Under the pieces are notes generated by a model. That model did not search any database. It was not told the DNA's origin and worked only from the letters and a program-made list of their open reading frames with translations. A stretch of DNA of 46,081 nt, from the NCBI GenBank assembly GCA_039802205.1, contig JBDRWD010000015.1, forward strand, positions 1 through 46,081. The letters are read 5' to 3'. The DNA comes from a candidate division WOR-3 bacterium (GTDB lineage Bacteria > Hydrothermota > Tepidihabitantia > SM23-42 > JAOAFX01). Below, in pieces: positions 1 through 46,081 of the stretch; positions within the stretch are counted from its first letter, which is position 1; each line of letters starts with the position of its first letter. Both the position numbers and the translations under genes were made by a program.

Positions 1-58
1 AAATCGGCAGTGATAACATGCCGATGGTTATTTTCTGAGGGTAAATAAGATAAGACAT
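1..58 (-). CDS. N-terminal fragment of an unidentified protein, cut by the window edge
   Basis: An ATG at 58-56 on the minus strand opens a frame (MSYLIYPQKITIGMLSLPI...) that runs off the left edge. It is preceded by an AGGAG Shine-Dalgarno sequence about 5 nt upstream and by a consensus-type promoter (76-103). Nineteen residues are too few to name a family. The promoter, ribosome binding site and open frame together make a real gene start likely. Confidence 0.6.
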   Translation of the reverse strand, partial: MSYLIYPQKITIGMLSLPI

Positions 59-75
59 GCTCACTCCTATATAAC

Positions 76-103
76 ATTATAACTTTCCCTGCTAAAGAGT
101 CAA
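76..103 (-). promoter_or_regulatory. Sigma70-type promoter for the leftmost gene
   Basis: On the minus strand TTGACT (103-98) and TATAAT (81-76) are separated by 16 nt. The ATG of the edge gene lies 17 nt after the -10 box, behind an AGGAG ribosome binding site, so this mRNA has a short leader. Confidence 0.8.
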
Positions 104-537
104 GACCCAATTTGAATAGGTGTCTTTCATAGATAGCCACTTTAACTTATCCTATTACAAATTTTGTGTCCAAAAAATTTATTGAAATTTCATTGATTTT
201 TTATTGCCCGTGTTCCAAAAAGTGTGCAAATTTTACACACTTTTCTTACCACGAAACTGAAGTTTCTGCTCCATTGAACTCAAACCTGAAGGTTGCGGCT
301 ACATCTTATGGTAAAGACCATGCGCAGGCTGAAGCCTGCGGCTACCAGAAATTTTTATCGGCACTATTGCTCCGGTGTCACTGGTTGAGCGCAAGACTGA
401 AGCCTTGCACTACATTTGGTTGTAAACTCAATATAGAAAAGCTAAGATAAATTTTAGTATTTTAATACGCAGCCGAGGGTTTAGGGACCTTACTTTCTAA
501 GATTTTGAAGGAGGATTTTTATGCTTTTAGATTGTCC
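104..537. other. 434-bp gene-free stretch with hairpin repeats
   Basis: No convincing gene. The plus-strand open frame at 166-450 has no ribosome binding site, and its peptide is partly the translation of the hairpin repeats at 253-408. Near the right end a strong AAGGAGGA site precedes ATG at 521, but that frame ends after 20 codons and overlaps the 3' end of the mglA-like gene in antisense. It may be the remnant of a gene start. Confidence 0.5.
253..408. repeat. Four degenerate hairpin repeats with a shared CTGAAG core
   Basis: Four short palindromes share the centre CTGAAG but have different stems that still pair. They are gaaact/agtttc (253-266), aacct/aggtt (283-294), cgcaggct/agcctgcg (323-340) and gcaagact/agccttgc (391-408, one mismatch). 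Three are followed by a GCGGCTAC-like tail (gcggctac, gcggctac, gcactac). Compensatory stem changes around a fixed core are what a structured extragenic repeat would show, as in REP or BIME families. Function unknown. Confidence 0.6.
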
Positions 538-1134
538 TTATATTTCAGGAATATTATCGAGCTGTTTTAAAACTGTTTTCTGACAGATTGATTTCAGGGT
601 ATCGAATACTCCGATTCCCCTGATTGCGACGGCTTCAAAATAGGTATATCCGTCCTGGTTCAAGTACAATTGCAAGTCACTTATGGGGAGGATATTGGGT
701 AAGTCTCGTTTATTATACTGGATGACCATTGGGATATCTTTAAGGTTTAAACCATAGGAGTGCAGATTGTCTTTTAAATTATTGAAACTTTCAATATTCT
801 CTTCCAATCTTTCCTCTTGAGAATCAACTACAAAAACGAGTCCGTCAACACCTCTTAAGACGAGTTTTCTTGAAACATTGTAATAAACCTGTCCAGGGAC
901 GGTGAATAAATGAAAACGCAATTTCCAACCCTTTACACTTCCCATATCTACCGGTAAAAAATCAAAAAATAGGGTTTGGTCAAGTTCAGTGGCGAGGCTC
1001 ATCATCTTTCCTTTTCTTTCCGGGGGAAACGCTGCATATATTGAACGAAGGTTGGTCGTCTTGCCGCAAAGACCAGTCCCATAATACACAATCTTCAGAT
1101 TGAGTTCTTTCAAGTTATAATTTAAGTTCGCCAT
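538..1134 (-). CDS. mglA: MglA-type small GTPase
   Basis: 198 residues, the usual length for bacterial MglA-like Ras-superfamily GTPases, which act as polarity or motility switches with a Roadblock (MglB) partner. Visible motifs are a P-loop YGTGLCGKTT near residues 18-27, the PGQ of switch II near residue 80 and NKRD (G4) near residue 142. P-loop position 3 is T where MglA proteins commonly have P. The gene overlaps the end of the RecJ-like gene by 13 nt, so translation is probably coupled. No MglB is visible in the window, so the partner must be elsewhere. Family confident; cellular role inferred. Confidence 0.85.
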   Translation of the reverse strand: MANLNYNLKELNLKIVYYGTGLCGKTTNLRSIYAAFPPERKGKMMSLATELDQTLFFDFLPVDMGSVKGWKLRFHLFTVPGQVYYNVSRKLVLRGVDGLVFVVDSQEERLEENIESFNNLKDNLHSYGLNLKDIPMVIQYNKRDLPNILPISDLQLYLNQDGYTYFEAVAIRGIGVFDTLKSICQKTVLKQLDNIPEI

Positions 1135-2603
1135 ACTCCAAGCTCTATGATATTCATCCGGTTGTCAATTGTATATAAATCAATGCCATCGGTCAAGAGA
1201 GGAGATGGATTGCCTTCGCCAAAAGGGAGGAGAGGCTCGAGGAGTTTTATTCGGGATTTATCAAGAGTGATTTCCGGGACCAGGTGGGTTTTTTCTGTGT
1301 TGGATTCGGGTATTGCCCTTGTGGCATATTCTATGAATCTATCAAGATTATCTTCGTGCATTGAGAAGCCGCTTGCCCTTTTATGTCCGCCGTAGTCGAT
1401 AAACAGACTTCGGGCGTTATTTAAAAAATCAAAAAGGTTGATATCATGGGATCGTAATTCTGCAAAGCATTTTTTGTCCTTGGCGATTATCCCAATGGCA
1501 GTTCTGTGGAAATGGTCACGCAGTTTGGAAACGACTGCACCCAGGTTGTTCATCTTGAATTGTTCGGGTGCTAAGGCGTTGCCGGGGATTACGGCGATGA
1601 CGACATTTGGATATACCTTGGCAACATCCAAAGCCATGCTAAAAAGATACTCAATATTTTCCCGGCGCTGGATTTCCACTTTTTTTAATTCTTCAACGAC
1701 TCCTTTAAAATCAGAGTTGAGAAAAAAATCAACCCCCAACCTGGAATCCTTTAAAGCCGCAGCTTGTAACAAGGGAATGATCTCGTTGAATATCTGAGGA
1801 ATAGTTATCGGATATCGGTCAAGGAAATATCTTGTCCATGGTTTATTTACTTCATTGAACATTTTTAATCCTTCATAACAAAGGACGCGGTTTTCATTGA
1901 GAGGCATTACTCGGTCAGCGAGTGTCCCGATCATTGCAATCACCACCAACTCTTTTTTAAGTCTTAAAAATTCGTCATCGGTTACACCTAAAGCAGCACG
2001 ATAGAGAAACTGACTCAATTTCAATGTAACACCTGCCCCAGCGAGTTCACGGAATGGGTAATTTGAATCACGCCGTTTGGGATCAATCGCGGGAACAGGA
2101 AAATCATTCAATTCGGTCTCATGATGGTCGCAGATGATTAAATCCAAACCCAATTCTTGAGCGACAAAAAAATTCCGAGGATTGCTGATGCCGAAATCAA
2201 CGGTGATCAACACTTTTACACCTTTTGCCTGGTATTCTTTCAGGACTTCGGGATTTAAAAGATAGCCATCTTTCTCCCGGTTAATAGGATAAATGAATAT
2301 TTCCGGCCGATCCCTGCGTCGGATCTCACAGAGGGTTTGATGAAGGATAACGGCTGAGGTATAGCCGTCAGGATCATCATGAGCATAGATGAGGATATTT
2401 TTTTCTTTTTTTATTGCCTCCAAGATATTATTAACACCCCTGGTTATATCGGGTAATTCCGCCGGGTTTTTTAGCTGGGACCGGTTAGGAAAAAGAAAAT
2501 CTCTGGCAATCTCATAATCAGGGAACCTTTTGCTGATGAGCAGTGCCAGTTCTATCGGGATATTAAATTCCACACTATATTTGTGTGCGAGAAAATCATC
2601 CAT
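1122..2603 (-). CDS. RecJ-like DHH-family phosphoesterase / single-strand exonuclease
   Basis: DHH/DHHA1 protein of about 493 residues. Motifs include YAHDDPDGYTSA (motif I, RecJ-like DxD), VDFGIS, CDHHE (the DHH motif) and a C-terminal PFGEGNP typical of RecJ. RecJ enzymes degrade single-stranded DNA 5'-3' with Mn2+ or Mg2+. This copy is shorter than many RecJ proteins and ends soon after the GEGNP motif, so it may be a reduced RecJ or a related nuclease. I chose ATG at 2603, which overlaps the preceding gene by 8 nt. An in-frame TTG at 2615 would add four residues; neither has a clear Shine-Dalgarno sequence. The gene sits between a membrane protein and the MglA-like GTPase. Confidence 0.85.
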   Translation of the reverse strand: MDDFLAHKYSVEFNIPIELALLISKRFPDYEIARDFLFPNRSQLKNPAELPDITRGVNNILEAIKKEKNILIYAHDDPDGYTSAVILHQTLCEIRRRDRPEIFIYPINREKDGYLLNPEVLKEYQAKGVKVLITVDFGISNPRNFFVAQELGLDLIICDHHETELNDFPVPAIDPKRRDSNYPFRELAGAGVTLKLSQFLYRAALGVTDDEFLRLKKELVVIAMIGTLADRVMPLNENRVLCYEGLKMFNEVNKPWTRYFLDRYPITIPQIFNEIIPLLQAAALKDSRLGVDFFLNSDFKGVVEELKKVEIQRRENIEYLFSMALDVAKVYPNVVIAVIPGNALAPEQFKMNNLGAVVSKLRDHFHRTAIGIIAKDKKCFAELRSHDINLFDFLNNARSLFIDYGGHKRASGFSMHEDNLDRFIEYATRAIPESNTEKTHLVPEITLDKSRIKLLEPLLPFGEGNPSPLLTDGIDLYTIDNRMNIIELGVWRT

Positions 2604-3000
2604 TATTTTCTGCAAACCGGGACCTGATATAATTGATTATATCATCACGCTGGGCCGGCAACAAAAGGAATACACCGCGGAAATTATTCAAAAAGGTTTT
2701 ATGTTTAAAGGGACTGAGGAGGATTCCGTTTTTACCCAGATAATATTTTTTAAACTCGCGGAGTTTTCGCTTCTGGAAGGTAAAGGGTGTTTTAATAATC
2801 AATTCGTCTTCAGTAATCTCATAGGTGGTGGGGAAATAGTATGATGATAAAGAGGCAAAAAGGAATAAAAATCCCAGGCCCGCCCAATAAAGGTTATAAA
2901 AAACAGCGATTAAAAACAAAAAGATTACGACAAAAAGAATGCTTATAACCGTTTTAGGTATATTTTCTTTTGCCGGGTGGACCTGCCATTTCATATTCAT
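2596..3000 (-). CDS. Small membrane protein with a PH-like C-terminal domain
   Basis: 134 residues: two hydrophobic segments (about residues 17-36 and 38-57), then a soluble domain beginning TYEITEDELIIKTPF. The layout resembles bacterial PH-domain (YdbS/bPH-like) membrane proteins; this match is by pattern only. ATG at 3000 is preferred because any longer frame would run into the tRNA at 3009-3082. The start lies just 8 nt after the tRNA 3' end, with no clear Shine-Dalgarno sequence, so the mRNA probably arises by tRNA processing. It overlaps the RecJ-like gene by 8 nt. Confidence 0.65.
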   Translation of the reverse strand: MNMKWQVHPAKENIPKTVISILFVVIFLFLIAVFYNLYWAGLGFLFLFASLSSYYFPTTYEITEDELIIKTPFTFQKRKLREFKKYYLGKNGILLSPFKHKTFLNNFRGVFLLLPAQRDDIINYIRSRFAENNG

Positions 3001-3008
3001 ATAAAGAA

Positions 3009-3082
3009 TGGGCCCGGTAGGACTTGAACCCACGACCCGCTGATTATGAGTCAGCTGCTCTGACCAACTGAGCTACGGGCCC
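3009..3082 (-). tRNA. tRNA with CAT anticodon (elongator Met or Ile2)
   Basis: 74 nt with a full cloverleaf. The acceptor stem GGGCCCG/CGGGCCC has discriminator A. The D arm is GCTC...GAGC, and the anticodon arm GCTGA-CTCATAA-TCAGC gives anticodon CAT. The T arm is GTGGG-TTCAAGT-CCTAC. CCA is not encoded. Paired G1-C72 and the absence of three GC pairs in the anticodon stem exclude initiator tRNA. Elongator Met and lysidine-modified Ile2 cannot be told apart here. A coding gene begins 8 nt downstream. Confidence 0.95.
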
Positions 3083-3112
3083 CTTACTTCAGTCTAGATT
3101 CTAACCACGCCA

Positions 3113-3141
3113 ATTATAATATGAAACTTTAAGCGTGTCAA
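3113..3141 (-). promoter_or_regulatory. Promoter for the tRNA(CAT) - membrane protein - recJ-like - mglA unit
   Basis: Minus-strand TTGACA (3141-3136) and TATAAT (3118-3113) are both perfect consensus, with a 17-nt spacer. This is the only 17-nt spacer among the promoters found. The tRNA 5' end lies about 30 nt downstream. Confidence 0.85.
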
Positions 3142-3159
3142 TAGTTCGATTTGATCCGC

Positions 3160-3215
3160 TGTCCTTTCAAAGCGAAAATTTCCTCTTAAACTTCGAAGGT
3201 AAAATATCCCCTGGC
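3160..3215. repeat. Insertion-element-like end, copy A
   Basis: The 55 bases 3161-3215 match 45978-46032 at 47 of 55 positions without gaps; both are preceded by T, giving a TGTC start. Read in reverse complement, the repeat holds two tandem versions of a 17-nt motif (GACATTTTACCTTTGAA and GACATTTTCGCTTTGAA in copy B), as expected for multiple transposase binding sites. IS21-type elements have such ends, but the family is not established. Copy A is more degenerate inside and no transposase gene follows it. Confidence 0.55.
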
Positions 3216-3779
3216 TTTTTTATTATTTGGTTAAACCAACATAACTATATCAAAAGCAGGATTTAACATCATGATACTTGGGCGGTCACAAAAGAGGAGT
3301 TATTACTTTAAACATACAAGGGAATTGCCCAATCTCTACTATTCCCACGCAAAACGATTATAGATTCAAAAATACCGGCATAATGGGGCTGATGCCCAGA
3401 AAACCATCCCAGAATAAAACACCCGAAGAGATGAAACTTAATAATTGGGGGCATGAGACCACCTGGAACATATGTGTGCCTTATAATACCTGGATGGGCG
3501 GTTTAAAAATACCTGTTTAAGGGTTTAGATCTGGATCGGGTTTTCTGTTTAAGGGAGAAAAATGAAGGTTAAAAAAGATAATATCAAGGTCATGCCTTCC
3601 AATCGACAGATTTTGGTTATCGTCTTTACTGGGAGATGTTGAGATTGAATTGCAGATTATTCTTGAAGAAAGATCAGAAATTTCATTACAAAAGAATCAA
3701 ATTTGCTTTGAAATTAATGGACATTTTACCTTTGGAATAAAAAATGTGGCTCCATTAGAGTTTCCTGCTGTATCTTTAT
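3216..3779. other. Gene-poor stretch with a possible decayed reading frame
   Basis: No intact gene recognised. A weak frame at 3278-3520 has no ribosome binding site and no familiar motif. At 3562 an ATG behind AAGGGAG starts a 26-codon frame that stops at 3642. The next frame is open from 3566 to 3808 and reads like real protein (LGDVEIELQIILEERSEISL...). This could be a frameshifted remnant of a small gene. At 3719-3736 the sequence matches 17 of 18 bases of the insertion-element end motif, in opposite orientation to copy A. Confidence 0.35.
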
Positions 3780-3806
3780 CCCGTAGGAGGGAGTACGGGT
3801 TTTTTT
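3780..3806 (+). terminator. Intrinsic terminator upstream of the tRNA-Val promoter
   Basis: CCCGTA (3780-3785) pairs with TACGGG (3794-3799) across an 8-nt loop, followed by seven T. A second small hairpin (CGGTTCT/AGAGCCG, with one U-G pair) follows within about 20 nt. It would insulate the tRNA-Val/groESL promoter from upstream transcription. Confidence 0.6.
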
Positions 3807-3869
3807 GAGGATACAGCGGTTCTAATAGAGCCGTTTATATTATATAAAAATTTTAAAAAAAGTCAAACA

Positions 3870-3897
3870 TTGACAAAACTAAACTTTTGGGTATAAT
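3870..3897 (+). promoter_or_regulatory. Promoter for tRNA-Val and groES-groEL
   Basis: TTGACA (3870-3875), 16-nt spacer, TATAAT (3892-3897); both boxes are perfect. The tRNA 5' end is 12 nt past the -10 box. No second promoter and no CIRCE-type inverted repeat (TTAGCACTC/GAGTGCTAA) is visible between the tRNA and groES, so this promoter probably drives all three genes. Confidence 0.9.
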
Positions 3898-3909
3898 AAA
3901 ATGTCTAAA

Positions 3910-3983
3910 GGGCGAATAGCTCAGGTGGTGAGAGCGTCTGCCTTACAAGCAGAAGGTCACCCGTTCAAATCGGGTTTCGCCCA
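3910..3983 (+). tRNA. tRNA-Val (TAC)
   Basis: 74 nt. The acceptor stem GGGCGAA/TTCGCCC has discriminator A. The anticodon arm CTGCC-TTACAAG-CAG reads anticodon TAC. The T arm contains CCCG-TTCAAAT-CGGG. CCA is not encoded. It lies 54 nt upstream of groES, behind a perfect promoter. Confidence 0.95.
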
Positions 3984-4037
3984 GATCAAAGATGAGGATA
4001 GGGGATTTTTAAAATTTGAAAGAAAGGAGGTACGCTT

Positions 4038-4325
4038 ATGACAATAAAACCACTCCATGATCATATCCTTGTGGAAAGGATTGAGGAAGAGGTTAAAAAG
4101 GGTGGCATAATAATCCCGGATACGGCTAAGGAAAAACCCCAACAGGGTCGGGTGATTGAGGTTGGTGATGGCCGTAAGGATGAAAAGGGTAATCGTATTC
4201 CGCTGGATGTGAAGAAGGGTGATATTATCCTCTTCGGGAAGTATGCGGGTTCAGAGGTTAAGATTGAAGATAAAGAATACCTAATAATTCGGGAAGATGA
4301 TGTGTTAGGGATTATTATAAAATAA
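4038..4325 (+). CDS. groS: Co-chaperonin GroES (Hsp10)
   Basis: 95 residues, standard length. It forms the heptameric lid of the GroEL folding chamber in the cytoplasm. Recognised by the N-terminal [16 protein letters not shown], a mobile loop around residues 20-32 with GGIIIPDTA, and the C-terminal [13 protein letters not shown] strong AAAGGAGG ribosome binding site precedes the ATG. It is 16 nt upstream of groEL and probably co-transcribed with tRNA-Val. No HrcA/CIRCE operator is visible, so heat-shock control, if any, is of another type. Confidence 0.98.
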
Positions 4326-4338
4326 GAAAGGAGCGTGA

Positions 4339-5961
<1,623 letters not shown>

Positions 5962-5975
5962 TGAGGAATGGAGTG

Positions 5976-6040
5976 AGGTTGGGGTTGAGATGCAGGAAAA
6001 TTTACCAAAAGTCCGGCATCTTAGCCCCAACCTTTTATGC
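5976..6040 (+). terminator. Intrinsic terminator after groEL
   Basis: An 18-nt arm (5976-5993, rich in GGTTGGGG) pairs with 6016-6033, with wobble pairs at two positions and a 22-nt loop. A T-rich run follows. It ends the tRNA-Val-groES-groEL unit. Confidence 0.7.
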
Positions 6041-6061
6041 TTTTAGAATTTAGAATACGTT

Positions 6062-6322
6062 ATGCCTACCTACGAATACGAATGCAATAATTGTCGTTAT
6101 CTGTTTGAAGTATTTCAAGGTATTAACGACCCGCAGATAGAGCAGTGTCCGAAATGTGGGGGAAGTGTGCGGAGATTGATATCGGGTGGTGCCGGATTGA
6201 TATTTAAAGGAAGCGGTTTTTACATCACAGATTACAAAAAGAAAAGTTTGCCCAAAGAAGAAAAGAAACCTGAACTTAAAAAACCCGAGGAAAAATCGGC
6301 TCTAACCAAAAGCGAAGATTAG
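6062..6322 (+). CDS. FmdB-family zinc-ribbon protein
   Basis: 86 residues. The N-terminal half is the FmdB-type zinc ribbon: MPTYEYECNNC, then QCPKCGG about 23 residues later, giving a four-Cys site. A GSGFYITDY segment near residue 56 is typical. The tail is Lys/Glu-rich and probably disordered. FmdB proteins are often called putative regulators, but the role is not established. There is no Shine-Dalgarno sequence. A TAGAAT hexamer lies 5 nt before the ATG, so the start may be leaderless, although no good -35 box is present. Confidence 0.85.
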   Translation: MPTYEYECNNCRYLFEVFQGINDPQIEQCPKCGGSVRRLISGGAGLIFKGSGFYITDYKKKSLPKEEKKPELKKPEEKSALTKSED

Positions 6323-6331
6323 AAATTTTTC

Positions 6332-6544
6332 ATGGCGGGTGTAGGCAGGCTGCTCATCATCTGGGGTTTAATTTTCATAGTGGCGGGGATTTTATTCTTA
6401 CTATTTCCCCGCCTTCCGCTTTTTAAACTCCCCGGGGACATTTTAGTAAAAAAAGATAATTTTTTCTTCTACTTCCCGGTTGTCTCCAGCATTCTTCTTT
6501 CGGTCATTCTTTCAATCATTCTTAACTTGATTTTCCGTAAATAA
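6332..6544 (+). CDS. DUF2905 small membrane protein
   Basis: 70 residues. Two hydrophobic segments (about residues 5-25 and 47-67) flank a conserved loop FPRLPLFKLPGDILVKKDNFFFYFP, which marks the DUF2905 family. Function unknown; probably in the inner membrane. It follows the FmdB-like gene by 9 nt and is likely co-transcribed. The rpsH promoter begins 14 nt after its stop codon. Confidence 0.85.
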   Translation: MAGVGRLLIIWGLIFIVAGILFLLFPRLPLFKLPGDILVKKDNFFFYFPVVSSILLSVILSIILNLIFRK

Positions 6545-6558
6545 AGCGCATTTTTCTC

Positions 6559-6586
6559 TTGACTTTTTGAGGAAAATAGATATAAT
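6559..6586 (+). promoter_or_regulatory. Promoter of the ribosomal protein superoperon
   Basis: TTGACT (6559-6564), 16-nt spacer, TATAAT (6581-6586). It lies 60 nt upstream of rpsH and implies a leader of roughly 55 nt. It makes rpsH the first gene of the transcript. Confidence 0.85.
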
Positions 6587-6649
6587 ATAGTTCTATGTTT
6601 ATGATTTTAATTGATGGTAATTTTGCTAACTTAAGATTAGGAGGCAATG

Positions 6650-7042
6650 GTGGTGGATCCAATTGCTGATATGTTCACCATTATTAGGAATGGCTGTCGT
6701 GCCAATAAGAGTGAAGTGGTGGTGCCTTATTCTAAATTGCATGTGGAGATTTTGCGGATACTACTGGAAGAGGGCTTTATCAATAATTTTACAGTTGATT
6801 CGGAGAAAAAGCCGCGCAAGATTACGATAATGCTCAAATACTCTAAGGACGGCGAGTCGGTGATTCGGGATATTCAGCGGGTTTCACGTTGTTCACGCCG
6901 GGTGTATGTTTCCCGGAAGGAGATTCCTTCAATACTTAACGGTATCGGCGTGGCGATTTTGACGACTTCCAAAGGGGTTATGAGTGACCGAGAAGCGCGC
7001 CGCAAGAAAGTGGGTGGTGAAGTAATTGGTTATGTATATTAA
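6650..7042 (+). CDS. rpsH: 30S ribosomal protein S8
   Basis: 130 residues, the normal S8 length. It binds the central domain of 16S rRNA and is often the spc-operon translational repressor. Key stretches are VDPIADMFTIIRNG at the N-terminus and SKGVMSDREARRKKVGGEVIGYV at the C-terminus. An ATG at 6647 sits just 2 nt after AGGAGG, too close for good initiation. GTG at 6650 (5 nt) or 6653 (8 nt) fits better, so 6650 is chosen. Unusually, S8 is the first gene here; L14-L24-L5-S14 are not upstream. Confidence 0.95.
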   Translation: MVDPIADMFTIIRNGCRANKSEVVVPYSKLHVEILRILLEEGFINNFTVDSEKKPRKITIMLKYSKDGESVIRDIQRVSRCSRRVYVSRKEIPSILNGIGVAILTTSKGVMSDREARRKKVGGEVIGYVY

Positions 7043-7053
7043 AGGAGTGGCTT

Positions 7054-7626
7054 ATGGCAAAATTGAGGACTAAACCTGTGTTGATCCCGGAAAAGGTAAA
7101 TGTAGAAATCCAGGGACAGGAGATAAAGGTCCGAGGTCCCCTCGGAGAACTAAAGATGACGGTTTCCAGTCATGTGTGGTTAGAATTGAAGGATCGAACG
7201 GTCACCGTCCACACCGCTGATGATTCAAAATTAGCCCAAGGAATCCAGGGGACAACGCGCACCCTTATATTAAACATGATCAAAGGTGTTACTGAAGGAT
7301 ATTCTAAGACCCTCGTCATCCAGGGAACGGGTTACCGTGCTCAGCCAGTTAGTGGAGGGATCCAATTGTTTGTGGGTTTTACTAAACCCGTGACGGTTCA
7401 ACTACCACCGGAGATTAAATATGAGATGCAGACCGTAAAGAGTGCGGATAAAGGTGATCTGACCCATATCACTTTGAAGAGTATTGATAAGCAGTTACTG
7501 GGTGATATTGCGGCGAAGATTCGTAAGATTCGTCCTCCTGACCCTTACAAGCACAAAGGAATTAGATACGCGGATGAGGTACTGCGCAAGAAAGTCGGCA
7601 AACGGGCAGTCGGTCAAACTGCTTAG
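7054..7626 (+). CDS. rplF: 50S ribosomal protein L6
   Basis: 190 residues, slightly longer than the usual 175-180 because of a short C-terminal extension after the conserved [13 protein letters not shown] signature. L6 binds 23S rRNA near the sarcin-ricin loop and factor-binding site. Starts 11 nt after rpsH with an AAAGGAG site. Confidence 0.97.
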
Positions 7627-7640
7627 AGGGAGTGCAATTT

Positions 7641-7982
7641 ATGAGATTGACGGGTAGACTACGTAGGCACAAACGCATAAGAAAGAAGATAAAAGGGACA
7701 CCTGAAAAACCCCGGCTTTGCGTATTCCGAAGCAACCGTCACATTTATGCCCAGCTTATTGATGATACAAAAGGCGTGGTGCTCTGTGGTGTTTCATCCA
7801 CGGGATTGGAACTTGCAGACAAAAAGAAAACCGAAGTTGCTCTGGAAGTAGGCAAAAAGTTGGGAGAATTGGCGTTGAGCAAAGGGATCAAATATGTCTG
7901 TTTTGACCGTGCCGGGTATAAATACCACGGGCGGGTAAAGGCGCTGGCTGAAGGGGCACGCCAGGCAGGTTTGAAATTTTAG
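7641..7982 (+). CDS. rplR: 50S ribosomal protein L18
   Basis: 113 residues. It binds 5S rRNA in the central protuberance. Recognised by [20 protein letters not shown] and the C-terminal [23 protein letters not shown] at 7641 is chosen, about 10 nt after GAGGG. An in-frame GTG at 7632 would add three residues but sits directly on the ribosome binding site. Confidence 0.97.
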
Positions 7983-7993
7983 GGGGAAATTAA

Positions 7994-8530
7994 ATGCAGG
8001 AGAATAATATTGAATTAATTGAGAGGCTTGTAGAATTAAAAAGGGTTTCGAAGGTGATCAAGGGTGGAAAACGGTTGAAGCTCTATGCCTGTGTAGTGGT
8101 GGGTGATGGTGCAGGAAGGGTAGGGATTGGGCATGCTAAATCCGCAGAGGTGGCACCAGCTATAAAGAAGGCTACGGAAATCGCTAAGAAAAATATGGTG
8201 AAGGTGGATGTGATTAATGGAACGATTCTCCATCCGGTGATGGGAAAATTTTCTGCGTGCAAGGTTATCCTTAAACCCGCCCTCCCCGGGAGTGGTATCA
8301 TCGCCTCTAATGCGGTAAGGGCTGTGTGCCAGGCAGCGGGCATCAAGGATATTCTTTCCAAATCATTCGGTTCGCGCAATTCCACGAACTTGGCAATGGC
8401 AACATTGAAGGCATTGCAATCCATACGTCCGCTTTCGGTCGTTGCAGAAATGAGAAACAAGCCGATTGAGTATTTTTTGAGGAAGAGGTATGAAAAAGAT
8501 AAAAGTGATATTAAAAAAGAGTCCGATTGA
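7994..8530 (+). CDS. rpsE: 30S ribosomal protein S5
   Basis: 178 residues. It stabilises the decoding region and contacts S4 and S8. An N-terminal double-stranded RNA-binding fold (RVSKVIKGGKRLKLYACVVVGD) is followed by the S5 C-terminal domain (LPGSGIIASNAVRAVCQAAGIKD). Its last 13 codons overlap the start of rpmD by 41 nt. Confidence 0.97.
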   Translation: MQENNIELIERLVELKRVSKVIKGGKRLKLYACVVVGDGAGRVGIGHAKSAEVAPAIKKATEIAKKNMVKVDVINGTILHPVMGKFSACKVILKPALPGSGIIASNAVRAVCQAAGIKDILSKSFGSRNSTNLAMATLKALQSIRPLSVVAEMRNKPIEYFLRKRYEKDKSDIKKESD

Positions 8531-8675
8531 CAAAAATAAAAAACATAAATTGATTCTTCAAGCACTCGGTTTGCGTAAAATCGGGCAGGCAAGAATATTT
8601 CCAGATAATCCAGCGGTGCGCGGGATGATTGAGAAAATTTCTTATATGATTGAAGTGGAGGAGAATGTTAAATGA
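8490..8675 (+). CDS. rpmD: 50S ribosomal protein L30
   Basis: 61 residues, the normal L30 length. The conserved pattern is [22 protein letters not shown], then [20 protein letters not shown]. The ATG at 8490 is preceded by GAGGAAGAGG inside rpsE, and the first 13 codons are read in a second frame over the rpsE 3' end (41-nt overlap). A later start would cut into the conserved first strand, so the overlap looks genuine. Confidence 0.95.
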
Positions 8676-9112
8676 AACTGAGTGAATTAAGACCCAAACC
8701 AGGCAGTACCCATAAAAAGAAAAGAAGAGGTTGTGGACCGGGTTCGGGCCATGGGAAGACTTCCTGCCGGGGGCATAAGGGTCACAAGCAGCGTTCGGGT
8801 TATCGAGTTAAGATGGGATTTGAAGGCGGACAAATGCCACTTACCCGGCGGCTACCCAAAAGAGGTTTTAGAAATTTCACCAAAGAAGAATATGAAATAG
8901 TAAATCTTTTCCAGCTGGCGAGATTCCCGGCAAATACCGAAATCACCCCAGAGTTTTTGAAAACCCAGGGATTGATAAAGGGCGACGATAAGTTAAAAAT
9001 TCTGAGCCAAGGCAATATTGATAAGCCCCTTGTGGTAAAAGCCCATGCGATCTCTAAAAAGGCTGAAGAAAAAATAGTCTCAGCCGGGGGCAGGGTGGAG
9101 TTAATATCATGA
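8672..9112 (+). CDS. rplO: 50S ribosomal protein L15
   Basis: 146 residues. The Gly/Lys-rich N-terminal extension ([18 protein letters not shown]) threads into 23S rRNA. The L15 signature near the C-terminus includes [18 protein letters not shown]. It overlaps rpmD and secY by 4 nt each (ATGA), indicating coupled translation. Confidence 0.97.
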
Positions 9113-10422
9113 TTTCAACCTTCCAGAATATCTTAAAAGTTCCGGACCTTAAAAAGAAACTCTTGTTCACACTGGGAGCCGTCTGTATTTACCGGCTTGG
9201 TGCCCATATCCCTCTACCCGGAATAAATGTTCAAGCACTGGGACTACTTATGCAGCAACTGAAACAGCAAGGTTCATTATTCGGAATGTATGATATATTT
9301 GTTGGGGGTGCCTTATCGCGGGCGGCGATACTATTTTTGGGGGTAATGCCCTATATCTCGGCATCAATTATTTTCCAGCTTCTCGGATCGGTTTTTCCCC
9401 AGATTGAAAAATTGCAGCGGGATCAGGCGGGAAGGAGAAAGATCACCCAATACACCCGATATTTGACAGTAGGACTTGCAGCGTTTCAAGCCTTTGGAAT
9501 TGCTGCTTATCTTGAGATGCAGAAATTCCCAACCGCCTCTGGGGTGGTACCAATTGTCTATGAACCAGGGTGGATGTTCCGGTTCTCTTCGGTCCTCACC
9601 TTAACTTGTGGGGCGATATTTGCCATGTGGGTGGGTGAACAGATTACTGAGAAAGGCATCGGTAACGGTATCTCGTTCCTCATTTTTATCGGTTGCCTGG
9701 AAGAATATCCAATTTACTTTCTCCGTACCGCCCAGCTCGTGGCAACTCAGGGGCTTTCGGTCTTTCATCTTTTGATAATCATTGTGATAATGATCTTGAT
9801 CGTTGCCGCAGTCATTGTGATGACCCAGGCGACACGGCGTATTCCCATCCAGTACCCTAAAAGGGTGATTGGACGAAGAATGTATGGAGGGCAGTCGACA
9901 TTTTTACCTTTGCGGGTCAATACTGCAGGAGTAATACCGATAATTTTTGCACAATCGCTCGTTGTATTTCCAAGCACGGTTGCCGCTTATGTGCCCAATC
10001 TCAAATATTTAGCCGAATTATTTCGACCCGGGCATTGGGCTTACGATATCATATTTTTTATCCTTATCGTTTTCTTCACCTATTTTTATACATCCATTGT
10101 CTTCAACCCTAATGAACTGGCAGAAAACATGAAACGTTACGGTGGATTTATTCCCGGGATAAGACCAGGACAGAAGACAGCGGATTATGTAGACAGTGTC
10201 CTATCGCGGATAACATTACCTGGTGCATTATTTTTAGGGTTTATTGCCCTCATTCCCTGGTATCTAATGAGCTATCTTAAAGTACCATTTTACTTTGGCG
10301 GCACGACGTTGCTCATTATTGTTGGCGTTGCCCTTGATACAGTGCAACAGATTGAATCTCAGCTTTTGATGTATCACTATGAGGGATTTATGAAGAGAGG
10401 CAGGATTCGGGGGCGGAGATGA
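9109..10422 (+). CDS. secY: Protein translocase subunit SecY
   Basis: 437 residues with ten predicted membrane segments: the channel of the Sec translocon. Recognised by [12 protein letters not shown] (TM1 region), the plug-region glycines, [15 protein letters not shown] and the C-terminal [22 protein letters not shown] block. It overlaps rplO and adk by ATGA junctions. Pairs functionally with the lepB signal peptidase at 29209. Confidence 0.98.
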
Positions 10423-11069
10423 TGATATTTCTCTTTGGCCCTCCTGGTGTGGGTAAAGGGACCCAAGCAGATCTGTTAGTGGAACGCTATAACTTTAAGA
10501 AGTTTTCTATAGGAGATGTATTGAGGGAAGAAGTAGCAATTGGTAGCGCACTGGGTAAGAAAGTGGAGAGTTACATGAAAAATGGCCTTTTGGCACCGGA
10601 TGATATTATCCTGGAGATTGTTGATGATTTCATCAAAGAAAATTTAAAAGAAAAGCTGCTATTTGATGGTTTTCCGCGTAACCTTAACCAGGCGATAGAA
10701 TTAGAGAAACTGCTTGCCCGCTATAATCGAAAAATAGACCTGGCGCTTGAATTTTACCTGGAGCGCAATGAATTGATAAAACGATTATTAGGTCGTCTCT
10801 ACTGCCCGAAATGCGGGGCAGTTTATAATGAAATCACCAATCCCCCAAAGATTGCTGGTCATTGTGATAACTGTGGGAGTGTTCTGGAAAAGAGGAAAGA
10901 TGACAATATCGAAACCATTAATAATCGGCTCAAGATTTATGAGGAAATGACAAAACCTCTGAGTGATTATTACCGCTCACTCGGTGTGTTGGTGACGATT
11001 GATGCAGCGGGAAAAAGGGAAGAAGTGCATAAACAGATAGTTAGGGTTCTGGATGGGTATATTAAATGA
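10419..11069 (+). CDS. adk: Adenylate kinase with zinc-binding LID
   Basis: 216 residues. Converts AMP plus ATP to two ADP. The P-loop FGPPGVGKGTQ is at residues 6-16 and DGFPRN near residue 87. The LID carries CPKCGAVYNE...CDNCG, a four-Cys zinc site typical of Gram-positive and many thermophilic enzymes. It overlaps secY by 4 nt; a second ATG at 10422 is equally possible. The map gene starts within its last codons. Confidence 0.97.
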   Translation: MMIFLFGPPGVGKGTQADLLVERYNFKKFSIGDVLREEVAIGSALGKKVESYMKNGLLAPDDIILEIVDDFIKENLKEKLLFDGFPRNLNQAIELEKLLARYNRKIDLALEFYLERNELIKRLLGRLYCPKCGAVYNEITNPPKIAGHCDNCGSVLEKRKDDNIETINNRLKIYEEMTKPLSDYYRSLGVLVTIDAAGKREEVHKQIVRVLDGYIK

Positions 11070-11805
11070 TGAAGGGATTAAGAATGTTATCCTTGCTGGT
11101 GAAATTATCCATAGGATATTCAAAACGATTGAAAATATGGAACTGAAGGGTATGAAGACTGTGGAATTGAATGATGTGATTCATAAGATGATAATCGAGC
11201 ATAATGGCCAACCAGCGTTTCTCAACTATCGAGGTTTTCCCAAGAGTGCCTGCATATCCATTAATGATGAGGTCGTTCATGGTATTCCGGACAATCGGGT
11301 TATCAAAGAAGGAGATTTGGTAAAAGTAGATATTGGGGTTAATTATGGGGGTTATATTGCGGACGCAGCCCGGACTTTTATCATTGGTTCGGTCACCGAA
11401 GCGGTAGCACGATTCGTCAGGCTTACGAAAGAGGCTCTGAAAAAGGGAATTGAAAAAGCTCGAGCCGGAAATCGTGTCTCTCATATTTCGCGTGCGATCC
11501 AGGAATTTGTTGAAGCGAATGGCTACAGTGTCGTCCGAGAGCTCACCGGTCATGGAGTAGGCCGTTCATTACATGAAGAACCGATGATTCCCAATTTTGT
11601 TGCTCCAGGACCTGACCCGGAAATCCGGTGTGGGATGGCATTGGCAATTGAACCGATGACGAATATGGGAGGTTTCGAAGTGAAGACAGCTAAAAACGGC
11701 TGGACGATTCTGACCCGGGATGGTTCGTTATCTTGCCATTTTGAGGATACCATTATTATATTAAAAAGGGGTTTTTTAAATGCGACAAGGGTAGCGGAGG
11801 GTTGA
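11053..11805 (+). CDS. map: Methionine aminopeptidase, type I
   Basis: 250 residues. Removes N-terminal Met from nascent proteins. All five metal ligands are visible in order: D in VKVDIG, D in [10 protein letters not shown] in ELTGHGVG, E in LAIEPM and E in CHFEDT. It overlaps adk by 17 nt. Order secY-adk-map-infA is the classic spc-operon tail. Confidence 0.97.
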
Positions 11806-11806
11806 T

Positions 11807-12025
11807 ATGGCAAGAAAAGATTTGATTCAGACCGAAGGCACAATAATTGAAACTTTACCCAATGCGATGTTCAGGGTTGAACTTGATAATGGACATAAGG
11901 TTTTAGCCCATGTTTCTGGTAAGATGCGTATGAGCTATATAAAGATTTTACCTGGCGATCGGGTGTTGCTTGAATTATCACCCTATGACCTTTCAAGAGG
12001 AAGAATCGTCTGGCGTTATAAATGA
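11807..12025 (+). CDS. infA: Translation initiation factor IF-1
   Basis: 72 residues, a single OB fold of standard length. Typical pattern: [32 protein letters not shown], then [23 protein letters not shown]. It binds the ribosomal A site during initiation. One base separates it from map. Confidence 0.98.
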
Positions 12026-12053
12026 TGGGATATTTACAGATCAAAGGAGAATA

Positions 12054-12167
12054 ATGAAAGTGAAATCATCAATTAAAAAGCGATGCATAAATTGCCGGGT
12101 GGTAAAAAGAAAAGGGGTGGTAAGGATTGTTTGTAAAGACCCCCGGCACAAACAACGTCAGGGTTAG
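12054..12167 (+). CDS. rpmJ: 50S ribosomal protein L36
   Basis: 37 residues, exactly L36 size: [21 protein letters not shown] then [15 protein letters not shown]. The CxxC...C...H zinc ligands are all present. ATG at 12054 follows an AAAGGAGA site; longer readings upstream are not supported. Confidence 0.96.
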
Positions 12168-12186
12168 TTTTTAAATAAGGAGGTTT

Positions 12187-12570
12187 ATGCCGAGGATTGC
12201 GGGTGTGGATTTACCGTTAAACAAAAAAGTAGAATATGGTTTAACCGCAATTTATGGGATTGGTTTGCCCACCGCTCAACAAATTGTTTTGAGATGTGGA
12301 ATAGATAGGACCAAGAAGGTAAAAGATCTCACTGAGGAAGAAGTAACAAAGATAAGGAAATTGATTGAGAGTGAGTATAAGGTGGAAGGGGCATTGCGGG
12401 CGGAAGTTGCGGCAAACATAAAGCGGTTGATTGATATTGGCTGTTATCGAGGAATAAGGCACAAGGTCGGGCTTCCGGTTCGGGGACAGCGGACACGCAC
12501 CAATGCTCGGACACGTAAAGGGAAGAGAAAGACAGTGGCGGTAAGTAAAGGGACAGGAGAAAAGAAATGA
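12187..12570 (+). CDS. rpsM: 30S ribosomal protein S13
   Basis: 127 residues. Head protein of the small subunit that contacts P-site tRNA and L5. Starts [25 protein letters not shown] and ends with the basic [17 protein letters not shown] tail. A ribosome binding site AAGGAGG precedes it. It overlaps rpsK by 4 nt. Confidence 0.98.
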
Positions 12571-12953
12571 AGAAAAAGGGATTAAGGAAAAAGAAGGTGC
12601 AAAAGGCCGAGTTAACGGGCATTGCCAACATATTTGCGAGTTTCAACAATACGATTGTTACCATCTGTGATAATCAGGGGAATACGCTCTGCTGGTCAAG
12701 CGCGGGTCGGGTAGGTTTCAAGGGGACAAAAAAGGGGACTGCGTATGCCGCGCAGCAGTGCGCAACGGCTGCGGCAAAAGAGGCACTGGCGATGGGTATT
12801 AAAAAAGTCGAGGTTAGAATCAAGGGTCCAGGTCCAGGACGGGAGGCTGCGGTTCGCACGCTCCAGACCGTTGGACTGACGATTACCGCCATAAAAGATG
12901 TTACACCTCTGCCTCACAACGGTTGTCGTCCACCGAGAAGAAGGAGGGTATAA
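12567..12953 (+). CDS. rpsK: 30S ribosomal protein S11
   Basis: 128 residues. Platform protein near the E site. Recognised by [36 protein letters not shown] and the C-terminal [16 protein letters not shown]. It overlaps rpsM by 4 nt and abuts rpsD directly. Confidence 0.98.
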
Positions 12954-13583
12954 GTGGCACGTTATATCGGTCCCAAATGTAAAATCTGCCGCCGGGAAGG
13001 TGAAAAATTGTTTTTACGCGGTAGCCGTTGCTACACTGATAAATGCTCCTTTACCCGTCGAGGATATCCACCTGGACAGCATGGGAAGGCAGGAAGACGC
13101 AAGTTGACTTCTTATGCCACACAATTGAGAGAGAAGCAGAAAGTTAAAGCAATCTATGGTGTTTTGGAAGCCCAATTTAGGAGATTCTTCGAAGAGGCAA
13201 CGCGTATGCCGGGGGCTACCGGTGAAAATCTCTTAATCCTTCTCGAACGGAGGTTGGATAATGTAGTTTATCAACTTGGTTTTGCATCCTCAAGAACTCA
13301 GGCACGGCAAATCGTCCGCCACGGCCACATTTTGGTGGATGGCAAAAAGGTTGATATTCCCAGTTATTTGGTAAAACCCAATCAGGTTATTTCGCTTGTA
13401 GAAAAGATGCGTACAAATCCAGGTGTGAAAAGGGCTTTGGAAGAAAGGGATCCTGAAAAAATTGTCGGCTGGTTAAAACTGAATAAAGAAAATATGACCG
13501 GAACAGTGCTGCGCCTTCCAAAAAGGGAAGATATCACAATTCCGATACAGGAAAATTTAATTGTTGAATTGTATTCTAAATAA
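12954..13583 (+). CDS. rpsD: 30S ribosomal protein S4
   Basis: 209 residues with a GTG start 8 nt after AGGAGG. The N-terminus carries a zinc-type Cys set (CKIC...CYTDKC), so this is the C+ form. The S4 RNA-binding domain spans roughly residues 98-160 ([22 protein letters not shown]...). Primary 16S rRNA binder. Confidence 0.97.
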
Positions 13584-13591
13584 GGAGTAAT

Positions 13592-14662
13592 ATGGTTTTG
13601 AAACCTCTTGTAATGCCAAAGGCAATAGAAATTGATAAAGAAACCGCATCGGATGTTTTTTGTCGGTTTATAATTTCTCCCTTGGAAAGGGGATATGGAA
13701 TTACGATCGGCAATGCGTTGAGAAGGGTACTCTTATCTTCAATCCAAGGTGCTGCAATCACCAATGTGAGAATTAGTAATGTAACCCAAGAGTTTTCTAC
13801 GATTCCCGGGGTATACGAAGATGTTGTGGAGATAATATTAAATCTCAAAAAAATTCGGGTAAAATTAATCGGTGACCACCCTGCCACTTTAGTGCTGAAA
13901 GTAAAAGGTAAGAAAGATTACTATGCTGAAGATATTGAGAAAAATCCTAATGTGATTATTACTAACCCTAAACAAAAGATTTTGACGGTGACTGATGCCA
14001 AGACGAATTTCACGATGGAGATGACCGTGGAGAGCGGTAGAGGTTATGTGCCGGCTGAGTTTTTAAAGAAACCCGATATGCCGGTAGGCACGATATACAT
14101 TGATGCAATTTTTTCACCGGTGCTTTCCGTGAATTTTGATGTCCGTAATACACGCGTGGGCACCAAAACCGATTACGATCACCTGGTTCTGGAAGTCAAG
14201 ACTGATGGAACGATTACCCCGGTGGAAGCAATTGTAGAAGCCGCCAGTTTGCTCCGGCACCATCTGGCATTTTTTGTGGAACTGGGTAAACCCTTAATGA
14301 CACTTGATGATGCTACCTTGAAGACTATTGATGAACTGCGCACCAATATCAACAAAAGAGGTTATCAACTTTATGTAGAACCTTTATTTACCTCCCGCGA
14401 ACAACTGGATGCAGAACACCGAAGGATTCGTGATATCCTGAAACGGAGTATTGATGAACTAGAGATTTCGGTGCGGACTTCCAATTGTCTGAAAAATAAA
14501 AACATCAAAACCATCGGTGATCTGGTGCGTAAAAGCGGCAAAGAGTTGTTGACCTACGACAATTTTGGTCGCAAATCCCTGAAGGAGCTGGAGAAGATAC
14601 TTCACAGTATGGGTTTACATCTGGAAATGGATGTAGATAAGTATTTGAAAGAAGATATTTAA
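13592..14662 (+). CDS. rpoA: RNA polymerase subunit alpha
   Basis: 356 residues, a little longer than the common 315-330. The N-terminal dimerisation domain shows ISPLERGYGITIGNALRRVLLSS. The C-terminal helix-hairpin-helix domain (about residues 285-345) shows VRTSNCLKNKNIKTIGDLV and GRKSLKELEKIL, with the Arg and Asn that touch DNA upstream elements. Starts 8 nt after rpsD behind AAGGAG. Confidence 0.98.
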   Translation: MVLKPLVMPKAIEIDKETASDVFCRFIISPLERGYGITIGNALRRVLLSSIQGAAITNVRISNVTQEFSTIPGVYEDVVEIILNLKKIRVKLIGDHPATLVLKVKGKKDYYAEDIEKNPNVIITNPKQKILTVTDAKTNFTMEMTVESGRGYVPAEFLKKPDMPVGTIYIDAIFSPVLSVNFDVRNTRVGTKTDYDHLVLEVKTDGTITPVEAIVEAASLLRHHLAFFVELGKPLMTLDDATLKTIDELRTNINKRGYQLYVEPLFTSREQLDAEHRRIRDILKRSIDELEISVRTSNCLKNKNIKTIGDLVRKSGKELLTYDNFGRKSLKELEKILHSMGLHLEMDVDKYLKEDI

Positions 14663-14685
14663 CGAGGTAAGAATAGGGAGCGAGA

Positions 14686-15261
14686 ATGAGACACGGTAAG
14701 AAGATAAAAAAATTAGGCCGGAAAAAGGCACACCGTCTAGCTCTTTTGAAAAACCTTTGTCGTGCTCTTTTTATATTTGAAAAGATAAAAACAACCCTGC
14801 CTAAAGCAAAAGAAGCCCGTCGGCTTGCCGAGCATATTATTGAATATGCAAAGAAGAATACCCTTGCGGCGCGTCGCTTCATTTATCGCTTTATTCCCGA
14901 CCACAAACTGGTTAAAATTATCTGTGAGGATATCGCACCCAAATTCGCCAACCGGGTTGGGGGCTATACCCGGATTTATAGACTGGGACCTCGGCTGGGC
15001 GATGGGGCAGAGATGGCGGTTCTGGAATTGACCGAAAAGAGTGAGCCGGAAAAGATCGATCAGCGACGAAAACTGATCGAACGCAGGGTGTTACCGGAAG
15101 AAAAGAAAATTGCCAAGGAGAAAAAAGAGAAACCCAAAAAAGAAAAGAAAGAGAAGAAACCTCCGGAACCAAAACCAAGGATTGAAAAGAAAACAAAAAA
15201 GCAGAAAAAAGAGATCGCCAAAAAAGAAAAGAAGCAGAAAAAAGCCAAGAAAAAGAAATAA
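14686..15261 (+). CDS. rplQ: 50S ribosomal protein L17 with long Lys-rich tail
   Basis: 191 residues against about 115-130 for most L17. Residues 1-125 are a normal L17 (MRHGKKIKKLGRKKAHRLALL at the N-terminus, GGYTRIYRLGPRLGDGAEMAVLEL at the end of the core). The remaining 65 or so residues are Lys/Glu/Pro-rich and low complexity, probably disordered and RNA-binding. Last ribosomal gene of the superoperon. Confidence 0.96.
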   Translation: MRHGKKIKKLGRKKAHRLALLKNLCRALFIFEKIKTTLPKAKEARRLAEHIIEYAKKNTLAARRFIYRFIPDHKLVKIICEDIAPKFANRVGGYTRIYRLGPRLGDGAEMAVLELTEKSEPEKIDQRRKLIERRVLPEEKKIAKEKKEKPKKEKKEKKPPEPKPRIEKKTKKQKKEIAKKEKKQKKAKKKK

Positions 15262-15292
15262 CCAGTTATAAAACGCACTTTCAGAGTAATTG

Positions 15293-16288
15293 ATGACCAC
15301 CCTGGGTATTGAAACTTCGTGTGATGAGACATCAATCGGCATTATCAAGGGTAATAAACTTCTTGCCAATATTGTTTCTTCCCAGATTGCCCACACCCGA
15401 TTCGGGGGAGTGGTGCCGGAACTTGCTGCCCGAAATCATATCAAGATATTATTGCCCCTTATTAAAATTGCTCTTGAAACTGCTGGAATTGAACTTGATA
15501 AAATTGATTTAATAGCTGCAACGCGTGGTCCGGGACTGTTGGGTTCGCTACTCACCGGACTTTCCTTTGCCAAGTCATTAGCCATTGGCTTGAAAAAGCC
15601 ATTCATCGGTGTGAATCATCTGGAAGGACATATTTACAGCTTATTTCTTGAAAAAGAAAAACCTGAATATCCATATTTGGTATTGCTGGTATCGGGCGGA
15701 CATACTGAACTTATCTATGTCAAAAAAGAATTTAAATATCAAACGCTGGGGCGAACCCTTGACGATGCTGGTGGCGAGGCATTTGACAAAGTGGCAAAGA
15801 TGTTGGGATTACCCTATCCTGGCGGACCTTATATTGAGAAACTGGCAAAAGAAGGCAATAAAAATAAAATTAAATTTCCTGTTCCCAAACCTCAGGGATT
15901 TAATTTTAGCTATGCTGGTCTGAAGACAGCAGTATTATATTATTTGAGGGATAACCCTGATTACCGGGCCCACGATGTTGCCGCTGCATTCCAGGAAACG
16001 GCTCTGGAACATCTGGTTCAGGTTTCAAAGCGGGCGATTGAATATACCAAGGTAAAACATTTTGGAATAGTCGGGGGGGTTTCCGTGAATAGTAGATTAA
16101 AAGAGAAATTCCAGGAATTGACAGAACTTCTGGGGGTTAGACTTTTAATTCCTGATCTCCAATTCTGCACTGATAATGGTGCCATGATTGCACTTGCGGG
16201 TAGATGCCGGTATGAAAAATTTGGTCCTTCTGATTTATCAATTGATGCTGTTGCTCGCGAACCCCTGGAGATGATTAGTAGAAAGTGA
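15293..16288 (+). CDS. tsaD: tRNA threonylcarbamoyladenosine synthesis protein TsaD
   Basis: 331 residues. Transfers the threonylcarbamoyl group to A37 of ANN-decoding tRNAs with TsaB and TsaE. ASKHA-fold signatures: LGIETSCDETS at the N-terminus, the HxxxH metal site in VNHLEGH, VSGGHTEL, and DNGAMIALAG near the C-terminus. ATG at 15293 is chosen over the adjacent TTG at 15290. Only 31 nt follow rplQ, so it is probably the last gene of the superoperon. Confidence 0.97.
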   Translation: MTTLGIETSCDETSIGIIKGNKLLANIVSSQIAHTRFGGVVPELAARNHIKILLPLIKIALETAGIELDKIDLIAATRGPGLLGSLLTGLSFAKSLAIGLKKPFIGVNHLEGHIYSLFLEKEKPEYPYLVLLVSGGHTELIYVKKEFKYQTLGRTLDDAGGEAFDKVAKMLGLPYPGGPYIEKLAKEGNKNKIKFPVPKPQGFNFSYAGLKTAVLYYLRDNPDYRAHDVAAAFQETALEHLVQVSKRAIEYTKVKHFGIVGGVSVNSRLKEKFQELTELLGVRLLIPDLQFCTDNGAMIALAGRCRYEKFGPSDLSIDAVAREPLEMISRK

Positions 16289-16289
16289 A

Positions 16290-16531
16290 GGGGTCAAATC
16301 TCTACCTTCATTTCGCACCTTGCTTCTACTTCAGTATCACATTTGTGCAAATTAACATCTCTATCCATCCGCTTCCGCAGCCGCCGCAATAAATAAACCG
16401 CACCACAACCTGAAGAAGATTAATAAACTGTGTTATGAAATTGAATCCTTAATGCCCGTGCCATAATGTTATACTATTCAAAATAACATTTCTTGTGAAA
16501 AGAATAATGTAGAATGTAGAAATTTGACCCC
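16290..16531 (-). mobile_element. Miniature inverted-repeat element derived from a REP-type (Y1) transposase
   Basis: Terminal inverted repeats of 20 nt (16290-16309 and 16512-16531) match at 18 of 20 positions; the outer end is GGGGTCAAAT. Inside the right end, on the minus strand, a 14-codon frame (16464-16420) encodes MARALRIQFHNTVY and then stops. That peptide resembles the usual N-terminus of RAYT/IS200-type Y1 transposases (MARPLRI...VYHV). The rest of the transposase is missing, so this looks like an internally deleted, non-autonomous copy. Confidence 0.65.
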
Positions 16532-16887
16532 ATTCCTAAGCCATTCCACTTCTTGATCTGGGTTTTGGCGGTGCTGGTGGCAGAGATTCGTTTTTACATT
16601 GATACGTTCGTATGTCTAACGGATGCGGAGTATGAGGTTTCGAAAGAGTTGATGCTGTTGATTTCCACCTTGTATAATTATTTTATTCCCAAGGTGATGT
16701 TACAGAAAAAGGATAATCCAATTACAGAAAAACTTGACCGAGTGTAGAGGAAGAGATGTAATCGCCTAAGGAGAGAGAATGATTAATTCAATTTTAAAAC
16801 TATCCTCTTATTCGCCTGAGAATCTCAATTTAATTTGGGTAAGATTTTATTTTGATGAAGACAGTGCGAAAAGTTAACCGGCAAGCA

Positions 16888-16915
16888 TTGACAAACCTTT
16901 AAATCTATGTATAAT
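16888..16915 (+). promoter_or_regulatory. Promoter of the FAD oxidoreductase gene
   Basis: TTGACA (16888-16893), 16-nt spacer, TATAAT (16910-16915). The ATG lies 8 nt after the -10 box with no room for a Shine-Dalgarno sequence, predicting a nearly leaderless mRNA. Confidence 0.85.
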
Positions 16916-16923
16916 TGCCCAGT

Positions 16924-18057
16924 ATGAAAAATTTATATGATGTTCTGGTTATCGGAGGAGGTCCGGTTGGTTCCTACGCTGCCCGTTTACTTGCCGAGAA
17001 GGGTTTCACAGTGTGTGTCCTGGAGCAGAAAGAAAAGGTTGGGGAAGGGGTTATCTGCACAGGTGTAATCAGTAAAGAATGTTTTGAAAAGTTTGGATTG
17101 CCGAGAGAGGCGATCCTTAAAGAAATAAAATCCCTTATCTTTATCTCCCCCAATGACCAGCATTTAGAGTATATCGTTCCTTATCCTCTTGCCTATGTGA
17201 TTAATCGCGAATTGTTTGATCACCTTTTGGCGGCCCAGGCCCAAAAAAGTGGTGCCCAATTTAAACTCGGTGTCTATGCCCGCGAGATAACCGAACATAA
17301 AAGATACTATCGGGTTACCGCCGATGGTAATGAATTCTATGCAAAATTTGTTATCATTGCTACAGGTGTGAATTATCGGTTTCAGAAAAGATTGGGTTTA
17401 GGAACCCCTCCACGTTTTCTTTATGGATCTCAAGTCGTTCTGCACCAGAAGAAGGATGTGGACAGTAATATTGAGATTTATCTGGGCCAAAGATATTGTC
17501 CGGGTTCTTTTGCCTGGGTTGTTCCAGTGGATAAAAACTTGTTCCGCATTGGAACGATCCTTTCAATCAAAGGTAAGGAGTATTTAAAAAGATTCATTGA
17601 GGAACGATTGGGTTATGATGGGGTCTTAATGACACAACAAATAGAGTCTAAATCGATTGCCCATGGTGCGTTGAAAAGAAGTGTTCAGGGGAAAATTTTG
17701 GTGGTTGGTGAGGCGGCTGGTCAGGTGAAGACTACAACAGGCGGAGGAATCTTCACGGGCCTTTTATGTGCGGAGATCGCAATCGACTATCTGACTTCAG
17801 GTTTAAAATATGGTAAGCCCCTTGATGAATATGATGTTACCTGGCGTTCGCTTCTTTCCGTGGAGTTAGATATAGGAAGGCGTATCCGATCTTTAGCCTC
17901 AAAGATTAATGATAAAACCATCGAACGTTTATTCAGTTTTGTAAAGCATAATCGTTTCTGGATTGATCTTGTCCTCCCCAAAATTAACTTTGATTTCCAT
18001 TCCGATTTACTTAATTTCTGTTTAAAAAGTTTTTCTCATCTGCTTAAGATTACTTGA
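16924..18057 (+). CDS. Geranylgeranyl-reductase-family FAD oxidoreductase
   Basis: 377 residues from ATG 16924. An N-terminal dinucleotide-binding motif VIGGGPVGSYAARLLAEKG (residues 9-27) binds FAD, followed by EGVICTGVIS. A second FAD motif ILVVGEAAGQVKTTTGGGI lies near residue 260. This is the GGR/FixC-like group, which reduces isoprenoid chains or moves electrons to and from quinones. Substrate cannot be told here. A few other enzymes in this window are electron carriers: HdrB/HdrC follow directly, though under their own promoter. The start is nearly leaderless. Confidence 0.8.
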   Translation: MKNLYDVLVIGGGPVGSYAARLLAEKGFTVCVLEQKEKVGEGVICTGVISKECFEKFGLPREAILKEIKSLIFISPNDQHLEYIVPYPLAYVINRELFDHLLAAQAQKSGAQFKLGVYAREITEHKRYYRVTADGNEFYAKFVIIATGVNYRFQKRLGLGTPPRFLYGSQVVLHQKKDVDSNIEIYLGQRYCPGSFAWVVPVDKNLFRIGTILSIKGKEYLKRFIEERLGYDGVLMTQQIESKSIAHGALKRSVQGKILVVGEAAGQVKTTTGGGIFTGLLCAEIAIDYLTSGLKYGKPLDEYDVTWRSLLSVELDIGRRIRSLASKINDKTIERLFSFVKHNRFWIDLVLPKINFDFHSDLLNFCLKSFSHLLKIT

Positions 18058-18081
18058 CAACCAAGGAATTTTAAATATAAT
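18054..18081 (+). promoter_or_regulatory. Promoter of the hdrC-hdrB-rpsF-ssb-rpsR-rplI unit
   Basis: TTGACA (18054-18059), 16-nt spacer, TATAAT (18076-18081). The hdrC ATG lies 8 nt after the -10 box, so the transcript should be nearly leaderless. The -35 box overlaps the stop codon of the upstream FAD gene. Confidence 0.85.
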
Positions 18082-18089
18082 CATATACT

Positions 18090-18485
18090 ATGAGAAAACT
18101 ATCAAGGGATGAGGATTTTATTTTGAGAATCCAGGAAATAAGTCAACAGAATATTGCTGATTGTTATCAATGTGGACGGTGCACTGCTGGTTGCCCATTC
18201 GCTGAGTTCATGGATGAACCACCTAACCGGATAATCAGGTATCTTCAATTAGGTTTAAAGGATGAGGTGCTTAAGGCACAAGGTCCATGGTTTTGTGCTG
18301 CTTGTTTGGTTTGCGAGACGCGGTGTCCCCGCGGTGTTGATATCCCGAGGATAATGGAGGCTGTGAGGACGATACATCTCCGTTCGAAAGAACAACTTCT
18401 GGACATTGACCGTATTGATAAGAAAATCTTAGAGGAGGCTCATCCGCTTGTTTTGATGAGTGCCCTCTACAAATATTCCTACTGA
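18090..18485 (+). CDS. hdrC: HdrC-like iron-sulfur protein
   Basis: 131 residues. Two 4Fe-4S sites: CYQCGRCTAGCP near residue 25 and CAACLVCETRCPRG near residue 69, the spacing of heterodisulfide reductase subunit C. HdrC relays electrons to HdrB. No HdrA flavoprotein is adjacent, so the electron donor is unknown. Two bases separate its stop codon from the hdrB start. Confidence 0.88.
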   Translation: MRKLSRDEDFILRIQEISQQNIADCYQCGRCTAGCPFAEFMDEPPNRIIRYLQLGLKDEVLKAQGPWFCAACLVCETRCPRGVDIPRIMEAVRTIHLRSKEQLLDIDRIDKKILEEAHPLVLMSALYKYSY

Positions 18486-18487
18486 CC

Positions 18488-19351
18488 ATGAAGGTCACCT
18501 ACTATCCGGGCTGTGATTTATATACCAAGGCGAAAATCCTTAACGACTCAATTATTAAGACATTCAGGGCGGTAGGTATTGAATTAGTAGAGCTGGCAAA
18601 CTGGTATTGCTGTGGAACAACATTTACCTTGGCCCGCGATAATAAGATGTCTTTGATCGCCCCCTTAAGGATTCTTGCAAAAGTCCGTCAAACTAATGGA
18701 TCTGTGTTAGTTCCTTGTTCCATTTGTTTTAACACCCTCAAGCGCGCTAATTTTATCTTTAAACAGGACCCTGAGACACTAAAGATACTTAACGAGCATC
18801 TGGGTGAGAATTATGATGCCCAGGCAGAAATAATCCATCCTTTTCAATTTATTTTTGAGCATAAAGATGATTTCAGAAAAGGGGTTAAACGACAGCTTGA
18901 GAATCTCAAGTTAGGCTGTTACTACGGATGCTATCTTTTGAGACCTCAGGAGGAGCTGGAATTTGACGATCCTGAAGCACCAACAATAATGGAGGATTTC
19001 GTGCACTTGATCGGAGCCCGGCCAATAAGCTTCCCACTCAAGGTTGAATGCTGTGGTTCCTATCTCATTGTCAATTCGCCCGAGGCCGCGCTGGAGGCTT
19101 CTTATAGAATTCTGAAGAATGCTCGGGAAAACGGAGTTGATGCACTGGTGACATCGTGTCCTGTTTGTCATTATAATCTTGACAATTTCCAGACCCGCAT
19201 TACGAATCTCCACCCGGACCATCAACCAATTCCGGTATTCTATTTCAGCCAAGTAATGGCGATGGCTTTTGGATTACCGGTGGAGGATTGGGGGCTGGAA
19301 TATAATAAGGTTTCACCAAAAAAATTATTAGAGGAAAAAAAGATACTATGA
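18488..19351 (+). CDS. hdrB: HdrB-like protein with two CCG domains
   Basis: 287 residues. Two Cys-rich CCG domains: GCDLY...WYCCG...PCSICF in the first half, and GCYYGC...ECCGSY...SCPVCHYNLD in the second. In HdrB these hold noncubane 4Fe-4S clusters that reduce disulfides. Substrate here is unknown; in non-methanogens such proteins occur with many partners. It overlaps rpsF by 4 nt (ATGA), which couples a redox gene to a ribosomal protein gene. Confidence 0.88.
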   Translation: MKVTYYPGCDLYTKAKILNDSIIKTFRAVGIELVELANWYCCGTTFTLARDNKMSLIAPLRILAKVRQTNGSVLVPCSICFNTLKRANFIFKQDPETLKILNEHLGENYDAQAEIIHPFQFIFEHKDDFRKGVKRQLENLKLGCYYGCYLLRPQEELEFDDPEAPTIMEDFVHLIGARPISFPLKVECCGSYLIVNSPEAALEASYRILKNARENGVDALVTSCPVCHYNLDNFQTRITNLHPDHQPIPVFYFSQVMAMAFGLPVEDWGLEYNKVSPKKLLEEKKIL

Positions 19352-19641
19352 GAAACTACGAAGCAATGTTTATATTCCATCCTAAATTGAAGGAGGAAGA
19401 ATTGGCGAGAGAAGCCGGTGCCGTGGAGACGCTTATAAAAGAAAGCGGTGCTGGAACAATCCGATACCAATTGCTGGGAAAGAAGGTGCTGGCTTATCCG
19501 GTGGAGAAGCAGAAAGAAGGTTTTTATGTCAATTACGAATTTTCAATAGCTCCGGATAAGATCACAGAGATAAGGGATAAATTAAAACACAAGGAGAATA
19601 TCCTGAGGTTTATGATCATCGTAAAGGAGAAAAGGAAATGA
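19348..19641 (+). CDS. rpsF: 30S ribosomal protein S6
   Basis: 97 residues. Starts RNYEAMFIFHPKLKEEE and contains GKKVLAYPVEKQKEGFYVNYEF, typical S6. It forms a heterodimer with S18 on the platform. It overlaps hdrB upstream and ssb downstream by 4 nt each. Confidence 0.96.
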   Translation: MRNYEAMFIFHPKLKEEELAREAGAVETLIKESGAGTIRYQLLGKKVLAYPVEKQKEGFYVNYEFSIAPDKITEIRDKLKHKENILRFMIIVKEKRK

Positions 19642-20075
19642 ATCAGTTGCGGTTAGGTTATCTTAATTCGGTTTATCTCATCGGTCGGCTTGTTGCAGAT
19701 CCGGAACTCCGCTATACCCAAAAAGGTGCTCCGGTGTGTTCTTTTCGAGTGGCTACGACCCGCCGGTTTAAAAATCGTGAGTCGGGAGAGACACACGAGG
19801 AGACTCTTTATGTGACGATTGTCGCCTGGCGTCGGCAGGCAGAACTTGTTAACGAGTTTTTGAAAAAGGGAAGCGCGGTGTTGATTGAAGGGAGGTTGCG
19901 TTCGCGACAATGGGAAACTGACAATAAAGAAAAGAGATCGGTGGTGGAAGTGGTGGCACACCGTGTCCAGTTTTTGGATGTTCCGGAGCCGGGAAGTGAA
20001 TCGAGCGGCGGTGCACCGATTGAAGCCGAAGAAGAAGTTAAAGAGGATGAGGAAGGTATTGATACACCTTTTTAA
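19638..20075 (+). CDS. ssb: Single-stranded DNA-binding protein
   Basis: 145 residues. The OB fold covers about residues 8-112 (NSVYLIGRLVADPELRYTQKG, then LIEGRLRSRQW). An acidic linker leads to a C-terminal DTPF, a variant of the DDIPF-type tip that recruits partners. The order rpsF-ssb-rpsR-rplI is common in bacteria. Confidence 0.96.
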   Translation: MNQLRLGYLNSVYLIGRLVADPELRYTQKGAPVCSFRVATTRRFKNRESGETHEETLYVTIVAWRRQAELVNEFLKKGSAVLIEGRLRSRQWETDNKEKRSVVEVVAHRVQFLDVPEPGSESSGGAPIEAEEEVKEDEEGIDTPF

Positions 20076-20100
20076 TTATTAACAGAAAAGGAGTAGACTG

Positions 20101-20304
20101 GTGGCTAAGAAATGTCGTTTATGTGAAACCAATGTTAAGGTGATTGATTACAAAGATACGGCATTATTAAAAGGGTACATCAATGAACGCGGTAAAATTC
20201 TTGCCGCGCGTCTCACGGGTCTCTGCGCCAAACACCAGCGGAAACTCGCGCAGGCAATAAAAAGGGCCCGGGAGATTGCTCTGCTTCCTTACGAAATAAA
20301 ATAG
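20101..20304 (+). CDS. rpsR: 30S ribosomal protein S18
   Basis: 67 residues with a GTG start after AAAAGGAG. CRLCETN near the N-terminus and [23 protein letters not shown] at the C-terminus identify S18. The Cys-X2-Cys...Cys...His set suggests the zinc-binding form. Confidence 0.96.
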
Positions 20305-20311
20305 TTCAACC

Positions 20312-20764
20312 ATGAAAGTAATCCTTACCAAGGATGTTCCACGTTTGGGCAAAAAGGATGAAATTTTAGAAGTGAAAGATGGTTATGCACGTAATTATCT
20401 TTTTCCCAACAAACTAGCGATTCCCGCGACGCCCGGTAATATCCGAGGGTTAGAGAAAAACAAACAACGCTTCTCGCAGGGGATGGCAAAAATTAGGAAA
20501 CTCAGTGAAGAGATTGCGGAAAAACTAAATAATCTTTCCCTGAAGACAACGATAAAAACTGGAATTGATGGGAAATCTTTTGGGGCGATCAGCTCTTTGG
20601 ATATTGTAGAATTACTGAAGGCAGAGAACATCGAAATTGATAAGAAACAGATTGTTTTAGAGGAACCGATAAAACATCCGGGGGTGTACGATATCACGGT
20701 ACGTCTTCCCCAACAGGTTACCGCCGTATTCAAACTGGTGGTGGTAGAGGAGGAAAAATCTTAG
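20312..20764 (+). CDS. rplI: 50S ribosomal protein L9
   Basis: 150 residues, standard length. The N-terminal domain [32 protein letters not shown] is followed by a connecting helix and a C-terminal RNA-binding domain. Its last codons contain the AGGAGG site of the next gene, and the two genes appear to overlap by 7 nt. Confidence 0.97.
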
Positions 20765-21234
20765 AAGTCTTTGTTAGTGGGGTCGTTGAAGACCAGCAGG
20801 TTCATACCTATGTGGTATTATTGAAGGAGAAATACGGCGAACGCACACTGCCCATATGGATTGGCGATAATGAGGCGATGGCTATTGCAATGTTTTTGGA
20901 AGGTTATAAACCACCCCGACCTCTTACCCATGATTTGATGAAAACCCTACTTGACGCCCTGGAGAGTAAAATCGTTAAGGTGGTTATCAACGATCTGAAG
21001 GATGAAACTTATTATGCTCGGATATATATTGAGAGTGACGGTAAGTTGATTTCGATAGATGCGCGTCCGTCTGATTCGATAGCCCTGGCACTTCGGGCTA
21101 ATGCCACGATTTTTGTGGCGGATGAGATAATGGCACGGAATGGAATTGTATTTAAGGATGATGCCTCAAATTCACTCAAAGATAAGTTACGAGATACAAA
21201 ACCTGAAGAATTTGGTAAATACGAGATTAAATAA
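20758..21234 (+). CDS. DUF151 bifunctional nuclease-family protein, apparent AUC start
   Basis: 158 residues if read from ATC at 20758. Conserved block [20 protein letters not shown], then [17 protein letters not shown] and [21 protein letters not shown] mark DUF151. The first in-frame ATG/GTG/TTG is GTG at 20812, which would remove the first beta strands ([19 protein letters not shown]). Upstream the frame is open and family-like, and an AGGAGG lies 4 nt before ATC. Family function is poorly settled: some members were reported as nucleases. A base error cannot be excluded. Confidence 0.8.
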
Positions 21235-21252
21235 TTTTGACCGCACTTTTGG

Positions 21253-22008
21253 ATGGACCGCAATGTCATTGGCGACCTTCGGAAAAATTGGGAGGAATTT
21301 GCACGCAAAGATCCACTCTGGTCAATACTCCCTTTTCCTGAGAAGAAGGGTAACCGCTGGAAGATAGAAGAATTATATCAAACCGGTAACGCCGAAATAA
21401 AAGCGGTTATTGAATATCTTCAAAGTTTAAATCTCAAAATAAAAAACAAGCGGGCGCTTGATTTTGGGTGTGGGGCTGGACGTTTGACCCAAGCCCTGGC
21501 TCAGTATTTTGAGCTATGCATCGGCGTGGATATTTCACTTGGGATGCTCCAGATCGCCACACAACACAATCAGTTTAAAGACCGCTGTGTTTACATCCTC
21601 AATTGCGCTCCGGATTTGAAGATATTTAAAGACCACTCCTTTGATTTCATATACTCCAGTATTGTCTTTCAACATCTTCCTCCCAAATTGACCCTCAACT
21701 ATCTTCAGGAATTCTTACGCATTGTTAAAAAAGATGGAGTGATAATCTTCCAGATTACCACGGACATTATTGGAATAGCTAACCGGATCCGGAGAATGAT
21801 AAGTATGCTGCTTCCCCCTCTGCTCAGGCAGTTATATAAAAAAATGCGATACCAAACCTGGGGAATAAAAGATATGTACTGGATCAAGGAAGATTTTTTG
21901 AATAAATTTATCATTTCTAAGGGTGGAAAAATCATTGAGTGTGTGGACGATTTCTCAGCCATGCCGCGTTATCGGGGAAAGAGATACTGCATCACCCGCC
22001 ATTCATGA
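21253..22008 (+). CDS. Class I SAM-dependent methyltransferase
   Basis: 251 residues. SAM-binding motif ALDFGCGAGRLTQALA near residues 68-83, an acidic motif II GVDIS near residue 93, and a motif IV-like FDFIYSSIVFQHLP. A C-terminal basic, hydrophobic helix region (residues 175-205) may contact a membrane or substrate. The substrate is unknown. It follows the DUF151 gene by 18 nt and is probably the last gene of that unit; no clear Shine-Dalgarno sequence. Confidence 0.85.
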   Translation: MDRNVIGDLRKNWEEFARKDPLWSILPFPEKKGNRWKIEELYQTGNAEIKAVIEYLQSLNLKIKNKRALDFGCGAGRLTQALAQYFELCIGVDISLGMLQIATQHNQFKDRCVYILNCAPDLKIFKDHSFDFIYSSIVFQHLPPKLTLNYLQEFLRIVKKDGVIIFQITTDIIGIANRIRRMISMLLPPLLRQLYKKMRYQTWGIKDMYWIKEDFLNKFIISKGGKIIECVDDFSAMPRYRGKRYCITRHS

Positions 22009-22013
22009 AAATA

Positions 22014-22041
22014 TTGACTATAAATCGAATTTGAATATAAT
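22014..22041 (+). promoter_or_regulatory. Promoter of the lrp-like to hisS operon
   Basis: TTGACT (22014-22019), 16-nt spacer, TATAAT (22036-22041). The GTG start lies only 5 nt after the -10 box, so transcription probably begins at or next to the start codon. Confidence 0.85.
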
Positions 22042-22046
22042 GGATT

Positions 22047-22949
22047 GTGATTATTGATCCCATAGATTTAAAGATTCTCCGGCATCTGGAAAGTCAGGGT
22101 TATGCTCCGATTAATGAAATAACCAATAAATTTCACATCACCCAAGAAGAGATCTTTCTCCGCATTAAAAATTTTGAGGAACAGGGATTGATTGCCGGCT
22201 ACGGCATTAAATTATTTATTCCTGCAATCATCGGCGGACGATGGTATCGGGGCTGTGCGTTCGTTGATGCTGATGTTGAACCCGATATTGCAAAAGTTTA
22301 TCCACTCACCGAAGAGAAGATAGTAAATATGACACTCCCCAACGGAGTTTTACCGGCATATTCCTATTTTTTCTATGCCCGGGATCTGAAATATTGCTAC
22401 CGCCTCTTACACCGAACACCCGGGGTAAAATATGTAGAGATTTATAAGATTGCCGAGTATAACATTCCGGTACCTCAGGAGGTTTCCACGGAGGAATGGC
22501 GTGTAATCGATCAATTCATCCGGTCCAAGATAAACTTTTCGCGCATTCACGAAGTAATGGAGAATCCTAAGTCGGAAGCCGATGTGCGTCTGGGGAGATT
22601 GTTGCTCAGCCGAAAAAATCAACAAGGCATATTTTCTATTTTTCCCAGCATCAACTGGGGCGTTATAAAAAACTTCGCACATGTCCATTTAGGAATCACT
22701 ACAAGGATGCGTCCTAATGAACTTAAACGATTTTTGAAACAGTATGTGATACCGGCTGATATTTTTACTAAATTCAAGAAGAAATATCTACAGTTGGAAT
22801 TTGATCTCTGGGGTTTCTCGGATTTGAGCAAGATATTAGAATGGGTTAAGAATGAACGTCGGATTACTATTCATTCCATTTCTTTTGCTCAACGCAATGA
22901 AATCTGTGACGAGTGGTTCAAGAATTTCGTTCGAGAAAAGGCAGATTGA
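22047..22949 (+). CDS. Lrp/AsnC-like HTH transcriptional regulator
   Basis: 300 residues with a leaderless GTG start. The N-terminal winged helix-turn-helix reads IDLKILRHLESQGYAPINEITNKFHITQEEIFLRIKNFEEQGLIAGYG, the Lrp/AsnC pattern. The rest is longer than a single RAM domain and may hold two effector-binding repeats, as in AhbA/NirD-type proteins. The ligand is unknown. First gene of a six-gene operon; 3 nt before the M23 gene. Confidence 0.75.
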   Translation: MIIDPIDLKILRHLESQGYAPINEITNKFHITQEEIFLRIKNFEEQGLIAGYGIKLFIPAIIGGRWYRGCAFVDADVEPDIAKVYPLTEEKIVNMTLPNGVLPAYSYFFYARDLKYCYRLLHRTPGVKYVEIYKIAEYNIPVPQEVSTEEWRVIDQFIRSKINFSRIHEVMENPKSEADVRLGRLLLSRKNQQGIFSIFPSINWGVIKNFAHVHLGITTRMRPNELKRFLKQYVIPADIFTKFKKKYLQLEFDLWGFSDLSKILEWVKNERRITIHSISFAQRNEICDEWFKNFVREKAD

Positions 22950-22952
22950 GTT

Positions 22953-24152
22953 ATGAGGCATATTACTCATTTTTGTTTGATCGGGTTGATGGTTTTAGTC
23001 TGGGGCTGCCGGAGCAAAAAAAAGGAAGTATCCACCCCCACCATCCCTGCATACACGGAGGTCAAAAAGGTATTGAAGAAAAACGAGGTCTTACAGAATG
23101 CCTTAAGCAATATGCTGGGTGAACCCCAAATTGCGGGGGATATCATTAATCTTTTAAAAAAGTGCAATTTCCCATTTAGAAGGTGTCTGCCCGGGGATAC
23201 AATTATTTTGGTTAAAGAAAATGATATCCTTAAAAAAATTATTTATTTCCAGAAACCGACGCTCGTTTATTATATCATCAATAACCAGGGACTTTTTTCT
23301 TTGGCGATGAAATATCCCTATATCACTCGTATGACTTCCATTTTAAAGGGAAACATAAACTCGACACTTTATGAATCAATCTTGAAAAGAGGAGAAACAC
23401 CCGTTCTGGTCTACAAATTTGCTGACATCTTTGCCTGGGAGATTGATTTTGCGACTGAGACTCAGAATGGCGATTCATTTTTCGTAGTATTTGATAAGGT
23501 ATTTTGTGACTCCCAGTTTGTAGAATATGATAATATTGTGTTGGTACGCTATAAGGGGAAGATCGGTGACTATTATGGCATCTATTTTAATGACCCTGCC
23601 GGTTATGATGACTACTATAATCTTAAGGGTGAATCACTGCGTAAAGCTTTACTCAAGTCGCCGTTGAGGTATAGTTATATCAGCTCTTACTTTTCTAAAA
23701 GGAGGTATCATCCTATTCTAAAGGTCTGGCGTCCCCATCATGGACTTGATTATGTAGCACCAGTGGGGGCACCGGTTTCTTCAATTGGTGATGGGGTTGT
23801 GACATATAAAGGATGGAAGGGAGGGTATGGCAATCTTGTGGAGATTAAACATAAAAATAATTTTAAATCACGATATGGACATCTATCAAAATATGCCCCC
23901 GGACTTTATCAGGGGAAACATGTCAAAATGGGGGAATTGATTGGTTATGTCGGTTCCACAGGCCTCTCCACTGGTCCCCATCTCCATTTTGAATTACATA
24001 AAGACGGTGTTCCTATAAATCCCCTGACTGTTAAGTTGCCACGGGCACCTTCGGTCAAGAAGGAATACCTCAAGGAATTTGAACAACTGCGGGACTCATT
24101 ACTGGCAATGTTGATTGATACATTAGGTCAAAACAAAATTTATAGTCAATAA
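22953..24152 (+). CDS. M23-family peptidoglycan hydrolase lipoprotein
   Basis: 399 residues. N-terminal signal with lipobox LVWGC (Cys at about residue 19), so probably a lipoprotein. The C-terminal M23 metallopeptidase domain (about residues 255-375) has HHGLDY (zinc ligands H and D), GWKGGYGNLVEIKH, YGHLSKY, and HLHFE. Cuts peptidoglycan cross-links or activates amidases. The middle region is unassigned, perhaps related to LysM-like or opacity-protein-A folds. Confidence 0.92.
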   Translation: MRHITHFCLIGLMVLVWGCRSKKKEVSTPTIPAYTEVKKVLKKNEVLQNALSNMLGEPQIAGDIINLLKKCNFPFRRCLPGDTIILVKENDILKKIIYFQKPTLVYYIINNQGLFSLAMKYPYITRMTSILKGNINSTLYESILKRGETPVLVYKFADIFAWEIDFATETQNGDSFFVVFDKVFCDSQFVEYDNIVLVRYKGKIGDYYGIYFNDPAGYDDYYNLKGESLRKALLKSPLRYSYISSYFSKRRYHPILKVWRPHHGLDYVAPVGAPVSSIGDGVVTYKGWKGGYGNLVEIKHKNNFKSRYGHLSKYAPGLYQGKHVKMGELIGYVGSTGLSTGPHLHFELHKDGVPINPLTVKLPRAPSVKKEYLKEFEQLRDSLLAMLIDTLGQNKIYSQ

Positions 24153-24166
24153 CGAAAGGAGGCAGG

Positions 24167-24883
24167 ATGCCAATACATTTACGCGCGCAAAAAGGTGATT
24201 ATGCAGAGACCGTTTTGGTCGTTGGCGACCCGGGAAGAGCCGAGTTTATTGCCGGTATCCTGGATAATACAAAGCTTGTAAATAAAAATCGTGGACTCTT
24301 GGGTTATACAGGTTTTTATCGGGGAAAGAGAATTTCAGTCCAAACGACCGGCATGGGTTGCCCTTCGGCTGGAATTGTGGTAGAAGAGTTGATACAACTC
24401 GAGACTAAACGTATTATTCGCATTGGGACATGTGGGGGGATTGCTGAACATATTAATGCACTTGACATGATTGTTGCGTTGACTTCAGCACCCCATGAAG
24501 GGACGACCTATTTTTATCTTCAAGGAGAACCGGTCGCACCTTATGCCACATTCAAAATTTTAAAAGCTGCGGACGAAATTGCCAGGCAGATGGGGTTAAA
24601 CCTTCATTTCGGTGGTATTGCGAGTGTGGATGTCTTTTATAGCCCTGACCCCGATTATGTGCCAAAATTGAGAAAAAAGGGGGTTCTTGCCGTGGAGATG
24701 GAGACGAGTTTGATTTATTATCTTTGCAATCGGAGTAACCTGGAGACCGCCTCTTTTTTGTTGGTTTCGGATGTGGTGGGCCGGGGCGAAGAATTTACCA
24801 AATTTGTGACGGATGAAGAGTTGAAAACCGGTATGGAAAGATTGATAAGACTGGTTCTGGAAGTTTGTTATAAATTGGATTAA
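24167..24883 (+). CDS. Purine/uridine nucleoside phosphorylase
   Basis: 238 residues of the PNP_UDP_1 family (trimer/hexamer type I). Motifs: VVGDPGRAEFIA (phosphate site), GYTGFYRGKRISVQTTGMGCPSAGI, RIGTCGGI, AVEMETSLIYY (ribose binding) and VSDVV with the catalytic Asp. Splits nucleosides with phosphate for salvage. DeoD versus Udp specificity cannot be fixed by eye. Ribosome binding site AAAGGAGG. Confidence 0.92.
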   Translation: MPIHLRAQKGDYAETVLVVGDPGRAEFIAGILDNTKLVNKNRGLLGYTGFYRGKRISVQTTGMGCPSAGIVVEELIQLETKRIIRIGTCGGIAEHINALDMIVALTSAPHEGTTYFYLQGEPVAPYATFKILKAADEIARQMGLNLHFGGIASVDVFYSPDPDYVPKLRKKGVLAVEMETSLIYYLCNRSNLETASFLLVSDVVGRGEEFTKFVTDEELKTGMERLIRLVLEVCYKLD

Positions 24884-24901
24884 AATTAAAGAGGAGGCGA
24901 T

Positions 24902-25090
24902 ATGGAAAAATGGAGGTGTGCTGTTTGTGGCTATATTTATAATCCCGAAATTGGTGACCCTGAAAGCGGAATCGGTCCAGGGGTTTTGTTTGAAGAATTA
25001 CCCGATTCTTGGGGATGCCCAGAATGTGGTGCAGAGAAAGAATTATTTGAATTGTGTGGCGAGGAGGAGGATGATTATGGGATTTATTAA
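24902..25090 (+). CDS. Rubredoxin
   Basis: 62 residues. Two CxxC knuckles ([19 protein letters not shown] and [14 protein letters not shown]) bind one iron. Small cytoplasmic electron carrier for oxygen and peroxide detoxification; the rubrerythrin at 30957 is a natural partner. Ribosome binding site GAGGAGG. Confidence 0.95.
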
Positions 25091-25103
25091 GTTCTGGTAA
25101 TCG

Positions 25104-25427
25104 ATGAAAAAAAGTATTGAGTTTCTGCTTTTAATTATCTGGATTGTGGTGATATTCTTTCTTACCGGCTATCCGGGTCTTGAAACTCCAAAGATTAAGG
25201 AGGTGCCGGTTGATAAATTTTACCATTTTCTACTCTTCTTCATCTACGGGCTGCTGGGGCTGAAGGTGTTAAACCCCATCATTTATTTTATCTCGGGTTT
25301 CGTAATCATCATCACGGCCGAGGTTCAGCAGATATTTATTCCCGGCAGGGATTTTGAAATCCTTGACATGCTCGCGGGCGCCATTGGTCTTTTGTGTTAT
25401 TATTTCATAAAAAGAATGACTAAATGA
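25104..25427 (+). CDS. VanZ-like membrane protein
   Basis: 107 residues with about four membrane segments. The pattern DKFYHFLLFFIYGLL, then EVQQIFIPGRDFEILDMLAGAIG, is the VanZ-like family. Family function is not settled. It overlaps hisS by 4 nt. Confidence 0.85.
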   Translation: MKKSIEFLLLIIWIVVIFFLTGYPGLETPKIKEVPVDKFYHFLLFFIYGLLGLKVLNPIIYFISGFVIIITAEVQQIFIPGRDFEILDMLAGAIGLLCYYFIKRMTK

Positions 25428-26674
25428 TGAGATATCAGAAACCAAAAGGGACAAGGGATATTTATGGTCAGGAATTGGAACGTATTGAACACATAAATCA
25501 CATTGCCAGAAAGTTTTTTAAACTCAATGGTTTTATAGAGATAAAAACGCCGACCTTTGAATCCGTTGAACTCTTTATTCGTTCTATTGGCGAACACACC
25601 GATATTGTAGAGAAAGAGATGTATACATTTGAACATGATGAAAAACTATATGTCCTCAGACCTGAAGGGACCGCTGCAGTTTTGAGAGCAGTCTTGGAAA
25701 ATAGAATAAATCCTCCCTGCCGGTTGCTTTATATTGGTCAGATGTTTCGTAAGGAAAAACCCCAGAAGGGCAGGTATCGCGAATTTCTTCAGATTGGTAT
25801 TGAATTGATTGGTGAGTCGGCACCATTCTATGATGCGGAATGTATAAACCTGGCAAAGAGATTTTTAAATTCAATTGGTACAACCGAATTTCTACTTGAG
25901 TTAAATTCTATCGGCTGTCCAGGATGCAGAGAGGCGTATAAAAGAATCCTCAATGATTTTTTGAAGTCGAAGAAGGATGCCCTCTGCGTTGATTGCCAGC
26001 GGCGCTTTGAAAAAAATTTTTTGCGGATATTCGACTGTAAAAATAGCAACTGTCAGGAGATTTATGAAGAGGCGCCAAAGATTACTGATAATTTGTGCCA
26101 TGATTGTCAAACGCATTATTTGAAGACTAAAGAATTTCTGGAGAGACTGGATATTGAATTTATTGAGAATAAAAAATTGGTGCGTGGTCTTGATTATTAT
26201 ACCAGGACGGTTTTTGAATTTAAATTAAAGGGTTTGGGTGCCCAGGATACCATCGTGGCAGGTGGGCGATACGATTTATTGATGAAAGAACTCGGGGGAG
26301 ATGATACCCCCTGTGTTGGTTGGGCCATGGGTGTGGAACGGATGCTGCTCGCACTTCCGGAGAATCTCCCTGTAATAAAGAAGAACAAGAGATTTTTTGT
26401 CGCGATAATGGGTGAAGGTTTATTTGATGAGGGTGTGAAATTGAGGGATACGATAATAAATAAAGGCGGAATTTGCCTGATAGGGAATCCCCTTGATAAG
26501 ATTAAAAGCCAATTAAAAGAAGCAAACCATTACCGGGTTGACTATGTTATTATTTATGGCGAAGATGAAGCAAGAAAAGGTGTTTATACAATAAAGGACA
26601 TGTCAACCGGCGAACAAAAAGAGATCGCCAGGATAGAATTAGAAAATTACCTGATTTCGATCATAAAGGAGTGA
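25424..26674 (+). CDS. hisS: Histidyl-tRNA synthetase
   Basis: 416 residues, class II synthetase. Motif 1 region PKGTRDIYG at the N-terminus; motif 2 area YIGQMFRKEKPQKGRYREFLQ; His-binding signature VRGLDYYTRTVFEF; motif 3 area VGWAMGVERMLLALP. A Cys-rich insertion (residues 162-235, three CxxC pairs plus C-x5-C) is found in a subset of bacterial enzymes and may bind zinc. Last gene of the operon; a strong terminator follows. Confidence 0.97.
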   Translation: MMRYQKPKGTRDIYGQELERIEHINHIARKFFKLNGFIEIKTPTFESVELFIRSIGEHTDIVEKEMYTFEHDEKLYVLRPEGTAAVLRAVLENRINPPCRLLYIGQMFRKEKPQKGRYREFLQIGIELIGESAPFYDAECINLAKRFLNSIGTTEFLLELNSIGCPGCREAYKRILNDFLKSKKDALCVDCQRRFEKNFLRIFDCKNSNCQEIYEEAPKITDNLCHDCQTHYLKTKEFLERLDIEFIENKKLVRGLDYYTRTVFEFKLKGLGAQDTIVAGGRYDLLMKELGGDDTPCVGWAMGVERMLLALPENLPVIKKNKRFFVAIMGEGLFDEGVKLRDTIINKGGICLIGNPLDKIKSQLKEANHYRVDYVIIYGEDEARKGVYTIKDMSTGEQKEIARIELENYLISIIKE

Positions 26675-26700
26675 AATTTATTGAAGGTATTAAAAAGAAA

Positions 26701-26724
26701 GGGGCACCGGCGGTGCCCCTTTTT
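26701..26724. terminator. Bidirectional intrinsic terminator between hisS and the subtilase gene
   Basis: GGGGCACC (26701-26708) pairs perfectly with GGTGCCCC (26712-26719) across a 3-nt loop. It is flanked by A-rich and T-rich runs, so it works for hisS (+) and for the convergent subtilase gene (-). Confidence 0.92.
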
Positions 26725-26741
26725 CTATTTATTTCGCGAGA

Positions 26742-29093
26742 TTAGTGAATTGTTACTAACTTGCGGAATTGTGTTGCATTATCGGTGCTCAATTCTACAA
26801 AATAGATACCTTCGGGGAGATTAAGCCGGTGGTTGATTTGATATTCGCCCGGATTTAACTTTTGATTCAGAAGCTGTTCAACCATTCTACCGGTCAGATC
26901 ATAGAGCTTGATCGTCACCAATTGCTGGATATTAAGTGTGAATTTCAAATTCAATAATCTGTTTGCGATGGTATTGCAGGTGAAGTCTTCTTTAATTGCG
27001 GTCTTGTTTGTTCTTTCCTCAATGCCAATGGTACCAATACCACCGGTAATGGCATAGGCAAAACCCATTGGTGCATTGGGGACATTCTGCCCGGCAACGG
27101 TTATTTTCCAGACACCAGTCACCGGATTATTTATTCGGAAGCATTCTTCTACATTCCGGTTATCCCAGGTCGTGGGGTTGGGGGTTGAGGCACCACCGGA
27201 GTAGATATTTCCGCGGTAATAGGTTCCGTTGGGTGCGGTAAGACTCACATTCAAATCATTGATAAGAGTGATGCTGGCATTGGGTGCTGCCGCAGTATCG
27301 GTCCAGGCAACCGCCACCCTCAAGGGGATTGTTGATGAGGTCACCACAAATGAATCGGTCTTTGATTGTCCAGTTCCCACGCCTATCGTATCATCTTTTA
27401 TTATCAATTTTCTTGTATCACCGGTGAAATAAAGGACGCTATCCACATCAATCCTGCCCCAGCCGATGTTAGAGTCAGGAACCACAAATGAACCAACATT
27501 TGGATCACAAGAAACCAGTGCCATTGCCCGCAAGAGCGCGGCACTTTGATATTTTATGGAATCCGAGGGATTGGCTGCCCCTGAGGGATAATACCCTGCA
27601 AGCAGATAATGCCGGATAAGCCCTACCGAACCATTGGTCGCGGGTGTTGCCATGCTCGTACCCGACATTGCCCAGTAGCTATAGGTGGTATTGCCTTGGG
27701 CTGAATAGATACTCTGTCCCGGGGCAGTAAGATTCGGTTTTATTCTTCGATCCGCGGTATAACCTCGGCTTGAGAATGAAGCGATTTGATTGGAAGCGGT
27801 ACCATTCTGGAGGGCACCGACGGTCAGAACATTTTTAGCAATCCCAGGATTGCGGATGGTTCGAGGATTGTACTCATTTCCGGCCGCATACAGGTTTAAG
27901 AAATCAGGATGGGCATAGATATAGGCATCGGTTGAGGCATCCTGGGTCAGGTAGGTGCCACTGGAATTACTCCATCCCCAGGAACCAGAATGTTGAAGGA
28001 TGCGATAATTAAGGCCACGTCCGAGGTAGATCGTATCGTACATTGGAGCAAGATTTGTTGGAACGACCAATCCGCCAGATGCATCGGCAATATCTACAAA
28101 GTAAATCTTTGCTTCCTTGGCCATACCATCCCGAGGACTTGTGCCCAAGGTTGTGTCATTTCCTGCCACCGTGCAGTTGACATGGGTACCATGCCAGGAG
28201 TTATAGGATTGATCGCCAAATGCAGCTCCTTGATACAGTTTGTATGCCACAATCTTACGGTGATTAGGAAATACTCCAGGTGCCGTAATAGGGTATGCTG
28301 AATCATAGTATTGCTGATGGGAGGTGTAAATACCCGAATCAGTAGTGCTAAGCACGGTTCCGGCGCCCCTTATACCTGAATACCAAATTCTCCTTGCTCC
28401 AGGATCAGATGGAACAGAGGAGCGCCAGCCAGTCTGGGTCACCCACTGGCAATTGTCATTTACGAACGTAGGTTCAGACCAGAGCTGAATCCATTGGACA
28501 CCAGCAATCCTTGCGACTTCATCAACACGGCTTAGGTCTACGATTGCATCAATCGTCTTGCATAATTTATGGTCAATCACTTCAACAACATCAAAGCCGA
28601 GGGATTGGATTATACTGGCAATAGAATTGGTATTTTCATCAGGGAATAATTGTATCGTCACGCGTGCGGTTCCACTCCCTTCCATTACTTCCTTCTGGAG
28701 TTTATATGCAGGCTGGAATATGCCAGTCCATCGCACAAAAGGCTTTAAGTTCGCAAGGGCAATCTGTTCTTCGGTTGCGTAAGAGATTAGCGCATAATTC
28801 GGAATATAGCCAACGACATTGATCCCGAGTTCTTTTATCTGGTCAAGATAATGGGAATAGACCGGACCATCAACCTGTATGAGATAGTATCCAGGACCAT
28901 GATAAGAATCAATTCTGAGATTATCGGGTAGTTCGGGTTCACCATATCGGGTATCAATGACGATACCATTTGAGAAAGAGATGATTGTGTGATCTTTATC
29001 GGGAAGAGGAATATACGGTTGGATTGGTGAGGGTGAATGGATATCCACTCCATACATAAAAACGGTGAGGGTTAAGAGTGCCCACCATTTCAT
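26742..29093 (-). CDS. Secreted subtilisin-like (S8) peptidase with C-terminal sorting domain
   Basis: 783 residues. A signal peptide (MKWWALLTLTVFMYGVD) precedes a propeptide-like region to about residue 230. The S8 catalytic triad is visible: D in STTDSGIYTSH, H in WHGTHVNCTVAGND and S in MSGTSMATPATNG, with oxyanion N in AAGNEYN. A P/pre-protein-type beta domain follows (WTDTAAAPNASITLINDLNVSLTAPNG). The last 75 or so residues (IKLYDLTGRMVEQL, then LPEGIYFVEL...FRKLVTIH) match the Por/type-IX secretion sorting pattern. Likely an exported, surface-bound degradative protease. AAAGGAGG ribosome binding site. Confidence 0.92.
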   Translation of the reverse strand: MKWWALLTLTVFMYGVDIHSPSPIQPYIPLPDKDHTIISFSNGIVIDTRYGEPELPDNLRIDSYHGPGYYLIQVDGPVYSHYLDQIKELGINVVGYIPNYALISYATEEQIALANLKPFVRWTGIFQPAYKLQKEVMEGSGTARVTIQLFPDENTNSIASIIQSLGFDVVEVIDHKLCKTIDAIVDLSRVDEVARIAGVQWIQLWSEPTFVNDNCQWVTQTGWRSSVPSDPGARRIWYSGIRGAGTVLSTTDSGIYTSHQQYYDSAYPITAPGVFPNHRKIVAYKLYQGAAFGDQSYNSWHGTHVNCTVAGNDTTLGTSPRDGMAKEAKIYFVDIADASGGLVVPTNLAPMYDTIYLGRGLNYRILQHSGSWGWSNSSGTYLTQDASTDAYIYAHPDFLNLYAAGNEYNPRTIRNPGIAKNVLTVGALQNGTASNQIASFSSRGYTADRRIKPNLTAPGQSIYSAQGNTTYSYWAMSGTSMATPATNGSVGLIRHYLLAGYYPSGAANPSDSIKYQSAALLRAMALVSCDPNVGSFVVPDSNIGWGRIDVDSVLYFTGDTRKLIIKDDTIGVGTGQSKTDSFVVTSSTIPLRVAVAWTDTAAAPNASITLINDLNVSLTAPNGTYYRGNIYSGGASTPNPTTWDNRNVEECFRINNPVTGVWKITVAGQNVPNAPMGFAYAITGGIGTIGIEERTNKTAIKEDFTCNTIANRLLNLKFTLNIQQLVTIKLYDLTGRMVEQLLNQKLNPGEYQINHRLNLPEGIYFVELSTDNATQFRKLVTIH

Positions 29094-29126
29094 AGGACCT
29101 CCTTTTGGGGTAGAGACTCTAATTAT

Positions 29127-29154
29127 AATATATCAATTCTCGAGGCAAAGTCAA
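29127..29154 (-). promoter_or_regulatory. Promoter of the subtilase gene
   Basis: Minus-strand TTGACT (29154-29149), 16-nt spacer, TATATT (29132-29127). It is divergent from the lepB promoter, the two -35 boxes being 21 nt apart. A leader of about 30 nt with AAAGGAGG follows. Confidence 0.75.
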
Positions 29155-29175
29155 GGGGCGATTTGATTTCGTTCC

Positions 29176-29203
29176 TTGACTTGGAGATATTTGTGCATAT
29201 AAT
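29176..29203 (+). promoter_or_regulatory. Promoter of lepB-rlmN
   Basis: TTGACT (29176-29181), 16-nt spacer, TATAAT (29198-29203). The lepB ATG starts 5 nt after the -10 box, predicting a leaderless mRNA. Confidence 0.87.
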
Positions 29204-29208
29204 TAGCC

Positions 29209-29907
29209 ATGGAACGTCTGAAGCGCGAAATATATTCCTGGACGCTGGTGATAATCGTGGTTTTGATTTTAAGGGCGGTATTTGTGGAAGCTTATGTCAT
29301 CCCCACTGGTTCCATGGAAAATACCCTGCTCATCGGGGACGCCCTCCTGGTGAACCGGTTTATTTATGGGGTAAAATTCCCTTACACCCAATTGCAGATA
29401 ATACCCGGGCGTATGCCCAAAAGGGGCGAGATCATCGTATTCAAATATCCTTTTGAGAATCGTGATTTTGTCAAAAGATGCGTGGCGGTGGAAGGCGATA
29501 CGGTGAAAATCGTAAATAAAGTATTGTATGTGAATGGTAAACCAGTCGATGAACCTTATAAAATTCATCGTGACCCTCGAATTCTCCCGGGATATACAAA
29601 TACTCATCCCAATTATCAAAAAAACTGGGAAGAGGCAAAATTTGCCGACCTTTATGGTATTTACATCCGGGACAATTTCGGACCGGTTGTTGTACCGAAG
29701 GATTGTGTTTTTGCGATGGGTGATAACCGGGATAATTCCATGGATTCCAGATTCTGGGGTCCATTACACAAAAAATATTTGAAAGGCAAGCCTTTGTTTA
29801 TTTATTTTTCGTTTAATCCGGGCCGCGAGGCATCAAGTCTCTGGGATATAATCCAGTTCTGGAGATGGAAGGCATTGCGTCTGAACCGTATCGGCAGAAT
29901 AATATAA
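29209..29907 (+). CDS. lepB: Signal peptidase I
   Basis: 232 residues. One N-terminal membrane anchor (about residues 9-28), catalytic Ser in VIPTGSMENTL (near residue 39), catalytic Lys in RDFVKRCVAVEGD (near residue 88), and box E GDNRDNSMDSRFWG. Cuts signal peptides outside the inner membrane after SecY translocation. The ATG is leaderless; no Shine-Dalgarno sequence. Confidence 0.97.
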   Translation: MERLKREIYSWTLVIIVVLILRAVFVEAYVIPTGSMENTLLIGDALLVNRFIYGVKFPYTQLQIIPGRMPKRGEIIVFKYPFENRDFVKRCVAVEGDTVKIVNKVLYVNGKPVDEPYKIHRDPRILPGYTNTHPNYQKNWEEAKFADLYGIYIRDNFGPVVVPKDCVFAMGDNRDNSMDSRFWGPLHKKYLKGKPLFIYFSFNPGREASSLWDIIQFWRWKALRLNRIGRII

Positions 29908-29925
29908 CTTACCGACTTTCGATTT

Positions 29926-30963
29926 ATGCCCTTTAACATCAAACAGTTTTCGATCAAAGAACTGGAAGATTTTTTTGCCAATCGGCAAATTGAAAGATAC
30001 CGGGGACGCCAGGTTTTTCAATGGCTCTGGCAAAAGGGCGTCGATGATTTTCAAATGATGACCAATCTTTCTCTTGCGTTGCGCAAGGTTCTCTCTGAAG
30101 AATTTGTCATTGGTGCATCCAAACTCATTGAAACTGTGAGAGCTTGTGATGGTGCAGAAAAGTTTTTATGGGAACTTGAGGATGGACATTTGATTGAATC
30201 GGTTTTTATACCTGAGACCCCGCGTCGGACACTATGTGTTTCCTCGCAGGTGGGATGTCCACTGGGTTGTCTTTTCTGTGCTACCGGTTTAATGGGTTTC
30301 AAAAGAAACCTAAAGGGATACGAAATCGCCGATCAGGTTCAGCTGGTGCAGAAATTGCGGAATGAGAAGTTAACCAATATCGTTTTTATGGGTATGGGTG
30401 AGCCGTTGTTGAATATTAAAAATGTCTTTGCTGCATTGGAGATAATTACCTCTTCTATTGGTTTGGGCATCAGTCAGCGTCACATCACCATCTCTACCGC
30501 CGGGATAATTTCAGGCATGGAAGAACTTTTAAATTCCCGCTGGAAGGTTAAGCTCGCGATTTCACTGAATTTTGTAGACCAGGCGTTACGGGAAAAATTC
30601 ATGCCGGTGGCGAAGAGTAATCCCATTAAAGAGATTTTAAAACTTGCCCGTAGATATTCGGAGAAGAAAGAGATGGTCACCTTTGAATATGTCTTGATAA
30701 AAGGGGTCAATGATTCGGTGGATGATGCCAACCACCTTTTGAAACTTTTAAAGGGGATGCCGGCAAAGATTAATCTAATTCCGTATAACGAATATCCGGG
30801 TTTGCCCTATGCGGCACCGCAGTTGGATCAAATCTTGCGATTCCAAAAAATCTTGCTTGATTCTCCACATCCAGTTACCCTGCGTAAGTCCAAAGGCAAA
30901 GAAATCCTCGCGGGCTGTGGTCAACTTGCGGCGGGGTTTGCCCCCTCTCAAAATATTCAATAA
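29926..30963 (+). CDS. rlmN: Dual-specificity 23S rRNA/tRNA C2-adenine methyltransferase RlmN
   Basis: 345 residues. Radical-SAM motif CPLGCLFCATG binds the 4Fe-4S cluster; the family signatures GMGEPLLN, ISTAGI and ALS-type LAISLN are present, and a catalytic Cys lies near the C-terminus in LAGCGQL. Methylates A2503 of 23S rRNA and A37 of some tRNAs. It follows lepB by 18 nt and overlaps the convergent rubrerythrin gene by 7 nt at the 3' end. Confidence 0.96.
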   Translation: MPFNIKQFSIKELEDFFANRQIERYRGRQVFQWLWQKGVDDFQMMTNLSLALRKVLSEEFVIGASKLIETVRACDGAEKFLWELEDGHLIESVFIPETPRRTLCVSSQVGCPLGCLFCATGLMGFKRNLKGYEIADQVQLVQKLRNEKLTNIVFMGMGEPLLNIKNVFAALEIITSSIGLGISQRHITISTAGIISGMEELLNSRWKVKLAISLNFVDQALREKFMPVAKSNPIKEILKLARRYSEKKEMVTFEYVLIKGVNDSVDDANHLLKLLKGMPAKINLIPYNEYPGLPYAAPQLDQILRFQKILLDSPHPVTLRKSKGKEILAGCGQLAAGFAPSQNIQ

Positions 30964-31535
30964 TTCTCCGCGAGTATTTCGTAAAAGGATTGGGGATGGC
31001 GACATGCCGGGCACTCTTTGGGTGCCTCAGTGCCTTCGTAAATGTAACCACAATTCCGGCAGTGCCACTTTACTGTTTGGCTTTTCTTAAAGACTGTGCC
31101 GTTTTTAACATTCTCCATTAATTTTCGGTATCGAGATTCATGGAACTGCTCCACTTTGGCAATTTCACGAAAAGATTGGGCAATCTCGGTAAACCCCTCT
31201 TCGTCCGCTTCCCGGGCAAAATCGGCATATAACTTCGACCATTCATACCTTTCGCCATCTGCCGCGGATTGCAAATTGGTGAGCGTATCTTTTATCATCC
31301 CTGCGGGATAGGCAGCGGTGATTTCTAAATCACCTCCTTCAAGGTATTTGAAGAAGACCTTGGCATGTTCCTTTTCGTTATCAGCGGTTTCTAAAAATAT
31401 CGCCGCAATCTGTTCGTAACCTTCTTTACGCGCTGCTGAGGCAAAATAGGTATAACGATTTCTTGCCTGGCTTTCGCCGGCAAAGGCAATCAACAAATTT
31501 CTTTCGGTCTTGGTTCCTTTTAAAGTCTTAGCCAT
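30957..31535 (-). CDS. rbr: Rubrerythrin
   Basis: 192 residues. An N-terminal four-helix ferritin-like domain with diiron ligands (ESQARNRYTYF, ETADNEKEHA, EIAKVEQFHESRY) and a C-terminal rubredoxin domain (CRNCGYIYEG, CPACRHP). Reduces hydrogen peroxide in anaerobes. It lies 14 nt downstream of sucD in the same direction, with its own GGAG site, so it is probably co-transcribed with sucCD. Confidence 0.96.
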   Translation of the reverse strand: MAKTLKGTKTERNLLIAFAGESQARNRYTYFASAARKEGYEQIAAIFLETADNEKEHAKVFFKYLEGGDLEITAAYPAGMIKDTLTNLQSAADGERYEWSKLYADFAREADEEGFTEIAQSFREIAKVEQFHESRYRKLMENVKNGTVFKKSQTVKWHCRNCGYIYEGTEAPKECPACRHPQSFYEILAENY

Positions 31536-31549
31536 AATTTATCTCCGGT

Positions 31550-32419
31550 TTATTTCAGAGTTGATTTTATCAACTCTGCGACTTGTGCCGGTGTTTCTCC
31601 TACTTTTATACCAGCGGATTCGAAAGCCTTGATTTTCTCTGCCGCCGTCCCTGCAGTACCCGAGATTATAGCACCGGCGTGTCCCATTCTTTTATCCGGG
31701 GGTGCGGTCTTGCCTGCGATGAAACCGAATACCGGCTTTTTAAAATGCTTTTTAATGTATTCTGCAGCATCCTGTTCATCGCGACCGCCAATTTCACCGA
31801 CGATGACAACCGCTTCGGTCTCCGGGTCCTGGGCGAAGAGTTCAAGACAGTCGATGAATTTAGTGCCGATTATCGGATCGCCACCGATTCCGATACAGGT
31901 GGATTGGCCCATCCCGGCCTTGGTGATGTGGTCAACAATTTCATAAGTGAGGGTGCCACTGCGCGATATTACCCCAATACTTCCTTTTTTGAAGATATGC
32001 CCGGGAAGTATTCCTACCTTAGCCTCACCCGGCGATACCAGACCAGGAGAATTCGGTCCGATGAGCCGGCAATTTTTATCTTTCAAATACGCAATAATCT
32101 TTACCATTTCCAGCGTCGGAATTCCTTCGGATATGCAGACGATTAGTTCAATCCCGGCATCGATCGCCTCGTATAATGCACCCGGTGCAAACTTCGCGGG
32201 AACGAATATTACCGAGGTGTTGGCACCGGTCTTTTTGACCGCTTCCGCCACTGTATTGAATACAGGCACCCCTTCGACTTCGCTACCACCCTTTCCGGGT
32301 GTCACTCCAGCGACGACCTTGGTGCCATAATTTAACATCTGGCGGGTGTGAAAACTCCCGTCTCGGCCGGTTATACCCTGGACGACCAGTCGGGTATTTT
32401 TATTTACTAAGATACTCAT
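31550..32419 (-). CDS. sucD: Succinyl-CoA synthetase, alpha subunit
   Basis: 289 residues. CoA-binding N-terminal domain ([21 protein letters not shown]) and the active-site His region GHAGAIISG, which is phosphorylated in catalysis. With SucC it interconverts succinyl-CoA and succinate with NTP synthesis. It follows sucC by 13 nt. Confidence 0.97.
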
Positions 32420-32432
32420 TTATGCTCCTTTC

Positions 32433-33563
32433 TCATTTTAAAAGTTCAATTGCCTTTTGTGCACCTTCTTCCATCGTCTTGGCGAATATCAATCCTGCTT
32501 CTTTTAATATCTCCATTGCCTTATCTTCATTCGTTCCAGTAAGGCGGGCGACAATCGGCTGGGTAATATTGAGCGATTTCTTGGCTTCCAATATTCCCAA
32601 TGCTACATCATCACAACGGGTTATCCCTCCGAAGATATTGAAGAATATCACTTTGACATTCTTATCGCGGAGAAGGATTTCCAAGGCATTTTTAACCTTT
32701 TCCGGAGAGGAGGAACCGCCGATATCTAAAAAATTTGCAGGCTCTCCACCGTAATGTTTTACCAAATCCATAGTCGCCATTGCCAGGCCTGCACCGTTTA
32801 CCACGCAGCCAATATTGCCATTGAGTTTTACATAAGAAAGGTCCCTTTCCCGGGCAAGTAATTCATTCTCATCCTCGCTTTCGCGGTCGCGCATTGCTTC
32901 AATTTCTGGATGTCGGTAAAGGGCATTATCATCAAAATTGATTTTGGCATCAAGAGCGATGAGATTCCCTGTTTTACTTGTGACCAAAGGATTGATTTCG
33001 GCGAGCGAAGCATCATTCTCAATGAAGAGGCGGTAGAGTTTATCGGCGATAGTCGCACATTCAAAGGCATTTTTGGTATTCCCATAGAGAAACAATCCAA
33101 TCTCACGCGCCCGATGTTCAAGCAATCCGAGAAGGGGATCGGCGTAAACTTTGAATATCGCCTCCGGCTTCTGGCGGGCAACTTCTTCAATCTCCACTCC
33201 GCCTTCCTTACAAGCCATGACCACGGTCTTTTTTTCGTTGCGGTCAATGATGATTCCCAAATAGGCCTCAGAAGTGATCTCAACCGCTTCGGAAACGAGA
33301 ACCTTCTTTACCTTAAGACCTTTTATCTCCATGCCCAGGATCTGAGCACCATAAGTTTTTACCTCTTCCTCGGTCTTCGCCAATTTAATTCCCCCGGCTT
33401 TACCCCGGCCTCCCACCATCACCTGGGCTTTAATCACACAAGGCAAGCCGATCTCTTTTGCAGCCGCAAGAATTTCTTCCAGATTGGAACATACTTTTTC
33501 TCGCGGCACCGGGATTCCATATTTTTTAAAAAAGTCCTTGGCTTGATATTCATGGATTTTCAA
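32433..33563 (-). CDS. sucC: Succinyl-CoA synthetase, beta subunit
   Basis: 376 residues with a TTG start behind AAGGAGG (4 nt spacing). An ATP-grasp domain (KAQVMVGGRGKAGGIKLAK) is followed by the C-terminal CoA-ligase domain (FFNIFGGITRCDDVA). TTG is chosen because the usual MxIHEYQAK start of the family falls exactly there. First gene of sucC-sucD-rbr. Confidence 0.97.
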   Translation of the reverse strand: MKIHEYQAKDFFKKYGIPVPREKVCSNLEEILAAAKEIGLPCVIKAQVMVGGRGKAGGIKLAKTEEEVKTYGAQILGMEIKGLKVKKVLVSEAVEITSEAYLGIIIDRNEKKTVVMACKEGGVEIEEVARQKPEAIFKVYADPLLGLLEHRAREIGLFLYGNTKNAFECATIADKLYRLFIENDASLAEINPLVTSKTGNLIALDAKINFDDNALYRHPEIEAMRDRESEDENELLARERDLSYVKLNGNIGCVVNGAGLAMATMDLVKHYGGEPANFLDIGGSSSPEKVKNALEILLRDKNVKVIFFNIFGGITRCDDVALGILEAKKSLNITQPIVARLTGTNEDKAMEILKEAGLIFAKTMEEGAQKAIELLK

Positions 33564-33587
33564 TGTACCTCCTTAAGTTGGCGGTCT

Positions 33588-33615
33588 ATTATAATGATTT
33601 TACCAAACAAGTCAA
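33588..33615 (-). promoter_or_regulatory. Promoter of sucC-sucD-rbr
   Basis: Minus-strand TTGACT (33615-33610), 16-nt spacer, TATAAT (33593-33588). A leader of about 18 nt carries the AAGGAGG ribosome binding site. Confidence 0.85.
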
Positions 33616-33652
33616 GATAACACCAATTTTTTGGAATATAGCGCGGGTTCTG

Positions 33653-34915
33653 TTATTTCAGCTGCCAGAGCGGCCGACCCTGAAGATAAATCAAAAACGC
33701 ATAGCCCAAGGTGATGGATGATGCGATTATTAGGGCATTTTTCAATCCCCAAAGCTGGGCGGCTGTTCCAATCCATAGAGCACCCAGGGGCATTAAACCA
33801 AAAAATACAAAGGTATAAATTCCCATCACCCGTCCGCGCATCTCCTCAACGACCTGGGTTTGTACGAGTGAATTAGCTAAGTTCATGATAAGAATTTGTC
33901 CAATACCCGCAAAGTAGAGAAAAACAAGGGCAATCAAAAAATTGGTGTTTAATGCAAATAACAGGATAAAAAGGGGAAACAAAAATGTACCCAGGGTAAG
34001 CAGTTTGCCTCGGAAGTGGAATACACCCAAAGATGCGATAAATAGGGCTGAGGTGAGTGCTCCTAAACCCCTGGCAGTCTGTAGAAAACCATTAGTTCGG
34101 GCATCGCCTTGGAGCACCTTTACCGCCCATGCTGGTAACAAAGTGGTATAAGAGGTTCCAAAAAGGGCAATTATCGCGATCGTCATGATTAACAGACGGA
34201 TTTGGGGATGATTGAAGGTATATTTGATCCCTCTCTTTAGATCTTCAAATGGTGAGTTCTTATTATGAGTAGATTTAATTTCCTTTAACTCCATAGCAAA
34301 AAGTGCGCTGATAACTGCAATAAAAGTAAGACCATTTATTGTAAAACACCAACCTGGACCCAGTGCGGCATAAATCATGCCTCCGGCTGCTGGTCCCAAG
34401 GCGATTGCGGTATTAAACATTGCGGAATTTAAGGCAATGGCATTGGTCAGAACATCGGGATCCACCATCTCCCGCACAAACGCTTGGCGGGCTGGTGCAT
34501 CAAAGGCGTTTGCAGTCCCCATGCCGAATGCAAGTATCAGAATATGCCAGGGCCGAACTATCTTTAGAAAAGTAAGGGTGGCAAGGATAAGGGCGAGTAT
34601 CATCATGGTGGACTGGGTGACGATCAGTATGCGACGTCGGGGAATGCGGTCGGCAATTACTCCTGCATACAGCATAAAAAGCCAGGTGGGCAGTCCAGCA
34701 GCAAACCCTACATATCCTAAGTAAGCCGGGGAATGGGTGAGTTCATATATGAAAAAACCTTGGGCAGTGGTTTGCATCCAGGAACCGAATAGTGAAATTA
34801 TCTGTCCCCAGAACCATAGCCGATAATTGGGATAACGGAGGGCTAAAAATGTTTTATCCCAGAAAAACCTTTCTTTGGTTTTGGGATGATCATTAGGCTT
34901 AGGTTTCTTTTCCAT
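33653..34915 (-). CDS. MFS exporter, EntS/MFS_3-like
   Basis: 420 residues with about 12 membrane segments. The N-terminus (FLALRYPNYRLWFWGQIISLFGSWMQ) is typical of the MFS_3 (enterobactin-exporter-like) group, and AGVIADRIPRRRILI is the MFS loop 2-3 motif. Substrate unknown. ATG at 34915 is chosen; it overlaps the upstream stop codon by 1 nt (TGATG). Last gene of the GGDEF-hypD-radical-SAM-MFS unit. Confidence 0.88.
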   Translation of the reverse strand: MEKKPKPNDHPKTKERFFWDKTFLALRYPNYRLWFWGQIISLFGSWMQTTAQGFFIYELTHSPAYLGYVGFAAGLPTWLFMLYAGVIADRIPRRRILIVTQSTMMILALILATLTFLKIVRPWHILILAFGMGTANAFDAPARQAFVREMVDPDVLTNAIALNSAMFNTAIALGPAAGGMIYAALGPGWCFTINGLTFIAVISALFAMELKEIKSTHNKNSPFEDLKRGIKYTFNHPQIRLLIMTIAIIALFGTSYTTLLPAWAVKVLQGDARTNGFLQTARGLGALTSALFIASLGVFHFRGKLLTLGTFLFPLFILLFALNTNFLIALVFLYFAGIGQILIMNLANSLVQTQVVEEMRGRVMGIYTFVFFGLMPLGALWIGTAAQLWGLKNALIIASSITLGYAFLIYLQGRPLWQLK

Positions 34916-35784
34916 CACCAGAGATTGGGATTCCGGGTAAACGGATAATCCTCAAATGCGTTCATATATTCCCGGGGGGTGATGGAACGATTGAGTTCAG
35001 GAAAGTGGTTGGCGCGGTAAGTGGGATAATACTGGTCCATGATGTTTACGAATGAATCGCGGGAAATTTCTTGGGCGATAAACTCCAGGCATTTCTTCGT
35101 ATCAGCGAGGTTGTTGGGTAAGACAAGATGTCGGATTAACAGCCCCTTTTTGGCGATGCCGTTTTCGATCACCAGATCACCGACTTGCCGATGCATTTCT
35201 TTTAATGCTTTCCTTACTACATCCCAGTAATCGGGCACATCAGAATATTTTTTGCCTTTTTCGTTATCACCATATTTGATGTCAGGCATATAAATGTCGA
35301 TTATGCCTTCCAGCAATCTCAGGGTTTCCACTGATTCATAACCACCACAGTTGTAGACGATGGGAATATTTAAGCCCTGGCGCCGGGCAATGCTCAAGGC
35401 TTCCACAATCTGAGGTACCCAGGGCGTGGGTGTTACAAGGTTGATATTGTGACACCCAAGTTTTTGTAGTTCCAGCATCATCTCGGCGAGGCGATCAATG
35501 GTAACTTCCCGACCCAGTCCGTGCTGACTGATGTCGTAATTCTGACAATAGACACAGTGTAAATTACAGTGGGCGAAGAAGATCGTTCCCGAGCCAAACC
35601 GACCTACCAGGCAGTATTCTTCGCCAAAATGTTGATGGTAGGAGGCTACCTTGGGTTTAAAACCGGCGCGGCAATTACCAAGTTCTCCTGTTCTTCTATT
35701 TACCCGGCATTCCCGCGGACAGAGCCGGCATGGGTTCAGTTTTTTATATAATTCATCGATCAGTTCTGAAGGAATTTCTTTCAT
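34915..35784 (-). CDS. Radical-SAM protein, PflA/AmmeMemoRadiSam-like (COG1313 type)
   Basis: 289 residues. An N-terminal Cys cluster (CRLCPRECRVNR) precedes the radical-SAM motif CNLHCVYCQNYDIS (CxxxCxxC) near residue 75. The pattern fits the pyruvate-formate-lyase-activating-like family whose substrates are mostly unknown. The core TPTPWVPQIVEAL and DIYMPDIKYGD segments are family-typical. It lies 13 nt after hypD and touches the MFS gene. Possibly an activator or modifier of a partner enzyme elsewhere. Confidence 0.85.
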   Translation of the reverse strand: MKEIPSELIDELYKKLNPCRLCPRECRVNRRTGELGNCRAGFKPKVASYHQHFGEEYCLVGRFGSGTIFFAHCNLHCVYCQNYDISQHGLGREVTIDRLAEMMLELQKLGCHNINLVTPTPWVPQIVEALSIARRQGLNIPIVYNCGGYESVETLRLLEGIIDIYMPDIKYGDNEKGKKYSDVPDYWDVVRKALKEMHRQVGDLVIENGIAKKGLLIRHLVLPNNLADTKKCLEFIAQEISRDSFVNIMDQYYPTYRANHFPELNRSITPREYMNAFEDYPFTRNPNLW

Positions 35785-35796
35785 TCAACACCCCAT

Positions 35797-36867
35797 TTAT
35801 TTTTTGCGGGTCGATTGATAATTAAGATCACCATAACGGTAATAAGCCGCGCAGGAACCTTCTGAAGAAACCATACATGCACCCACCGGATTTTGCGGTG
35901 TGCATCTTCTTCCGAAAAGCGGGCATTCAGGAGGGGTTTTAAGCCCCAACAGGATTTTACCACAGATACAGCCTTTGGGTTCAACGGATTTTATACTTTT
36001 GATTTCAAAATGTTTGGTAGCATCAAAGCGTAAGAATTCCTTTTTCAAACCCAACCCGGATTGGGGAATTCTGCCAATTCCTCGCCAGTTTGAATCGGTT
36101 GTTTCAAAAACACTATTTAATATTGCCCGGGCCGCCGGATTGCCTTCGGGTGTAACCACCCTTTTATATTCAATCTCAATCTTGGCTTCTTTGCTGATTA
36201 TCTGCTCCAGGAGATTCTTAATACCCAATAAAATATCAATAGGTTCAAAACCGGTGATACATCCAGGAAGATGGTATTGCGCGGCAAGAAATTCATAAGG
36301 TTTTGAACCGATGATCGTGGATACATGTCCGGGGAGGATAAAACCGTCAATCTTTATCTGAGGGGAACGGGCAATATAATCCAATGCTGGGGGTATCAAT
36401 TTAAAGGCAGAAAGCAAATAGAAGTTTTTTATCTTTTTTTGTTCTGCCTCCAAAATGGTGGCAGCAACCGCGGGTGAAGTCGTTTCAAAACCCACCCCTA
36501 TGAAAACCACCTTTTTGTCTGGATTTTGTAGGGCAATTTTCAGACTGTCACGTGGGGAATAGACAATACGAGGATGGTAGCTTTCAAGACTTTCCTGTGT
36601 CCCCGGCACACGCACGATATCACCAAAGGTGGTGATGATGATATCCCTTTGCTGGGCGAGTTCAATAGTCCAGTCTATTATTTCCTGAGGTGTCACACAA
36701 ACCGGACAACCAGGACCGGAGAGCAGTTTTACATTCGGGGGCAACAATTTCCTTATCCCTGCCCGTGCGATAGCCATGGTATGGGTACCACAAACCTCCA
36801 TGATTTTAATCGGCCTGGTAAGCTTCTTACTTAATTTAGCTATGCCCTTAGTCAGCGTATCCGACAT
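35797..36867 (-). CDS. hypD: Hydrogenase maturation protein HypD
   Basis: 356 residues. All hallmark sites: VCGTHT, SGPGCPVC, the FETTSPAVA block, PGHVSTIIG, and the C-terminal 4Fe-4S Cys set (CICG, CPLFGRRC, GACMVSSEG). With HypC it builds the Fe(CN)2CO unit of NiFe hydrogenases. No other hyp or hydrogenase gene is in the window, so it is isolated from its usual partners. Confidence 0.95.
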   Translation of the reverse strand: MSDTLTKGIAKLSKKLTRPIKIMEVCGTHTMAIARAGIRKLLPPNVKLLSGPGCPVCVTPQEIIDWTIELAQQRDIIITTFGDIVRVPGTQESLESYHPRIVYSPRDSLKIALQNPDKKVVFIGVGFETTSPAVAATILEAEQKKIKNFYLLSAFKLIPPALDYIARSPQIKIDGFILPGHVSTIIGSKPYEFLAAQYHLPGCITGFEPIDILLGIKNLLEQIISKEAKIEIEYKRVVTPEGNPAARAILNSVFETTDSNWRGIGRIPQSGLGLKKEFLRFDATKHFEIKSIKSVEPKGCICGKILLGLKTPPECPLFGRRCTPQNPVGACMVSSEGSCAAYYRYGDLNYQSTRKK

Positions 36868-36891
36868 GAATAAAGTGGGGTGGGATAGTGG

Positions 36892-38064
36892 TTATATTTT
36901 TTCCACTTTATGATAATACATAACCACGCGATTTCGCCCAGCACTTTTTGCTTCATACAACGCCTTGTCCGCGTTTTTTATCAAATCCGACGGTGTTAAC
37001 CCATCATCCGGGTAGGTGGCAATTCCTGCCGAAAAGGCAAGTCTTTTATCTGTTTGACCCTGGGCAAAGTCATACATCCGGAAGTTATTGAGAAGATTGG
37101 CAACCATCTTGGCAGCTTCTTCTTTGCGGGTTTCTGGGAGCAGCACGATGAATTCATCACCACCGTAGCGGGCGATGAGATCCGTATCCCGAAAGAATTT
37201 ACTGAAGATTTGTGCAATCCTGATCAATAACTGGTCACCGGCCTGATGTCCAAATGTGTCATTGAAATACTTAAAGTTGTCAAGGTCAATAATAGCTACC
37301 GAGAGATTGTGCTGGAATCTTTTAGCCCGGTTTAGCTCCTCAGTGAGTTTATCACGGAAAAAGCCGATGTTATACAATTTTGTCAACGGGTCAATGGAGG
37401 CAAGATCACGCATGATCGCAAAACTCAGTGTATTTTGGAGTGCGGTAGAGGCAATCCGGGTAACGACACCGAGGATGTTTTTTTCCCGTTCATCAAGATG
37501 TTGCTCACGATTTACCCCAATCACCCCGAAGAGCCGGTTTTGATAAACGAGTGGATAACATATGTCCGGGATATAATAAGGGTAGGGTTCTTTTATTCTT
37601 AAGACTTCAGATTCATTAACACTAAGTGGCATCCTTTTTTCAGCGGTGACACCGATGCGTCCTTCACCCACATCATAGGTAAGTTTGGGTATCCAGTTTT
37701 CATGGATACCGTGGTGTGCCACCAGGTTGAGTCTTTTTTCTTTTTCATCAAGGAAGAAAAGGGCAACCATGGAGGCATTGAGATAGTTGGTCAAGAAACC
37801 CACGGTCTCCCGGGCGATCTCAATTGGTTCTAATCGAGAAGTCAAACGGATGATGGAAGAAAAAAGGAGGTTATCCTGAGAGATGAGGGTGCGTAATTCG
37901 TTCCTCAAGCTGATATTCTCCTGTTTTTGCCGGTCAAGTTCGTCGGTAAGAATGGCAATCTGGGATATGATTTCACTCTTTTTCTGCATCCGTTGAATGA
38001 CCACGATCACGACGATTATAAGAATTACCGTGAAGAGCAAAATTCCGGTGATCATGTAGGGCAT
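36892..38064 (-). CDS. GAF-GGDEF diguanylate cyclase, membrane-anchored
   Basis: 390 residues. One N-terminal membrane helix (about residues 4-24), a short coiled coil (24-60), a GAF domain (about 70-210) and a GGDEF domain (about 220-385). The active site is YGGDEF, and RDTD five residues upstream is a product-inhibition I-site. Makes cyclic di-GMP. First gene of the minus-strand unit, 25 nt before hypD. A CAGGAGAG site precedes the ATG. Confidence 0.93.
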   Translation of the reverse strand: MPYMITGILLFTVILIIVVIVVIQRMQKKSEIISQIAILTDELDRQKQENISLRNELRTLISQDNLLFSSIIRLTSRLEPIEIARETVGFLTNYLNASMVALFFLDEKEKRLNLVAHHGIHENWIPKLTYDVGEGRIGVTAEKRMPLSVNESEVLRIKEPYPYYIPDICYPLVYQNRLFGVIGVNREQHLDEREKNILGVVTRIASTALQNTLSFAIMRDLASIDPLTKLYNIGFFRDKLTEELNRAKRFQHNLSVAIIDLDNFKYFNDTFGHQAGDQLLIRIAQIFSKFFRDTDLIARYGGDEFIVLLPETRKEEAAKMVANLLNNFRMYDFAQGQTDKRLAFSAGIATYPDDGLTPSDLIKNADKALYEAKSAGRNRVVMYYHKVEKI

Positions 38065-38081
38065 ATCAATCTCTCCTGATT

Positions 38082-38109
38082 ATTTTACATATTTTTCGGT
38101 AAAAATCAA
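38082..38109 (-). promoter_or_regulatory. Promoter of the GGDEF-hypD-radical-SAM-MFS unit
   Basis: Minus-strand TTGATT (38109-38104), 16-nt spacer, TAAAAT (38087-38082). Back-to-back with the promoter at 38128-38155, only 18 nt between the two -35 boxes, so the two units could share a regulator. Confidence 0.7.
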
Positions 38110-38127
38110 TATGAATTATTGTGTTGG

Positions 38128-38155
38128 TTGACTTAATTTTGAATTTAGATAAAAT
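38128..38155 (+). promoter_or_regulatory. Promoter of the SPASM radical-SAM and flavodoxin genes
   Basis: TTGACT (38128-38133), 16-nt spacer, TAAAAT (38150-38155). GTG at 38161 is 5 nt after the -10 box, matching the leaderless spacing seen elsewhere. Confidence 0.75.
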
Positions 38156-38160
38156 AAGTG

Positions 38161-39150
38161 GTGGGAAACTTTGGTTTTCAGTGGCATATCACCAACTATT
38201 GCAATCTCCGTTGTTATCATTGTTATCAAGATGATTTCTCACGGCAGGATGAACAGCCCCTGGCGCGACTAAAAAAGGTGCTTCTTAAGATCACCAATGT
38301 TTTGAAAGAAAAGAGAATAGTTATCAATTTCACAGGTGGTGAACCTTTGCTGTACCCGGACCTTTTTGAACTTTTCAACATGGCGGAGAGCATTGATAAC
38401 ATTTATGAATTCAATCTGATCACCAACGGTTTACTGTTAAATGAAGAGACGATTAACCGACTGAATCAATATAAAAAACTAAAAGAGATAAAGATTTCCC
38501 TTGAAGGGGGGGATGCCAATACCAATGATAAAATCCGGGGCCGGGGTGTCTTCAATCGGGTGCTTAGGAATGTGGATCTACTAAAGCCCAGAACTCAGAA
38601 AGAGATTGTGCTGATGTTTACGCTCGGAAGTTATAATTATGGACATTTGGGTGCAATGATAGATTTGGCAAGAAATTTGGGTGTGGATGGAGTCATCCTT
38701 GAACGTTTTGTACCCTGGGGTCGGGGTTCATTTCTGAAAGAGCACTATTTAAAAAAAGAAGAATGGTTCACGGTAATCGATGAGATCATCAAATTTGTTC
38801 ATCTTGATTACATCCCGCAGGAATTGTTACCTTATAAAGCTTTTCACATCGTCTTGAAAGATTCCTTGGAACTAAAAGGGGCGCTGTGCAATCTCGGAGA
38901 AGAATCCATGGCGGTGATGCCCAACGGTGATGTCTATCCCTGTCGGCGATTTCCCACCAGAATAGGTAATCTCCTGAATGAGGAGTTTGAGTCGATTTTT
39001 TTCCGTTTGAAAATTCTTAAGAATCATCTCATAGAAAACTTAAAAGGCCGATGTCGGAATTGTTCGTTGGAAAATTGCTTTGGCTGTCGGGCACTGAGTT
39101 ATGCAGTTTATAACGATTTTTATGCCCCGGACCCCCAATGTTTTTTATAA
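38161..39150 (+). CDS. Radical-SAM/SPASM protein
   Basis: 329 residues from GTG 38161; a GTG at 38158 is 2 nt from the -10 box and less likely. The radical-SAM motif CNLRCYHCYQ is near residue 14, followed by NFTGGEPLLYPD. The C-terminal SPASM-type Cys set (CNLG, YPCRRF, CRNCSLENCFGC, QCFL) suggests extra 4Fe-4S clusters. Families of this shape include PqqE, NirJ and RiPP maturases. No precursor peptide is evident. Flavodoxin directly downstream may supply electrons. Confidence 0.87.
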   Translation: MGNFGFQWHITNYCNLRCYHCYQDDFSRQDEQPLARLKKVLLKITNVLKEKRIVINFTGGEPLLYPDLFELFNMAESIDNIYEFNLITNGLLLNEETINRLNQYKKLKEIKISLEGGDANTNDKIRGRGVFNRVLRNVDLLKPRTQKEIVLMFTLGSYNYGHLGAMIDLARNLGVDGVILERFVPWGRGSFLKEHYLKKEEWFTVIDEIIKFVHLDYIPQELLPYKAFHIVLKDSLELKGALCNLGEESMAVMPNGDVYPCRRFPTRIGNLLNEEFESIFFRLKILKNHLIENLKGRCRNCSLENCFGCRALSYAVYNDFYAPDPQCFL

Positions 39151-39162
39151 AAAGGAGGTTGA

Positions 39163-39639
39163 ATGCACATCGGAATTGTCTATTACTCCCTGACCGGGAC
39201 GACTGAGGAATTTGCCGGTCGTATCGCGAATTCTTTGATCAAGGAAAGATATAATGTGGAAATGATAAAAATTGAGACCGATGTCCGGGTAACCGGTCCA
39301 GGTCAGACGTTTAAGGTCCTTAATCCACCGGATTGTACCAAGTTTGATTGGGTGTTATTTGGTGGTCCGGTGTGGGCTTTTCGGGCTTGTCCGGTGACTC
39401 TGGAGGCGATAAAAAATTCCCGGGGATTGGAAAATAAAAAGGTGCTTCTATTTGTAACCATGGGCTTCCCTTTTAAAATTTTAGGTGGCTCCCAGGCGAT
39501 AAACAAAATGACAAGAGCCGCCCAAGAACACGGTGCGACCGTACAGGCGGGTTTTATCATCACCCGATTATTCCACGATTTTAAAGCCGACATGGATAAG
39601 GCAGTCGAGGCGATCGTAAAAATGATCAAAGGTGCTTGA
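39163..39639 (+). CDS. Flavodoxin
   Basis: 158 residues, long-chain flavodoxin size. The FMN phosphate loop is YYSLTGTTEEFA (residues 7-18), and GGPVWAFRA near residue 65 binds the ring. AAAAGGAGG precedes the ATG, 12 nt after the radical-SAM gene. Likely electron donor to that enzyme, by proximity. Confidence 0.9.
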   Translation: MHIGIVYYSLTGTTEEFAGRIANSLIKERYNVEMIKIETDVRVTGPGQTFKVLNPPDCTKFDWVLFGGPVWAFRACPVTLEAIKNSRGLENKKVLLFVTMGFPFKILGGSQAINKMTRAAQEHGATVQAGFIITRLFHDFKADMDKAVEAIVKMIKGA

Positions 39640-39663
39640 TTTTATTTAAAATTCATTTATAAT
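39636..39663 (+). promoter_or_regulatory. Promoter of the ferredoxin gene, overlapping the flavodoxin stop
   Basis: TTGATT (39636-39641), 16-nt spacer, TATAAT (39658-39663). The -35 box contains the flavodoxin stop codon. The ATG is 9 nt after the -10 box with no Shine-Dalgarno sequence. Confidence 0.7.
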
Positions 39664-39672
39664 TGTCGCACC

Positions 39673-40122
39673 ATGGATAAGCATCCTTCTCTGGAACGGC
39701 GTCAGAAAAGACCCTATGTTGTAATTGAGTGTCCGGAACGAATTCCCTGTGATCCTTGTGTGGAAGCCTGTCCAGAGGGTGCAATCACCATCAAGGGAAG
39801 CCTTATTGAGTTGCCGGAAGTGGATTACGAAAAGTGCACGGGTTGTCTATTATGTATTCCCAGATGCCCGGGATTGGCAATATTTGTGATTGATGAAAGG
39901 CCTCCGGAATACTCTATCGTTTACCTCCCCTACGAATTCCTCCCTGTTCCAGAGAAGGGGATGAAGGCATTAGGTCTGGATCGTGAAGGCAGAGAACGCT
40001 GTCCAGTAGAAATATTGAGGGTTTTGCAATCCCCTAAATTCAATCGCTGTACGATTGTAGGGATAGCAGTTCCTAAAGGATTGGAGCACGATATTCGGTT
40101 TTTTAAATTAAGAGACAAATAG
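39673..40122 (+). CDS. 4Fe-4S ferredoxin-like protein
   Basis: 149 residues. Two cluster motifs: IPCDPCVEACPEGAI near residue 25 and CTGCLLCIPRCPGLAIF near residue 55. The remainder (residues 75-149) is a family-specific tail. The pattern resembles ferredoxin subunits of amine/amino-acid dehydrogenase or proline-pathway complexes (inference). The gene is nearly leaderless. Its 3' end overlaps the convergent threonine-aldolase gene by 15 nt. Confidence 0.85.
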   Translation: MDKHPSLERRQKRPYVVIECPERIPCDPCVEACPEGAITIKGSLIELPEVDYEKCTGCLLCIPRCPGLAIFVIDERPPEYSIVYLPYEFLPVPEKGMKALGLDREGRERCPVEILRVLQSPKFNRCTIVGIAVPKGLEHDIRFFKLRDK

Positions 40123-41145
40123 CTGTTTTAAGATCTCTACCGTCGTCTTTATATCATCTTCTGTGATACCGTAATGTGTCACCATCCGGAAACGTTTCGG
40201 GCCGGTGCTTAAAAATTTCACCCCTTTTTCAGCCATTTTTTGCAATAACTCTTCGGAGGAAATGCGGTCGGTAATGAGGTCAAAATATATAATATTGGTT
40301 TTCACTTTTTCCAGATCAATTTTCAAACCAGGAATCTGGCTTATGCCTTCGGCAAGCAGTCGGGCATTTTGATGGTCTTCTTTTAATCGGTCGATCATAT
40401 CTTCTAATGCCACAATGCCCGCGGCGGCAATAATACCTGCTTGGCGCATACCTCCACCCAACATTTTCCGATAACGCCTTGCTTCTTTAATAAATTCCTT
40501 TTTTCCGCAGATGAGCGAGCCTACCGGGGCGGAAAGTCCTTTGGATAGGCAGAAGCTGACCGAGTCGACATTTTTTGTGAGTTCTTTTACATCCACGCCC
40601 AAAGCCACAGCGGCGTTGAATATCCTTGCTCCATCAAGATGGACTTTAAGTTGATAGCGGTGGGCGATGGTACATACCGCATTTGTATATTCAACAGTTA
40701 AGGGCGCTCCATAACAACGATTGTGCGTGTTTTCAAGACAGATAAGACGGGTTTTTGGATAGTGGATATTATCTGCCCTTATGGCGGATTCAATCTTTTC
40801 TAAATCCATTGTGCCATCATCGCGATTGGGTACGGTCCGGGGATGGATTCCACCAAGTGCAGAGATCCCCCCCAATTCGTTTAAAAAAGTATGGGATAAG
40901 TCACCGAGAATTACTTCATCACCCCGATGACAATGGGTTAGAATAGAGACCAAATTAGCCTGGGTGCCGCTGGTAACGAGCAAGGCCGCTTCCTTGCCTA
41001 TTAATTCAGCAGCACGTTTTTCTAAGAGATTCACTGTCGGGTCTTCTTCAAATACATCATCCCCCAACTCGGCATGGAATATTGCCTCCCGCATCCTGGG
41101 CGTAGGCAATGTCACAGTATCGCTGCGAAGGTCAATAATTCTCAT
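40108..41145 (-). CDS. Threonine aldolase, low specificity
   Basis: 345 residues. PLP enzyme that cleaves threonine or allo-threonine to glycine and acetaldehyde. Seen: IDLRSDTVTLPTPRMREA at the start, HLDGARIFNAAVALG, and the PLP Lys in SFCLSKGLSAPVGS. ATG at 41145 is chosen because homologous sequence starts there; the longer frame runs into the purF-like 3' end. One base separates the genes. Confidence 0.93.
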   Translation of the reverse strand: MRIIDLRSDTVTLPTPRMREAIFHAELGDDVFEEDPTVNLLEKRAAELIGKEAALLVTSGTQANLVSILTHCHRGDEVILGDLSHTFLNELGGISALGGIHPRTVPNRDDGTMDLEKIESAIRADNIHYPKTRLICLENTHNRCYGAPLTVEYTNAVCTIAHRYQLKVHLDGARIFNAAVALGVDVKELTKNVDSVSFCLSKGLSAPVGSLICGKKEFIKEARRYRKMLGGGMRQAGIIAAAGIVALEDMIDRLKEDHQNARLLAEGISQIPGLKIDLEKVKTNIIYFDLITDRISSEELLQKMAEKGVKFLSTGPKRFRMVTHYGITEDDIKTTVEILKQLFVS

Positions 41146-41146
41146 T

Positions 41147-42553
41147 TCAGATTTTTTCTCTCCCGGTCCAGCAGTAAAGACAGAGTTTATCCTTGGGGAG
41201 TCCGGTAGCAGCAATCATGTCTTCCAGACGCTGATAACGGAGTGAGGTTATATTCAGGTCTTTCTCCATAAATTTTAACATCTTCTTGTACTTTCGGGAT
41301 TCCGGATCAAGATAGGGTGCGATGTCTTTGGGCTGGCTTCCCAGCATCTCATTGAGTATCCGGCGGGCGAAAAGTTCGTCGAGGGTTCGGGTGGAAAAGA
41401 GGAATTTACAGGGGAACATCAATGCCGGACAGGCAGGTCTTACATGGATTTCCTTTGCCCCTGCGTTCCAGAGTTTCACGAGCAAGAAATTTTTCAACTG
41501 GGTACCCCGGACAATAGAATCTTCGGTGATTGCAATTCTTTTATCTTTGATCAATGACTCAGCGGTAATCTGCTTCATCAGGGCAATGAGGTTGCGAACC
41601 TCCTGGTAAGGTGGGACATAACTCCGAGCCCAACCTGGTGTATATTTGAGCAGGGGAATTCGTACTGGCACACCTGATTCATAAGAATAGCCGTGCGCAT
41701 AGGCGGTGCCGGAATCAGCAATCCCGGCAACCATATCGACTTTCACATTATCCCGGCGGGCGATGAATCTTCCGGATTCTTCTCGGAATTCCTCAACATT
41801 TTTTCCTTCGTATTCGGAAGCGGGAAAACCAGTATAAACAAATAAAAAAGTACAAAGTCTCAGGTCTGAATTGGGTTTCTTTATCTGCTCAATTCGGGAT
41901 GGGGTTAGTAACAGAATTTCGCCGGGTCCTAAAAATTTTTCTGTCTTAAAACCCAAATTTTTAAATGCACAGGTTTCCGAGACTACGATTTTGTCATCAC
42001 CGCGGGTCGCAAGGACGAGGGGTGTTCGACCATACTTATCCCGCACCGCATAAATGCCTTCTTTGCCTAAAAGGAGTAAGGAGATCGAACCCTGTATCTG
42101 GGTGAACATATACTCAATACCATCGATCAGGTCTCTGCCTTTATTTATCAGTTCGGCAACGAGTTCGCACTGATTGACTTTCCCGTCATACATTTCCGAA
42201 AAGGTTGTTCCTTCGCCGATTAACCGAAGCGCTAATTCGTTTTGATTTTCTATGTAACCGGTACCGCAGATGGCGTATTCACCGAATTTCAACCGGATGA
42301 TTAGCGGCTGGGTATCACGGTCACTTATTACACCGATACCCGCATATCCCTTCATATTTATGAAGTCAATATCCTCATAAAAGCGCGATTTGAATTGGGC
42401 TTTGGCGATACTGTGGATCTTTTTGGTTATTTTTTTACCGTCAAACATCGCGATACCACCGTATTCGGTTCCTAAATGGGAATGGTAATCGGTTGCATAA
42501 AAAAGATTTTCCTTGCAATCCTTACGGGAGATCAGGCCGACGATACCACTCAT
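41147..42553 (-). CDS. purF: Amidophosphoribosyltransferase-like protein with Ser in place of the catalytic Cys
   Basis: 468 residues. Same two-domain layout as PurF: an N-terminal Ntn glutaminase domain and a C-terminal phosphoribosyltransferase domain with ITEDSIVRGTQ (PRPP loop) and IADSGTAYAHG. Cys in LCTFLFVY, MFPCKF and CLYCWTG sit where the 4Fe-4S ligands of the Bacillus type are. The start is MSGIVGL, whereas active enzymes have Cys immediately before GIVG. The codon is AGT, so glutamine hydrolysis should be lost or weak. It could use free ammonia or do another job. A leaderless ATG lies 5 nt after the -10 box. Confidence 0.85.
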   Translation of the reverse strand: MSGIVGLISRKDCKENLFYATDYHSHLGTEYGGIAMFDGKKITKKIHSIAKAQFKSRFYEDIDFINMKGYAGIGVISDRDTQPLIIRLKFGEYAICGTGYIENQNELALRLIGEGTTFSEMYDGKVNQCELVAELINKGRDLIDGIEYMFTQIQGSISLLLLGKEGIYAVRDKYGRTPLVLATRGDDKIVVSETCAFKNLGFKTEKFLGPGEILLLTPSRIEQIKKPNSDLRLCTFLFVYTGFPASEYEGKNVEEFREESGRFIARRDNVKVDMVAGIADSGTAYAHGYSYESGVPVRIPLLKYTPGWARSYVPPYQEVRNLIALMKQITAESLIKDKRIAITEDSIVRGTQLKNFLLVKLWNAGAKEIHVRPACPALMFPCKFLFSTRTLDELFARRILNEMLGSQPKDIAPYLDPESRKYKKMLKFMEKDLNITSLRYQRLEDMIAATGLPKDKLCLYCWTGREKI

Positions 42554-42558
42554 ATTTT

Positions 42559-42586
42559 ATTATATTCAAATCTTTAACTTTGACAA
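42559..42586 (-). promoter_or_regulatory. Promoter of the purF-like/threonine-aldolase unit
   Basis: Minus-strand TTGTCA (42586-42581), 16-nt spacer, TATAAT (42564-42559); the ATG is 5 nt on. It occupies most of the 39-nt gap after the nitrilase gene. Confidence 0.8.
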
Positions 42587-42592
42587 TATGGA

Positions 42593-43381
42593 TTAAAACC
42601 GAAAATAGAGGTCAGTGCGGCGTTGTTTAAAGATGTCATTATAAGGGGTTACTCTTTTGTCCAGTGCAAGATTCGGATCAATATCAATCACTTGAACACA
42701 TTCCTCATCGTTAACCCGGAGCAAGATTGTGCCATCCGGAGCCACGATCTCGCTCTTGCCAATGAATGACAATCTTTTTGTTTCCCGTTCTTCTGTGCCC
42801 GTACGATCCGCAAGGATGGTGTAGATGCGGTTTTCGAGTGAGCGAGTCACCAGGGCATCCGGACAATAAGGCAAAACCAGATTGGCAGGAAGAGCAACAA
42901 CCTGGGCACCTTTTAAAGCCACTGTGCGCATCGCCTCAGGGTAGATATAATCAAAGCAGATTAAGAGCCCAAATTTCACCCCCTGATATTCAAAGACTTG
43001 ATAGGGCAGATTGCCCGGGTCAAAGATGAAAGACTCTTCAAAAAATAAATGGGTTTTTCGGTAATGTCCAATGAGTCCATCCGGTCCCATGAGCACTGCT
43101 GAATTATAAAGGGCGTTTCCGTCCTTTTCGGCAAAACCATAGATCAATGCCCAATTTTTTTTCTGACAGAGTGCCCGGGCAAATTCATAAGTCGGGCCTT
43201 CGTCTACTTTTTCTGCTAAGGTTTGGAGTTCGGTCTTATTGAGAAACAGATAACCGGTGTTGAATAATTCAGGAAGAACCAAAAGGTCGGCATTTACATT
43301 TTTTACCAGTCCACTAACCTTATCGAAATTTTTTTCTTTGGCACCGAATACCGGAGAGAATTGAACAAAGCCAACTTTCAT
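42593..43381 (-). CDS. Nitrilase-superfamily amidohydrolase
   Basis: 262 residues. The Glu-Lys-Cys triad is visible: E in VLPELFNTG (near residue 38), K in HYRKTHLF (near 109) and C in LLICFDYIYPE (near 141). Hydrolyses a C-N bond of an amide; the substrate is unknown. It overlaps the small cheW by 4 nt, so a metabolic enzyme is coupled to chemotaxis-type genes. Confidence 0.9.
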   Translation of the reverse strand: MKVGFVQFSPVFGAKEKNFDKVSGLVKNVNADLLVLPELFNTGYLFLNKTELQTLAEKVDEGPTYEFARALCQKKNWALIYGFAEKDGNALYNSAVLMGPDGLIGHYRKTHLFFEESFIFDPGNLPYQVFEYQGVKFGLLICFDYIYPEAMRTVALKGAQVVALPANLVLPYCPDALVTRSLENRIYTILADRTGTEERETKRLSFIGKSEIVAPDGTILLRVNDEECVQVIDIDPNLALDKRVTPYNDIFKQRRTDLYFRF

Positions 43382-43803
43382 AAATATTTCCGAATGGTCC
43401 GAAGCCGGGTTCCCGAAAGGATGCGCGCAAAAGAAAGTACTTGGAACAGCTCACCATCTCTTTTAATGATTCCAAGGAGATAATCCCTTATCCCCACGAT
43501 TTCCGGATAGGGGAGCAATTGAGTCGCAGTCAATATTCCATAGATCTTTTCTGCCCAAAAACCTATGGTTAATCCGTCTACTTCAGTCACGATGACTTCA
43601 TAAGGACGGGCGATCTTTATCGCCAAAAATGTGGGCAGGTCAAATATAAATATTTTTTTATTCCGCAAAATACAAAAACCGGCGATATTTTTGGGGAATT
43701 TGCCATCCGCGATTATCGTTTTGGGGCGGATTATTTCTTTAATTTCATGAATCTCGGTGGCAAATTTAATTGCGCCAATCTGGTAGCCCAGATAGTAATT
43801 CAT
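43378..43803 (-). CDS. cheW: CheW-like coupling protein, small
   Basis: 141 residues. A CheW fold by pattern: [21 protein letters not shown] at the start, [13 protein letters not shown], and a C-terminal [16 protein letters not shown]. Divergent from canonical CheW. It overlaps mcp upstream and nitrilase downstream by 4 nt each. Confidence 0.8.
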
Positions 43804-45368
43804 TTTTTCAAACCGCTGACGATTTCATTGAGTTTGGCTACGACCTGGGAAAGGAGTTGGGCGGTGGAAGTGAACTGTTCCATGGAGGCAGTCTGTTCTT
43901 CAACAGCGGCTGAGACTTCTTCGGTGGCAGCTGCAGTATCAGCAGCTACTTGGGCAACCTGCTCCACCTTTTTAACGAGCTCTTTGGTATGGGTTAGTTG
44001 ATTCGCGGCAGCGTCATTTATCCTGCCCACCATGTCAGTTACGAGGTTGACCGCCTTGACGATTCCGGTGAATTCTTCTTCAGTTTGGCTAGCCGAGACA
44101 TTGGCTTCATCGATTTTTTCACGTTCCTGGTTTAAGAGATTATTGAGTTCCTGAATTGTTTTATTTATTTCCAGAATCAAATTCTCAACCACCGTTGATG
44201 AACGTTGGGTTTCGTTGGCAAGGTTCCGTATTTCGTCTGCCACCACCGCGAAGCCTTTGCCCTGTTCTCCCACCCGGGCGGCTTCAATTGCCGCATTCAG
44301 TGCTAAAAGATCTGTCTGCTCAGTTATACCTTGGATGATATCTACAACCTTTTTGATCTCCGTCGCTTGGTCGCGGAGTTTCGCCATTTTTTCTTCAATA
44401 TCCCTGGTCTGGTCAAAGATTTCTTTGAGAACGCGGGCTTGCTGGGTGGTAAATTCCATCCCTTTTTTTGCCGATTCTGTAGTACGGCGTGCTGAAACAT
44501 TCGCCATTTTTACCTGGGAGGAGATTGAAGTTGTGAGATTGTCCAGTTCCTCAATGGAACGGGCAATCGCGGTGATGGCATCGGACTGGTCCTGAGCACC
44601 CTTGGCGATGTGCTGAATGGTTGAAGAAACCTCTTGTAGTGAAGCATTCATCTCTTCAGATGCCGAAGAGAGATCCTCGGCAGAATTGCGGATTTCTTTG
44701 CTCAGGTTTTCTATTTCCCCTATTGAACTTCGGGTGCGGGCAAAGAATGTTTGACATACTTCGTAGAAATTTTTTAGAGAAACCAGTGCGTTTATGTAAC
44801 CAAGTGCCGGGCGGTCCTCGGTTATATCCTGAAGTGACTGTTGGATTACTGCATTGACTGAATTGATGAGGACAAAACTTAGGATTAAAGAGATAACAAA
44901 TGCACCTATGAAAATGTACCAGAACGGGAAGGAAGGATTGGAGAACAGAAGACCAATGGTGTAGGCATTGACGGCAAAGATTGAAATCAGGGATTCTATG
45001 AAAAAGGGATACTGGTTTTCTTTTACTCCCAATGAGAGGATTTTTTTACAGTAATAAGGGAAGAGCCCGCTGAGCATCCCGGTGCTGATACCCCAAGTCA
45101 GAAACTGAATGAATAATGCTAAAGAAGGGGTAAAAAATACACCCGAGATGAGAAAAATCAGCAATGTAACTAGTGAAAATAGCTGGAAAAGCCCACGAGG
45201 GGAGAGTTTACACCCCGTTAACAATTGGTAGCCAAGAATCGCCAGGGCAAAGACTAAAAAGATTAGATAACTTTCCTTAAGCATCGTCAATTTACGGGCT
45301 ACCGGGTAAAAAACCAGGCACTGGAAAAGAAAACACAATAAAGCCATTGAAAATTTATTTATTCTCAT
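43800..45368 (-). CDS. Methyl-accepting chemotaxis protein with multi-helix membrane domain
   Basis: 522 residues. About six hydrophobic helices fill residues 5-170 with no large periplasmic sensor domain. There is no clear HAMP domain. A long coiled-coil signalling domain follows, with hairpin tip [29 protein letters not shown] (close to the universal MCP tip). Ser/Ala/Glu-rich methylation-type segments flank it. It may sense a membrane state. Flanked by two cheW genes; no cheA, cheB or cheR in the window. SD GGAGGT. Confidence 0.92.
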
Positions 45369-45372
45369 TATC

Positions 45373-45882
45373 CTACCTCCGTTCGGTGAGGGTTTTGAGT
45401 GCCATATCTAATTTTATAATACCAAACAATCGGTCTTTGTAGGAGATTATCCCTTCCAGGAATTTTTGCTCCTGGGATGTGAAAGAATCGGGCAAAGGGA
45501 AAAACTGGCATTCCGAAGATTTGATTATCTCAATATCTGAATCTATCAGGTAACCAATTTTCTGCCCCGAGGATTGGAGAATAAGGCATACTGGATAATT
45601 GATTTCTTCTGCTGGAAGATTTAATAAACGGCGCAGGTGTACCACTGGAATGGTTTCATTTCTCAATCTTACAATACCGGCATAAATATCCGGAAGATGG
45701 GTAGCAGGGACAATTGTAAAATCATGAAGAATTTCAAAGATGGCATCAAGGTCAATAGCGTAATATTCGTTAGCCACCGCGAATAAGGCGTAAGCCTGTT
45801 CTTCACCCGACCTTAAAGATACATCCAAAGTCTTCGTCGGGTTCGTTTCGTCAGTCAGGCGTTTTTTGTCTAAATTATTCAA
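45373..45882 (-). CDS. cheW: CheW coupling protein
   Basis: 169 residues. A charged N-terminal extension (about residues 1-28), then the CheW domain ([26 protein letters not shown], then [21 protein letters not shown]). TTG start at 45882 behind GGAG. It precedes mcp by 4 nt; together they look like a receptor-coupling unit. Confidence 0.9.
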
Positions 45883-45932
45883 AAAGGCACTCCTTTTTGA
45901 AATTTCCGGTAGATTTCTGGCTTCATATCTTA

Positions 45933-45960
45933 ATTATCTATAAAATAAAAGTGTTGTCAA
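45933..45960 (-). promoter_or_regulatory. Promoter of cheW-mcp-cheW-nitrilase
   Basis: Minus-strand TTGACA (45960-45955), 16-nt spacer, GATAAT (45938-45933). A leader of roughly 45 nt leads to the TTG start of cheW. Confidence 0.75.
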
Positions 45961-45976
45961 GCGCATTGTTTACTTG

Positions 45977-46032
45977 TGTCGTTTCAAAGCGAAAATGTCA
46001 CCTTTAACTTCAAAGGTAAAATGTCCCCAGGC
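45977..46032. repeat. Insertion-element-like end, copy B
   Basis: Second copy of the 55-nt repeat at 3161-3215 (47 of 55 identical), in the same orientation and also starting TGTC. A short palindrome (GCGTGG/CCACGC, 46031-46048) follows. Then AAAGGAG (46064-46070) and TTG at 46076 suggest a gene start at the window edge, perhaps the transposase of this element. Confidence 0.55.
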
Positions 46033-46075
46033 GTGGCTCAAACCACGCTCAGAATTGAATCAGAAAGGAGATACC

Positions 46076-46081
46076 TTGATT
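46076..46081 (+). CDS. Possible gene start at the right window edge
   Basis: TTG at 46076 follows AAAGGAG by 5 nt. Only two codons are visible, so identity cannot be judged. By position, inside an insertion-element-like end, a transposase gene is a guess. Confidence 0.25.

Follow-up and report, generated by a model that had tools for sequence, protein, structure and literature searches.

Where does translation of the DUF151 gene behind rplI begin? In the window, i.e. the whole stretch of 46,081 nucleotides that was analysed, rplI (ribosomal protein L9) occupies positions 20312 to 20764 of the plus strand (ORF list; Pfam PF01281, E 3.4e-25; PF03948, E 1.5e-22). The operon preceding it consists of rpsF, ssb and rpsR (19348 to 20304, plus strand; ORF list, names from translations). 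A heterodisulfide-reductase-like pair, also named from translations, is located immediately 5' of rpsF at 18090 to 19351. The DUF151 or bifunctional-nuclease-domain (BFN) gene, bfn, is present as a single copy in the genome. Counted from an ATC codon it extends from 20758 to 21234 on the plus strand and encodes 158 amino acids. Its match to the PF02577 profile (E 2.5e-41) reached 140.5 bits against a curated cut-off of 27, which assigns it to the family. The nearest in-frame stop on the 5' side stands 40 codons ahead of the TTA codon at the head of the gene; from there up to a GTG at 20812 to 20814 (plus strand; ORF list) the frame contains no ATG, GTG or TTG. The first-pass annotation had described this open frame and had proposed an AUC start upstream of the GTG; its coordinates are exact in the sequence.

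The region at about 20745 to 20769 reads TAGAGGAGGAAAAATCTTAGAAGTC. The 3' end of rplI is GAG GAG GAA AAA TCT TAG with the stop codon TAG at 20762 to 20764. The DUF151 frame opens ATC TTA GAA GTC TTT GTT AGT and continues to 21234. Its Shine-Dalgarno (SD) sequence, AGGAGG at 20748 to 20753 (plus strand), is contained within the last codons of rplI and is followed by an AAAA spacer (20754 to 20757) and the ATC at 20758 to 20760 (plus strand), taken as initiator codon from the homologous column in relatives. As had been noted at first pass, ATC thus stands 4 nt past AGGAGG and overlaps the rplI stop by 7 nt (ATCTTAG, 20758 to 20764, plus strand).

The protein sequence upstream of the GTG carries family features. 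Homology to DUF151 proteins, said in the first-pass annotation to begin before 20812, reached residue 2. In an alignment of 11 proteins from the order and three from outgroups, E3, V4, V6, V9 and Q14 were invariant, as was the core DARPSDS; all five N-terminal residues precede the GTG, which would be residue 19. For the PDB relatives 1sj5 (E 7e-26) and 1vjl (E 9e-26), both Thermotoga maritima TM0160, the alignment begins at residue 6 of the AUC-started protein. An AlphaFold2 model of this protein, computed from an alignment with 18 relatives, had a mean pLDDT of 83.9 (95 for residues 1 to 10) and a strand at E2-12. According to the model a start at GTG 20812 would delete the first strand and the beginning of the second.

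Next we consider the start column in relatives. It was located by tblastn in the 27 genomes of the order, 24 of which contain the gene (G005, G021 and G025 gave no match and were left out of the counts). AUH, i.e. AUU, AUC or AUA, with no usable canonical start was found at 23 of the 24 loci (14 ATT, 8 ATC, 1 ATA), spanning 12 of 13 genera. The exception is genome G003, with an ATG one codon further on and about 150 nt behind rplI. In all 24 loci rplI is directly 5' of DUF151. At the 23 AUH loci the distance from the rplI stop to the AUH codon was -7 (four loci), 0 (12) or +1 nt (seven), a proximity expected for termination-reinitiation. In 12 of them an in-frame stop stands directly before the AUH codon, and in only three does a canonical codon follow the upstream stop before AUH is reached. 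The first canonical codon follows 3 to 59 codons past AUH at positions that are not conserved; at four loci (L020, L021, L023, L026) a GTG 3 to 5 codons past AUH could serve as a start. In 23/23 the SD match comprised at least 4 nt and stood 3 to 9 nt before AUH, with six matching bases in 15.

When homologues outside the order were checked for ATG at the same column, as proposed together with the AUC start, 25 of 26 class outgroups had ATG, GTG or TTG exactly there and the remaining one an ATG one codon later; rplI was upstream in all 26. (The start was inspected in 26 of the 34 class genomes with a match; the other eight were left out.) In other groups, the second-residue column was preceded by a canonical codon in frame at 79 of 80 loci (the best 80 of 582 matches), in a few cases at a large distance; the remaining one had an ATG one codon after this column. 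A base-call error is very unlikely because two congeners with 89% and 82% protein identity share the ATC. Canonical codons in the outgroups at a column that is AUH in the order support the AUC start. Taken together, the sequence comparisons make AUC 20758 a well supported start site.

Is this start a singular case? We scanned 1,597,320 bp of the 2,653,883 bp genome (1188 closed genes) for non-canonical codons which, together with their SD sequence, outscored every canonical start in codon usage plus SD. One version of the scan admitted AUH, CTG, ACG and AAG, later versions any codon. The eight best cases of an any-codon version, with a margin over 3, were manC (ATT), aspS (ATT), yceD (ATA), comEC (ATT), DUF151 (ATC), prfB, a GAA and a GCA codon. 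Hence AUH accounted for five of the eight compared with 9.1% of coding codons. The known frameshift of prfB acts as a positive control. This gene (L149, contig C7, about 32634, minus strand) retains the classical RF2 frameshift motif (AAGGAGTATCTTTGAC). In the GAA case (C32:19624) and the GCA case (C12:30016) coding signal extends well to the 5' side of the first canonical start, and no AUH codon qualifies; frame errors or recoding may be the reason. Two further cases were dismissed, a Sua5-like gene attributed to a downstream GTG and ssb, attributed to its overlap with rpsF. The first version of the scan also found infC, whose SD is poorer in this genome. In a scan independent of SD sequences, coding signal preceded the first canonical codon in 14 of 1189 genes, and the five AUH genes named above were again among them. 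In a 400 kb sample of G009 (353 closed genes) the only AUH cases were manC and infC, each placed one codon off. The identities of aspS (NF001750, 730 bits) and comEC (TIGR00360, 100.5 bits) were over the respective cut-offs, and yceD matched PF02620 with 79.7 bits. The best match of manC, TIGR01479 with 287 bits, was below the cut-off of 373; therefore 'manC' denotes a mannose-1-phosphate guanylyltransferase-like protein.

These starts recur throughout the order. aspS, which in this genome starts with ATT (L286, C35:2693, minus strand; start-column reading), had a match in 27/27 genomes. Of 26 loci read (a fragment in G025 was left out) 25 were AUH (14 ATC, 8 ATT, 3 ATA); the sole other was an ATG in G003. 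The manC-like gene, with ATT behind AAAGGAGGTAAGAA in this genome (L145, C5:21645, minus strand; start-column reading), occurred in 23/27 genomes with 22 ATT and one TTG (G003). infC was AUH at 24/24 loci (22 ATT, 2 ATC) in 24 of the 27 genomes. yceD was found in 19/27 genomes with 18 ATA and one ATG (G009); a second yceD-type match in G005 (L259) was left out of the count. comEC, present in 11/27, was AUH in nine. Of the other two, that of G021 has a disturbed frame and that of G010 (L270) may start with GUU: its start column holds GTT, an in-frame TGA stands six codons before it, and the stretch between them lacks canonical codons. The comparison with class outgroups covered three of the six genes, bfn, manC and infC. 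A canonical codon at the manC column or at most 8 codons before it was present at all 30 loci read (33 of 34 genomes had a match, one had none, and in three of the 33 no locus was read). The sequences thus point to a set of weak starts, infC, bfn, aspS, manC, yceD and comEC, conserved across the order.

Is AUG actively avoided? A midpoint-rooted tree built from four proteins places G003 as the sister of the window's genus, and its ATG starts therefore look derived. By parsimony bfn underwent at least six and aspS at least eight third-base changes between T, C and A (at least 14 together); there was one change to G. A binomial calculation on a hand-made tally of 20 changes, two of them to G, gave P = 0.018. 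The third-base changes are modest evidence that AUG is actively avoided, suggestive and not strong.

Each of the six genes has a stop close upstream. The distances in this genome are -7 nt (DUF151), -5 (infC and manC), -4 (yceD), +11 (aspS) and +12 nt (comEC), so that aspS and comEC do not overlap the stop. Thus 6/6 AUH genes lie within -7 to +12 nt, compared with 338 of 1011 ATG genes within -12 to +15 nt; the probability of six out of six is 0.0014, if the genes are independent. In manC and infC the sequence is ATTAA, where the last base of AUU doubles as the T of the upstream TAA; for manC this partly dictates the AUU. The yceD overlap, ATAA or ATAG, is of the ATGA type with A in place of G, and in G009 it is ATGA. 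For bfn, aspS, manC, infC and yceD each AUH start has an SD match of at least four bases in the preceding 22 nt; two of the aspS matches are at an unusual distance.

How might an AUH codon be read? The sequence of the initiator tRNA looks ordinary, with unpaired first and last acceptor positions, a GGG/CCC stem and a CAU anticodon. A whole-genome search with the pattern GGGCTNNNAACCC, which a tRNA lacking that exact stem would escape, gave eight matches and no initiator-type tRNA with an anticodon other than CAU. Two matches have CAT, and ARAGORN identifies one of these as tRNA-Met; among the remaining six it predicts a tRNA-Arg and a tRNA-SeC. This pattern search together with ARAGORN yielded no altered initiator tRNA reading AUH. 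With a predicted tRNA-SeC gene (L383, C45), selenocysteine may be in use in this organism. IF3 is known to check the third base of the start codon (PMC10158994), and a damaged IF3 was considered as a cause of the AUH starts. The IF3 proteins of the order, counted from the AUH codon, have their full length of 171 to 180 residues; a few of their residues are typical of the order, and a clear lesion was not seen. The linker of IF3 from the outlier G003 is much like that of other members. An RNA switch was dismissed likewise: the window segment around the DUF151 start folded no better than shuffled sequences (z -0.19), and therefore no structural switch is seen.

We propose, with a probability of roughly 75%, that DUF151 is initiated at AUC 20758 by a weak, L9-coupled, IF3-sensitive and low-yield start and that the order uses the same device in six genes. 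AGGAGG in the end of rplI would set AUC into the ribosomal P site. Most of these ribosomes would just have finished L9, while others would bind to the rplI end via AGGAGG. Given an ordinary initiator tRNA with CAU, the codon would be read by the usual fMet-tRNA with a third-base mismatch, and this mismatch would render initiation weak. We infer coupling to rplI, IF3 control and a DUF151 yield far below that of L9 from the same mRNA; IF3 sensitivity is suggested by analogy with infC, pcnB and sigR. The device would have been retained order-wide in infC, bfn, aspS, manC, yceD and comEC. Plant DUF151 homologues are described as unspecific nucleases acting on DNA and RNA (PMC7249048). By analogy a putative nuclease activity of the bacterial protein would explain why little of it is wanted. 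The first-pass annotation had also hinted at an infC-like autoregulation. In its favour, infC itself starts with AUU or AUC in the order and shares with DUF151 an AUH codon behind a strong SD within an operon. The product of infC regulates its own gene, whereas DUF151 is not IF3, and 'autoregulated' does not apply to it; IF3 sensitivity would be the fitting form of the idea.

Two explanations dispense with the AUC start altogether. DUF151 might be translated from GTG 20812, the first canonical codon and the one which standard ORF callers report, with the upstream homology being coincidental or vestigial. This is very improbable considering the invariant residues, the confidently predicted first strand (pLDDT about 95) and the TM0160 alignment, all of which begin before the GTG, and the variable positions of the first canonical codon in relatives. 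Even less credence is due to DUF151 as an L9 fusion by programmed frameshifting or stop readthrough. A -1 slip on AAA close to the SD would indeed join the two frames in the window, and in 12 of 23 relatives only a stop separates them. Yet a fusion would require a constant frame relation or else different mechanisms at one site; with three relations (-7, 0 and +1) at 23 loci in one order a common readthrough or frameshift product is excluded. Furthermore, rplI and DUF151 of the outgroups are separate genes with canonical starts.

More weight must be given to the possibility that the AUH starts are real and were kept by drift or stop overlap with no regulatory role, because behind a strong SD and a terminating ribosome the codon might be nearly neutral. 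The stops adjoining all six genes, the stop overlaps of manC AUU and yceD AUA and the order's IF3, in which no clear change was seen, agree with neutrality; the returns to ATG in G003 (bfn, aspS) and G009 (yceD) indicate that reversion is possible. On the other hand ATG, by far the commonest canonical start of this genome (996 of 1161), has not become the rule in these genes, which keep non-AUG starts across wide divergence; aspS and comEC have no stop overlap here, and infC is one of the set. According to PMC5622118, selection for AUG can otherwise be detected on a genome-wide scale. We consider neutrality unlikely. The initiation at AUC by a weak, L9-coupled start could also be part of something larger: an IF3-titrated translational regulon of at least six operon-internal genes with stop-coupled AUH starts, the output of which would rise jointly when IF3 per ribosome falls. 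Members would be infC, bfn/DUF151, aspS, manC, yceD and comEC, several of them linked to translation or ribosome assembly. Were this tentative and rather doubtful extension correct, it would tie IF3 supply to tRNA charging, rRNA handling, sugar-nucleotide supply and a nuclease.

Single genes with AUH starts are known. The start of infC is ATT in E. coli and ATC in Streptomyces (PMC5472188) and AUA in S. aureus (PMC13009471); proposed lepA cases are among the other examples. In E. coli, raised IF3 represses non-canonical starts and lowers reinitiation, as reported in PMC2268962. The AUU of E. coli pcnB limits an RNA-acting enzyme (Binns and Masters 2002, as cited in PMC1780047), yet this is one gene. 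PMC5472188 describes the GTC start of Streptomyces sigR as repressed by IF3, which sets sigR output; 32 of 34 species have GTC and two GTT. Like DUF151, sigR combines a non-canonical start with a AGGAGGTG SD conserved over many species, and its start sets the stoichiometry between cotranscribed genes. In contrast to DUF151 the codon is GTC or GTT, the product a sigma factor, and the case concerns a single gene of a single genus. S. aureus ccpN (AUA) and cvfC1 (AUU) have conserved starts, strong extended SDs and lowered initiation (PMC13009471). These are two genes plus infC, and coupling to stops is not described in the accessible text of that report. ATGA and TGATG overlaps are discussed as termination-reinitiation in PMC6728339. 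DUF151 similarly overlaps an upstream stop, and ATAA or ATAG of yceD is ATGA with the G replaced, but the start codon is non-canonical.

In full-text literature, with subscription papers thinly covered, no report was found of an order-wide AUH set or of AUH starts in bfn or aspS. PMC5622118 lists one switch to AUU among 61,358 reconstructed ancestral AUG starts. Starts outside AUG, GUG and UUG are treated as isolated curiosities; here one order keeps at least six, the essential gene aspS included. The set, with the reversions in G003 and G009, offers natural replicates for asking whether IF3-sensitive starts are selected. It also bears on annotation. Start tables limited to ATG, GTG and TTG shorten these proteins in this genome, much as the missed AUU start of Borrelia pncA, a single plasmid gene, led to a truncated database annotation (PMC13398362). 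With canonical starts only, the first strand of DUF151 is missing, aspS is 67 codons too short, and manC lacks about 90 codons including the GGQGER loop.
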